From positions 1 through 35,267 of the IMG/VR virus record IMGVR_UViG_3300042887_001132: 35,267 bases of DNA; one strand, written 5' to 3'. The DNA comes from a virus. This document shows, piece after piece, positions 1 through 35,267 of this stretch. A model generated the notes under the pieces. It ran no database searches. It had not been told where the DNA came from and worked only from the letters and a program-made list of their open reading frames with translations. A program made the translations under genes and the position numbers. Each line of letters begins with the position of its first letter. The stretch's first letter is position 1.

Positions 1-30
1 GAAGAAAGATTCTATCTAGAATTCCACAAA

Positions 31-96
31 TGTGACTAAGGTCACACCTAGCCTACGGCGTGTCGATTTGACTTTTCAGGGTTTCTCTGATAGTCT
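31..96 (+). promoter_or_regulatory. CRP/GlxR-type site 1 and promoter
   Basis: A perfect TGTGA-N6-TCACA palindrome lies at 31-46. Downstream are TTGACT (68-73), a 17-bp spacer and TAGTCT (91-96). The predicted start is near 103, which puts the palindrome centre at about -64.5. The motif is the established consensus of CRP and of actinobacterial GlxR. The transcript would read through the two MSLSK mini-ORFs toward the gene at 254. That the host protein binds here is inference. Confidence 0.7.
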
Positions 97-134
97 TACT
101 ACATAAGAAAAACTAAATAAAGGACAAATTGGCT

Positions 135-190
135 AATGAGCCTAAGCAAATAAGTGTGATACAAATCACAATGAGCCTTAGCAAATAAGT
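135..190 (+). repeat. 21-bp direct repeats flanking CRP site 2
   Basis: The segments 135-155 and 170-190 are identical except for one base and flank the palindrome at 155-170. Each repeat contains a five-codon mini-ORF, ATG AGC CTW AGC AAA TAA (MSLSK), and the one difference is synonymous (CTA against CTT). The first copy has AAAGGA about 11 nt upstream; the second has no visible ribosome site. They could be leader peptides or only duplicated protein-binding DNA. Confidence 0.5.
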
Positions 191-220
191 AGCCAAAATG
201 TCAGCCCCCAATGGTAAGAT
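155..220 (+). promoter_or_regulatory. CRP/GlxR-type site 2 and TGTCAG promoter
   Basis: Perfect TGTGA-N6-TCACA at 155-170. Downstream TGTCAG (199-204), exactly 10 bp, then TAAGAT (215-220); predicted start about 227, so the site is centred near -64.5. No good -35 hexamer sits 17 bp from the -10, which fits activator dependence. Drives the gene at 254, whose leader carries AAAGGAAG. Confidence 0.7.
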
Positions 221-253
221 AGTCTTATCAATTAAACGAAAGGAAGTCACTAA

Positions 254-451
254 ATGACTTACACTGTAACACTAGAAACCTTTAATGGTTCTGTCAAAAA
301 AATCAACCTAGCCTCTAAAGGTGCCGTTGCTCAATTCGTATCACAATACCCAACACAATTACCCGTTGGCGTATCTGTAAAAATCGCTTGCGATACTCTC
401 GGACTTAGTGGCACAATTCGTGGCACTCGTGTACTTACTAACTCAAACTAA
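254..451 (+). CDS. small unknown phage protein (65 aa)
   Basis: 65-residue protein, function not recognised. It is rich in Val, Thr and Asn, has no membrane segment and no cysteine pair, and looks like a small beta-rich fold. The ATG follows AAAGGAAG with normal spacing and sits about 27 nt after the predicted transcription start of the CRP-associated promoter. It is first in a three-gene unit with 471-677 and 677-871. Confidence 0.75.
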   Translation: MTYTVTLETFNGSVKKINLASKGAVAQFVSQYPTQLPVGVSVKIACDTLGLSGTIRGTRVLTNSN

Positions 452-470
452 GAATAGGAAAACTAAAAAA

Positions 471-677
471 ATGGTAGAAATTAAACACTCTCTAAACTTC
501 GTTACAGAATTTGACGAAACACATCCAATCTCTCAGCGATTTTTGCAATTAGATGAAATCTCACAAATTAAATTGCTTGAGGGAATGCTAAAGGACCTTC
601 TAGTGCCTGCACTACTTCCAACAATTGAGGACATCAACAAAAACGGGTCCTATGCAATTCTAAAGGTGGTTGCATAA
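471..677 (+). CDS. small unknown phage protein (68 aa)
   Basis: 68-residue helical, acidic protein of unknown function. The frame is open further upstream, but the ATG at 471 follows AGGAAAA and leaves a short gap to the previous gene, so it is preferred over a GTG at 408 that would overlap that gene by 44 nt. Its TAA shares one base with the next ATG (TAATG), suggesting translational coupling. Confidence 0.7.
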   Translation: MVEIKHSLNFVTEFDETHPISQRFLQLDEISQIKLLEGMLKDLLVPALLPTIEDINKNGSYAILKVVA

Positions 678-871
678 TGATGACACGAAAAGACTATGTA
701 GAAACTGCAAAAATTCTTCAAAAGTTTTCTAACACAATCGACTCTGGCGATTTTCAAGATTTAATTTTTGAATTCAGTGAGTGGTTTGCTTCTGACAATC
801 CAAGATTTGATGAACAGAAATTTTTTGATGCGTGTATGGATTCGCAAGAATTTCTTTCAACACTAAAATAA
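677..871 (+). CDS. conserved small phage protein (MTRKDYV type, 64 aa)
   Basis: 64-residue protein starting MMTRKDYVETAKIL with DNPRFDEQKFFDAC near the C-terminus. From memory, short proteins with this DYV...NPRFD..KF..AC pattern are widespread in tailed phages of actinobacteria; the role is unknown. Coupled to the gene before by TAATG. Followed directly by the first copy of the recurring 25-nt hairpin (881-905). Confidence 0.8.
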   Translation: MMTRKDYVETAKILQKFSNTIDSGDFQDLIFEFSEWFASDNPRFDEQKFFDACMDSQEFLSTLK

Positions 872-880
872 AAAAAAGAT

Positions 881-905
881 CCTGAGCACGATTTAAAACT
901 GCTCC
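881..905 (+). repeat. 25-nt mini-hairpin element, copy A
   Basis: CCT + GAGCA + 11-nt loop ending AAAAC + TGCTC. The 5-bp stem is perfect. It begins 9 nt after the stop at 871 and is followed by a GC-rich palindrome. Member of a nine-copy family (copies A-I) whose stems covary. Confidence 0.8.
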
Positions 906-914
906 CAATTTTTT

Positions 915-956
915 GGGGCGCCCCGTTCGGGCGTGTCGTCCACAGAGTTATCCACA
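915..956 (+). promoter_or_regulatory. GC palindrome plus DnaA box
   Basis: GGGGCGCCCC (915-924) merges into the hairpin CGCCC-CGTTC-GGGCG (919-933), then GCGTGTCG, then a consensus DnaA box TTATCCACA (948-956). The same order recurs at 2403-2457. No run of T follows, so it is not a classic intrinsic terminator. Role unknown: boundary, termination aid or replication-protein site. Confidence 0.5.
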
Positions 957-966
957 GGCCTACTTG

Positions 967-1031
967 TGTGAGTTTTATCACATGGCTTGAGCGTCTCACT
1001 ATTTGGACTTACTCCCTAGTAACTTGATAAT
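967..1031 (+). promoter_or_regulatory. CRP/GlxR-type site 3 and promoter
   Basis: Perfect TGTGA-N6-TCACA at 967-982, then TTGGAC (1003-1008), 17 bp, GATAAT (1026-1031). Predicted start about 1038, site centre about -63.5. The leader downstream (TTACATAGTAAGAAAAAATA) resembles the leader after site 1, so the whole module seems duplicated. Confidence 0.65.
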
Positions 1032-1114
1032 TTATGTCTAATAGGCTAGACTTACATAGTAAGAAAAAATAAATAAAAGAAAGTCTATTCGCTTACGGCG
1101 TGTCTAACCGAAAA

Positions 1115-1136
1115 TGTCAGACCCCTATGGTAGGAT
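1115..1136 (+). promoter_or_regulatory. TGTCAG-N10 promoter for 1169
   Basis: TGTCAG (1115-1120), 10 bp, TAGGAT (1131-1136). The surrounding bases (AAAATGTCAG.CCCC) match the promoter of the gene at 254. Predicted start about 1143; AAAGAGG precedes the ATG at 1169. Confidence 0.65.
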
Positions 1137-1168
1137 AGAATTATCAACAAAAAGAAAGAGGTTGGCAA

Positions 1169-1378
1169 ATGTCAGCAAATGTCTATACAATAGAAAACCT
1201 ACTTGTAGGAAAAACTTATCACTCTCGCACACTAAAGGGAGAAATTATCTCAGCAGAAAAGTCTGATGTATGGTATCAGGGTTGCGAAAGTTATCTTGTT
1301 CAGGTTCGTCCCCACTACTCAGCCCCACTAAACCTAAAGGATACTTATCGTGTTCTCGCAGTAAGAATTGAGGACTAA
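1169..1378 (+). CDS. small unknown phage protein (69 aa)
   Basis: 69-residue protein of unknown function with alternating hydrophobic residues typical of a small beta-barrel and one cysteine. AAAGAGG lies upstream of the ATG. First gene of a run (1169-2396) in which most neighbours overlap or abut by a few bases, so it probably heads an operon from the TGTCAG-type promoter just upstream. Confidence 0.75.
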   Translation: MSANVYTIENLLVGKTYHSRTLKGEIISAEKSDVWYQGCESYLVQVRPHYSAPLNLKDTYRVLAVRIED

Positions 1379-1380
1379 TA

Positions 1381-1503
1381 ATGGGATACATAGAAATTTT
1401 TAGAATTGACAATGAAGGGGCAGGTTGGATAGACTTGTCTCAGGCAACAGATAAAGAATTGCTAGACCTAGAAATAGGTTTATTTCAGGAAGGGGCTATC
1501 TAA
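1381..1503 (+). CDS. unknown 40-aa protein
   Basis: 40-codon frame beginning MGYIEIFRIDNEG. It starts 2 nt after the preceding stop and ends in TAATG, sharing a base with the next start, which is the main support for it being a gene. Acidic, no cysteine, no membrane helix. Function unknown. Confidence 0.6.
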   Translation: MGYIEIFRIDNEGAGWIDLSQATDKELLDLEIGLFQEGAI

Positions 1504-1655
1504 TGGCTAAAATGAAAACACTAATGACGGAAATAGAAAATTGCGAACAATGCTACGGGCAGGGTTGGCAGTTTTGGGCACAAGGTGAGGACTTTGATAC
1601 AGAGTCATGCGATTGTAACCCACACCAATTATTTATCACTAAGGAGAATAACTAA
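1503..1655 (+). CDS. small zinc-knuckle protein (50 aa)
   Basis: 50-residue protein with CEQCYGQGW in the middle and CDCNPH near the end: a CxxCxGxG half-site resembling DnaJ-type zinc fingers plus a second cysteine pair, so probably one bound zinc. Coupled on both sides by TAATG overlaps. One of many zinc-knuckle microproteins in this window. Target unknown. Confidence 0.65.
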   Translation: MAKMKTLMTEIENCEQCYGQGWQFWAQGEDFDTESCDCNPHQLFITKENN

Positions 1656-1873
1656 TGAACGAATACCTATACTCAGTAACTACTACCAATGATAGTGAGG
1701 CTAAGCCTTCATGGATTGGCAGATACTCAGATGCACTTTCTGCCGTGGAAGTTTATCAACGATTTACAGACCACGGAATGTCTAACGAATACAGAACAGT
1801 AAATCTTTCAGAGCCTAGTGGCAAGATGCACACCAAGGTACTTTATCGTAACGGAAATGTAGGGGGTAAGTAA
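1655..1873 (+). CDS. conserved small phage protein (72 aa)
   Basis: 72-residue protein with SEAKPSWIGRYSDALSAVEV near the N-terminus. Similar short proteins occur, from memory, in phages of actinobacteria; function unknown. Preceded by AAGGAG in the previous coding sequence and coupled by TAATG. The next ATG follows its TAA directly. Confidence 0.75.
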   Translation: MNEYLYSVTTTNDSEAKPSWIGRYSDALSAVEVYQRFTDHGMSNEYRTVNLSEPSGKMHTKVLYRNGNVGGK

Positions 1874-2158
1874 ATGGGATCAGTAACAGCAATTGGATTA
1901 GCAGATAGCGTATTGGACTTAGAAACACAATTAGCGTATCACTTGCAAGGTAATCACTATCCACCAGTACCACTATCTATGGTTCAGCCTTGTATTGACG
2001 CTATTGACGCATACTATGACGAGGACTATGACCGATTTATTGCTATGCCTGAAGGCGTATTCTATAAGGGCATGAGCCATGCACCTGCACACGCAATTGT
2101 AGACCAACACCACTTGTCTTGGTTTATTGACCCAGTAGATGAGGAAGAAAATGTCTGA
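1874..2158 (+). CDS. conserved phage protein (94 aa)
   Basis: 94-residue protein with a recognisable pattern: DLETQLAYHLQGNHYPPVP, then CIDAIDAYYDEDYD, then APAHAIVDQHH. I recall comparable proteins in actinobacterial phages but know no function. Acidic and soluble. Starts directly after the previous stop; its last 8 nt overlap the next gene. Confidence 0.75.
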   Translation: MGSVTAIGLADSVLDLETQLAYHLQGNHYPPVPLSMVQPCIDAIDAYYDEDYDRFIAMPEGVFYKGMSHAPAHAIVDQHHLSWFIDPVDEEENV

Positions 2159-2396
2159 TACAATGATTGACATGAGATTGCTACATGCAGATGATTTACA
2201 ACCAGATCAATTAATGATTGGTGATTTAATAAAAGTTGGAGAAGACATCGTTGAAGTTATTTTTATTGAAAGTGATTCAACAGGCGATAACTATGACATA
2301 CAAACACAAAACGAATTTGGTGAAAGAGAAGTAGTTCAGTATAGTTACACTGATACAATTCCTTTGTATGTTTTTATTGAAGACGATGACGAATAA
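2151..2396 (+). CDS. small acidic unknown protein (81 aa)
   Basis: 81-residue acidic protein, likely beta-rich (IGDLIKVGEDIVEVIFIE), ending in EDDDE. The ATG at 2151 is preferred to one at 2139 because GAGGAAG is placed correctly in front of it. Last gene of the 1169-2396 unit; a CCCC-loop-GGGG hairpin follows at 2403. Confidence 0.7.
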   Translation: MSDTMIDMRLLHADDLQPDQLMIGDLIKVGEDIVEVIFIESDSTGDNYDIQTQNEFGEREVVQYSYTDTIPLYVFIEDDDE

Positions 2397-2402
2397 ATAA
2401 AT

Positions 2403-2457
2403 CCCCTGAAAATGGGGCCGCCCCGTTCGGGTGTGTCTGGGGATAACCTGTGGATAA
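2403..2457 (+). promoter_or_regulatory. GC palindromes plus two DnaA-type boxes
   Basis: CCCC-TGAAAAT-GGGG (2403-2417) overlaps the hairpin CGCCC-CGTTC-GGGTG (2419-2433; loop identical to the copy at 919-933, one stem base changed to keep a G:U pair). Then TGGGGATAA (2438-2446, one mismatch) and TGTGGATAA (2449-2457, exact reverse DnaA box). Confidence 0.5.
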
Positions 2458-2543
2458 CTCTGTCCTACTCATGAGTAACCTATATATAATTTCTTTAAGA
2501 AGAAACATTTATTTTCCCCGAATTTTGGTGGGCGAAAATTTTT

Positions 2544-2599
2544 TGTGATTTTCCTCACATGATTTAGATTTGACATTTTTGCCCTATCTCTGCTAAGAT
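2544..2599 (+). promoter_or_regulatory. CRP/GlxR-type site 4 and leaderless promoter
   Basis: Perfect TGTGA-N6-TCACA at 2544-2559, then TTGACA (2570-2575), 18 bp, TAAGAT (2594-2599). The ATG at 2606 lies exactly 6 nt after the -10, so the transcript is probably leaderless. Site centre about -54.5, one helical turn closer than sites 1-3. Confidence 0.7.
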
Positions 2600-2605
2600 T
2601 AACTT

Positions 2606-2755
2606 ATGAAGAAAACACCTGAAGAGTTACGCAGACTAATGGAACTAAGACGTTCTAATGCTGCTTCTGCCGTGCCTTCAAAGAAATCCTACAACCGTAG
2701 GAAATGTCAGTCCGAAATGATACAATTAAAGAAATACAAAGGAGACCCCCTATGA
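2606..2755 (+). CDS. small basic protein, leaderless (49 aa)
   Basis: 49-residue, very basic protein (ELRRLMELRRSN, then KKSYNRRK), so possibly nucleic-acid binding. Predicted leaderless. AAAGGAG inside its end serves the next gene, with which it overlaps by ATGA. Function unknown. Confidence 0.65.
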   Translation: MKKTPEELRRLMELRRSNAASAVPSKKSYNRRKCQSEMIQLKKYKGDPL

Positions 2756-2919
2756 ACGACTACGCACTAGATGAGTACTACGCAACTACCTGCCCTTCCT
2801 GTAAAGAAAATGCCGTTGACGCATATGAAGATAAGTGTACCCATTGCTTATTGGAAGAAATGTCCGCACACTATAACGAGGACATTGCTCTAGAAATGAG
2901 CCTAGGCCTTGACTACTAA
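2752..2919 (+). CDS. small zinc-ribbon protein (55 aa)
   Basis: 55-residue acidic protein with CPSC (about residues 14-17) and CTHC (about 29-32), a four-cysteine zinc ribbon. AAAGGAG is well placed before the ATG at 2752, which is why an upstream GTG at 2704 is not used. Overlaps the previous gene by 4 nt and the GP88-like gene by 11 nt. Confidence 0.7.
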   Translation: MNDYALDEYYATTCPSCKENAVDAYEDKCTHCLLEEMSAHYNEDIALEMSLGLDY

Positions 2920-3649
2920 TACACTTACACTTAAACTAAAACGTTCTAATGATAGAAAGGTGGCTAACCTTGTCACTAAAAATGGAAAACAAGCAGCAAT
3001 CGCTAACACTTTTGGACTACCTGCTGGTAAGGCTTTCTCGTGCCCTGGTGCCACTAGTGTTTGTGAAAGTGTATGCTACGCAGGAAAACTTGAAAAGTTA
3101 TTCAAAGGCGTAAAGGCCAACCTGTTACACAATTGGTCCTTACTTAAAGACGCCGATCAAGATACCATGCAGGCCCTGTTAACTGATATGATTAATGATT
3201 TCCGTGCAGACTGTGTAAAGAAAGACGCACCAATGCTATTTCGTATTCACTGGGACGGAGATTTCTTTAGTGATAAGTATACGCATGCATGGAAGAATGT
3301 CATCCTTAACAATCCTGATATTCAATTCTGGGTATATACACGTGTAAAGGCTGCTGCACTTATTCTCAAGGGTACTGAAAACCTCTCACTTTATTTCTCT
3401 GCAGACAGTGAGAATGTAAAAACTGCTATTGATCTTAAAATTAATAGTGGCGTACGTATGGCATACCTTGCTAAGAATTTTGCTATTGGCCAAGCCGATG
3501 TAAAAGAAATGACTGGTAAGCCTGCTGCTAAGTGTCCTGAGAATAATAAACAAATTCCACTTATCTCAACTAATGGCTCGGCTTGCGTTTCGTGCTCACT
3601 TTGTGTATACTCTAAGAGTGATATCATATTTAGTGCGAGTAAAAAGTAA
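2909..3649 (+). CDS. GP88-like cysteine-rich phage protein (246 aa)
   Basis: 246-residue protein resembling the actinophage 'gene product 88' family by its pattern: an N-terminal basic strand, FGLPAGKAFSCPGATSVC, ESVCYAGK, and a C-terminal CVSCSLC cluster, giving about seven conserved-looking cysteines likely to bind metal. The middle part (FRIHWDGDFFS ... FWVYTRV) is mixed alpha/beta. Biochemical role unknown to me. The start is probably TTG at 2909, inside the preceding gene's end; no ATG is available that keeps the N-terminal motif. Family assignment is from memory and unchecked. Confidence 0.65.
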   Translation: MTTNTLTLKLKRSNDRKVANLVTKNGKQAAIANTFGLPAGKAFSCPGATSVCESVCYAGKLEKLFKGVKANLLHNWSLLKDADQDTMQALLTDMINDFRADCVKKDAPMLFRIHWDGDFFSDKYTHAWKNVILNNPDIQFWVYTRVKAAALILKGTENLSLYFSADSENVKTAIDLKINSGVRMAYLAKNFAIGQADVKEMTGKPAAKCPENNKQIPLISTNGSACVSCSLCVYSKSDIIFSASKK

Positions 3650-3721
3650 ATGAGCAACTGGTTCTATTTGCTAATGATGTTAATTATTCTGTTATCTCTT
3701 ACTGGTAGTTCTGGAAGTTAA
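3650..3721 (+). CDS. 23-aa single-span membrane peptide
   Basis: MSNWFYLLMMLIILLSLTGS followed by SGS: about 16 hydrophobic residues with a short polar tail. The ATG follows the previous TAA directly, so it would be translated by coupling. Real status uncertain because of its length, but the composition is not random. Confidence 0.4.
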   Translation: MSNWFYLLMMLIILLSLTGSSGS

Positions 3722-3744
3722 ATTGGATCCCCGCTAAAAATGCA

Positions 3745-3783
3745 GGGCGCCCCCCCGACCAGTCATTTGTCAAGTCACGACAC
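3745..3783 (+). repeat. intergenic module GGGCGCCC ... TTTGTCAAGTC ... GACACGC
   Basis: GGGCGCCC at 3745-3752, TTTGTCAAGTC at 3766-3776 and GACACGC right after. The same order occurs at 5571-5612, and GCGTGTCG (the reverse complement of the last part) occurs near 59, 932 and 1098. A repeated boundary block in front of promoters; binding factor unknown. Confidence 0.5.
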
Positions 3784-3793
3784 GCCTTTAAGA

Positions 3794-3864
3794 TGTGATT
3801 AAGGACACACCAAAAAATGTCACCAAAATTGGTATTTCTGACATTTTTCTGCTAAAATTATACT
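3794..3864 (+). promoter_or_regulatory. CRP/GlxR-type site 5 (one mismatch) and promoter
   Basis: TGTGA-N6-ACACA at 3794-3809. Downstream CTGACATTTTT (from 3838) and two overlapping -10 candidates, TAAAAT (3853-3858) and TATACT (3859-3864). With the first, the site is centred near -63.5. Drives the gene at 3904. Confidence 0.55.
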
Positions 3865-3903
3865 ATAAGCAATTAACCCCCACAACGGAAAGGCAAGACC
3901 CAA

Positions 3904-4074
3904 ATGACACTATCAGGATACACATACCAAATTGGTGATTTATTTACAACAAGCAAGACAGGCGTTACAGGTCGTATCGCTGGCTTTGAGCCAATGTCTA
4001 ATAAGGTTACTAGAGTTAGCCTAGTCCTAGCAAATGGCTCACGCCGTTTGGCTATGGTCAAGACCTCTAAGTAA
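3904..4074 (+). CDS. small beta-barrel-like protein, paralog of 4180
   Basis: 56-residue protein YQIGDLFTTSKTGVTGRIAGF... that aligns along its length with the product of 4180-4344 (shared GDLxTTxKxxVTGxIxxxEP...V.L..NG). Both look like five-strand barrels comparable to ribosomal KOW-type folds. Each has its own promoter and leader. Ribosome site GGAAAGG upstream. Role unknown. Confidence 0.75.
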   Translation: MTLSGYTYQIGDLFTTSKTGVTGRIAGFEPMSNKVTRVSLVLANGSRRLAMVKTSK

Positions 4075-4082
4075 TCTCAAAA

Positions 4083-4135
4083 TGTGAGAAATGTCAGATT
4101 TCGATTTGACATTTTTACAGGCAAAATGTTATACT
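4083..4135 (+). promoter_or_regulatory. CRP/GlxR-type site 6 (one mismatch) and promoter
   Basis: TGTGA-N6-TCAGA at 4083-4098; TTGACA (4106-4111), 18 bp, TATACT (4130-4135). Predicted start about 4142, site centre about -51.5. Drives 4180-4344. Confidence 0.55.
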
Positions 4136-4179
4136 TAGGTATAACCAAATAACAACCCCTAAACAGAAAGAAGGAAATA

Positions 4180-4344
4180 ATGTCAGTAGCAACAGCAACT
4201 TACAAAGTCGGAGACCTCTACACAACACAGAAGTCAAAGGTCACAGGAACAATCGTAGCGATTGAGCCACAGGCTAACGGAAATGTTCGTGTAAAGTTAG
4301 ATGTAAATGGTTCAGCCCGTTACACAACTTGGACGGCTAAGTAG
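4180..4344 (+). CDS. small beta-barrel-like protein, paralog of 3904
   Basis: 54-residue protein YKVGDLYTTQKSKVTGTIVA... clearly related to 3904-4074. Preceded by GAAGGAAA. I recall similar proteins in other actinophages with unknown function. Single-gene unit: own promoter upstream, hairpin copy B directly after (4360). Confidence 0.75.
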   Translation: MSVATATYKVGDLYTTQKSKVTGTIVAIEPQANGNVRVKLDVNGSARYTTWTAK

Positions 4345-4359
4345 TCTAACTATCTTGTT

Positions 4360-4384
4360 CCTGAGTATGAATTAAAACTGCTCA
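4360..4384 (+). repeat. 25-nt mini-hairpin element, copy B
   Basis: CCT + GAGTA + 11-nt loop ending AAAAC + TGCTC; the T of GAGTA makes a G:U pair in RNA. Starts 15 nt after the stop at 4344, just ahead of the next promoter. Confidence 0.8.
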
Positions 4385-4395
4385 CTTCCCCAAAA

Positions 4396-4417
4396 TGTCA
4401 GACCCACCCCCTATAAT
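4396..4417 (+). promoter_or_regulatory. TGTCAG-N10 promoter for 4450
   Basis: TGTCAG (4396-4401), 10 bp, TATAAT (4412-4417), with the same AAAATGTCAGNCCC surroundings as at 199 and 1115. Leader of about 26 nt ending in AAAAGGAAA before the ATG. Confidence 0.7.
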
Positions 4418-4449
4418 AGAAATACCCCACAACAGAAAAGGAAAAACAA

Positions 4450-4875
4450 ATGGCTAGAGGAAAAGCAATCTCAGTTAAAATCGCAACACCAAAGGTAATC
4501 AAGGCACTAGAGCAAGCACTAGCAAAACTAGAACTTGACTACACATCACAAGAAGCAAACGAAGCAAAGTATAACAAGGCTATGGAAAAGTGGAAAAAGG
4601 AAGTTAGTGCTTATGCTATCGCTAACATCAAGAAGGCAGAAAACTTCCGCACAAACTTTCGTTCTTGGAACGGAACACTTAACATTGACTTTGACCTAAC
4701 AGGTCTTTCAGAGTCAGACTTGCCAAAAGAACCAACTAAGGATTTTGAGTCAATGTCTGTCTATAACTATCGTGAGCAGAAAGAGGAAATTGCTAACGCA
4801 ATTCGTATCCTCAAGATGACAGATGAGGAAACAGTTAATACCTCAACTTACAACGCAGTAGCCCGTTATCTATAA
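4450..4875 (+). CDS. conserved phage protein (141 aa)
   Basis: 141-residue, Lys- and Glu-rich protein. The N-terminal half is predicted helical or coiled coil (residues about 15-65), followed by a short acidic linker and a second helical part ending YNAVARYL. No membrane segment or catalytic motif seen. Single-gene unit framed by a TGTCAG promoter and hairpin copy C. Function unknown. Confidence 0.75.
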   Translation: MARGKAISVKIATPKVIKALEQALAKLELDYTSQEANEAKYNKAMEKWKKEVSAYAIANIKKAENFRTNFRSWNGTLNIDFDLTGLSESDLPKEPTKDFESMSVYNYREQKEEIANAIRILKMTDEETVNTSTYNAVARYL

Positions 4876-4890
4876 TTAGATAATAAACAA

Positions 4891-4915
4891 CCTGAGTATG
4901 TTGATAAACTGCTCA
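4891..4915 (+). repeat. 25-nt mini-hairpin element, copy C
   Basis: CCT + GAGTA + TG-rich 11-nt loop ending AAAC + TGCTC. Starts 16 nt after the stop at 4875. Confidence 0.8.
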
Positions 4916-4990
4916 CACTATTCGCCTGATGATAGGGCGATTATAAAAATACTATGATCCAGTTCGCACCAACTGCATGAGGTGTAACTA
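4916..4990 (+). other. 75-nt spacer between hairpin copies C and D
   Basis: No convincing gene. It contains TCGCC-TGATGATAG-GGCGA and a second imperfect hairpin, GTTCGCACC paired with GGTGTAAC. Being tRNA-sized and bounded by two copies of the mini-hairpin, it could be a processed small RNA, but no tRNA fold is visible. An eight-codon ATG frame starts at about 4953 and is not called. Confidence 0.35.
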
Positions 4991-5015
4991 CCTGAGTAAG
5001 TATCAAAACTGCTCC
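4991..5015 (+). repeat. 25-nt mini-hairpin element, copy D
   Basis: CCT + GAGTA + loop AGTATCAAAAC + TGCTC. Lies 13 nt before TTGACA of the next promoter. Confidence 0.8.
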
Positions 5016-5027
5016 CCGCAGGGGTCC

Positions 5028-5057
5028 TTGACAAATGTCAGTGGCCTATAGTACAAT
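5028..5057 (+). promoter_or_regulatory. promoter for 5090 (TTGACA plus TGTCAG)
   Basis: TTGACA (5028-5033), 18 bp, TACAAT (5052-5057), with TGTCAG at 5036-5041 exactly 10 bp before the -10. The standard -35 and the TGTCAG element are both present. Leader ends with AAAGAGGCC before the ATG. Confidence 0.7.
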
Positions 5058-5089
5058 TGAATTAATCAACTAAACAGAAAGAGGCCCCC

Positions 5090-5509
5090 ATGGACCAGGT
5101 AACAAAAGTAGACAATCACTTCATGACACGAGAGTTTTTAGAAACTACTCTTATTGAAAACAAAAACCGTATTGAACAACTAGAAAAGCATGTTCAAACA
5201 GTCACACAACGTTCATACACAGAGGCTGCAGAGCGTAACCGTATGCGTAATGAAATGCAAGAGTGGACCTTGGAAGCGTTAGAGAATGCAACCATTAATG
5301 AATCAGAAGCAGAAGAAATTGCAAACATATGTGGATTTGAATTAACAAAAGAATTCGAATTAGAAGTTACAGTCATGTACTCAGTTACAGTCAATGCACG
5401 TGATGAAGAAAGTGCACAGAATGCAATTCACGATATTGATTTTGATTCAGTTTCTTATGGTGAAGAAATTACTTACTTGTCATCCAGTGTTGACAGGGTA
5501 GATATTTAG
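5090..5509 (+). CDS. conserved coiled-coil phage protein (139 aa)
   Basis: 139-residue acidic protein. Residues about 14-45 form a coiled coil (TREFLETTLIENKNRIEQLE). The C-terminal part (ELEVTVMYSVTVNARDEESA) resembles a small alpha/beta domain of the kind seen in phage proteins that follow such coiled coils. Function unknown. Single-gene unit with its own promoter and hairpin copy E after it. Confidence 0.75.
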   Translation: MDQVTKVDNHFMTREFLETTLIENKNRIEQLEKHVQTVTQRSYTEAAERNRMRNEMQEWTLEALENATINESEAEEIANICGFELTKEFELEVTVMYSVTVNARDEESAQNAIHDIDFDSVSYGEEITYLSSSVDRVDI

Positions 5510-5529
5510 TAGGGGGCTACTAATACAAA

Positions 5530-5554
5530 CCTGAGCATGTTTTAAAACTGCTCC
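5530..5554 (+). repeat. 25-nt mini-hairpin element, copy E
   Basis: CCT + GAGCA + 11-nt loop ending AAAAC + TGCTC, perfect 5-bp stem. Starts 21 nt after the stop at 5509 and is followed by the GC palindrome at 5571. Confidence 0.8.
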
Positions 5555-5570
5555 TCTCTTCCCTCAAAAA

Positions 5571-5612
5571 TTTGGGGCGCCCCCCAAAATCTGATTTGTC
5601 AAGTCGACACGC
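5571..5612 (+). repeat. GC palindrome and TTTGTCAAGTC-GACACGC module
   Basis: TTTGGGG-CGCC-CCCCAAA (5571-5588) is a perfect 7-bp hairpin and could act as a bidirectional terminator. TTTGTCAAGTC (5595-5605) and GACACGC follow, as at 3766-3783. Confidence 0.5.
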
Positions 5613-5678
5613 TGATTGATCAGTCATAGTTTTACGAAATGTCCGATTTGCCCATGTTTAACTATCCCGATTTGCATT

Positions 5679-5700
5679 TGTCAGTCCGTCCTGTTATACT
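5679..5700 (+). promoter_or_regulatory. TGTCAG-N10 promoter for the DUF932 gene
   Basis: TGTCAG (5679-5684), 10 bp, TATACT (5695-5700); TTGCAT lies 17 bp from the -10 as a possible -35. Leader of about 24 nt with AAAAAGGAG before the ATG. Confidence 0.7.
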
Positions 5701-5730
5701 TAAATCTCAACAACAAAAAGGAGAAAACTC

Positions 5731-6744
5731 ATGGCACATGACCTAGAAACACAAAACGGTAAGGCATCTTTTGCATCTTTCCGTGAACCTGCTTGGCATG
5801 GATTGGGTACCGTATTCACAGAAGAAAAGACCACAAAAGAAATGTTAGACCTTGCTAACCTTTCTAATTGGAATGTTCGTCTTGAGGATTTGGAAACCCC
5901 ATCACATTTGACAAGTGATAAAAACTATCAGTACGTTTTGCGTACTAACCCTACAGATAACACACAGACCGACATTCTTGGTGTCGTTGGTGAGCGTTAC
6001 CATGTAATGCAGAATGAAGATTTATTCTCATTCGGTGATAACATTCTAGACGGTGGTGGTCGTTGGGAAACGGCTGGCTCAATCAAGGGTGGACGTGTCG
6101 TGTTCGGTGCATTGGCACTAGAGCGTGAAACAATTCTAGACCCTAACGGTGTTGCAGATAAGGTAAAGACTTATTTACTTATCAACACATCACATGACGG
6201 CTCAATCGCTATTCAAGCATCTATTACACCTGTTCGTGTTGTATGTGCTAACACTCTTAACCTTGCACTAAATACTACACGCAAGAAGAATGGTGTCAAG
6301 CAATCTTTCAAGATTCGCCACACACAGACAGCATCTGGTAAGGTTGCCGTTGCTCGTGAAACTCTTGGGCTTGCTCATAAGTACATGGATTCTTTTGACC
6401 TCATGGCTAACGCTATGATTCAACAAGAAGTTTCTGCTAAGATGTTTAACGACATCATTCTTGCTGCATACCCAAAGCCTGAAAAGGATTCTAAGGGTGC
6501 TTTCAAGAAGTGGGAAAACAAGGTTGATGTTATCAATGACATCTACACAGGCGAGTTTAACGGAATGATTGCTGGTAATGCGTGGGGTGCTTTCAATGCA
6601 CTTACTGAGCGTTTAGATTGGCACCGTTCTGCTCGTGGTGGTTCTAACGAATCAATCCTTGCATCTGCAAGTGGTTTTGACCCTGCTATCAATGCAGAAA
6701 AAAATCGCTTACTAAAAATTGTGCGTGAATTAACTAACGCATAA
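5731..6744 (+). CDS. DUF932 / phage-plasmid-like protein (337 aa)
   Basis: 337-residue member of the DUF932 family (also described as phage/plasmid-like protein TIGR03299): N-terminal FREPAWHGLGTVF, then VVGERYHVMQNEDLFSF, SITPVRVVCANTLNLAL, and a C-terminal part with AWGAFNALTERLDWHRS. The length is normal for the family. Function is not established; members sit in early or accessory regions of phages and plasmids. All 16 arginines use CGT or CGC, none AGA or AGG, and Ala and Val are mostly GCT and GTT: a codon bias expected of a strongly expressed gene. AAAAAGGAG is an excellent ribosome site. Followed by hairpin copy F and tRNA-Asp. Confidence 0.9.
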   Translation: MAHDLETQNGKASFASFREPAWHGLGTVFTEEKTTKEMLDLANLSNWNVRLEDLETPSHLTSDKNYQYVLRTNPTDNTQTDILGVVGERYHVMQNEDLFSFGDNILDGGGRWETAGSIKGGRVVFGALALERETILDPNGVADKVKTYLLINTSHDGSIAIQASITPVRVVCANTLNLALNTTRKKNGVKQSFKIRHTQTASGKVAVARETLGLAHKYMDSFDLMANAMIQQEVSAKMFNDIILAAYPKPEKDSKGAFKKWENKVDVINDIYTGEFNGMIAGNAWGAFNALTERLDWHRSARGGSNESILASASGFDPAINAEKNRLLKIVRELTNA

Positions 6745-6765
6745 ATAAAAAATAAATAAATGCCA

Positions 6766-6794
6766 CCTGAGCACGTGGATGCAAAAACTGCTCA
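6766..6794 (+). repeat. mini-hairpin element, copy F (29 nt)
   Basis: CCT + GAGCA + 15-nt loop ending AAAAAC + TGCTC. The loop is 4 nt longer than in the other copies. It ends 3 nt before the first base of tRNA-Asp. Confidence 0.75.
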
Positions 6795-6797
6795 CAT

Positions 6798-6871
6798 GGT
6801 CCGTTAGAATAGTTGGTTAGTTCGCTACCCTGTCACGGTAGAGGTCACGGGTTCAAGTCCCGTACGGATCG
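6798..6871 (+). tRNA. tRNA-Asp (anticodon GTC)
   Basis: Cloverleaf by eye: acceptor GGTCCGT with ACGGATC (one G:T), anticodon loop CTGTCAC, T arm ACGGG-TTCAAGT-CCCGT. The CCA end is not encoded. It probably shares a transcript with the DUF932 gene upstream. Confidence 0.9.
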
Positions 6872-6881
6872 CAAGAAAAAT

Positions 6882-6947
6882 GGGGCGCCCCCTGTGATCT
6901 AGGTCACATGACATTTTCTTGAAAAGTTAATTACGATAGAGTGATAT
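6882..6947 (+). promoter_or_regulatory. GC palindrome, CRP/GlxR-type site 7 and promoter
   Basis: GGGGCGCCCC (6882-6891) abuts a perfect TGTGA-N6-TCACA (6893-6908). TTGAAA (6919-6924), 17 bp, TGATAT (6942-6947) give a predicted start near 6954 and a site centre near -53.5. No gene begins there; transcripts would run into the gene at 7009. Confidence 0.6.
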
Positions 6948-6973
6948 TTTTCCCGAAATTTAATTACGAAGAG

Positions 6974-7002
6974 TTGATTTTTTTCCCAAAACCTGCTAGA
7001 AT
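6974..7002 (+). promoter_or_regulatory. leaderless promoter for 7009
   Basis: TTGATT (6974-6979), 17 bp, TAGAAT (6997-7002), then 6 nt to the ATG. ATTACGA occurs upstream at 6930 and 6963 in two tandem repeats of the form ATTACGA...TTTTTCCC. Confidence 0.7.
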
Positions 7003-7008
7003 TAATCT

Positions 7009-7176
7009 ATGACCCAAACCATGAATACTATAGACGACCTCATAAACGAAATATACGAAAGCAACTACTCTCACCTAGAGTTTGAAGAAAACATGGGTGG
7101 AGAGGCATGCGACTGCCATATCCATACTACACTAAATACTATTGCCCACTACGCAGGAATTGAGGTAGGAGAATAA
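7009..7176 (+). CDS. small unknown protein, leaderless (55 aa)
   Basis: 55-residue acidic protein with CDCHIH near the middle, possibly metal binding. No ribosome site is visible, and the ATG falls at the predicted transcription start. Ends in TAATG, coupled to the next gene. Function unknown. Confidence 0.65.
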   Translation: MTQTMNTIDDLINEIYESNYSHLEFEENMGGEACDCHIHTTLNTIAHYAGIEVGE

Positions 7177-7334
7177 TGTTAGGCTATGGACTTAATGATC
7201 TAAACAACATGACCTATGGTGTTGATAACGCTATCCTATTAATCAACTCTGATGAGAACCCTGCTATCTATAACTATTTAGTTACTACTAGGGAATTCCT
7301 ACAAGGCCTATGGGCAGAAGGGTACTTTGACTAA
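7176..7334 (+). CDS. small unknown protein (52 aa)
   Basis: 52-residue acidic protein (MTYGVDNAILLINSDENPAI) joined on both sides by one-base TAATG overlaps, the main support. No recognisable domain. Confidence 0.65.
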   Translation: MLGYGLNDLNNMTYGVDNAILLINSDENPAIYNYLVTTREFLQGLWAEGYFD

Positions 7335-7540
7335 TGTGGACTAAATATAGTTATGTTTGTGCAGACTGTGATGCATTGATTGAGATTACCAGTCAATATG
7401 AACCTGCTTTAGATCCCGTTTGTATTTGCTCACATGATACATGGGTAACTCGTACTGCCCTGGAGCCAACGGTAATGCCAACTGTGATGAGTATCACACC
7501 ACCAGAAGTTGTAAAAATCAATTCAAACCCCTATAATTAA
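7334..7540 (+). CDS. zinc-ribbon-like protein (68 aa)
   Basis: 68-residue protein with CADC at about residues 9-12 and CIC at about 29-31, a two-pair cysteine pattern of small zinc ribbons. Its last codons contain CRP-like site 8 and the -10 box of the next gene. Function unknown. Confidence 0.65.
   Translation: MWTKYSYVCADCDALIEITSQYEPALDPVCICSHDTWVTRTALEPTVMPTVMSITPPEVVKINSNPYN
7483..7537 (+). promoter_or_regulatory. CRP/GlxR-type site 8 and leaderless promoter
   Basis: Perfect TGTGA-N6-TCACA at 7483-7498, inside the end of the preceding gene; TATAAT at 7532-7537 and ATG at 7544, 6 nt later. Site centre about -53.5, matching sites 4 and 7. Confidence 0.65.
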
Positions 7541-7543
7541 TAT

Positions 7544-7702
7544 ATGGACCTAAATACACTTAAAGAATATATCAAGATAACTATCATCTCTATGGAGCAA
7601 GACCTAGAGAACGAGGACGGTGCTGATAGCATTGTTCCTTACCTTGAAGGTGCTCTTCACATATCCCGTCACTATTTGTCAGTGGTAGAGGGTACAATAT
7701 AA
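7544..7702 (+). CDS. conserved small phage protein, leaderless (52 aa)
   Basis: 52-residue helical protein (LKEYIKITIISMEQDLE ... YLEGALHISRHYLS). Similar short proteins with a PYLEGALH..RH pattern are, from memory, common in actinophages. Predicted leaderless. Its end carries the TGTCAG promoter of the next gene. Confidence 0.7.
   Translation: MDLNTLKEYIKITIISMEQDLENEDGADSIVPYLEGALHISRHYLSVVEGTI
7677..7698 (+). promoter_or_regulatory. TGTCAG-N10 leaderless promoter for 7705
   Basis: TGTCAG (7677-7682), 10 bp, TACAAT (7693-7698), 6 nt, ATG at 7705. The only TGTCAG-type promoter found that is also leaderless, and the only one inside a coding sequence. Confidence 0.7.
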
Positions 7703-7704
7703 AT

Positions 7705-7983
7705 ATGAAAACAACAGAACTAGAACCAAGACTGCAAAGGCTGGTAGACATGGGAGAGTCAGGAACTGACATCCTACACGGGGAACTGAAAAACCTTATT
7801 TACGAGGCTGAGAAAGAATACCTTGAAATCGAACAAGAAGAGCGTGAGGGTGGCTACTCTGACGCAATGCTATCTATGGACAGAACAAGGGCTGAAGGCC
7901 GTATGGACGCACTTGTAGATGTCTATGCCCTTACATACCAACTGGCCTTTGCTATTAGTGATAGGATAAAGAACAATGAATAA
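7705..7983 (+). CDS. unknown helical phage protein (92 aa)
   Basis: 92-residue acidic, all-helical protein (KNLIYEAEKEYLEIEQEEREGG, broken here) with no cysteine. Predicted leaderless from its own promoter. Overlaps the next gene by 8 nt. Function unknown. Confidence 0.7.
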   Translation: MKTTELEPRLQRLVDMGESGTDILHGELKNLIYEAEKEYLEIEQEEREGGYSDAMLSMDRTRAEGRMDALVDVYALTYQLAFAISDRIKNNE

Positions 7984-8359
7984 CTTTATCGAAATGGACT
8001 TTGACGAGTGGTGTGATACATACAAGCCAATCATTAACCATATAGACAGTAATGCCTCCTTTGACAATGGATATGGTGGTGTTATGTTTGAGACCTATGG
8101 TGATGAGGTAGAGTTTGTTAAGTCTCAATCCCCTGCCAATATCTGGATGTATGGTCAGGGTGATGACGGTGGTACCTATGTGTGGAATGGCTGGGGATTT
8201 GTAAATAGATTAGGATACTTCATCACTGAGGTACCGTGCCCAACTGACACAGACATACAGGTCATGGTAGGAGAGCCTGACTTGACATGTGATTTCTGTG
8301 GTGATATACTTGATGAAGAACTACCCCATGACCCACAATGCGAAGGATTAAACCAATGA
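7976..8359 (+). CDS. conserved phage protein (127 aa)
   Basis: 127-residue acidic protein beginning MNNFIEMDFDEWCDTYKPI, with a Gly- and Trp-rich middle and a C-terminal CDFCGDILDEELPHDPQC, a likely zinc site. I recall MDFDxWCxxYKP openings in actinophage proteins of unknown role. Overlaps its neighbours on both sides. Confidence 0.75.
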   Translation: MNNFIEMDFDEWCDTYKPIINHIDSNASFDNGYGGVMFETYGDEVEFVKSQSPANIWMYGQGDDGGTYVWNGWGFVNRLGYFITEVPCPTDTDIQVMVGEPDLTCDFCGDILDEELPHDPQCEGLNQ

Positions 8360-8544
8360 AAGAATATGTATGCCCACGATGTTCAAATGTCTTTGATGAC
8401 GAGAATGACTCAGACCTATGGTTCATTCAAAATGCTGGCTATGTAAAAATGGGTGCTTGCCCAACCTGTACAACACCTGAAGAATTTAAGGTGATTGATA
8501 AAACTTGGAAAGATTATCGGAAATCAATGGAGGAAGCAAACTAA
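8356..8544 (+). CDS. zinc-ribbon protein (62 aa)
   Basis: 62-residue protein MKEYVCPRCSNVF...GACPTC: two CxxC knuckles, about residues 6-9 and 36-39. AAGGA precedes the ATG at 8356, which overlaps the previous stop as ATGA. Possible nucleic-acid or protein binding; no specific role known. Confidence 0.7.
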   Translation: MKEYVCPRCSNVFDDENDSDLWFIQNAGYVKMGACPTCTTPEEFKVIDKTWKDYRKSMEEAN

Positions 8545-8690
8545 TGAACGAATACAAAGTAGAAATCATCTTTGAGCCCACAGGTGATTACATGACATTT
8601 AGATACGAGGCCGAATCAGACAATGAAGAGGACCTCTGCAGAGAAGTATTAAACCAACTATCAATTGTATCTTGGAAGGAAGAAGAGTAA
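8544..8690 (+). CDS. small acidic unknown protein (48 aa)
   Basis: 48-residue protein starting MNEYKVEIIFEPTGDY, a beta-alpha-beta-like acidic peptide. GGAGGAAG lies just upstream and TAATG couples it on both sides. An earlier in-frame start at 8505 is rejected because it lies deep in the previous gene. Confidence 0.65.
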   Translation: MNEYKVEIIFEPTGDYMTFRYEAESDNEEDLCREVLNQLSIVSWKEEE

Positions 8691-9055
8691 TGGGAGCACG
8701 TATTAACTTTGTATTTAAAGACGTCGAGGATGAAGCACACGTAGTGCTATATAGCCACTGGGGTGAGACTGAATGGCAACGGGACATAGCAATGGCCCTG
8801 CAGCATTCAAAGCCTAGGTGGAGCGACTATGCCTACTTCAACCGTATGATGATTAGTTATCTTATGCAAGATTCCGTGCTTGAAGAGACAGGCTTTGGAA
8901 TTTATTCTATCAAGGGCACCAACTTTGATTTAGGAGAGACGACGGTAGTCATCGACATTGCTAAAGAGACTATCATTGATGACCACAGAAACGTTATCCC
9001 ATGGGTAGACTTCATTAATGCATACGCCCCAAAGGTTTTGGCTGGGCAGATCTGA
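8690..9055 (+). CDS. conserved phage protein (121 aa)
   Basis: 121-residue protein MGARINFVFKDVEDEAHVVLYSHWGETEW..., predicted alpha/beta, with HSKPRWSDYAYFNRMMISYL in the middle. From memory, proteins with this VLYSHWGE pattern recur in actinophages; the function is unknown. GGAAGAAGAG serves the ATG at 8690. Last gene of the 7009-9055 run; a terminator follows. Confidence 0.75.
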   Translation: MGARINFVFKDVEDEAHVVLYSHWGETEWQRDIAMALQHSKPRWSDYAYFNRMMISYLMQDSVLEETGFGIYSIKGTNFDLGETTVVIDIAKETIIDDHRNVIPWVDFINAYAPKVLAGQI

Positions 9056-9077
9056 GGAGTGGGTCCCTTAGATCTAC

Positions 9078-9118
9078 AGGGGAGGGGCAGCGTGGGGTTG
9101 CCCTTTCCCCTACTTTTT
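9078..9118 (+). terminator. intrinsic terminator after 9055
   Basis: AGGGGAGGGGCA (9078-9089) pairs with TGCCCTTTCCCCT (9099-9111) with one bulge, followed by TTTTT at 9114-9118. The -35 region of the next promoter lies within its 3' arm. Confidence 0.7.
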
Positions 9119-9126
9119 GATACAAT
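9098..9126 (+). promoter_or_regulatory. promoter for 9145
   Basis: TTGCCC (9098-9103), 17 bp, TACAAT (9121-9126). The start near 9133 leaves a short leader with GAGGAG before the ATG. Confidence 0.55.
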
Positions 9127-9144
9127 GGAATAGAGGAGACGACT

Positions 9145-9384
9145 ATGACTTATTCAGTTAGACGAACGGCAACGCATACCAAAGAGTCCCGTATGGCAGA
9201 ACAGTTAGGCAAACTCCTTACCCAAGATTTTGCGGTAGACTTAGAAAGAGTAGGATACTTCATGGTAAGAAACCTACCACTAATAAATTACCACAGACTA
9301 GAGGTTTTGAGTTTGACATCTATGGAAGAGTATGATAAACTTATGTTAGAGATGAAAGGACCCGCAAATGGACTACGCAGATAA
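9145..9384 (+). CDS. small unknown protein (79 aa)
   Basis: 79-residue, slightly basic helical protein, no cysteine and no membrane span. Good ribosome site GAGGAG 7-8 nt before the ATG. Overlaps the next gene by 17 nt. Function unknown. Confidence 0.7.
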   Translation: MTYSVRRTATHTKESRMAEQLGKLLTQDFAVDLERVGYFMVRNLPLINYHRLEVLSLTSMEEYDKLMLEMKGPANGLRR

Positions 9385-9661
9385 GACAGGAATACTAGGT
9401 CAACTATGGATTGACTTTAGAGAGGACGAGAACTTCTCCCTATTTATGGAATACAACGACATTGGTTTGCCATTGTCCTATGTTGTGGCAGAAGGTTTGG
9501 TACCTGAACTCACACCACTAGGCGAGGACTATGTTGATGAAACTATTGAGATGTTGTTTAAACTTCTTGAGATTTCAGAACAAGAAGTAGAACTGCTACC
9601 TAGAATTAATTTAGATTCAGTTCTAGAACTTGCACATCAAAAGAAAAACACGCTAGAGTAA
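9368..9661 (+). CDS. conserved acidic phage protein (97 aa)
   Basis: 97-residue acidic protein (GQLWIDFREDENFSLFMEYND ... GLPLSYVVAEGLV). I recall comparable FLxYNDIGLPLAY-type proteins in actinophages, with no known role. AAAGGA inside the previous gene serves its start. Last gene before the operator region; a GCCCC-TGC-GGGGC hairpin (9666-9678) follows. Confidence 0.7.
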   Translation: MDYADKTGILGQLWIDFREDENFSLFMEYNDIGLPLSYVVAEGLVPELTPLGEDYVDETIEMLFKLLEISEQEVELLPRINLDSVLELAHQKKNTLE

Positions 9662-9665
9662 TCTG

Positions 9666-9848
9666 GCCCCTGCGGGGCGCCCACCAGACAAATCGGACAA
9701 ACCAGACATCCAGGTTTTTCAAAAGATCATTACGAACGATCAAAAATTTTTCCCCAAACCAGGCATATTACGATGAACGATTTCTTTTCCCCAAACCTGG
9801 CTTATACCATACAAACCTTCATATGTCAAACCGTGTTATAATTGTATT
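9666..9848 (+). promoter_or_regulatory. operator-like repeats and promoter for 9849
   Basis: Contains CAAACC-centred repeats at 9755-9768, 9792-9805 and 9812-9824, two repeats of ATTACGA...TTTTCCCC (9729 and 9767), and TATAAT at 9837-9842 exactly 6 nt before the ATG at 9849. CAAACCTTCATAT (9812-9824) overlaps the -35 position. Looks like a repressor-controlled leaderless promoter. Confidence 0.55.
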
Positions 9849-10103
9849 ATGCCAAGAGATCACTTTGCTCAAATGTCTAGACAAACCTCACATCGCCATG
9901 ACACTCCTCATGACTCATATGAGTTTGATAGGGTAGTAAATACTATTACAGGTATGTTGTATTCTATTGTTACTCTTAAGGCTTTCTTTCCTTTCTTTAG
10001 GTCCCCTGCCGAAATCATTGACAGTACTATTAGTAATGCCCCTTACCCAATGCCCTCAAAAATTGCGGGGGAGAAAGAATATGAACAACTATCCCTATGG
10101 TAA
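9849..10103 (+). CDS. unknown protein, leaderless (84 aa)
   Basis: 84-residue protein: His- and Arg-rich N-terminus (SRQTSHRHDTPHDSYEFD), then a hydrophobic stretch about residues 35-52 (GMLYSIVTLKAFFPFF) that could be one membrane segment. No ribosome site; the ATG sits at the predicted transcription start. Overlaps the next small gene by 7 nt. Confidence 0.65.
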   Translation: MPRDHFAQMSRQTSHRHDTPHDSYEFDRVVNTITGMLYSIVTLKAFFPFFRSPAEIIDSTISNAPYPMPSKIAGEKEYEQLSLW

Positions 10104-10186
10104 ACAACTGTCCATGTGGATGCAAACCAGATAATTGTATATGCTGCTGTAGCAAACCACAAGGCTGTGGACATAGAAAAAAATAA
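10097..10186 (+). CDS. metallothionein-like microprotein (29 aa)
   Basis: 29 residues with eight cysteines: MVNNCPCGCKPDNCICCCSK followed by PQGCGHRKK. The CxCxC and CxCCC clusters plus one His resemble metallothioneins or other metal-thiolate peptides. The ATG overlaps the end of the preceding gene by 7 nt, consistent with coupled translation. Too short to prove by reading alone, but eight Cys in 29 codons in an A+T-rich genome is not a chance composition. It could also be a redox or zinc-buffering peptide. Confidence 0.55.
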   Translation: MVNNCPCGCKPDNCICCCSKPQGCGHRKK

Positions 10187-10209
10187 CAAACCATTATGTC
10201 CTGGTTTCT

Positions 10210-10224
10210 CAATATTTGATATTG
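10210..10224 (+). repeat. inverted repeat CAATAT-TTG-ATATTG
   Basis: Perfect 6-bp arms, flanked by two direct copies of TGGTTTCTCAA. Possible regulator site; no known match recognised. Confidence 0.4.
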
Positions 10225-10258
10225 GTTTCTCAAAATAAGATTACGATTGTGGCAAATT

Positions 10259-10283
10259 TCTCCCAGATTTTGGGAGATTTTTT
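10259..10283 (+). terminator. intrinsic terminator
   Basis: TCTCCCA-GATTT-TGGGAGA followed by six T. A 7-bp perfect stem. It ends the 9849-10186 unit just before the tandem promoters. Confidence 0.85.
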
Positions 10284-10298
10284 ATGCAGCAAATGGGC

Positions 10299-10396
10299 TT
10301 GACAAACCTTGTTTCAAGGTGTATAATGCCCAAACCTTGCATATGATGGTTTGACAGATATGATGGTTTGCGGTATAATCCCGATATGATGGTTTG
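10299..10396 (+). promoter_or_regulatory. tandem strong promoters with operator repeats
   Basis: Two consensus promoters: TTGACA (10299), 17 bp, TATAAT (10322-10327); and TTGACA (10351), 17 bp, TATAAT (10374-10379). An inverted repeat ACCTTG-TTT-CAAGGT (10306-10320) fills the first spacer. CAAACC (10330) and three direct copies of ATATGATGGTTTG (10341, 10358, 10384) overlap both promoters. This layout is typical of a repressed early promoter region. Confidence 0.75.
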
Positions 10397-10502
10397 GAGG
10401 TTTGAAGGTTTGGCCCCAGGAGATTACGACGCCATCTATAAAAGGGCTCTATACTCCACTATCCTCCACTTCACTCCACTTCTAGAATGTCTAAATATAT
10501 AA
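10386..10502 (+). CDS. possible leaderless 38-aa protein
   Basis: 38-codon frame beginning MMVWRFEGLAPGDYDAIYKR exactly 6 nt after TATAAT. The spacing supports it, but its sequence overlaps operator-like repeats and the TCCACT repeats, so it may be non-coding. No homolog recognised. Confidence 0.35.
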   Translation: MMVWRFEGLAPGDYDAIYKRALYSTILHFTPLLECLNI

Positions 10503-10570
10503 TCAGTAAGATTAATCTGTGGATAAATTGTGGATAACTATCAAACCAGAGTACCATTACCTGTGGATAA
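10440..10570 (+). other. candidate replication origin: TCCACT repeats and three DnaA boxes
   Basis: Three TCCACT repeats (about 10457-10482), an A+T-rich stretch (TAAATATATAATCAGTAAG), then exact DnaA boxes TGTGGATAA at 10518-10526, 10529-10537 and 10562-10570, all in the same orientation. Clustered DnaA boxes next to an A+T-rich stretch are the standard origin layout. Whether this phage uses host DnaA is inference. Confidence 0.5.
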
Positions 10571-10810
10571 CTATATTTTTGCGGTACATGGATCAGACAC
10601 CTTATGGGACAAGAACTCCCCACATGGGCATAAGGCTTCCATACAATGACAGTTGTCTTTATCTATCAAACCTTCATTAACAGGTAGAGGGTTACAGGGT
10701 TTATTGCTCTCATGGGAAACATATTCGCCACATGGGGAAAATCCTATCTTGCCATATTCTCCAGCATGGCCTATTCCTTTAGGGCTTGCATTACATAGGT
10801 TTGGGTTCAT
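10571..10810 (-). CDS. cysteine-rich protein with internal repeat, leaderless (79 aa)
   Basis: 79-residue protein with two related units: FSPCGEYVSHESNKPCN and LCPCGEFLSHKVSDPCT. Each has PCGE(Y/F)xSH....PC, a likely metal- or disulfide-forming module; CHC and a further Cys add to it. The minus-strand promoter TAGAAT with exactly 6 nt to the ATG supports the start. Transcribed away from the FkbM gene. The internal duplication argues it is real; function unknown. Confidence 0.65.
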   Translation of the reverse strand: MNPNLCNASPKGIGHAGEYGKIGFSPCGEYVSHESNKPCNPLPVNEGLIDKDNCHCMEALCPCGEFLSHKVSDPCTAKI

Positions 10811-10886
10811 ATAGGTATTCTATCATGCTATTGGGGATTACGATGACATCTTTATCTTCCCCGCATTTTATGCTATACTTGAAGAT

Positions 10887-11480
10887 ATGATCAATTATAA
10901 AAATAGCAAAAGTTCCTCATTCCAGGAGTCGTTTGCTATATCTATGACGCAAGAGAAAAAGAATGGCTTCTATGTAGAGTTGGGCTCAGCCGATCCATAT
11001 ATTGAAAGTAATACTTGGCTATTGGAATCTCAGTTTGGATGGAAAGGTCTTGCCCTAGAAATTGATCAGGAATTGGCCCATAAGTACAACTCTTCTGATC
11101 GTATCAACAAGTGTATTAACGCTAATGCCCTAACCTTTGACTACCTGTCTTACTTCAAAGACCATAACTTTCCAAAGGTTATTGACTTCTTGCAGATCGA
11201 TATTGATGGACATGACAAAGGAAACTGTCTATTAGCCCTATTAGCCTTACCAATGCTACAGTATAGGTTTTCAGTCATAATCATTGAGCATGACATATCT
11301 CAAGACTACAAGAGAGCCTCTATGAGAGATGCTCAAAGAGAAATACTTAGCAGCCTAGGATACAAACTAATTGGGCAAACCCTTAGTGAAGACTGGTGGA
11401 TTGATCCAGAATCAGTAAACCCAGAAGCCTATATGTATGAAATCTTCAGCGGACATCCACATGTTGGAGAAGTAAAATGA
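10887..11480 (+). CDS. FkbM-type methyltransferase (197 aa)
   Basis: 197-residue SAM-dependent methyltransferase of the FkbM (Methyltransf_21) type. Motif I is FYVELGSADPYIESNTWLLE (SAM binding, about residues 28-47), followed by GWKGLALEID at the end of beta-2 and FLQIDIDGHD for the acidic mid motif. FkbM enzymes O-methylate sugars, lipids or other small acceptors; phage copies often modify surface glycans. TATACT lies 7 nt before the ATG. Overlaps the oxygenase gene by 4 nt, so the two are probably coexpressed. Confidence 0.85.
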   Translation: MINYKNSKSSSFQESFAISMTQEKKNGFYVELGSADPYIESNTWLLESQFGWKGLALEIDQELAHKYNSSDRINKCINANALTFDYLSYFKDHNFPKVIDFLQIDIDGHDKGNCLLALLALPMLQYRFSVIIIEHDISQDYKRASMRDAQREILSSLGYKLIGQTLSEDWWIDPESVNPEAYMYEIFSGHPHVGEVK

Positions 11481-12049
11481 ATGTAATCCAACACGCAGAT
11501 GGCATATATGAAATAGAAAATTTCCTAAATGATGAAGAGCAAGAACTATTTATGTCTTCATGCACAGATGATGGATGGGAAGAGTCTCACCCAGGAAACA
11601 TAACTAAGCCAATGACAGATGAAGAGTTTAGTTTAAGAGATAAACTGCTTGCTAGGCTAGGTACTTTTTTTGAAAATGTGGATTCTTTCTCTACTGTTAA
11701 TCGCCTAAGAAGACTAACAACAGGTGAGTTTATGTGGCCTCATATAGATGCTGGAAAGCCTCCAATACTTGCAGACACTGTAACTCCCATAGAAACCCCA
11801 GTAGAGTCAAAGAGTATAGTCTTTGGGGTTGCGATATACCTAAATGACAAGTTTACAGGTGGTGAGTTATCCTACCCAGATATTGAACTAAACATCTATC
11901 CAAAGCCTAGAAGTGCAGTTATTCATGATGCTAAGTTTAACCATGAAGTTAAGACTGTTACCTCTGGAAATAGATATTCTATAACAGCATTTGTTTATGG
12001 TGATGAGACTACCAAGTTTAATGGCCATGCTCAGGATACTAACCAATAG
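11477..12049 (+). CDS. 2OG-Fe(II) oxygenase, prolyl-4-hydroxylase-like (190 aa)
   Basis: 190-residue cupin-fold dioxygenase. The iron ligands are visible: His89-x-Asp91 in WPHIDAG and distal His156 in FNHEV, with Arg166 in GNRYSIT for 2-oxoglutarate. GVAIYLNDKFTGGEL is the usual strand before the second half. Enzymes of this group hydroxylate protein or small-molecule substrates and are frequent in aquatic phages; the substrate here is unknown. Coupled to the FkbM methyltransferase by ATGA, suggesting joint tailoring. Confidence 0.88.
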   Translation: MNVIQHADGIYEIENFLNDEEQELFMSSCTDDGWEESHPGNITKPMTDEEFSLRDKLLARLGTFFENVDSFSTVNRLRRLTTGEFMWPHIDAGKPPILADTVTPIETPVESKSIVFGVAIYLNDKFTGGELSYPDIELNIYPKPRSAVIHDAKFNHEVKTVTSGNRYSITAFVYGDETTKFNGHAQDTNQ

Positions 12050-12061
12050 TGCCCTTTAGGG
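12050..12061. terminator. small palindrome between convergent genes
   Basis: GCCC-TTTA-GGGC directly after the stop of the oxygenase gene, flanked by T/A pairs. Short stem without a T run; may help end both converging units. Confidence 0.4.
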
Positions 12062-12081
12062 CATAGTTAGGTTTACTACTT

Positions 12082-12411
12082 CTATTTTGCGCCGAACTCT
12101 AAAGACTTGTTTATAGCATTATTGACCATGCGGACCAAACCTCGTCTCGTAATTTTTGACACATCGAACGTCTCCGTATACCCACCTTGAGGCATATCTG
12201 CCTTGCTTAGGAAGTGTCCGTACTTAGTCCTTAGTGTGTCTAATACTGCTGACTCTACTGCTCTTGCCTGATCCCGTTCGGAAAACCACCAATACTTGAT
12301 TAGGATCCATCCCTTCTGCCTGTGGCTTGCAAACCTTCTGCCAGACACATCTGATATACCTATCTTAACAGCCTTATGCACAGGGCTATAGAGTATATAT
12401 AGTAGGGTCAT
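12082..12411 (-). CDS. GIY-YIG-like (T5orf172-type) nuclease-domain protein (109 aa)
   Basis: 109-residue protein MTLLYILYSPVHKAVKIGIS...RRFASH: the YILY...VKIGIS...R pattern is that of the T5orf172 / Mug113 branch of GIY-YIG domains, with YGHF and ETFDVS near the C-terminus. Such stand-alone domains behave like mobile nucleases in phages. ATG at 12411 is chosen because TATAAT lies exactly 6 nt upstream on this strand (leaderless); the frame is open up to 12441. It is the only minus-strand gene between 10.9 and 17.7 kb, consistent with insertion. Confidence 0.7.
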   Translation of the reverse strand: MTLLYILYSPVHKAVKIGISDVSGRRFASHRQKGWILIKYWWFSERDQARAVESAVLDTLRTKYGHFLSKADMPQGGYTETFDVSKITRRGLVRMVNNAINKSLEFGAK

Positions 12412-12417
12412 GTATCT

Positions 12418-12453
12418 ATTATACTTGACATACCGTGCCAAATATGGGATACT
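12418..12453. promoter_or_regulatory. divergent overlapping promoters
   Basis: Minus strand: TATAAT (12423-12418) for the GIY-YIG gene. Plus strand: TTGACATACCGTGCCAAA begins at 12425, with 17 bp between TTGACA and GATACT (12448-12453), 5 nt before the ATG at 12459. The same 18-mer recurs at the promoter at 15665. Confidence 0.65.
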
Positions 12454-12458
12454 TAGGT

Positions 12459-12602
12459 ATGACTAATCAAGAGATATCTGACCTGCTTAACAAAGAATCA
12501 TATCGTGTCTGGGACACTGCTAAGGTAATTAAGAATCAGGACTACCATGATGGCCTAGTCAAGGGTTTAAAGATGGCTGCTCAGTATGTGGCTAAACTAT
12601 GA
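12459..12602 (+). CDS. small unknown protein, near-leaderless (47 aa)
   Basis: 47-residue protein MTNQEISDLLNKESYRVWDT..., probably all helical. Promoter GATACT lies 5 nt upstream. Overlaps the next gene as ATGA. Function unknown. Confidence 0.65.
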   Translation: MTNQEISDLLNKESYRVWDTAKVIKNQDYHDGLVKGLKMAAQYVAKL

Positions 12603-12811
12603 TTACAAACATGGAAATACCAGACCCGTTTACTGCTTTTCGCATAGCCAAATATGAAAAGCAAAAGTATGGGGCTAGATATGATTTCTTCTCTGGTGAA
12701 TGGGATGTTAACTGTGGTGCTTGTGGAGAACTTATTAATGCTAATACCCGCAAACTTTTAACCAAGATTCGCCTATACCATACAAGAAATGAGTGCCTCA
12801 ATGGATACTGA
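12599..12811 (+). CDS. zinc-finger-like protein (70 aa)
   Basis: 70-residue protein. The C-terminal half holds CGAC (about residues 39-42) then HTRNEC about 19 residues later, a CxxC...HxxxxC zinc finger. Basic, so possibly DNA or RNA binding. Overlaps both neighbours by a few bases. Confidence 0.65.
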   Translation: MITNMEIPDPFTAFRIAKYEKQKYGARYDFFSGEWDVNCGACGELINANTRKLLTKIRLYHTRNECLNGY

Positions 12812-12923
12812 AGAAACTTTTGATCAAGAGTTTAGCGTTGAAGACATTACGAACGCCATAGTTAATCAGGCTAAGGCTGAAGTTAGGTCTAAGTTTGGTA
12901 ACAAGAAGAGGCATAGACAGTGA
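12801..12923 (+). CDS. small unknown protein (40 aa)
   Basis: 40-residue protein MDTEETFDQEFSVEDITNAI... with an acidic first half and basic end (RSKFGNKKRHRQ). Overlaps the previous gene by 11 nt and the next by 4 nt (GTGA). Function unknown. Confidence 0.55.
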   Translation: MDTEETFDQEFSVEDITNAIVNQAKAEVRSKFGNKKRHRQ

Positions 12924-13021
12924 TCTGTAAAACCTGCGGGATGGACAAAGAAAACATTAACTACTGGGATACCCATCAAACTATGAGTGATTACAAGGTG
13001 TGGTGTGCCAAGAGACTGTAG
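12920..13021 (+). CDS. possible 33-aa CxxC protein
   Basis: GTG-started frame reading VICKTCGMDKENINYWDTH.., with CKTC and a later WCAK, a possible zinc knuckle. GTGA overlap with the previous gene supports it; it overlaps the next frame by 35 nt, which weakens it. Confidence 0.45.
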   Translation: MICKTCGMDKENINYWDTHQTMSDYKVWCAKRL

Positions 13022-13250
13022 TTCGCTTACTAAAAAGGGTGCTCCATGTAAATATAAAGTAGAGGACTGGAGATTGGCAGATAAGTGCCATATTCATGAT
13101 CCAAACGGCATATTTAGACAGCAGGTTAAAAATGGTGTGCACAGAAAGCCAAAGAATAAAGGTAGGGAATGCGAACATACTTGGTATATGCGTGAGGATG
13201 GTATACAATGTATAAAGTGTTTAGTTTTATGGGAAAAGGGGATGGAATGA
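12987..13250 (+). CDS. cysteine/histidine-rich conserved phage protein (87 aa)
   Basis: 87 residues with two metal-site candidates: N-terminal CSSLTKKGAPCKYKV...DKCHIHDP (C..LTKKGxPC.....C.xH, a recurrent phage motif) and C-terminal CEHTWYMREDGIQCIKC. Basic in between, suggesting nucleic-acid contact. The start is uncertain: GTG at 12987 keeps an extra Cys, while GTG at 13005 has AAGG at a better distance. Coupled to the next gene by ATGA. Confidence 0.7.
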   Translation: MITRCGVPRDCSSLTKKGAPCKYKVEDWRLADKCHIHDPNGIFRQQVKNGVHRKPKNKGRECEHTWYMREDGIQCIKCLVLWEKGME

Positions 13251-13324
13251 TAGAGTTTGCTCTTGGTTTGCTTGGTGGTTTTATTCTGGCTGCCGTTCTT
13301 ATCTGGTTTGCACTAGGAGAATAA
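13247..13324 (+). CDS. 25-aa single-span membrane protein
   Basis: MIEFALGLLGGFILAAVLIW then FALGE: one transmembrane helix with an acidic N-terminal residue. AAAAGGGGA precedes the ATG; ATGA and TAATG overlaps on each side support translation. Function unknown. Confidence 0.55.
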   Translation: MIEFALGLLGGFILAAVLIWFALGE

Positions 13325-13446
13325 TGAAAGAGCCTAAGATTACACAGATGGACTGGCGTAGCCTAGGTTACTGGCCTGTATGGAAAGATGGAAAGAAAGT
13401 GTGGGTACCTAAAGATAAGATAAACACTGATGATAAACAAGTTTAA
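13324..13446 (+). CDS. small basic unknown protein (40 aa)
   Basis: 40 residues, MKEPKITQMDWRSLGYWPVW, then a Lys-rich tail. TAATG overlap with the previous gene. No domain recognised. Confidence 0.55.
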   Translation: MKEPKITQMDWRSLGYWPVWKDGKKVWVPKDKINTDDKQV

Positions 13447-13464
13447 TCATGATATAATGATTAT

Positions 13465-13590
13465 ATGAAAAAATCTAAATGCTTCTTCTGCACTAAAGAT
13501 GCGACACATTTTGATATAGTCGTAAACCACAATGACTACATTGTTGCAGACGTATGCTTAGACCACCTATCTATGGGCCTTGTGTCCTAA
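13465..13590 (+). CDS. small zinc-binding protein, leaderless (41 aa)
   Basis: 41 residues, MKKSKCFFCTKDATHFDIVV...DVCLDHL: CxxC....H plus C..H, a compact zinc site resembling a treble-clef fragment. TATAAT with 6 nt to the ATG. The next ATG follows its TAA directly. Confidence 0.65.
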   Translation: MKKSKCFFCTKDATHFDIVVNHNDYIVADVCLDHLSMGLVS

Positions 13591-13821
13591 ATGAATAAGA
13601 GAATACTTAAAGATGGATCAGAAGTTGAGTCTTTTGATAAGCCAGTTGAATTAATTATACATACCAAGGCTCCCCAAAAATGGAAATTAACTGACCTTGA
13701 GACAGGCGAAGAGTACCTTGGATCTGAAATAGGTACAGGCTTTGCAGAAATATTACGAACAAAAGTTTCATCTGGCAAAATAGGCACTTGGGTAAAAACC
13801 AAGGGCAAGCAGTTTGACTAA
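13591..13821 (+). CDS. small unknown protein (76 aa)
   Basis: 76-residue protein, likely beta-rich (KWKLTDLETGEEYLGSE), no cysteine or membrane span. It starts directly after the preceding stop, with no ribosome site of its own, so coupled translation is likely. Confidence 0.65.
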   Translation: MNKRILKDGSEVESFDKPVELIIHTKAPQKWKLTDLETGEEYLGSEIGTGFAEILRTKVSSGKIGTWVKTKGKQFD

Positions 13822-13848
13822 ACCACTACTTTAAGGTATACTGTTTAT

Positions 13849-14133
13849 ATGGAACAATGGATTAACGACTATGCCTCATGGGTGCTTGCTCTAAGTGGTG
13901 TTGCTGCAATTTATTTTGTCGGCAGAAAACAAATATGGGCATGGATCTGGGCTACTTTTAATGAGGCTATGTGGATTTACTATGCCTTAGTAACCAAGCA
14001 GTATGGGTTTATCTTTGCTGCTATTGCTTACTCTGTTGTTTATATTAGATCATATAGACACTGGAAAGATTTAGAAAAAGAACAGTTGTCTTGGAGAAGT
14101 TTTACTCAACTAATATGGAAGGATAACAAGTAA
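13849..14133 (+). CDS. PnuC-like membrane protein, leaderless (94 aa)
   Basis: 94-residue protein with three hydrophobic segments (about residues 10-25, 30-50, 52-70) and the pattern NEAMWIYYALVTKQYGFIFA, which recalls PnuC-type nicotinamide riboside transporters and a family of short actinophage membrane proteins. It is less than half the length of PnuC, so transport alone is doubtful. TATACT plus 6 nt to the ATG. TAATG to the next gene. Confidence 0.65.
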   Translation: MEQWINDYASWVLALSGVAAIYFVGRKQIWAWIWATFNEAMWIYYALVTKQYGFIFAAIAYSVVYIRSYRHWKDLEKEQLSWRSFTQLIWKDNK

Positions 14134-14222
14134 TGATTAGTGCTTTATTTTTAATACCTACTTTTATTGCAGGCTATTTAGCATGCTATTTTATAATGAC
14201 ATACAAAGTAGATCAAAACTAA
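14133..14222 (+). CDS. 29-aa single-span membrane protein
   Basis: MISALFLIPTFIAGYLACYF, then IMTYKVDQN: one transmembrane helix. Coupled by TAATG to the PnuC-like gene, so it may be its partner. Confidence 0.5.
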   Translation: MISALFLIPTFIAGYLACYFIMTYKVDQN

Positions 14223-14237
14223 TAGTTGGAGGATGTA

Positions 14238-14411
14238 ATGAGTATTGATGAAATGATGCTTAGAGAAGAAATTGCCAGAGAGATTGAAGCCCTTCCTGTT
14301 GAAACATCAGTTACAAATGCATTAGGTATGCGTATTGCTGCTGCAAAAGTGGCAAGAGGAGAAGGTAATTATGTTACAAGTATGTTTGAAAACCAAATGG
14401 ACTTTGAGTAA
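14238..14411 (+). CDS. small helical unknown protein (57 aa)
   Basis: 57-residue acidic helical protein (MMLREEIAREIEALPVETSV). GGAGG 6 nt before the ATG at 14238 decides the start over TTG at 14226. I recall similar short phage proteins that contain MRIAAAKVARGE; the function is unknown. Confidence 0.65.
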   Translation: MSIDEMMLREEIAREIEALPVETSVTNALGMRIAAAKVARGEGNYVTSMFENQMDFE

Positions 14412-14414
14412 TAT

Positions 14415-14711
14415 ATGACACGAACAACAAAGATAGAGAAAACCAGAATCTGGCCACTAAGAGTTATAGGTAACATTTGTGGTGGGTTTGCTGGTAACCA
14501 TTTGTTTAAGGCTATGCTTTTAGATGAAGATGGTGATAATGGTTGGCGTTATAAGTACCACGGAAAAATGTGGGTTATTCTTAACAAACCTTACAAACTT
14601 TGGGGGACATACTATGAACTTGATATCAAGGGTATGAAAGATGACCTACAAGGCTCAGGATGGGATGATTACGATGAGTTTGGTAAAGCCTACTGGGATA
14701 AAGATGAGTAG
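14415..14711 (+). CDS. unknown phage protein (98 aa)
   Basis: 98-residue protein with several Gly and aromatic residues (KYHGKMWVILNKPYKLWGTYYELD), probably beta-rich. Basic N-terminus, acidic C-terminus. Overlaps the next small gene by 8 nt. Function unknown. Confidence 0.65.
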   Translation: MTRTTKIEKTRIWPLRVIGNICGGFAGNHLFKAMLLDEDGDNGWRYKYHGKMWVILNKPYKLWGTYYELDIKGMKDDLQGSGWDDYDEFGKAYWDKDE

Positions 14712-14808
14712 GATCCTTGTTTGTCCTGTTTGTAAAAAAGAATGGGACCTTCGATGGGGAATTATGGCTAATGAATCTATGTCTAGACACATGAAGGAAC
14801 ACCAATGA
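14704..14808 (+). CDS. single C2H2 zinc-finger microprotein (34 aa)
   Basis: 34 residues: CPVC at about 7-10, then HMKEH near the C-terminus, i.e. C-x2-C-x17-H-x3-H. A stand-alone C2H2-like finger with basic and aromatic residues between. Overlaps both neighbours (ATGA with the phosphatase gene). Confidence 0.6.
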   Translation: MSRILVCPVCKKEWDLRWGIMANESMSRHMKEHQ

Positions 14809-15254
14809 AACCTCTTGCATACATCTTTGACGTAGATGGAACTCTAGCCAATGTAGATCCATACCTTCACCATGTTCGTGGCTCTAATAAGGACTATGAG
14901 GCTTTTCATGAGGCTTCTATCGATGCCCTGCCAAATATAGAAGTAGTTGAAATGTTAAATCATGCTTTCTTTGATCAGATGCATGTAATTATTGTTACTT
15001 CAAGAAAAGAAAAGTGGCGTGGCCTAACCTCTTATTGGCTTGCTAAAAACGATATTGGGCATCACGCACTATACATGCGTAGCGACGAAGACGATAGACC
15101 AGACTATGAAGTAAAAAAAGATATCTTACTTAAGATTAAGAAACATTGGAATGTTATCCATGCAGTAGATGACAACCCTAATGTAATTAAACTATGGGAA
15201 CAATATGGAATTCCTACTACCAAGATTGGTACTTGGGATGGAGATAAGTCTTGA
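14805..15254 (+). CDS. HAD-family phosphatase, Pnk 3'-phosphatase-like (149 aa)
   Basis: 149-residue HAD-superfamily enzyme: motif I IFDVDGTLANV with Asp9 (nucleophile) and Asp11; motif II VIIVTSRKEKWR; Lys in YEVKKDIL (motif III); motif IV HAVDDNPNVIKLW. The short cap and RKEKWR resemble the 3'-phosphatase half of phage polynucleotide kinases (PseT), but no kinase domain is present. A role in RNA-end or nucleotide processing near the tRNA cluster is inference. Confidence 0.8.
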   Translation: MKPLAYIFDVDGTLANVDPYLHHVRGSNKDYEAFHEASIDALPNIEVVEMLNHAFFDQMHVIIVTSRKEKWRGLTSYWLAKNDIGHHALYMRSDEDDRPDYEVKKDILLKIKKHWNVIHAVDDNPNVIKLWEQYGIPTTKIGTWDGDKS

Positions 15255-15279
15255 CTTATAACGAAGAGAATGGTATGAT
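15251..15279 (+). promoter_or_regulatory. leaderless promoter for 15286
   Basis: TTGACT (15251-15256), 17 bp, TATGAT (15274-15279), then 6 nt to the ATG. Confidence 0.7.
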
Positions 15280-15285
15280 TAGTCT

Positions 15286-15423
15286 ATGAGCAATAGAGTT
15301 AAAAAGATTTATAAGTGTAGTGAATGCGAAACTATGATTACGATCATAACTAGAGTTCACGAACTTCCAGAGTCCATCATCTGTCCTTGTGACAGCGTAG
15401 CAGAAAATCAGGGTGCAAAGTGA
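15286..15423 (+). CDS. zinc-ribbon protein, leaderless (45 aa)
   Basis: 45 residues with CSEC (about 10-13) and CPC (about 33-35): a short zinc ribbon. Strong -35/-10 and 6-nt spacing define the start. GTGA overlap with the next gene. Confidence 0.65.
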   Translation: MSNRVKKIYKCSECETMITIITRVHELPESIICPCDSVAENQGAK

Positions 15424-15581
15424 AAAAGTCTAACAACAAAGTATCTCAGCATAAGATTAAAAGAGCAGAGAAGAACAAGAAAAGAATACAAGATAAGCCT
15501 TATTTATCTAAGTTTGAAAGAAAACTTATTGCTAAAAGAGAAGAAATTATTGCTGCTGCTTTAAGACCTGTTTCAAAGTAA
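15420..15581 (+). CDS. very basic small protein (53 aa)
   Basis: 53 residues with about 19 Lys or Arg, helical (KIKRAEKNKKRIQ ... FERKLIAKREEIIAAAL). GTG start overlapping the previous stop. Probably binds nucleic acid. Followed immediately by a tRNA. Confidence 0.55.
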   Translation: MKKSNNKVSQHKIKRAEKNKKRIQDKPYLSKFERKLIAKREEIIAAALRPVSK

Positions 15582-15588
15582 AATACGG

Positions 15589-15663
15589 GCACCAGTAGCC
15601 AAGTTGGTTAAGGCACCGAACTCATAATTCGGCTATTCGTAGGTTCAAGTCCTACCTGGTGTA
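15589..15663 (+). tRNA. tRNA with anticodon CAT (Met or Ile2)
   Basis: Acceptor GCACCAG with CTGGTGT (first pair G:T), D arm GCC...GGC, anticodon loop CTCATAA, T arm GTAGG-TTCAAGT-CCTAC. Not an initiator (first pair is not the C:A mismatch). Elongator Met or lysidine-modified Ile cannot be decided by eye. Confidence 0.88.
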
Positions 15664-15664
15664 C

Positions 15665-15693
15665 TTGACATACCGTGCCAAAATCGGTATAAT
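15665..15693 (+). promoter_or_regulatory. strong promoter TTGACATACCGTGCC...TATAAT
   Basis: TTGACA (15665-15670), 17 bp, TATAAT (15688-15693). TTGACATACCGTGCCAAA is identical to the promoter at 12425, pointing to a shared operator inside the spacer. Begins 1 nt after the tRNA. Confidence 0.8.
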
Positions 15694-15722
15694 TATCATA
15701 TAACTACTAACAAAGGATTAAA

Positions 15723-16352
15723 ATGTCGGACCTTTTTATTATTCTGTACCTACTAAGTTTAATTGCTATGGTTGTAGCAATTGTTAAAAGAAAGACTATC
15801 TCCAAATCACTACTGGCATTTGCAGTAGTTCTGCCCACAATTCTTTTTATTGCAATTGGTGCTACACTTCCACCAACAGTAGAAAAAGAAAAGATTATTG
15901 AGACAACAGCAAAAGAAGTTCAGTCTGCATTAGAAGAGCCAAAGAATGAAAATAAAGACCCCATTGAGGAATTTAGAAAAAATGTTCAGTCTGAGTTAGA
16001 TGTAGATGTCTACGTAAGTTATAGCAAATCTGATTGCGTACTCGTAAAGTTTCCAATCTCTGACAACTTATTCAAAGACTCAAGAATTCGTGGTGGTCAA
16101 AGAGATATGATCGCTATCCTTACTGAGTATAAAAAAATGGTGTGGGATAAGAATGCCTCTGCATGCATTACTGGAACATTCCCATCAGTAGACCAGTATG
16201 GAAATATAAATCAAAAAGAGCCAGCAATGATGATAACGGTTGATTACAAGACACTTATGAAGATGAATTTAGGCAATATGGCTGACAACCCAGCACTTCT
16301 TGATAACTATGATTTATACTCTTACATCTTGTTCCCATACATGCGTGGATAG
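15723..16352 (+). CDS. membrane-anchored unknown protein (209 aa)
   Basis: 209-residue protein with two N-terminal transmembrane segments (about residues 3-22 and 30-50), a charged linker (EKEKIIETTAKEV), and a soluble domain from about 75 on with two Cys (SDCVLVKF and ASACITG) that could form a disulfide outside the membrane. AAAGGA precedes the ATG. No family recognised. It might be a superinfection or envelope-acting protein; that is a guess. Confidence 0.7.
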   Translation: MSDLFIILYLLSLIAMVVAIVKRKTISKSLLAFAVVLPTILFIAIGATLPPTVEKEKIIETTAKEVQSALEEPKNENKDPIEEFRKNVQSELDVDVYVSYSKSDCVLVKFPISDNLFKDSRIRGGQRDMIAILTEYKKMVWDKNASACITGTFPSVDQYGNINQKEPAMMITVDYKTLMKMNLGNMADNPALLDNYDLYSYILFPYMRG

Positions 16353-16398
16353 TATATAATATATAAAAATTGCGGTATATAAAAATATAGCAAGGTTT

Positions 16399-16472
16399 AC
16401 ATCTGTAACTCAGTTGGTTAGAGTACCTGCCTTATATGCAGAGAGCCGAAGGTTCAAGTCCTTCCAGATGTA
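16399..16472 (+). tRNA. tRNA-Ile (anticodon TAT)
   Basis: Acceptor ACATCTG with CAGATGT, anticodon loop CTTATAT, T arm GAAGG-TTCAAGT-CCTTC. Would read AUA, a codon often enriched in A+T-rich phages. The first anticodon-stem pair is mismatched (C:A). Confidence 0.85.
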
Positions 16473-16476
16473 CCAG

Positions 16477-16548
16477 ATCTCTGTAACTCAGCGGAAGAGT
16501 GACACCCTTCTAAGGTGTAGGTCGTAGGTTCGAATCCTACCAGGGATG
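16477..16548 (+). tRNA. tRNA-Arg (anticodon TCT)
   Basis: Acceptor ATCTCTG with CAGGGAT, anticodon loop CTTCTAA, T arm GTAGG-TTCGAAT-CCTAC. Reads AGA, used by many genes of the right half but absent from the DUF932 gene. Confidence 0.88.
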
Positions 16549-16553
16549 CGTGG

Positions 16554-16632
16554 TATAATTATTAGGTGACAATATAGTCGCTATGTTTATGTCGGGAAAC
16601 ATTTTCGTAGCGTGTTGCAACACTATATTGTC
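16554..16632 (+). ncRNA. candidate structured RNA upstream of ahpC
   Basis: TATAAT (16554-16559), 6 nt, predicted start at G16566. Then GACAATATAG (16568-16577) pairs perfectly with CTATATTGTC (16623-16632). Inside are a 7-bp stem CGCTATG/CGTAGCG topped by ATGT-CGGGAA-ACAT, and a second small hairpin TGTTGCAACA (16613-16622): a three-way junction. It may be a regulatory 5' leader of ahpC or an independent small RNA. No known riboswitch class recognised. The ahpC ATG follows 38 nt later with its own AAAGGTAAG. Confidence 0.55.
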
Positions 16633-16670
16633 CTTAAATTTGTTTCACTAACTAAAAGAAAAGGTAAGAA

Positions 16671-17207
16671 ATGAAAACTATCGGAGATAAGTTAGGCAAC
16701 TTTGCTGTAACTGGAGTAAAGCCTGGAGCATTAACATATGATGATTCATCATTTGAAGTACTAACACAGGATTCATTTCCTGGAAAGTGGAAGATCATTG
16801 TATTTTATCCAAAGGACTTTACATTTGTATGTCCAACAGAAATTGTTGCATACGATGCACTTGTAAATGACTTTAATGACCGTGATGCAGTATTGATGAC
16901 TGGATCAGTTGATAATGAATTCTGTAAGGTTGCTTGGAGAAATGCTCATGATGATCTTAAGAAGACAAACTCGTGGTCATTTGCAGATACTGCTCACCAA
17001 CTTGCTGGAGACCTTGGCATTCATCACTCATCTGGTGTAACATACCGTGCAACATTTATTGTTGACCCAGAGAACACCATCCAACACATTACAGTAAATA
17101 ACCTAGATGTAGGTCGTAGTGCAGATGAGGCACTTCGTGTACTTGATGCACTACAAACTGGGGAACTTTGTGCATGCAATAGACCTTTGGGTGGAGACAC
17201 ACTATAA
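16671..17207 (+). CDS. ahpC: AhpC-type peroxiredoxin (178 aa)
   Basis: 178-residue 2-Cys peroxiredoxin. Peroxidatic Cys54 lies in FYPKDFTFVCPTEI; C-terminal Cys167 and Cys169 (ELCACNRP) are resolving-cysteine candidates as in actinobacterial AhpC. Reduces hydrogen peroxide, organic peroxides and peroxynitrite in the cytoplasm. Full length, no lesion. One-base overlap with ahpD (TAATG), the arrangement known from actinobacteria, where AhpD recycles AhpC. A complete ahpC-ahpD pair on a phage is unusual; likely host-derived. Confidence 0.95.
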   Translation: MKTIGDKLGNFAVTGVKPGALTYDDSSFEVLTQDSFPGKWKIIVFYPKDFTFVCPTEIVAYDALVNDFNDRDAVLMTGSVDNEFCKVAWRNAHDDLKKTNSWSFADTAHQLAGDLGIHHSSGVTYRATFIVDPENTIQHITVNNLDVGRSADEALRVLDALQTGELCACNRPLGGDTL

Positions 17208-17719
17208 TGTCATGGGTTGGTCAGTTAAATGAAAACCTTCCAGAATATGCAAAGGATATTAGACTAAATCTTGATGCAGTGATTAATAGATCTACTATTG
17301 ATCCTGAACAGGCTTTGTATCTTTCTATTGCTGCAGCATTTTCTACTGGTAACTCAAAACTTCTCACCTTCTTAGTTGCAAACGCAACCGATGAAGTAGA
17401 AAAGAATGCTGCTCTTGCTGCAGGATCTATTATGGCTCAGAATAATGTTTGGTATCCATATGTTGAAATGGCAGATGATGCAAACCTTAAGGGACTTCCA
17501 GCACAACTTAGAATGAACGCCATTACCTCTCATGGTGGAACAACAAAGGGCAAGTTTGAAGCATATTCACTTGCCTCATCTATTGTTGGTAAGTGTCATT
17601 TCTGTGTTAAAGCACACTATGAAACATTAAAGCAAGAAGGATACAGCGTTGAACAGTTGCGTGATATCGGAAGAATTGCAGCAACGATGAATGCTTTATC
17701 GAAGATACTTTCTGCTTAA
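17207..17719 (+). CDS. ahpD: AhpD-type alkylhydroperoxidase (170 aa)
   Basis: 170-residue all-helical AhpD. The CxxC is Cys130-HF-Cys133 with His137 and upstream Glu118 (KFEAYSLASSIVGKCHFC), the catalytic set of the family. In mycobacteria AhpD links AhpC to lipoamide-dependent reduction (established knowledge). Normal length. Ends the plus-strand block; hairpin copy G follows 8 nt after the stop and the opposite-strand sulfotransferase converges on it. Confidence 0.93.
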   Translation: MSWVGQLNENLPEYAKDIRLNLDAVINRSTIDPEQALYLSIAAAFSTGNSKLLTFLVANATDEVEKNAALAAGSIMAQNNVWYPYVEMADDANLKGLPAQLRMNAITSHGGTTKGKFEAYSLASSIVGKCHFCVKAHYETLKQEGYSVEQLRDIGRIAATMNALSKILSA

Positions 17720-17726
17720 TAAAAGT

Positions 17727-17751
17727 CCTGGGTATGACTTAAAACTACCCT
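17727..17751 (+). repeat. 25-nt mini-hairpin element, copy G (covaried stem)
   Basis: CCT + GGGTA + TGACTTAAAAC + TACCC. Both stem strands differ from copies A-F yet pair perfectly, which is direct covariation. It sits between converging ahpD and sulfotransferase genes. Confidence 0.8.
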
Positions 17752-18484
17752 ATTTCCCTGCCCAAAATAAAGAATCATTTTCGTATATCTCTTTATCTAG
17801 TTTAAAGTTTTCAAGTATTGAATCTTTTTCGCTTTGATCTAAAGAATTAAATAATCTTTCTGAAGCATCATTTTTAAAATATGTTTTATTAATTTGTGAC
17901 AAATCAATATTTAGTTCTACGCCTAAGTCTTCTGATATTTTTTTAACCAATAACTCATAGTCCATAGACTCTAACTCATCAGTCCTAATAAATAGATTTG
18001 TTCTATTAATTCTGTCATATATCAACTCTGTATCATATTCTTTTTCTTCAGCATGAAAGAATTGTGCCTCTTTGATAACCGACATTGCTGCTGGATCTGG
18101 GCTTAAAGCAAAGTTATGAGATTGAAAGTCTTTAATGTATGGCCATGTAGATAACTTTTCAAACAGTTCTTCTTTTTCAACATGAAGATTTTCTCCATTG
18201 ATTGTATGCCAGTTTTCTTTGTCTATTAAGTCTGCTCTACCTGCTGCAGCATGGCATACTGAACTAACAAAAAATTCTACAGGCTCTCTAAAAACTGAAA
18301 TCACATATGTTTCATCATCTATAAAGAATGGCCAACCACCGTGTTGTCTCATGTCTTCTGGCATTCTTAGATACTCAATACCGTGCTTGGCAAGAGTCTC
18401 TTCCATAGGTCTAAGAATATACTTTGTTAAGAATCTGCCACCAGTTTTTGGTATGTGTAAAAAATAAACTTTATTGTATTTCAT
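17750..18484 (-). CDS. sulfotransferase family protein (244 aa)
   Basis: 244-residue Sulfotransfer_2-like enzyme: FLHIPKTGGRFL is the 5'-phosphosulfate loop (about residues 8-19), and ISVFREPVEFFVSS the 3'-phosphate-binding arginine-serine motif. It would transfer sulfate from PAPS to a carbohydrate or other hydroxyl acceptor. A second sulfotransferase (28391) and an APS kinase (27076) are in the same strand block, so PAPS supply and use may both be phage-assisted. The ATG follows the TAA of the upstream 42-aa gene directly. Confidence 0.82.
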   Translation of the reverse strand: MKYNKVYFLHIPKTGGRFLTKYILRPMEETLAKHGIEYLRMPEDMRQHGGWPFFIDDETYVISVFREPVEFFVSSVCHAAAGRADLIDKENWHTINGENLHVEKEELFEKLSTWPYIKDFQSHNFALSPDPAAMSVIKEAQFFHAEEKEYDTELIYDRINRTNLFIRTDELESMDYELLVKKISEDLGVELNIDLSQINKTYFKNDASERLFNSLDQSEKDSILENFKLDKEIYENDSLFWAGK

Positions 18485-18613
18485 TTACTTTGCCTTATGC
18501 TTTACTTCATAAGGGGCAATCTTTGACTTAATGCGACCATCTTTGTATAGTCTAACAATCCATCCATCTTTAATCTGAATAGGATTAAACGCTGATGCTT
18601 TTTTCTTTGGCAT
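18485..18613 (-). CDS. small basic unknown protein (42 aa)
   Basis: 42 residues, MPKKKASAFNPIQIKDGWIV, then Lys-rich. TAATG overlap with the upstream gene and a direct junction with the sulfotransferase start support it. Function unknown. Confidence 0.65.
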   Translation of the reverse strand: MPKKKASAFNPIQIKDGWIVRLYKDGRIKSKIAPYEVKHKAK

Positions 18614-19053
18614 TACTTTGCTACCTTAAACGGAGAGTCAATCCAACTATCTGACTTAGCAACTGGAATACAGTTAGGCACTGGCTTTCCATCTGCACCT
18701 GGCTTCATTCCTCTTTGTACATATCCATCCCAGCATGGGGCTGCTTTGCCCATTTGTGCATCATACATAGCCATAGCAACTTCTGAATCATCAGGTTCAA
18801 CCATTAGTGGTGGTATCTGTACATACATAGACATTGCACATGCAGTGTATAGTCTTGTTGCTTCCCATAATCCGCTTTCTTCTTGTTCAAATAGTTGAAT
18901 CATTACAGCAGGATTTTCTGCACTTGCTTCCATGTAATATTCTGTTCCTGGATTACCAAGAGCACCTTCATACATAACATGTACTACTTGCCCTATGTGT
19001 GTATCTCCTTCTCCACCGTGGGAGGTCATTGCGAAATCGCCTTCTTTTAACAT
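18613..19053 (-). CDS. conserved phage protein with C-terminal CWDGY..VPNCIP motif (146 aa), leaderless
   Basis: 146-residue protein. The N-terminal part (LKEGDFAMTSHGG...IGQVVHVM) looks like a small beta-barrel. The C-terminus PCWDGYVQRGMKPGADGKPV then PNCIP matches a motif that recurs, from memory, at the ends of various phage head-region proteins. Role unknown. TATACT with 6 nt to the ATG. Confidence 0.7.
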   Translation of the reverse strand: MLKEGDFAMTSHGGEGDTHIGQVVHVMYEGALGNPGTEYYMEASAENPAVMIQLFEQEESGLWEATRLYTACAMSMYVQIPPLMVEPDDSEVAMAMYDAQMGKAAPCWDGYVQRGMKPGADGKPVPNCIPVAKSDSWIDSPFKVAK

Positions 19054-19070
19054 ATTAATAGTATACCATA

Positions 19071-19337
19071 CTAACCAGCAAGCCTATTATGAGTCCTTAT
19101 TCTGTGACAGTTGGCACAAACCACTTCACACTTTTCGATCTCTTTCTTTATAGCCTTCCATGAAAACCCATCATGAATCATTCTGGATATGTTGTATTTC
19201 TTATCTCTTACATGATCAAAGTCTAGGATTATATGGTTACCAACACCACAGTCTACACAGCCAGAATCCTCTTTTATCTTAGCAAGCATCTTCTTATACT
19301 GCTGCTTATTATAATGGTCTAACTCTTTGTCAGTCAT
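19071..19337 (-). CDS. HNH endonuclease, leaderless (88 aa)
   Basis: 88-residue HNH nuclease: CVDCG (zinc pair), ILDFDHVRDKK (catalytic His region), CEVVCANCHRIRTHNR (second zinc pair and H). Complete small stand-alone HNH, often mobile in phages. ATG at 19337 is chosen because TATAAT lies 7 nt upstream; the longer frame to 19379 would run into the structured RNA candidate. Confidence 0.88.
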   Translation of the reverse strand: MTDKELDHYNKQQYKKMLAKIKEDSGCVDCGVGNHIILDFDHVRDKKYNISRMIHDGFSWKAIKKEIEKCEVVCANCHRIRTHNRLAG

Positions 19338-19364
19338 TGTTATTATTATACCGCAAAATATTAG

Positions 19365-19448
19365 GTCCCACACAAGCAATTCACCTGACTTGCGCCACGG
19401 TCTCTATCCAATGGGTAACTAATCCATCACTAAGGTCCTGTGTGGGAC
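19365..19448 (-). ncRNA. candidate structured RNA, 84 nt
   Basis: On the minus strand TATAAT (19460-19455), 6 nt, then GTCCCACACA (19448-19439), which pairs perfectly with TGTGTGGGAC (19374-19365). The interior can form GATGG/CCATT and ACC/GGT arms, giving a cloverleaf-like outline, but no T-loop or anticodon arm of a tRNA. Length, own promoter and start-at-stem suggest an independent RNA. Could also act as terminator/leader between pstS and the HNH gene. Confidence 0.5.
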
Positions 19449-19463
19449 ACTTCTATTATACTC

Positions 19464-20507
19464 CTACTTTGAACTTATCTCTGCTGCTCTTGCTTTTGAG
19501 AACTTTAGCATGGTCCCTCTGATTGGGGAGTAGCCAAGATCTTCAGCCTTCTTCCCACAGGTATCGAGCATAAAGTTAAAGAACTTTTTAACTGAATCAT
19601 TCTTTGAGTTCTTTTCTTTGTATGCTACGCCGTAGGTAAATGTGGATATGTTATAGGATAGTTTGTTGGGGTTTTTATAGTTAATCTTAACTACACCACT
19701 CTTATCTGGAACAAAGTCTCCAAGGAATACTGACGCTGCACTTACTGTTGGCTGTATAAACCTTCCAGCCTCATTCTCAACAGACACTGTCTTTAATCCT
19801 CTTGCATATGATATCTCGTTATATCCGATAGATCCATTTGTAGTTCCCTGTACCATTGCAATACCATGAGATCCAGAAGCACTGGTCATATAACTCTTAG
19901 ATATATCTCCAGGGAATGCAGTACCAAAGTTTTTATTCCCTGGCTTGTTCCATATAGTTGGAGCAACTGCATTAAGGTATGAAGTAAAAACCTCTGATGT
20001 TCCAGAACCATCAATACGGTATACAACTCTAATTTTTGTTGCTGGTATCTTAGGTAGTCTTGTTCCTATCATGTTTTCTTTTAGTATCTGTGGATCATTC
20101 CACATTGTTATTTGTCCCGCAAAAACTTTGGCAAGTGTATCTTTACTCATCTTAATAGTAACTCTATACCCATCAAGTTTATAGATTACTCCAATTGGTC
20201 CTGCTACCAATGGAACATATGTAAATTCTTTTGATGGCTTAACTTCTGATCCAGAGTAAGGAACATCTGACATAGCAAAGTCTGTTACTCCATTTGAAAA
20301 CATATTCTTTCCAGCACCTGAGCCAGATGCTCCATACACAACAGAATCTCCTGTTGATTTCATAAATTCGACCCTGCATCTGTCTATAAAGTTAGCAGCA
20401 AATGTGGATCCAGCACCTTGAAGGTTATCAGCATGTGAAGGGGTAATAAAAAAAGCATTAGCAAATATGGCTAATGCTACTGGCAAAGCAATGAATTTAA
20501 ATTTCAT
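19464..20507 (-). CDS. pstS: PstS phosphate-binding protein, leaderless (347 aa)
   Basis: 347-residue periplasmic-type phosphate-binding protein. Signal peptide MKFKFIALPVALAIFANAFF with cleavage likely after PSHA; no lipobox cysteine. Mature protein has GAGSTF, YGASGSGAGKNMF, FAMSDVPYS, YRIDGSGTSEVFTSYL and GSIGYNEISYA, the phosphate-contact loops of PstS. Normal length. No PstCAB nearby, so it would feed the host transporter or capture phosphate. The start at 20507 is supported by TATACT plus 6 nt. pstS is known from aquatic phages as an auxiliary gene in phosphate limitation. No pho box recognised. Confidence 0.92.
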   Translation of the reverse strand: MKFKFIALPVALAIFANAFFITPSHADNLQGAGSTFAANFIDRCRVEFMKSTGDSVVYGASGSGAGKNMFSNGVTDFAMSDVPYSGSEVKPSKEFTYVPLVAGPIGVIYKLDGYRVTIKMSKDTLAKVFAGQITMWNDPQILKENMIGTRLPKIPATKIRVVYRIDGSGTSEVFTSYLNAVAPTIWNKPGNKNFGTAFPGDISKSYMTSASGSHGIAMVQGTTNGSIGYNEISYARGLKTVSVENEAGRFIQPTVSAASVFLGDFVPDKSGVVKINYKNPNKLSYNISTFTYGVAYKEKNSKNDSVKKFFNFMLDTCGKKAEDLGYSPIRGTMLKFSKARAAEISSK

Positions 20508-20582
20508 ACTTATAGTATATAGGACAAGAGTGTAAAGTTTTGTTATAAATGGTAAACTAAGAATTAACTTTAGATGAATAAT

Positions 20583-20607
20583 GGAGCATTTTATAGACTT
20601 ACTCAGG
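20583..20607 (-). repeat. 25-nt mini-hairpin element, copy I
   Basis: CCT + GAGTA + AGTCTATAAAA + TGCTC on the minus strand. Directly 3' of the structured RNA candidate at 20608-20686 and about 76 nt before the pstS start. Confidence 0.75.
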
Positions 20608-20698
20608 TCTCCCAAGGTGCGACCTTGGCTTATCCGTACTCAGCAATAAGGTTGCTATAAGCAACTGCATGTATCATGACGGAATAGTATCTATTATA
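20608..20698 (-). ncRNA. candidate structured RNA upstream of pstS
   Basis: TATAAT (20698-20693), 6 nt, predicted start at 20686. The RNA closes with TCCGT/ACGGA, holds a perfect CCAAGGT-CGC-ACCTTGG hairpin, and in the middle two mutually exclusive hairpins share one strand: GTTGC-TTATA-GCAAC or AGCAA-CCTTA-TTGCT. It is followed by mini-hairpin copy I. Alternative pairing suggests a switch or attenuator, but pstS has its own leaderless promoter downstream, so an independent RNA is equally likely. Confidence 0.5.
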
Positions 20699-20701
20699 CT
20701 A

Positions 20702-21001
20702 CTACTTTACTTGGTTGGTTGTCTTGCCTCCGCCAGATGACTTCTTTGCAGGAGCCTTCTTTGCGGTCTTCTTAACAACCTTTGCAGACTTAACTGCTGT
20801 GTCAACCTCTTCAACTGAAGGCATTCTACCGAATGCTGCATCTGCTGGGTTGGCTGCTCTCAACACTACGGGCACGATGGCTCCGAGTAGTGCGTATGCT
20901 AGTGTCTGTGGATCTGTCACTCCAGATGCATACAACGCTGTTGCTGCTCCGAGAACTGATCTTCCGTATGACGCTAGTACTGCCTTGATTTGTTCGTTCA
21001 T
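20702..21001 (-). CDS. holin-like membrane protein (99 aa)
   Basis: 99 residues: two hydrophobic segments (about 10-26 and 33-50; SVLGAATALYASGVTDPQ, ALLGAIVPVVLRAANP), then a basic Ala/Lys-rich tail. Proteins with VTDPxxLxxALxxAxVPVVLRAxNPxD are frequent in actinophages and often annotated as holin or membrane protein. The tail PAKKSSGGGK is nearly the same as that of the endolysin (30532), linking the two. AGGAGG before the ATG. It would make lesions in the cytoplasmic membrane at lysis; this role is inference. Confidence 0.75.
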   Translation of the reverse strand: MNEQIKAVLASYGRSVLGAATALYASGVTDPQTLAYALLGAIVPVVLRAANPADAAFGRMPSVEEVDTAVKSAKVVKKTAKKAPAKKSSGGGKTTNQVK

Positions 21002-21011
21002 AATTTTCCTC

Positions 21012-21170
21012 CTAGGATATTATTTTTGTTAGTACTGTAAAACCAATCCATAGACCAATAATTCCTGCGACTCCCGCAAAAACTGGTGGTGCTGGTACTG
21101 GCAATTTGAATGCAGCAAATACTACGCCACATCCAAAACCTGTTAATACTGATAAGATTACATCTTTCAT
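21012..21170 (-). CDS. XapX-domain membrane protein (52 aa)
   Basis: 52 residues with LTGFGCGVVFAAFKLPVPAP, then PVFAGVAGIIGLWIG: the XapX domain, two short membrane helices around a KLPVPAPP turn. Function of the domain is unknown. ATGA overlap with the monooxygenase gene upstream; the holin-like gene follows. A small membrane protein next to a holin could modulate lysis (inference). Confidence 0.8.
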   Translation of the reverse strand: MKDVILSVLTGFGCGVVFAAFKLPVPAPPVFAGVAGIIGLWIGFTVLTKIIS

Positions 21171-22048
21171 TTTTTATTTTCCTCTACATATTGTTTGATA
21201 AATGGAAGTATAACATTTACTTCTTCTGACGGAACTGCATTAATAAGCATATGATTTATGCCTCTACTTTCAAGAGTCTTTACAAGATCATCAAACTGCT
21301 CGTATGTTAGGTAAGCAGTATCAAGAACTGGCTGTGGAACCTCTCCCTTTTTCCAAACTGGTCTGACAACATGGTCTACCAATAGGTTAAGTTCTTCTTC
21401 TGTTTTTCTAATAACAGGTGTAATTGCAATCATTACCTCCATACCTTTTAATTCAAGAGGAATTTCTGCAGAACGATGTTTTAAGAAATCAGACCATGCC
21501 CCACGAGCATATATGTGGTATGGCAAAATAATTTTGTGACCATATTTTTTTGCTGCTTCAAAAACATAACTGTTTGTTGTTGAGACATAAACATCTAACT
21601 TATTTTTGTGGTTTGGGTCACGCCAGTATCCTGGAGAATCTTTATCTTGGTCCATATCATTTAACACTTTAAGAAATTCTATCATGTAGTTTGATCTGTC
21701 AAGAGCACTTGCGTTATCATTGACATCTCCAACAACACCACCAACACCATCTTCATGATCTTTTATATACCCAGAGATTAAGTTAATCTGCAGTCTGCCT
21801 CTATCTATCCTATCCATAGATCTATTGATCATAGAGAGGTACTGAGGAGATATTGTGTATGGGCGAATTGCAACTAAGTATTTAATCCCTTCGCCTTGCT
21901 CTATATCTTTTGCTGTCTTTACAAACATGTCTCCCTCTGGGATATCATGTGTAAACATTACTCCAGAAAAGTTATGGTTATTCAAATTGGATGGGTCTTT
22001 TGGATCTTCAGGATTGCCCATCACTCCACCAAAATAATAAAACTTCAC
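21167..22048 (-). CDS. luciferase-like (LLM-class) flavin monooxygenase 1 (293 aa)
   Basis: 293-residue TIM-barrel protein with YLVAIRPYTISPQYLSMINR and SMDRIDRGRLQINLISG, the RP..(S)P..(A)..I.(T)(L)D.(I)S.GRL.(L)N...G signature of the bacterial-luciferase/SsuD superfamily. Members oxidise alkanesulfonates, nitriloacetate or other compounds with FMNH2 or F420; the substrate is not readable. GTG start at 22048, overlapping the previous small gene as GTGA. A second paralog lies at 28965. Rare in phages as far as I know. Confidence 0.82.
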   Translation of the reverse strand: MKFYYFGGVMGNPEDPKDPSNLNNHNFSGVMFTHDIPEGDMFVKTAKDIEQGEGIKYLVAIRPYTISPQYLSMINRSMDRIDRGRLQINLISGYIKDHEDGVGGVVGDVNDNASALDRSNYMIEFLKVLNDMDQDKDSPGYWRDPNHKNKLDVYVSTTNSYVFEAAKKYGHKIILPYHIYARGAWSDFLKHRSAEIPLELKGMEVMIAITPVIRKTEEELNLLVDHVVRPVWKKGEVPQPVLDTAYLTYEQFDDLVKTLESRGINHMLINAVPSEEVNVILPFIKQYVEENKK

Positions 22049-22191
22049 TTCATTGCCTCACTATAGTGCAGGTCACACAAATCCACTATCCTACTTTCAG
22101 AATTGGCCCATATCTGGGTGCTTTCCTCTTTGCAAGATTCTTCCTCACATATAAACATGTTAAGGTTTTTTGTGTGCTTTAAGACTATCAT
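22045..22191 (-). CDS. small zinc-finger-like protein (48 aa)
   Basis: 48 residues, MIVLKHTKNLNMFICEEESCK, with C....C then LCDLHYSE: a probable four-ligand zinc site. Overlaps the upstream gene (TAATG) and the downstream monooxygenase (GTGA). Confidence 0.6.
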   Translation of the reverse strand: MIVLKHTKNLNMFICEEESCKEESTQIWANSESRIVDLCDLHYSEAMK

Positions 22192-22595
22192 TACCTTATT
22201 CTATCATAGTCTTCTGGTAGCAGTTTCTTTAACTCTTTATATGCCTCAGAAATTTTCTTCATTGAGTGGTAGTGTGGGAATGCTGACCCTACGATCCCGT
22301 ATTCGTCAAAGTAGGCAATCTCAGGCTCAAGATCAGTAATAAACTTATTTAATGAGTTCTGAACATCTTCAATATATTGATAAGCCCAGTCACGAGAATC
22401 TGAAACAAATTTTAAAAAGTCTTCGTTAGACTGGTCTTGGTCTGTTTTACTTGGGCTCCTAGTCAACTGCTGTAGCAACAAGGCCTCTAGTGTTTTAGCA
22501 ATAATAACCTTGTTTGCCCTTTTCTGTATAACATACAGAGAAAGGAAAAGCAGTGTCAGAGACGACAGAATACATATAAAAATTAATTCAATCAT
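22191..22595 (-). CDS. membrane-anchored conserved phage protein (134 aa)
   Basis: 134 residues: one N-terminal transmembrane helix (about 3-23), then a helical soluble part with NEDFLKFVSDSRDWAYQYIE, a stretch I recall from phages of actinobacteria and cyanobacteria. Function unknown. Overlaps its upstream neighbour by 4 nt. Confidence 0.75.
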   Translation of the reverse strand: MIELIFICILSSLTLLFLSLYVIQKRANKVIIAKTLEALLLQQLTRSPSKTDQDQSNEDFLKFVSDSRDWAYQYIEDVQNSLNKFITDLEPEIAYFDEYGIVGSAFPHYHSMKKISEAYKELKKLLPEDYDRIR

Positions 22596-22831
22596 AGTTC
22601 TTTACCACCCTCTCTAACTAACAAAACAATTGCCCCATTGTCTTCTAGTGCTTTTTTGACACGGATCATGTACTCTACAGCCTGCTTTTTAAGTTCAACT
22701 GTTTCCAAAGACATGAAATCTTTTTCTTTTGCTTTTACAGTAATAAAAGTATCGTTATCAATTATCTGCAAAGAAAATCCTTTTGGGCATTGTAATGACC
22801 TAAAGGCCCTTCTCATACTATCTGTATACAT
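22592..22831 (-). CDS. small unknown phage protein (79 aa)
   Basis: 79-residue alpha/beta protein (GFSLQIIDNDTFITVKAKEKDF), one Cys, no membrane span. Sits 1 nt after the whiB stop, so probably cotranscribed with it. Function unknown. Confidence 0.65.
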   Translation of the reverse strand: MYTDSMRRAFRSLQCPKGFSLQIIDNDTFITVKAKEKDFMSLETVELKKQAVEYMIRVKKALEDNGAIVLLVREGGKEL

Positions 22832-22832
22832 A

Positions 22833-23114
22833 TTACTCCATCGTTAGGGACTGCCATGTTATCCCCCAGTCGGTCTTAGTTTTATGGCTAGAGAACTCTT
22901 TTGATATTTCTCCATTTTCTAAGTAAACTCCACCCCAGACTCCCCACTCTTTTCCAGATATGCCAACAGAAAAACATTCTTTTCTTACATCGCAATTAGA
23001 ACACAGCAGGTCTACGGCAGGTCTCAATAGTTCATCTTCTTCATACTTGTCAAAGAATACATTAGTATCATAATCCAAGCATGCAGCATCGTCTTTCCAC
23101 TCATACTTATTCAT
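22833..23114 (-). CDS. whiB-like: WhiB-family iron-sulfur regulator (93 aa)
   Basis: 93-residue WhiB-like protein. Cys12, Cys38, Cys41 and Cys47 (C..C-x2-C-x5-C) would hold a 4Fe-4S cluster; GVWGG at 58-62 is the beta-turn that contacts sigma-A or DNA. WhiB proteins occur only in actinobacteria and their phages (established knowledge), which fixes the host group. The C-terminal basic tail is short (SSHKTKTD). It may redirect host transcription or block superinfection, as the mycobacteriophage TM4 homolog does; that role here is inference. Confidence 0.92.
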   Translation of the reverse strand: MNKYEWKDDAACLDYDTNVFFDKYEEDELLRPAVDLLCSNCDVRKECFSVGISGKEWGVWGGVYLENGEISKEFSSHKTKTDWGITWQSLTME

Positions 23115-23115
23115 G

Positions 23116-23328
23116 TTACCTTACATACTTGTCAGGTATTTCCCATCCAGTTCTAGAAGCGACAAAAATCTTTTTTAAGTGCCAAGCATTATTTTTTAAT
23201 GCTCCTTGCTTTGATGTAAATGCCTTATCTGACTTTACCATCTCTACAACATCCCATCCATCCCAGGAAAGGGTGCTGTTTTTGGAAACAATTGCTTCCA
23301 TTTGTTCAAGAGAACTGATTGATACCAT
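23116..23328 (-). CDS. conserved small phage protein (70 aa)
   Basis: 70 residues with LSWDGWDVVEMVKSDKAFTS and HLKKIFVASRTGWEIPDKY. The LSWDGWD...GW.I pattern recurs in actinophage small proteins as I recall; no known role. 1 nt upstream of whiB. Confidence 0.7.
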   Translation of the reverse strand: MVSISSLEQMEAIVSKNSTLSWDGWDVVEMVKSDKAFTSKQGALKNNAWHLKKIFVASRTGWEIPDKYVR

Positions 23329-23340
23329 TGTGTGTACTCC

Positions 23341-23691
23341 TTAGAAGTTATATACGTTTGTGTTAATGTTTTTTGATCTTGATAAATTTACTATTCTAGA
23401 AACCTGCTCTTTTGGATTAGAAACAAAAGCAAAATGATTAAAACTGTTTATGTTTTCTTCAATCCATTCAGGTGTAACTCTGAATAACTTAATTGTCTTT
23501 CCTCTAGACTTCATGCCTCTTTCAGAAAGATTAACAAACTCAGATGCCATTGCGCTAATGTTTCCTGGACCAGCAGTGTACAAGTAAAATTCTTTTTCAC
23601 TCTCCTCTAGTTCAGATAAGGCAACTGCCATTGCTCTAAGAAAAATGTTATAGTTATTGAAACTAGGCGTTCCCTGCACCCCTACTATCAT
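23341..23691 (-). CDS. SLOG/Rossmann-like conserved phage protein (116 aa)
   Basis: 116 residues, MIVGVQGTPSFNNYNIFLRA with FYLYTAGPGNISAMASEFVN and a C-terminal EQVSRIVNLSR: the layout of a short Rossmann-like (SLOG/DprA-related) domain often present in phages. A GxG...TAGP site might bind a nucleotide. Function unknown. Overlaps the upstream gene by 29 nt. Confidence 0.6.
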   Translation of the reverse strand: MIVGVQGTPSFNNYNIFLRAMAVALSELEESEKEFYLYTAGPGNISAMASEFVNLSERGMKSRGKTIKLFRVTPEWIEENINSFNHFAFVSNPKEQVSRIVNLSRSKNINTNVYNF

Positions 23692-24076
23692 TGCTTATCC
23701 CTTCTCTTAGTTTGTCTAATATGAACAACATCTTATCTAATTGTACCTTATCCATGTTGCTCGTGTCAACTTGTATGGCATAGTCTTTATTTATTAAGTT
23801 GTCTACCATTGGTGCTGTATAAAAAGCATTGTCCTTGATCCAATAAGCAGTGTCTTCAACAATAATTACCTTGACATTTTCTTTTTCTTGACGAATTTTT
23901 GATTGACTTTTTTTATTGATCTTTTCAATATATTTTCTCTGCCTGGAGTATTGATTATGAATCATAGACTGAGTCATCATAGGCTCATAGACTGTCTTAT
24001 TTCTAAAGAACATTATGTATCCTATTACTAATAACAAAGGAACAGTTAAAGCCAACGCTCCGTAGATGTTGTTCAT
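23663..24076 (-). CDS. membrane-anchored unknown protein (137 aa)
   Basis: 137 residues: N-terminal transmembrane helix (about 6-25, ALALTVPLLLVIGYIMFF), a basic helical stretch, then a small alpha/beta part. ATG at 24076 follows TTGGGGGT. An upstream promoter TACAAT is visible near 24101. Function unknown. Confidence 0.65.
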   Translation of the reverse strand: MNNIYGALALTVPLLLVIGYIMFFRNKTVYEPMMTQSMIHNQYSRQRKYIEKINKKSQSKIRQEKENVKVIIVEDTAYWIKDNAFYTAPMVDNLINKDYAIQVDTSNMDKVQLDKMLFILDKLREGISNDSRGAGNA

Positions 24077-24135
24077 AAATACCCCCAAGTAACCATTGTA
24101 TCACTTTTCTCTCAAAATGTAAAACTAATTGATAA

Positions 24136-24153
24136 AGAGTTTTTAAACTCTTA
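24136..24153 (-). terminator. hairpin at the end of 24143-24364
   Basis: AAGAGTTT/AAACTCTT palindrome overlapping the stop of the gene at 24143, with A+T-rich sequence after it. A weak terminator candidate separating the tailoring operon from the 23 kb unit. Confidence 0.4.
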
Positions 24154-24364
24154 GTCTCCAGTTCATGGCTTTAGGACCTTGCTTAATCATTTGAAACATG
24201 TGATGCTTATATTGTTCTGTTAGTTCTGCATATATTTCTGGACTAACTTCTTCAAGTTTGTCAGTAATAGAATAAAGCATCTCTCCCTTATCATCAATAC
24301 CAGCCATCTCAATAGCACCTTGCATAATTAAATGCTCTACCAATGCCTCGCTTTTTACGCTCAT
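24143..24364 (-). CDS. conserved small phage protein (73 aa)
   Basis: 73 residues, EALVEHLIMQGAIEMAGID then GEMLYSITDKLEEVSPEIYA: a pattern seen, from memory, in T4-like and actinophage hypothetical proteins, with helix-strand layout reminiscent of a winged helix. TAATG overlap with the nuclease gene upstream. Confidence 0.7.
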   Translation of the reverse strand: MSVKSEALVEHLIMQGAIEMAGIDDKGEMLYSITDKLEEVSPEIYAELTEQYKHHMFQMIKQGPKAMNWRLRV

Positions 24365-24771
24365 TACTTTCCTGACTTCTTTCTAGCCTTTGCTAAAGCA
24401 TCAAAATCTTTTACCTTGGTATCTCCAAGATATCCCCATGCATAACCATCATTAATCATCATGTCATTAATAGACACAGTATCACCGTTAATATAGATCC
24501 ATCCTAAAATACGACCATACTTTTCAGATGAATCCATCTTCTCAGTCTTAATCACAACGGACTTGGCGTCCTTTAGAGCCTTCTTTAAATACTCCTTAGA
24601 CTCAAGACCAAGAGCCTTCTCTTTAAGATCCTTGGTGCGAGACTCAGGGGTATCAATACCAGCCAATCTCACACGGGATGCAAACAAAATGTCAAACCCT
24701 AAATCAATAAGAACATCAATGGTATCTCCATCTACTACGTTCTCAACTTTTCTTACATAATATTCATACAT
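24364..24771 (-). CDS. thermonuclease-like (SNase) nuclease (135 aa)
   Basis: 135-residue staphylococcal-nuclease fold: VVDGDTIDV (metal aspartate), VRLAGIDTPES (Arg and Glu/Asp of the active site), KYGRILGWIYI (second catalytic Arg), NDMMINDGYAW. No signal peptide, so it acts inside the cell, possibly on host DNA or RNA. Full domain length. Confidence 0.9.
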   Translation of the reverse strand: MYEYYVRKVENVVDGDTIDVLIDLGFDILFASRVRLAGIDTPESRTKDLKEKALGLESKEYLKKALKDAKSVVIKTEKMDSSEKYGRILGWIYINGDTVSINDMMINDGYAWGYLGDTKVKDFDALAKARKKSGK

Positions 24772-24781
24772 ATAAGCCCCC

Positions 24782-25066
24782 TTAGACCCAATACTTAATT
24801 ATAGCAGTTGCTGCAAGAATTGACCAAATTATGTTAAACCAGATAATTGTTGGCAATGTCTTTACTGTTGATGACCAGATCAAAGAAAGACTGGTTATTA
24901 GTGCAAAGATGTATAGCCACCAAAACTGTACACCAAAAATAAGACCTGGAACAATGATTGCTGCCTTTGTCATAAATGCAAAAAACTCTACTGTATTTGG
25001 CAGATTCCAATAAGACCTGTGTCGCATTGTCTTTAATGCATTTATCCATTCTGTCCTAAACTTCAC
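24782..25066 (-). CDS. three-span membrane protein (94 aa)
   Basis: 94 residues with hydrophobic segments at about 28-45, 47-65 and 70-90, rich in Trp, and a basic amphipathic N-terminus (RTEWINALKTMRHR). ATGA overlap with the halogenase gene places it last in the tailoring operon. Function unknown. Confidence 0.65.
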   Translation of the reverse strand: MKFRTEWINALKTMRHRSYWNLPNTVEFFAFMTKAAIIVPGLIFGVQFWWLYIFALITSLSLIWSSTVKTLPTIIWFNIIWSILAATAIIKYWV

Positions 25067-26607
25067 TTTAATCCCTCCAAAAATTCTCTATGGTCTGTAC
25101 ATTCTGACACCTTGTAGTCTTGATATTTTTTGTAATAGTCATACATGTCAACACCCTTTTTATAATCCGCAGAATTTTCGATATAAGTTTTTGCAATATC
25201 TTTATTTATTGTCTTATGTGCAGACCCCACAAAGGTCCAACTATTTGATGACCAATGCTCTCCAGAGTCAAATTTATTTGGAAGTCTTACCTTCCACTTA
25301 TCAATCTTTTCCTGCAAATCTTTTGGAGCATTTTCGTATGAAAATTTTTGCCAAAACTCTGTGTCATTTCTTAATGTCATGTAGTGGAAATATATAAAAT
25401 CAGAAACGTTGTTATTCATATTAACAATGTTCTTATTAAACTCTTCTCTGACCTCTTTTGAATTTTCAAATAGCCATAGTGGGTTGTCGAATATCTGTGT
25501 TAACTCCACAATGCTAACCCAAATAGACGTTGCCTCAAGTGGCTCAACAAAGTTTGCTGCAAGGCCTACTGCTACACAGTTGTTAACCCATGGCTCCTCA
25601 TAACATCCAGCACTAAACTTAAAGCCACCCTTATCTTTTCTTGGGTATGTTGGCTCGTAGCCCAAGAACTCTTCTATCTCTTTTGCTGCTTCTTCTTCAG
25701 AGATCAAAGATGAATCATATACATACCCACAACCAAACCTAGTCTGAAGTGGTATCTTCCACATCCATCCATACTTCATTGCAATTGCTTCTGTGTAAGA
25801 AGGAATTTTATCTTCCATATCAACAAAGAATGGAAGGGCAGAATCAACTGGAAGAAAGTCTTTATAACTTTTCCACTTTGGATTATAAACTTTGCCAATG
25901 ATTAGTCTATGGAATCCGCTACAGTCAAAAACAAAATCACAGTGGATCTTCTCATTGTTATCTAGGACCAAACTCTTTACATAATCTTTTTCATCTAGCA
26001 AGACATCTTTTATTGTGCCATCAACTAGTTTAATTCCTCTTTCTGTGCCTATCTCTTTTAGTCTCTCTGCTAGTTTAGTTGCATTAAAATGTATAGAAAC
26101 ATTGCCTATTTTTTTGTAATCATTAATGGGATCTTTATTAGCAACAAACCCAAAATCTCTCTTGCTTGCTTCTAAAATAAAAGGAACCTTCTTGGCTTCT
26201 GAAATTTTTTCTGTAAAGTCTATGTTCTTTACGCTATTATTTATGGCAATGCTTGCTGCAATTAGGGGACTATTGGAAAGGTATCTGTCATACACAGCGT
26301 CAAAGCCTAAAGATCTATCCGTTGTGGAAAATGCATGGTAATAAAATTCTCCATCGTTATTCCAGTTTGTAAACTTAATTCCATTCTTAATAGTTGCGTC
26401 ACAGTTTCTTATCAGATCAGAAAGAGGTATGTTTAGATGGTCAAAAAAGTCTGCAAGGTATGGGGTTGATCCTTCTCCTGCACCCAAGATTCCTATATCC
26501 TTTGACTCAATTACTGTTATGTCTAAGTCTGGGTATGATCGTTTTGCTTTAAGTGCAGTAAGCCACCCAGCAGTTCCTCCACCAACAACAACTATCTTCT
26601 TTGTCAT
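25063..26607 (-). CDS. flavin-dependent tryptophan-halogenase-like protein (514 aa)
   Basis: 514-residue FAD-dependent halogenase (PrnA/RebH type): dinucleotide fold VVVGGGTAGW (6-15), GEGSTP (44-49), candidate catalytic Lys78 (or Lys74) in IKNGIKF, and the diagnostic WxWxIP motif WMWKIP (281-286). GLAANFVEPLEATSIWVS completes FAD binding. Typical length. Such enzymes chlorinate or brominate tryptophan or related rings using FADH2; reductase and substrate are not identified. It sits in a chain of overlapping genes with a sulfotransferase and hydroxylase. Confidence 0.88.
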   Translation of the reverse strand: MTKKIVVVGGGTAGWLTALKAKRSYPDLDITVIESKDIGILGAGEGSTPYLADFFDHLNIPLSDLIRNCDATIKNGIKFTNWNNDGEFYYHAFSTTDRSLGFDAVYDRYLSNSPLIAASIAINNSVKNIDFTEKISEAKKVPFILEASKRDFGFVANKDPINDYKKIGNVSIHFNATKLAERLKEIGTERGIKLVDGTIKDVLLDEKDYVKSLVLDNNEKIHCDFVFDCSGFHRLIIGKVYNPKWKSYKDFLPVDSALPFFVDMEDKIPSYTEAIAMKYGWMWKIPLQTRFGCGYVYDSSLISEEEAAKEIEEFLGYEPTYPRKDKGGFKFSAGCYEEPWVNNCVAVGLAANFVEPLEATSIWVSIVELTQIFDNPLWLFENSKEVREEFNKNIVNMNNNVSDFIYFHYMTLRNDTEFWQKFSYENAPKDLQEKIDKWKVRLPNKFDSGEHWSSNSWTFVGSAHKTINKDIAKTYIENSADYKKGVDMYDYYKKYQDYKVSECTDHREFLEGLK

Positions 26608-26810
26608 TACTTTCTACCCCACTGTATATAGTTCCATCCACGCTCATGTGCGTAGTAAATAAATACCTTAACTACCGTTTCCCAAAATGCAATTGTAACA
26701 GATAAAGAAGCATTTTTTGTAATGACGTAAGCAACTGCTACAGAGGAAAGTGTTCCCCATATACGATAACTTAGTGCCTTAGCAAATGATCTTGCCTTTG
26801 TTACTGTCAT
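26607..26810 (-). CDS. DUF2061 membrane protein 1 (67 aa)
   Basis: 67 residues: KARSFAKALSYRIWGTLSSV, second helix, then YAHERGWNYIQWG, matching DUF2061 (two membrane helices, HERxW near the end). ATG at 26810 overlaps the upstream paralog as ATGA. One of three paralogs. Function of the family unknown. Confidence 0.78.
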   Translation of the reverse strand: MTVTKARSFAKALSYRIWGTLSSVAVAYVITKNASLSVTIAFWETVVKVFIYYAHERGWNYIQWGRK

Positions 26811-27010
26811 TCTTTGCCCCAAGATACAGAATTCCAGATTCTTTCATGGTAGTAGTAAGCAACAAAGTTAACACCATTTGTTATAAGGGTTGCAAGTGTT
26901 GCCATATTGATATCCTTGCTTAGTGCGTACAATGTTATGAACGTTGTCAATAAAGCAACAACTCTCCATGTCAAAGACTTGGCAAGAGATCTACTTTTCT
27001 TTACGCTCAT
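26807..27010 (-). CDS. DUF2061 membrane protein 2 (67 aa)
   Basis: 67 residues, same length and plan as its neighbour: KSRSLAKSLTWRVVALLTTF ... YYHERIWNSVSWG. GGAG 7 nt before ATG 27010. Tandem duplication with 26607-26810. Confidence 0.8.
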   Translation of the reverse strand: MSVKKSRSLAKSLTWRVVALLTTFITLYALSKDINMATLATLITNGVNFVAYYYHERIWNSVSWGKE

Positions 27011-27119
27011 TTTTATCTCCAAACATTATTCGCTCTTCTGCTTCGTTCATTAAACGACCAGACTCTTCTAAGTAATTAAATGCCCATTTGCTTGCGTTTT
27101 TCAGTAGCCGAAATAGCAT
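26991..27119 (-). CDS. nested 42-aa helical protein
   Basis: Frame MLFRLLKNASKWAFNYLEES then charged residues to KNERKEK, overlapping the end of the APS-kinase gene (44 nt) and the start of the DUF2061 gene (20 nt). GGGGG precedes the ATG, as for 24076. Amphipathic helix. It fills the gap between those genes, which supports it. Confidence 0.5.
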   Translation of the reverse strand: MLFRLLKNASKWAFNYLEESGRLMNEAEERIMFGDKNERKEK

Positions 27120-27834
27120 GAATATCTGCCCCCAAGTCTACTTGCTCAATCTTATATCCTACATCACGACCATAAACAATGTTGGTGATGTTAGGTAGTC
27201 TTAGTACTAATGCACCATCCATAAACTCATCCTTAGCAATGTAACCCTTTACCTGATCAAAGGTAAGTGGGTCCTTCTCGCTTGTATTGTAGGTGTTACG
27301 GACTCCAAGTAGCACCTGCTCTGTTCTCTTCCCTGCCTCTTTGTAAAGGGCGTGGTGGCCTTCGTGCCAAGGCTGGTACCTACCCAGCATAAGGGTTGTA
27401 GGGGCTGTCCAGTCGTGTAACTGGCAAGCAGCAATGATAAGGTCAGCCTCTTCTTCTACCGTCATCCCACAGGGGATTCTGACATCGCAGGACTCTGGAT
27501 CTTCCCACATCTTATTTGTGTCTTCAAATCTTCCAGACTCAATTCTGTCTACCCAGATTAAAATATCTGGCTTTCCAAATGCTGCACGGGTTAGATCTGT
27601 TGGGCATACAAAGTCAACGATTACTGGTGCAACACCCTGCTTAGCAATAAGTCTTGCCATATCCCCCATGCGTCTTGCCTGCTCAATTCTATCTTCAGGA
27701 CTAAAGCCTAAATCTGAATTCACAGTTGCACGAACCTCATCTGCATTAAGATGGATAGCGTTAATTCTTTCTTTGAGTGCCTTAGATAACTCTGTCTTAC
27801 CTGCACCTGGTAGACCAATAATCTGAATAATCAT
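27076..27834 (-). CDS. APS kinase fused to NMNAT-like nucleotidyltransferase (252 aa)
   Basis: 252-residue two-domain protein. Residues 1-about 140: P-loop GLPGAGKT (7-14), then HLNADEVRATVNSDLGFSPEDR, EQARRMGDMARLIAKQG, the adenylylsulfate kinase (CysC) pattern that makes PAPS. Residues about 147-252: GRYQPWHEGH (151-160) and ISATEKR (241-247), the HxGH and ISxTxxR motifs of cytidylyltransferase-fold enzymes, nearest to the NadM-type GRFQPFHxGH. PAPS is the donor for the two sulfotransferases here. The second domain may be NMN adenylyltransferase or an ATP-sulfurylase stand-in; undecided. ATGA overlap with the hydroxylase. Confidence 0.82.
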   Translation of the reverse strand: MIIQIIGLPGAGKTELSKALKERINAIHLNADEVRATVNSDLGFSPEDRIEQARRMGDMARLIAKQGVAPVIVDFVCPTDLTRAAFGKPDILIWVDRIESGRFEDTNKMWEDPESCDVRIPCGMTVEEEADLIIAACQLHDWTAPTTLMLGRYQPWHEGHHALYKEAGKRTEQVLLGVRNTYNTSEKDPLTFDQVKGYIAKDEFMDGALVLRLPNITNIVYGRDVGYKIEQVDLGADIHAISATEKRKQMGI

Positions 27835-28394
27835 TTTTTTTCTAACTCCTCGTTTGGCATTATGTCAATAAGCAAATGAATTCTATCTATATCACTATTG
27901 TTTTCTACAAGGTGTGGTCTTGAGTTGTTAATTTCCCAACACTCTCCAGCCTGCATGCTGATCTTTTCATTTCCAACACCAAAGAAAACATTGTCAGATG
28001 TAACGATTGGAATATGATTTCTTTTAGATAGCATCAGGTAGTCTCCAGAGTCAAAGTGAATCGATATATCTTCTCTGGCCTTTAGTTTAATTAAGAGGAC
28101 CATTCCTCTAACACCGTCATGAATTTCTTCTAGGTTTTTAATGATAGGCTCAAGAAGATCAATCAACTTAGTGTCATCAGATTCTCGTCTTGTTGAAAAC
28201 TCTTGACCACTCTTCCATTGCAGGTTTGCTCTATATACAAAATATGAGACAGTATCCTTGTGAACATCATAGTTATCTTGTCTTGATGTGTCTAGCAACC
28301 ACTGACTAGAAAAGTCTGAAACATAATCTTTTATCTCATCAATGTTATATGTGTTATGCTTTTTAAAGTTAAAGTCTTCTAGCGTCTTTCTCAT
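27831..28394 (-). CDS. Asp/Asn beta-hydroxylase-like 2OG oxygenase (187 aa)
   Basis: 187-residue cupin resembling the aspartyl/asparaginyl beta-hydroxylase (Asp_Arg_Hydrox) group: SIHFDSGDYLMLSKRNHIPI, then GECWEINNSRPHLVENN and DIDRIHLLID, which supply the two metal histidines and the 2OG-binding Arg of that family. Substrate unknown. ATGA overlaps on both sides with the sulfotransferase and APS-kinase genes make joint expression nearly certain. Confidence 0.78.
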   Translation of the reverse strand: MRKTLEDFNFKKHNTYNIDEIKDYVSDFSSQWLLDTSRQDNYDVHKDTVSYFVYRANLQWKSGQEFSTRRESDDTKLIDLLEPIIKNLEEIHDGVRGMVLLIKLKAREDISIHFDSGDYLMLSKRNHIPIVTSDNVFFGVGNEKISMQAGECWEINNSRPHLVENNSDIDRIHLLIDIMPNEELEKK

Positions 28395-28975
28395 TTTGTC
28401 TCCAAGGTTTTATTGAAGTCTTTAGAATACGCAAAGTTCATAAAGTCAGAACTGTAAAAATCCTGGACCATTTCTATTGCCTCATCTGTATAGTCTTCTA
28501 TATATGATTCTACCACATAGTTGCCTACGTTGTAAAATCCAAGCGTCCATCCAAGTTCTTCTTCTAACTCCTTCAAGTTCTCAAACCTATAGAGTCTGTC
28601 TACCTGAACGGCATCCTGATCAATTACATAAAAAGACTGAGGTATATGAAGCAGTGGGCTAATTGTAGATATCTTTCCCTGTTTAATATTGTCTAAGTAC
28701 TCTGAAAATGAGATGTTTGTTTGATTAGTTTTATTATATTGTTTATAGCAACTGTATGTTCTCGTGTATGGATTTCTTACAACAGCAAAAGAAAAGATGC
28801 TATCGTCTATTGTGTTGGCTTCTTTTAAATATGAGTATGGATCGTGGTGCCTTGGCCATTCTCTTTTCCAATTATCTAGATTGTTTTCATCTAGTATTTT
28901 AGAAATAGAGGACCCTGCAGTCTTTGGTATGTGAACAAACAGCACTGCACTATATTCTTTGCCTTTAATTATCAT
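28391..28975 (-). CDS. sulfotransferase family protein 2 (194 aa)
   Basis: 194-residue Sulfotransfer_2-like enzyme: LFVHIPKTAGSSISKIL (5'-PSB loop) and FAVVRNPYTRTYSCY (3'-PB motif), both intact. Different from the copy at 17750 in length and most of the sequence. ATG at 28975 is preferred to 28990 for its smaller overlap with the monooxygenase gene and the GAGG upstream. It would use PAPS from the kinase two genes downstream. Confidence 0.85.
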   Translation of the reverse strand: MIIKGKEYSAVLFVHIPKTAGSSISKILDENNLDNWKREWPRHHDPYSYLKEANTIDDSIFSFAVVRNPYTRTYSCYKQYNKTNQTNISFSEYLDNIKQGKISTISPLLHIPQSFYVIDQDAVQVDRLYRFENLKELEEELGWTLGFYNVGNYVVESYIEDYTDEAIEMVQDFYSSDFMNFAYSKDFNKTLETK

Positions 28976-29804
28976 TTTGTGCAGCCTCACTATTTATTTC
29001 TTTAACAAGTTTATTTACCATCATGTCGTTGTTCTGGTTCCAAGCATCATCAAAGTTAGTTGTATTGGTAAATAGTAGTAGGTCGGTTATTCCTTCATCT
29101 TTTAAATTAATTATTTGCTGTTTGACTGTTTCATAGTTTCCAATTATTGACCAGCCTAAGAACCTAGGGTTAAAAACAGAAGTCTTTTCTTTATACTCTT
29201 TAATCTCTTCATCTGATTCTAGAATAGTAGCGTTAGCACTAACCATTCGTTTTTCAATACCCTCAAACTTTTCTATATTCTCTCTGTAGGTGTCTAGCAT
29301 ACACAAAGATGTGCCATTGAACATTCTTACAGTATCTAGAGCATAGTCAGAAAAACCACTAAAGACCATCCGTGGTCTTATTTTTGTTGGGCAATACATT
29401 TTATACCTGTCTATAAAACTTCTCAAGTAGGTAGTTCTTTTTTGAATGGTATCGACTGATTCTGACTCTCCAAAGATGTCAAACTCTAGTTGTGGTTCGT
29501 CTTCTCTAGTATGAAAGTCCCCAGCAACCCAATTAAATACAAGTCTATTGCTATCTATTTGATCATAGCCTATAGTCATCATTCCAGCATACTGAGCACT
29601 TACATGGTATGGCCTTAAAGCAATCATATACTTTAGTTTGTTGCCAGGAACAATGCAAGCAGCAGATTTTATAAAGTAATCTGCCTGCTGTGAATGAAAG
29701 GTAAGCAAGACCGAATCGTATCCAGAATCTTCTAGCCTATGAGAGAGATCTTTTAATTGCTTTACGTCGCAATGTTGATCTCTCAACATATAGTGAATTT
29801 TCAT
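28965..29804 (-). CDS. luciferase-like (LLM-class) flavin monooxygenase 2 (279 aa)
   Basis: 279-residue TIM-barrel protein: DSGYDSVLLTFHSQQADYF, YMIALRPYHVSAQYAGMM, NRLVFNWVAGDF and a C-terminal SIIGNYETVKQQIINL, which are LLM superfamily blocks. Related to but clearly diverged from the paralog at 21167. It heads the coupled tailoring genes after the zinc protein at 29804. May hydroxylate or desulfonate a substrate; unknown. Confidence 0.8.
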   Translation of the reverse strand: MKIHYMLRDQHCDVKQLKDLSHRLEDSGYDSVLLTFHSQQADYFIKSAACIVPGNKLKYMIALRPYHVSAQYAGMMTIGYDQIDSNRLVFNWVAGDFHTREDEPQLEFDIFGESESVDTIQKRTTYLRSFIDRYKMYCPTKIRPRMVFSGFSDYALDTVRMFNGTSLCMLDTYRENIEKFEGIEKRMVSANATILESDEEIKEYKEKTSVFNPRFLGWSIIGNYETVKQQIINLKDEGITDLLLFTNTTNFDDAWNQNNDMMVNKLVKEINSEAAQNDN

Positions 29805-30022
29805 TACTGGGCTAGTTTTTCTCGCTCATCAATAACGCTGATCATAAATGACATCATGCTATTGTAGCCATCTGGAATAGCCATGATTTTATTGTAGTGG
29901 TGGCCACAAAACATAAGGTCACCAGTAATACCAGTAACCTTGACCAAGGCCTCTGCATTGCATCTATCGCAACGATCCTTTGGAGACAGTTGCCACTCTT
30001 GCTTTACCTCATCTTTAATCAT
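29804..30022 (-). CDS. DUF7455-type zinc protein, leaderless (72 aa)
   Basis: 72 residues: LSPKDRCDRCNAEALVKVTG then LMFCGHHYNK, the DRCDRCxAxAxV...LxFCGHH pattern of the DUF7455 zinc-ribbon family of actinobacteria and their phages. TATAAT with 7 nt to the ATG at 30022 sets the start. Ends in TAATG with the monooxygenase, so it heads the tailoring operon. Function unknown. Confidence 0.85.
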   Translation of the reverse strand: MIKDEVKQEWQLSPKDRCDRCNAEALVKVTGITGDLMFCGHHYNKIMAIPDGYNSMMSFMISVIDEREKLAQ

Positions 30023-30038
30023 TGTAAACATTATACTA

Positions 30039-30221
30039 CTACTTTCTGTTGTCGGTGGAATAATAACCAGAGCCGTTGAAAACAACTCCTACATTAGAGT
30101 ATACACGAACCAGCGGTAGATTGCAAGTTTCACAATCATACCCTGGATCGTTGTCTTTAATTGATCGTTCTTTTGTATACCGTTGACCGCAAGGCATACA
30201 GTCGTATTCGTACAATGCCAT
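30039..30221 (-). CDS. FmdB-type zinc-ribbon protein (60 aa)
   Basis: 60 residues: MALYEYDCMPCGQRYTKERS, CETC, then VVFNGSGYYSTD, the FmdB/Zn-ribbon_8 pattern with CxxCG and CxxC. Usually a putative regulatory protein in bacteria; role in phage unknown. The ATG is one base before the TAA of the 36-aa gene upstream. Confidence 0.88.
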   Translation of the reverse strand: MALYEYDCMPCGQRYTKERSIKDNDPGYDCETCNLPLVRVYSNVGVVFNGSGYYSTDNRK

Positions 30222-30332
30222 TTACTTAGATTTTTTCTTTTCTTTTACAGTCCAGATAGGGGCATTGAGTTTATCTCCACCCCATTCATATCCAAGTAAT
30301 TTTACTACTGCTCTAATTATTTTAATACGCAT
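30222..30332 (-). CDS. small basic protein (36 aa)
   Basis: 36 residues, MRIKIIRAVVKLLGYEWGGD, then a Lys-rich end. TAATG overlap with the DUF2061 gene upstream and tight junction downstream support it. Function unknown. Confidence 0.6.
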   Translation of the reverse strand: MRIKIIRAVVKLLGYEWGGDKLNAPIWTVKEKKKSK

Positions 30333-30532
30333 TACTTTATCTTCTTTCCGAACTTTGCCCAGACTCGCTCATGTAAGAAATATCCAAGTGCTTCCCATCC
30401 AATGTATAGTAGTGCACCAAGAGATGCGTACTCCCACTCACCAGTGAAAAGATAGATTACTCCAGCAACACCAACAAGGTGAAATGTTTCCCAACTTAGT
30501 GTCTTAAGCAGTGTTCTCTTAGTTGATTCCAT
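30332..30532 (-). CDS. DUF2061 membrane protein 3 (66 aa)
   Basis: 66 residues: KRTLLKTLSWETFHLVGVAG, second helix, YFLHERVW: DUF2061 again, a third diverged copy. Coupled to the endolysin gene by TAATG, so a lysis-related or membrane role is possible. Confidence 0.78.
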   Translation of the reverse strand: MESTKRTLLKTLSWETFHLVGVAGVIYLFTGEWEYASLGALLYIGWEALGYFLHERVWAKFGKKIK

Positions 30533-31176
30533 TATAGGGCCACAGGACCCTTTCCTCCACCAGAAGACTTCTTTGCAGCAGGCTTTGTAGCCTTTGGTGC
30601 TGCCTTCTTTTCTGGTGCTGCAGTAGTTGCAGATGCAATAATCTTATTTAGTAGTGGAGCATTTTCTTCACCAGTGTAAACTGGACGACCCCAACCAACA
30701 ACAGCGTTAACCAATTTCTTCTTGTTGTTCTTTACATATGCACGAGTCTTTTCTACGCACATTCCGCCATTGCGCTGGTCTCCCTTTGCAGTTCCTGAAG
30801 TGTTTCCTTCAATAACCTGGATTGTTCCATCGCCATTGTTCTTAATGCAAAGACCCACATGTGAAATACGATTTACACCATCATCTGGAAAATCAAAATA
30901 GATCCAGTCTCCTGCTTGTGGATCATCATTACGAGCATCTGACCAACGCTCTGCCTTCTTAAACCAATCTGCTGCTGCAACTGTTGATGCAGACTTAGGG
31001 AATGATTTTACTCCCGAAGTAAATGCACACCAAGAAACAAATGATTGGCACCATGGCTGGAAGTTAACCTTGATCCATGCACCGTATTTTGTTTCGTTAT
31101 CTTTTGGGCCTTCAATTGTGCCCACTTCCTTCTTTGCAACCTCAATGATTGCTTCTAGACTACCTTTTGCTGCCAT
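30532..31176 (-). CDS. CHAP-domain endolysin (214 aa)
   Basis: 214-residue peptidoglycan hydrolase. CHAP core: Cys43 in WCQSFVSWC, His106 in RISHVGLC, Glu123 in VIEGN, with GDWIYFDF between, so amidase or endopeptidase activity on the host wall. The C-terminal 45 residues are Ala/Lys-rich and end in AKKSSGGGKGPVAL, sharing AKKSSGGGK with the holin-like protein at 20702. No signal peptide, so export needs the holin. ATG 31176 has AAGGAGG; a TTGACA-18-TATAAT promoter lies upstream. Confidence 0.88.
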   Translation of the reverse strand: MAAKGSLEAIIEVAKKEVGTIEGPKDNETKYGAWIKVNFQPWCQSFVSWCAFTSGVKSFPKSASTVAAADWFKKAERWSDARNDDPQAGDWIYFDFPDDGVNRISHVGLCIKNNGDGTIQVIEGNTSGTAKGDQRNGGMCVEKTRAYVKNNKKKLVNAVVGWGRPVYTGEENAPLLNKIIASATTAAPEKKAAPKATKPAAKKSSGGGKGPVAL

Positions 31177-31205
31177 GATATGCCTCCTTGTTGACATGTA
31201 GTTCT

Positions 31206-31235
31206 ATTATATCAGAACAATGCCATCTCTGTCAA
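31206..31235 (-). promoter_or_regulatory. promoter for the endolysin gene
   Basis: Minus strand TTGACA (31235-31230), 18 bp, TATAAT (31211-31206). Leader of about 24 nt with AAGGAGG. Confidence 0.75.
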
Positions 31236-31245
31236 CAGGGATATA

Positions 31246-32037
31246 TTATATTTTTACTAGGGATGGATTAAGGGCAGACTTTGCTCCTGCAATAGCCTTT
31301 TCAATTTCAGAACAAACAAAGGCAAACTCTTCTTCAAAGATTTCTGGAGATCTGTCAGGTCCCATCGCTGGGCTCTTTCCTTCTGCAATCATTGCTTCCT
31401 TTAGAGTTTTTTCGATGTCATAGTTTAAGACTGTACATGTAAAGTGCTTCATCACATATCCATCTTTATCAATTAAATACTTCTCGTAATTGCCACCCAT
31501 TTGAACTCCATCATAGAATCCAATGTTTAGCCAAGGTGACTTAAATTTTCCTTCAACATTGCCATCCTCTAGAGAGTCTCTCATTGATCGCAACTGATCC
31601 ATCTGTGATGAAATTTCTGCATATACTTCGTGAGGTGGTAGTGTTGGCTGTCCTAGACCGTTAGTTCCAGCGCCAAGTCCATTGTCTAAAACTTCGTTTA
31701 GCAACTCATGAGGAACCGAAGAAACCATCTCTGAGTACTTAAAGGTTGTGTTATAAATTTCTTCTCCGTAAGCCTTTGAGTCTAGACCGCAAGTAATTCC
31801 TTGTGACCACTTTCCTTTAGTAACTCCTGGACCACAATAATCGTTTGTTGGAATTGCAATAATCTCAAAATCTTCGCTATTGTACTTATCTTGAAGCATC
31901 TGCAAAACTTCTAGTTGGTTGGCGTTTCCACAACCGACTGTAGTATTGGCAACTAGAGTAACCTTGCCTTTGTATTGGTCAAGGTGATTTGGTGTGCCTT
32001 CTGCAGAGTTTAGGGGGATGTCGTAGATTGGTTTCAT
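31246..32037 (-). CDS. glutathione-peroxidase-like protein, leaderless (263 aa)
   Basis: 263 residues. The first 80 follow the GPx pattern: LNSAEGTPNHLDQYKGKVTL, VANTTVGCGNANQ with Cys36 at the peroxidatic position, FEIIAIPTNDYCGPG. C-terminal DGYVMKHF is the last GPx strand. About 90 residues are inserted between, making it longer than usual (about 160). Most bacterial GPx enzymes use thioredoxin. Third predicted peroxidase of the window. TATAAT with 6 nt to ATG 32037; the longer frame to 32112 is rejected for that reason. Confidence 0.78.
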   Translation of the reverse strand: MKPIYDIPLNSAEGTPNHLDQYKGKVTLVANTTVGCGNANQLEVLQMLQDKYNSEDFEIIAIPTNDYCGPGVTKGKWSQGITCGLDSKAYGEEIYNTTFKYSEMVSSVPHELLNEVLDNGLGAGTNGLGQPTLPPHEVYAEISSQMDQLRSMRDSLEDGNVEGKFKSPWLNIGFYDGVQMGGNYEKYLIDKDGYVMKHFTCTVLNYDIEKTLKEAMIAEGKSPAMGPDRSPEIFEEEFAFVCSEIEKAIAGAKSALNPSLVKI

Positions 32038-32123
32038 GACTATATTATAGCACATTTTATGACTTATTTTAGGCTGACATGACTGACCAACTGTGTCTTT
32101 TCTATCATACAATATATTGACAA

Positions 32124-32789
32124 TTAGTTGTCCATACTCTTATATAACTGCTTTAGGCCTTTTAGTGTTCCTATATCCATATACTTACCCCCTGGCCTTA
32201 CAGCCAAAATGTTAGAGCCGTCTTGTATCCATTCTTTTAGTTGTTTTCCTGGGTGCTCTAGTTCTGGATTTAAATATCTGATCATATTTTTACGAAACAG
32301 CATTGTCCCCCACATATCTGGATAATCACAATTCTCTGTTTTGTCTTCTGAGGATAGGACTTTATTTCCTGAAATCTGAACCTGCCCTACACGACCTTTT
32401 AGTTCATCCCCACACTCCCAAACACCAAGAACTAAGTCTGCGTTTGTTTCTTTAAACATTTCTTTATATATGTTTCCTTGAGCATTAAGTATGTATGTAT
32501 CTGGCATTCCAACCAAAACAGTATCGTTATATTCTCCGATCATAAACTTAATTGCCTCAGACATTGTTGATGGCTCATGAACAATAAGTTTAATATTCAT
32601 ATTCATGTTCTCAACAATTGGAACCCACTCTGATCGTGTAGACACACGAACTTCGTCACAGAACTCAAGCATTTGCTCTACATGCCACTGTAGCAAAGAT
32701 CTCTCATCAGATATTGGCAAACAAAATTTTGGTATGCCACCGACTCTTGATGACCTTCCAGATGCTGGTAGTACTCCAATTATAGCCAT
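32124..32789 (-). CDS. sugar-phosphate nucleotidyltransferase (221 aa)
   Basis: 221-residue GT-A fold NTP-transferase: GVLPASGRSSRVGGIPKFCL is the nucleotide loop, VLVGMPDTY the metal-binding strand, DMWGTMLFRK and GKYMDIGTLKGL the C-terminal part. Activates a sugar-1-phosphate. The start at 32789 is chosen because the motif must be N-terminal. Overlaps the upstream glycosyltransferase gene by 10 nt, so the pair probably makes and transfers one sugar. Confidence 0.82.
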   Translation of the reverse strand: MAIIGVLPASGRSSRVGGIPKFCLPISDERSLLQWHVEQMLEFCDEVRVSTRSEWVPIVENMNMNIKLIVHEPSTMSEAIKFMIGEYNDTVLVGMPDTYILNAQGNIYKEMFKETNADLVLGVWECGDELKGRVGQVQISGNKVLSSEDKTENCDYPDMWGTMLFRKNMIRYLNPELEHPGKQLKEWIQDGSNILAVRPGGKYMDIGTLKGLKQLYKSMDN

Positions 32790-33445
32790 TCCTGAGCCCT
32801 TCTTACTTCCAAATCCCAATAACCAGTGACCTCAAAGTTTTGACTTTCTTTTAACATGTAATATTCTTTATTGTATAAACTTGTTTTTCCATATTTTTCT
32901 TTTAATTTTTTATCACTTTCTACTGTTGTCCCTGATCCGTTAGGACTAGTAACATCAAAATATTTATTATCAAATGATAAATGCTTTCCGTTTTCTTGCT
33001 TCATTACACGGAAAAGTCTTTCACGATAGTCATCGTCTTCAAATGAATACGGGTAGAAGCGTTCATCAAACAATCCAACTTTTCTTACCACATCTTCTCC
33101 AATAGAAAAACAACTAAACCCCTCGCTTGATGTTACTAAGGATGACTCATTGCTAATTTCAGATAATAACTTTAGTGATCCTGAAACCCAATACGTATCT
33201 GCCGAAGTAAATACCCAATACTTTTCATGAGGATATAGTTTAATAGTTAGATTCCAGGAACCAGACATGCCCAAGTTTGATGGAAGATTCAAAACTCTAA
33301 TATTTAAATCTGTTCTGCTTGGAACATACTTTTCTAAACCATTATTTATTATTAAAATTTCTTTGATTGGAAAATCTATTGACTTTAGGCTTTCATCTAG
33401 TAGGTCATACCTATTTAATACTGGAATAGATAATACAGGTATCAC
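32780..33445 (-). CDS. family-2-like glycosyltransferase (221 aa)
   Basis: 221 residues: VLSIPVLNRYDLLDESLKSI, ILIINNGL, VLNLPSNLGMSGSWNL, YWVFTSADTYWV (DxD-like metal site), VGLFDERFYPYSFEDDDY (acceptor-side acidic cluster). Family 2 layout. GTG at 33445 follows AAAAGGAGA; an ATG-started longer frame to 33511 would cover the tRNA-Asn and is rejected. It might glycosylate a virion protein, DNA base or host surface. Confidence 0.8.
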   Translation of the reverse strand: MIPVLSIPVLNRYDLLDESLKSIDFPIKEILIINNGLEKYVPSRTDLNIRVLNLPSNLGMSGSWNLTIKLYPHEKYWVFTSADTYWVSGSLKLLSEISNESSLVTSSEGFSCFSIGEDVVRKVGLFDERFYPYSFEDDDYRERLFRVMKQENGKHLSFDNKYFDVTSPNGSGTTVESDKKLKEKYGKTSLYNKEYYMLKESQNFEVTGYWDLEVRRAQEWL

Positions 33446-33481
33446 AGATTCTCCTTTTAAGTCTTTGTCTATTGTATCATG

Positions 33482-33554
33482 CTGCCCCACCTGGCCTCGA
33501 TCCAGGGACATCCGAATTAACAGTTCGGCACTCTACCATCTGAGTTATAGGGCA
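33482..33554 (-). tRNA. tRNA-Asn (anticodon GTT)
   Basis: Acceptor TGCCCTA with TGGGGCA (one T:G), discriminator G, anticodon arm CCGAA-CTGTTAA-TTCGG, T arm CCTGG-ATCGAGG-CCAGG. The T-loop starts with A instead of T, unusual. Mini-hairpin copy H ends 2 nt before its 5' end. Confidence 0.85.
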
Positions 33555-33556
33555 TT

Positions 33557-33581
33557 GGGGCAGTTTTAAGTCATGCCTAGG
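33557..33581 (-). repeat. 25-nt mini-hairpin element, copy H (covaried stem)
   Basis: CCT + AGGCA + TGACTTAAAAC + TGCCC on the minus strand; GGCA/TGCC pair, with one terminal A:C mismatch. The loop is identical to copy G. Lies between the subtilase stop and tRNA-Asn. Confidence 0.8.
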
Positions 33582-33589
33582 ACTATTAC

Positions 33590-34462
33590 TTAGTTACGAA
33601 TGTATGATGCTGTACCAATTAAAATCTTTGGAAGAGATGTTAAATACTCGCCAAATGTTTTAAAGGTGTTGCGGTTTACGTAAGATGCTGCAGATACTGC
33701 AGTTGCCACAGAACTACCAGCAGTGTCTGTTGGTGAACCGTTGTACTTAGTAATGCGTACCTTGCCAGGAGCAACCATGTCAAGCCCAGGACCTGTGTTT
33801 GTTGCTGCCTCTAGTTGTGTTGCATTTCCTAGTGCTCCCACGCCGATAGCACCATTAACACATGAGGGGAATCCCACAACATCTCGTCGCTTGTCGTTTC
33901 CTGTTGCAACAAAAACTGGAATGTTATTAGTGTTCAATGATGCTACTGCATTAATAGCAACTGTGTTTGTTGAGCATAGTGCAAGATTGTTTGCACTTAC
34001 TGAAGATTGACTGATTGAGAGAGCATCAATGCTGTACTTTGCTGCATTTTGTGATACCCAGTCCATCGCTGCTGTCAATGCCTTTACATCTCCTCGTGAG
34101 TTTCCAAGGCTTGTAACGTCATTGAATCGAATAAAGACAATCTTTAGATTCGGATTTACTGTTAGTGCAGCCTTTACCATAGAGTCTCCATGGTATGTTG
34201 CATTGTTTACAGATGCTGGCCATGGTGCAGATGCTGCTCCCTTGCCTTCCATAAATAGTTCTCCATTAGGACAAGACATGTTTTCCTTTGGGCTTGTTGA
34301 TTTTACAGTAGTAAAACAAACCTCATGAATGATTGATGGGAAGTTGTTTGAGTTAATAGCAGAGTCGATGATTGCTAAAACTCTTTCATCTTGTGCTTGT
34401 GCTGGTGCAAGTGCTGTAAATGCAATTGCAATTGATAGTAGTGCTACTAGTGCTTTCTTCAT
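33590..34462 (-). CDS. secreted subtilisin-like serine protease (S8), 290 aa
   Basis: 290 residues with a signal peptide MKKALVALLSIAIAFTALAP (cleavage near AQA-Q). Catalytic set of family S8 visible: Asp33 in LAIIDSA, His91 in YHGDSM, oxyanion Asn189 in VATGNDKR, Ser251 in TAGSSVATA. No propeptide between signal and catalytic Asp, so processing is unlike typical subtilases. AAGGAGA before ATG 34462. An exported protease on a phage may act on host surface or competing lysins; inference. Confidence 0.85.
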   Translation of the reverse strand: MKKALVALLSIAIAFTALAPAQAQDERVLAIIDSAINSNNFPSIIHEVCFTTVKSTSPKENMSCPNGELFMEGKGAASAPWPASVNNATYHGDSMVKAALTVNPNLKIVFIRFNDVTSLGNSRGDVKALTAAMDWVSQNAAKYSIDALSISQSSVSANNLALCSTNTVAINAVASLNTNNIPVFVATGNDKRRDVVGFPSCVNGAIGVGALGNATQLEAATNTGPGLDMVAPGKVRITKYNGSPTDTAGSSVATAVSAASYVNRNTFKTFGEYLTSLPKILIGTASYIRN

Positions 34463-34482
34463 TTTGTTTCTCCTTGTTGTTG

Positions 34483-34701
34483 TTATTGTTTGATTTTTAA
34501 AACTACTTGGCATGGGTCGCCACCTGCTTCCCATTCTTCTTGCTCTTCATCTGTCATGTATGGATCGCCATCATGTGTATTGCAGAATGGTTCTGTTACC
34601 CATCCTCTTTCAATGCCGTTTTCAAGCCAGATCTCAAACTCGTTGAAGTCTGCTTCAGTATCTTGAATACCTCTTAGAATATCTTCAAATTCTTCGCTCA
34701 T
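34483..34701 (-). CDS. conserved acidic phage protein, leaderless (72 aa)
   Basis: 72 residues: FEIWLENGIERGWVTEPFCN, THDGDP and DPCQVV. The GW...P.C.THDG.P.T.EE..E pattern with two Cys is common in actinophage small proteins as I recall. TATACT with 6 nt to the ATG. Function unknown. Confidence 0.75.
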   Translation of the reverse strand: MSEEFEDILRGIQDTEADFNEFEIWLENGIERGWVTEPFCNTHDGDPYMTDEEQEEWEAGGDPCQVVLKIKQ

Positions 34702-34716
34702 ATATAAAGTATACTC

Positions 34717-35241
34717 CTAAAGACTTACGATGTCAACTGGACCCATGCATGATGGGTTAAATTTAATTGCAGCATTTACTGCTTGAACTACTCTGTTCCT
34801 TGCATTTTTTTGTTTGTCTGTTGCATACAAAACTCCATAAGCATACTCTGCACCAGATCCCATCGCAAGATAAGGAAGCATGTACTTAGATAAAGACATA
34901 TCTCCAGAACTGTGCTCATAGATTTCTCCACGAACTGCAATAATCAAACCAAGGTCTCCATCTTTAGATGTGTCAACCCAAAACTCATTATAAAATTCTT
35001 TGAGTTCTTTAATAAACCTTGTCTGCATAAACTTGTCTGTATCTTTAATATTGGGAGGAGTTGGTTTAAAGTTATAACGGATTCTTTCTCCGTCCATTGA
35101 TCCAGCATACCCAATTAAATATGGACCAATCTTCCAAACCTTTGGAGCAGTAAGTGCTAGAATAGTTCCATCATCTGATGCACCACGATCTCCAGCCATG
35201 TAGATTTTATCTTCATGTTTTACTACAGCAATACAGGTCAT
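34717..35241 (-). CDS. proteasome beta-subunit/HslV-like Ntn hydrolase (174 aa)
   Basis: 174-residue Ntn-hydrolase: after Met removal Thr (MTCIAVV) would be the nucleophile; MAGDRGASDDG supplies the Asp17-type residue, APKVWKIG the Lys33-type residue, and AMGSGAEYAYG the Gly-rich strand end. Length fits HslV/proteasome beta. No ATPase or alpha subunit in the window. It might assemble by itself or join the host proteasome. GAGAGGGC precedes the ATG near the window edge. Confidence 0.85.
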   Translation of the reverse strand: MTCIAVVKHEDKIYMAGDRGASDDGTILALTAPKVWKIGPYLIGYAGSMDGERIRYNFKPTPPNIKDTDKFMQTRFIKELKEFYNEFWVDTSKDGDLGLIIAVRGEIYEHSSGDMSLSKYMLPYLAMGSGAEYAYGVLYATDKQKNARNRVVQAVNAAIKFNPSCMGPVDIVSL

Positions 35242-35267
35242 GACAAAGCCCTCTCCAGATAGGTGAT

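Follow-up and report, generated by a model that had tools for sequence, protein, structure and literature searches.

A tight operon occupies positions 24782 to 30022 on the minus strand of the window, the whole 35,267-nt stretch of viral DNA that was analysed (IMG/VR record IMGVR_UViG_3300042887_001132). It encodes an SsuD-like flavin monooxygenase (LLM), a sulfotransferase (ST), an Asp/Asn-hydroxylase-like enzyme (AspH), a fusion of APS-kinase-like and NMNAT-like domains (KIN), two DUF2061 proteins (DUF2061a and DUF2061b), a halogenase (HAL) and a three-span protein (TM3); all enzyme genes named in the original prediction are present there. Just upstream of this cassette lies the gene of a small zinc-ribbon-like DUF7455 protein (29804..30022, minus strand; PF24254, E 2.4e-14), which belongs to the conserved backbone and also occurs in loci that lack the cassette, and is hence not cassette-specific. 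Most junctions, read from the sequence, are short overlaps within the predicted range of 1–11 nt: 1 nt for DUF7455/LLM, 11 nt for LLM/ST with the ATG start of ST at 28975, 4 nt each for ST/AspH and AspH/KIN, 4 nt between the two DUF2061 genes, 1 nt for DUF2061b/HAL and 4 nt (GTGA) for HAL/TM3. The exception is KIN/DUF2061a, where a gap of 65 nt (27075–27011) is found; TM3 is separated from the next gene by 10 nt. When other phages were searched for this gene order, many related contigs were found to carry the same genes in the same order. The enzyme genes are under purifying selection (dN/dS 0.08–0.21) and their catalytic residues are near-invariant, which together with the conserved order indicates that the operon is more than the chance cluster of inactive genes that had been considered; judged by their residues, the cassette enzymes look active. 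The relatives are freshwater (lake) phages, and, judged by their WhiB and terminase genes, their hosts would be actinobacteria.

KIN (27076..27834, minus strand; 252 aa, dN/dS 0.083) matches phrog_10255 over its full length (E 7.7e-61). Its structure, which was predicted as the original note had proposed (pLDDT 90.6), finds APS kinases as the best PDB matches. The N-terminus adopts an APS-kinase fold, with PDB APS kinases ranking top both by sequence and by fold, and scores 55 bits against PF01583 (cut-off 21). The P-loop GLPGAGKT, F44 and R49 are conserved, and the GF...DR substrate region is present as LGFSPEDR. The score against the CysC equivalog TIGR00455 (57.7 bits) is below the cut-off of 138.7, and NADE stands in place of the exact DGDN motif of APS kinases; KIN is therefore named APS-kinase-like rather than CysC. 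A profile search with the C-terminus matched NMNATs, MJ0541 among them (E 2.2e-9, over the N-terminal part of MJ0541 only). The NMNAT motifs HxGH and ISxTxxR are essentially conserved as HEGH and ISATEKR, and PF01467 reaches 18.6 bits against a cut-off of 21. A YGRDVGY motif hinted at a miniature ATP sulfurylase, an assignment that was rejected since the same search returned NMNATs and no ATP sulfurylase. KIN thus resembles PAPS synthetase (APS kinase plus ATP sulfurylase) in its kinase fold and in the order from kinase to nucleotidyltransferase, but differs in its short, NMNAT-like C-terminal domain. Among the matches listed from 296 actinobacterial genomes, only the kinase part of KIN was covered.

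A DUF2061 gene follows KIN, directly or after a 42-aa ORF (p42), in 84 of 87 cases. Both copies in the operon encode small membrane proteins on the minus strand, DUF2061a at 26807..27010 (PF09834, E 3.4e-15; ORF also open from TTG 27022) and DUF2061b at 26607..26810 (PF09834, E 1.1e-15; ORF also open from TTG 26822), and DUF2061a carries a conserved YYxHERxW motif. In one gammaproteobacterium, DUF2061 directly follows a gene for an ATP sulfurylase/APS kinase fusion; as a rule for bacteria, proximity to an APS kinase was discarded, being seen in 1 of 15 inspected neighbourhoods. The ORF p42 (26991..27119, minus strand), which had been counted as an operon member, probably does not represent a gene: its overlap with KIN amounts to 44 nt, and it is present in 13 of the 63 dereplicated loci and has a median dN/dS of 0.59, compared with 0.08–0.21 for the enzymes. 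On account of this overlap and dN/dS, p42 was also rejected as a peptide precursor or another real protein.

ST (28391..28975, minus strand; start at ATG 28975 or GTG 28990) belongs to the Sulfotransfer_2 family (PF03567, 30.8 bits, cut-off 22; phrog_3347, E 2.4e-14; dN/dS 0.16). Its PAPS motifs HIPKTAGSS and VVRNPYTRTYS, which would bind the 5'-phosphosulfate and the 3'-phosphate, are near-invariant in 31 sequences. A second sulfotransferase-like protein, ST2 (17750..18484, minus strand; 244 aa; phrog_3347, E 1.1e-4), has the motifs IPKTGG and FREPxxxxxSS and is encoded in all eight long contigs that carry ST. AspH (27831..28394, minus strand; 187 aa, dN/dS 0.13) resembles aspartyl/asparaginyl beta-hydroxylases of the 2OG/Fe(II) type (PF05118, E 6.9e-13; 49.2 bits, cut-off 22.6); the iron triad H113, D115 and H161 and the 2OG-binding R171 are invariant in 38 sequences. 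LLM (28965..29804, minus strand; 279 aa, dN/dS 0.19) is assigned by fold to the SsuD/MsuD/SfnG-like flavin-dependent monooxygenases: its AlphaFold model (pLDDT 86) has E. coli SsuD as the top PDB match (1m41, E 2.7e-12), while the match to the alkanesulfonate monooxygenase family TIGR03565 (E 2.3e-9) is below the cut-off. The agreement with SsuD is in fold alone (36.8 bits against an equivalog cut-off of 518), and compared with SsuD/MsuD and the dimethylsulfone monooxygenase SfnG, LLM is shorter, 15–18% identical and far under the family cut-off. A further luciferase-like monooxygenase, LLM2 (21167..22048, minus strand; 293 aa, dN/dS 0.11; PF00296, E 8.6e-6, just under the cut-off), is present in 16 of the 16 dereplicated loci with LLM. 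ST2 and LLM2 are members of the set, which extends beyond 24782–30022.

HAL (25063..26607, minus strand; 514 aa) is a flavin-dependent halogenase of the Trp_halogenase family (PF04820, E 7e-103; 345 bits, cut-off 21). In 47 sequences, the GxGxxG motif (GGGTAGW) is conserved, and the WxWxIP motif (GWMWKIP) and the catalytic residues Lys74 and Glu358 are invariant. The best PDB matches are tryptophan 5-/6-halogenases, and the cyanophage enzyme VirX1 was also matched. A cellular donor cluster was sought and rejected: the closest halogenases found in genome contigs are 30–45% identical, and no other gene of the window lies beside the best 80. TM3 (24782..25066, minus strand; 94 aa, dN/dS 0.12) has three hydrophobic spans, read from the sequence, and found no match in family searches; it nearly always adjoins HAL, following it in 48 of 51 cases.

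Gene occurrence across relatives reveals a modular cassette rather than one fixed pathway. In addition to KIN with DUF2061 and HAL with TM3, ST and AspH travel together (30/30). Among the 63 dereplicated loci, ST implies HAL and AspH (25/25 each) and HAL implies TM3 (32/33), whereas HAL also occurs without ST. After correction for ancestry, about 5.5 of 8 independent pairs gain or lose ST and HAL in the same direction and none in the opposite direction (p 0.03), and joint gain and loss of ST and AspH is likewise detected (p 0.016). KIN-DUF2061 alone is the commonest state (22/63 loci), and contigs of 100–115 kb carry this pair without any recognised sulfotransferase. Conversely, one 120-kb contig (G009) has ST, AspH, HAL and TM3 directly adjacent to one another, without KIN and without a match to the APS kinase family. 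HAL-TM3 is also found alone, and modules can lie apart within one genome. Of the single tailoring pathway that had been proposed, the conserved order and a plausible supply and use of PAPS are retained, but an obligatory unit is not, as modules occur separately.

The best reading of these sequences, tentative but quite plausible, is that freshwater actinophages encode an optional, modular cassette which tailors a molecule made by the host, probably at the cell surface, through sulfation, hydroxylation, halogenation and flavin oxidation. KIN with DUF2061 would provide activated sulfate (PAPS), ST and ST2 would transfer the sulfate, AspH would hydroxylate, HAL with its membrane partner TM3 would halogenate an electron-rich ring, and LLM and LLM2 would perform flavin-dependent oxidation, all presumably on one shared molecule. 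No scaffold-building enzyme or precursor peptide was found among the window genes scanned (part of its ORFs), and this molecule would be made by the host. Given the nested occurrence, in which ST is confined to loci that also have HAL, sulfation and hydroxylation may build further on a product that depends on the halogenase. The purpose may be to alter the surface of the infected cell, or the chemistry that it excretes, against competing phages. Running against this account are the NMNAT-like C-terminus of KIN, which is not needed for PAPS, the NADE motif and sub-cut-off CysC score, and the separate states described above, in which KIN lacks a sulfotransferase, ST-AspH-HAL-TM3 lacks KIN, HAL-TM3 stands alone or modules lie apart.

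Those separate states would be expected if KIN-DUF2061, HAL-TM3, ST-AspH and LLM/LLM2 were independent cargo with separate functions, collected at a site between DUF7455 and a nuclease gene, since every module occurs in some phages without the others or elsewhere in the genome and KIN-DUF2061 is most often alone. This explanation is rather unlikely: ST is never found without HAL or AspH, the co-gain persists after ancestry correction, ST2 and LLM2 track ST and LLM although they are located away from the operon, and G009 keeps four genes adjacent in the absence of KIN.

The neighbourhoods of KIN in unrelated phages bear on its role. DUF2061 lies near KIN in 25 of 53 loci and a sulfotransferase in 16 of 53, compared with 0 of 53 terminase control loci in each case (p 1e-9 and p 8e-6, respectively), and several kinds of sulfotransferase are involved. 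This recurrence makes the predicted synthesis and use of PAPS in one operon plausible, supports KIN as a putative PAPS supplier for sulfation, and gives a hint that sulfation of some target may be common in viral infections. The same observations argue against KIN as an NAD-salvage enzyme, with NadR-like kinase and NMNAT parts in reversed order, that would help phages to rebuild NAD independently of sulfation. NAD salvage would suit a C-terminus that matches NMNATs rather than ATP sulfurylase, the frequency of KIN in phages without recognised sulfotransferases, and the nicotinate phosphoribosyltransferase-family gene of the distant KIN phage DLP6; it is nevertheless unlikely, given that the N-terminus is APS-kinase-like in sequence and structure, including LGFSPEDR, and that none of 13 related contigs has such a salvage gene.

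Consumption of PAPS by a phage PAPS reductase was rejected because none was found in 23 phage records searched, which argues for transfer of sulfate rather than its reduction. Freshwater phages with cysC and cysH have been described and read as assimilatory sulfate reduction (PMC10914622). They share with the present relatives the freshwater habitat and an APS-kinase-family gene, and whiB actinophages also appear in that study; set side by side by description, KIN differs in joining a kinase and an NMNAT-like domain in one compact protein and in lying beside sulfotransferases, and the search for a PAPS reductase found none. That KIN and LLM likewise raise the sulfate or sulfite supply of the host for growth would accord with the published reading, with the likeness of LLM to sulfonate-cleaving monooxygenases and with acI actinobacteria lacking the assimilatory sulfate reduction pathway (PMC5301498), but is very unlikely in view of the lack of a reductase in the 23 records, the use of PAPS by sulfotransferases without reduction, and the halogenase and hydroxylase that it leaves unexplained.

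A broader form of the tailoring reading is possible, if doubtful: in many phages that are unrelated to one another, KIN-type fusions with DUF2061 may provide PAPS for exchangeable sulfotransferases. Freshwater actinophages would extend this system by hydroxylase, halogenase and sulfur-type monooxygenase genes, giving a halogenated, sulfated product. If such a shared system exists, the cysC genes of phages, which have been read as assimilation, would in large part reflect sulfation. The link of the phage APS-kinase fusion with DUF2061 and several sulfotransferase kinds makes phage sulfation a testable question and calls the assimilatory reading of phage cysC into question.

The original prediction had regarded the pathway as not previously known, which holds only in part: halogenase/hydroxylase clusters and freshwater phages with cysC have been described. 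Jumbo cyanophage S-SSM6a has a cluster for halogenated amino acid/sugar metabolites (PMC7824862), which likewise combines a virus-encoded amino-acid halogenase with 2OG/Fe(II) hydroxylases and was proposed to serve surface decoration or a secondary metabolite. No sulfotransferase is mentioned for it, its host is cyanobacterial, and its carbamoyltransferases and methylase had no counterpart among the window genes scanned. Relative to cyanophage clusters of this kind, sulfation is the new element, and none of the papers in the library searched combines tryptophan halogenase, phage and sulfotransferase. With the linked halogenase and hydroxylase, there would be a second example of a virus-borne tailoring pathway, this one outside the cyanophages. 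Tryptophan halogenase genes occur in 20 of 153 cyanophages (PMC10452541). Cyanophage VirX1 (PDB 6qgm) is a phage enzyme of the same halogenase superfamily as HAL, but HAL scores higher against cellular tryptophan 5-/6-halogenases (243 bits, compared with 161 bits for VirX1) and is paired with TM3.

The operon lies on the minus strand of the 35.3-kb virus record (38% GC). From 30022 to 24782 it comprises the upstream backbone gene DUF7455, the luciferase-like flavin monooxygenase LLM, the sulfotransferase ST (28391-28975), the Asp/Asn-hydroxylase-like AspH, the kinase fusion KIN (27076-27834), two DUF2061 small membrane proteins, the halogenase HAL and the 94-aa TM3. Read from the sequence, the junctions from DUF7455 to KIN overlap by 1, 11, 4 and 4 nt, and beyond KIN a 65-nt gap comes first, then three more overlaps (4, 1 and 4 nt). 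The overlap of nearly all junctions in the original prediction holds for seven of them (1-11 nt) and fails directly after KIN. The predicted 42-aa protein p42 (26991-27119) in this gap was not counted as an operon gene: its overlap with KIN is 44 nt, 13 of the 63 loci have it, and its median dN/dS is 0.59. The operon enzymes exhibit median dN/dS values of 0.08-0.21 and near-invariant catalytic motifs (31-87 sequences compared). Broken copies among relatives affect LLM twice and KIN once; the KIN copy of viral locus L088 (8001-8759, plus strand) carries a single internal stop codon.

Family profiles place ST in Sulfotransfer_2 and identify AspH as aspartyl/asparaginyl-hydroxylase-like. HAL is a flavin-dependent halogenase, and its nearest solved structures are tryptophan 5- and 6-halogenases. 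The family match of LLM by sequence is weak, with MsuD and SsuD coming out closest; SsuD, MsuD and SfnG head the matches to its predicted structure (pLDDT 86). KIN matches the phage family phrog_10255 over its full length. APS kinases rank first among structure matches to its model (pLDDT 90.6), and the C-terminal domain matched NMNATs and no ATP sulfurylase in a profile search. TM3 has three hydrophobic spans, read from its sequence, and matched no known family.

Five scans of viral contigs gave 209 loci (102 dereplicated), 63 of which have anchor genes on both sides. The predicted gene order recurs in other phages as pairs: AspH follows ST in 30/30 cases, DUF2061 follows KIN directly or past p42 in 84/87, and TM3 follows HAL in 48/51. 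KIN-DUF2061 stands alone in 22 anchored loci, the complete set is present in 14, and ten have all except LLM. Every ST locus contains HAL (25/25) and AspH (25/25), and eight anchored loci have HAL without ST, a nesting which suggests that the halogenase step is needed for sulfation and hydroxylation. Mapped on a tree of backbone genes, ST shows 8 changes of state and HAL 11. HAL tracks ST in about 5.5 of 8 independent pairs and runs against it in none (p 0.03); after ancestry correction AspH likewise tracks ST (p 0.016). Links of ST with the second sulfotransferase-like gene ST2, of LLM with the second luciferase-like monooxygenase LLM2, and of ST with LLM2 were strong in raw counts and not significant in independent pairs after correction, partly because many loci end before ST2. 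ST2 (17750-18484, minus strand; IPKTGG and FREP...SS motifs) is present in 8/8 whole long contigs with ST, and LLM2 (21167-22048, minus strand) in 16/16 loci with LLM. Four KIN contigs of 103-114 kb contain no recognised sulfotransferase anywhere, and the 120-kb contig G009 carries adjoining ST, AspH, HAL and TM3 with no APS-kinase family match. KIN and the tailoring set therefore each occur without the other, and the cassette is modular.

Searching with a Xanthomonas-phage KIN homologue added 79 loci of other phages; dereplication left 55, of which 53 have a recognisable KIN. DUF2061 is present in 25 of these 53 and a sulfotransferase in 16, with both Sulfotransfer_2 and Sulfotransfer_3/1 types, whereas 53 terminase control loci from aquatic T4-like phages have no DUF2061, sulfotransferase or LPRxxS-start protein (Fisher p 8e-6 for sulfotransferases, with two profiles built from KIN neighbours and hence biased in favour of KIN loci, and 1e-9 for DUF2061). 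In phages unrelated to the window, KIN homologues adjoin differing sulfotransferase types (L275:2815-4995, L244:2524-4200, L251:2265-4753), and L244 has the order KIN-sulfotransferase-DUF2061. The LPRxxS-start protein, whose start resembles a sulfotransferase motif, occurs in 15 distant KIN loci, and in 5/8 UvdE loci with KIN versus 1/30 without; none of these 8 and 30 UvdE loci has a recognised sulfotransferase. Such proteins (~210 aa, N-terminus MYCIISLPRTAST or similar) adjoin KIN at L215 (L215:3141-3776), L219, L221, L227 and L230, among others. The one protein tested matched no Pfam family, and they possibly represent an undescribed sulfotransferase-like family. At L271, L274, L280 and L285 (KIN region about 4000-4800), two adjacent, unfused ORFs apparently encode the kinase domain and the nucleotidyltransferase domain. 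One gammaproteobacterium has DUF2061 4 nt behind an ATP sulfurylase/APS kinase gene (L463:3940-5914, plus strand; PIG-L deacetylase and ROK genes nearby), an arrangement absent from 14 other neighbourhoods inspected. PAPS reductase was not found in 23 phage records.

The analysis shows the enzyme families, their near-invariant catalytic residues, constraint, co-inheritance and a recurrent neighbourhood. In the proposed pathway KIN would make PAPS for consumption by ST and ST2, and AspH, HAL and LLM would alter one shared, host-made molecule. DUF2061 and TM3 may localise this chemistry to the membrane, and the phage would gain an altered cell surface or altered excreted product. Where KIN is absent, PAPS would need to come from the host. 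The relatives of the window are IMG/VR contigs of up to 120 kb. WhiB, found among the control genomes in Corynebacterium only, is encoded by 19 of the 20 long ones, and one relative's terminase and DnaE polymerase share about 54-55% identity with their Streptomyces-phage counterparts; the hosts are thus very probably actinobacteria. Since acI actinobacteria are without assimilatory sulfate reduction (PMC5301498), the source of APS would be problematic if the host were acI.

The original prediction regarded the operon as previously unknown, which stands in part. Viral halogenases include VirX1 and occur in 20/153 cyanophages (PMC10452541), a surface or antibiotic role has been proposed for a cyanophage halogenase-hydroxylase cluster (PMC7824862), and cysC-bearing freshwater phages have been interpreted in terms of sulfate assimilation (PMC10914622). 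The open literature searched holds no report of sulfotransferases combined with the halogenase-hydroxylase set, of the paired modules or of the recurrent KIN-DUF2061-sulfotransferase link.

Other minus-strand genes of the window encode a PstS-like phosphate-binding protein (19464-20615), a glutathione-peroxidase-like protein (31246-32112) with relatives in 4/5 ST contigs versus 0/4 contigs without ST, and a glycosyltransferase-like protein followed by a MobA-like nucleotidyltransferase (32124-33511), possibly a sugar-transfer pair. A third DUF2061-like gene (30332-30532, minus strand) lies close to the endolysin and is present in most relatives.
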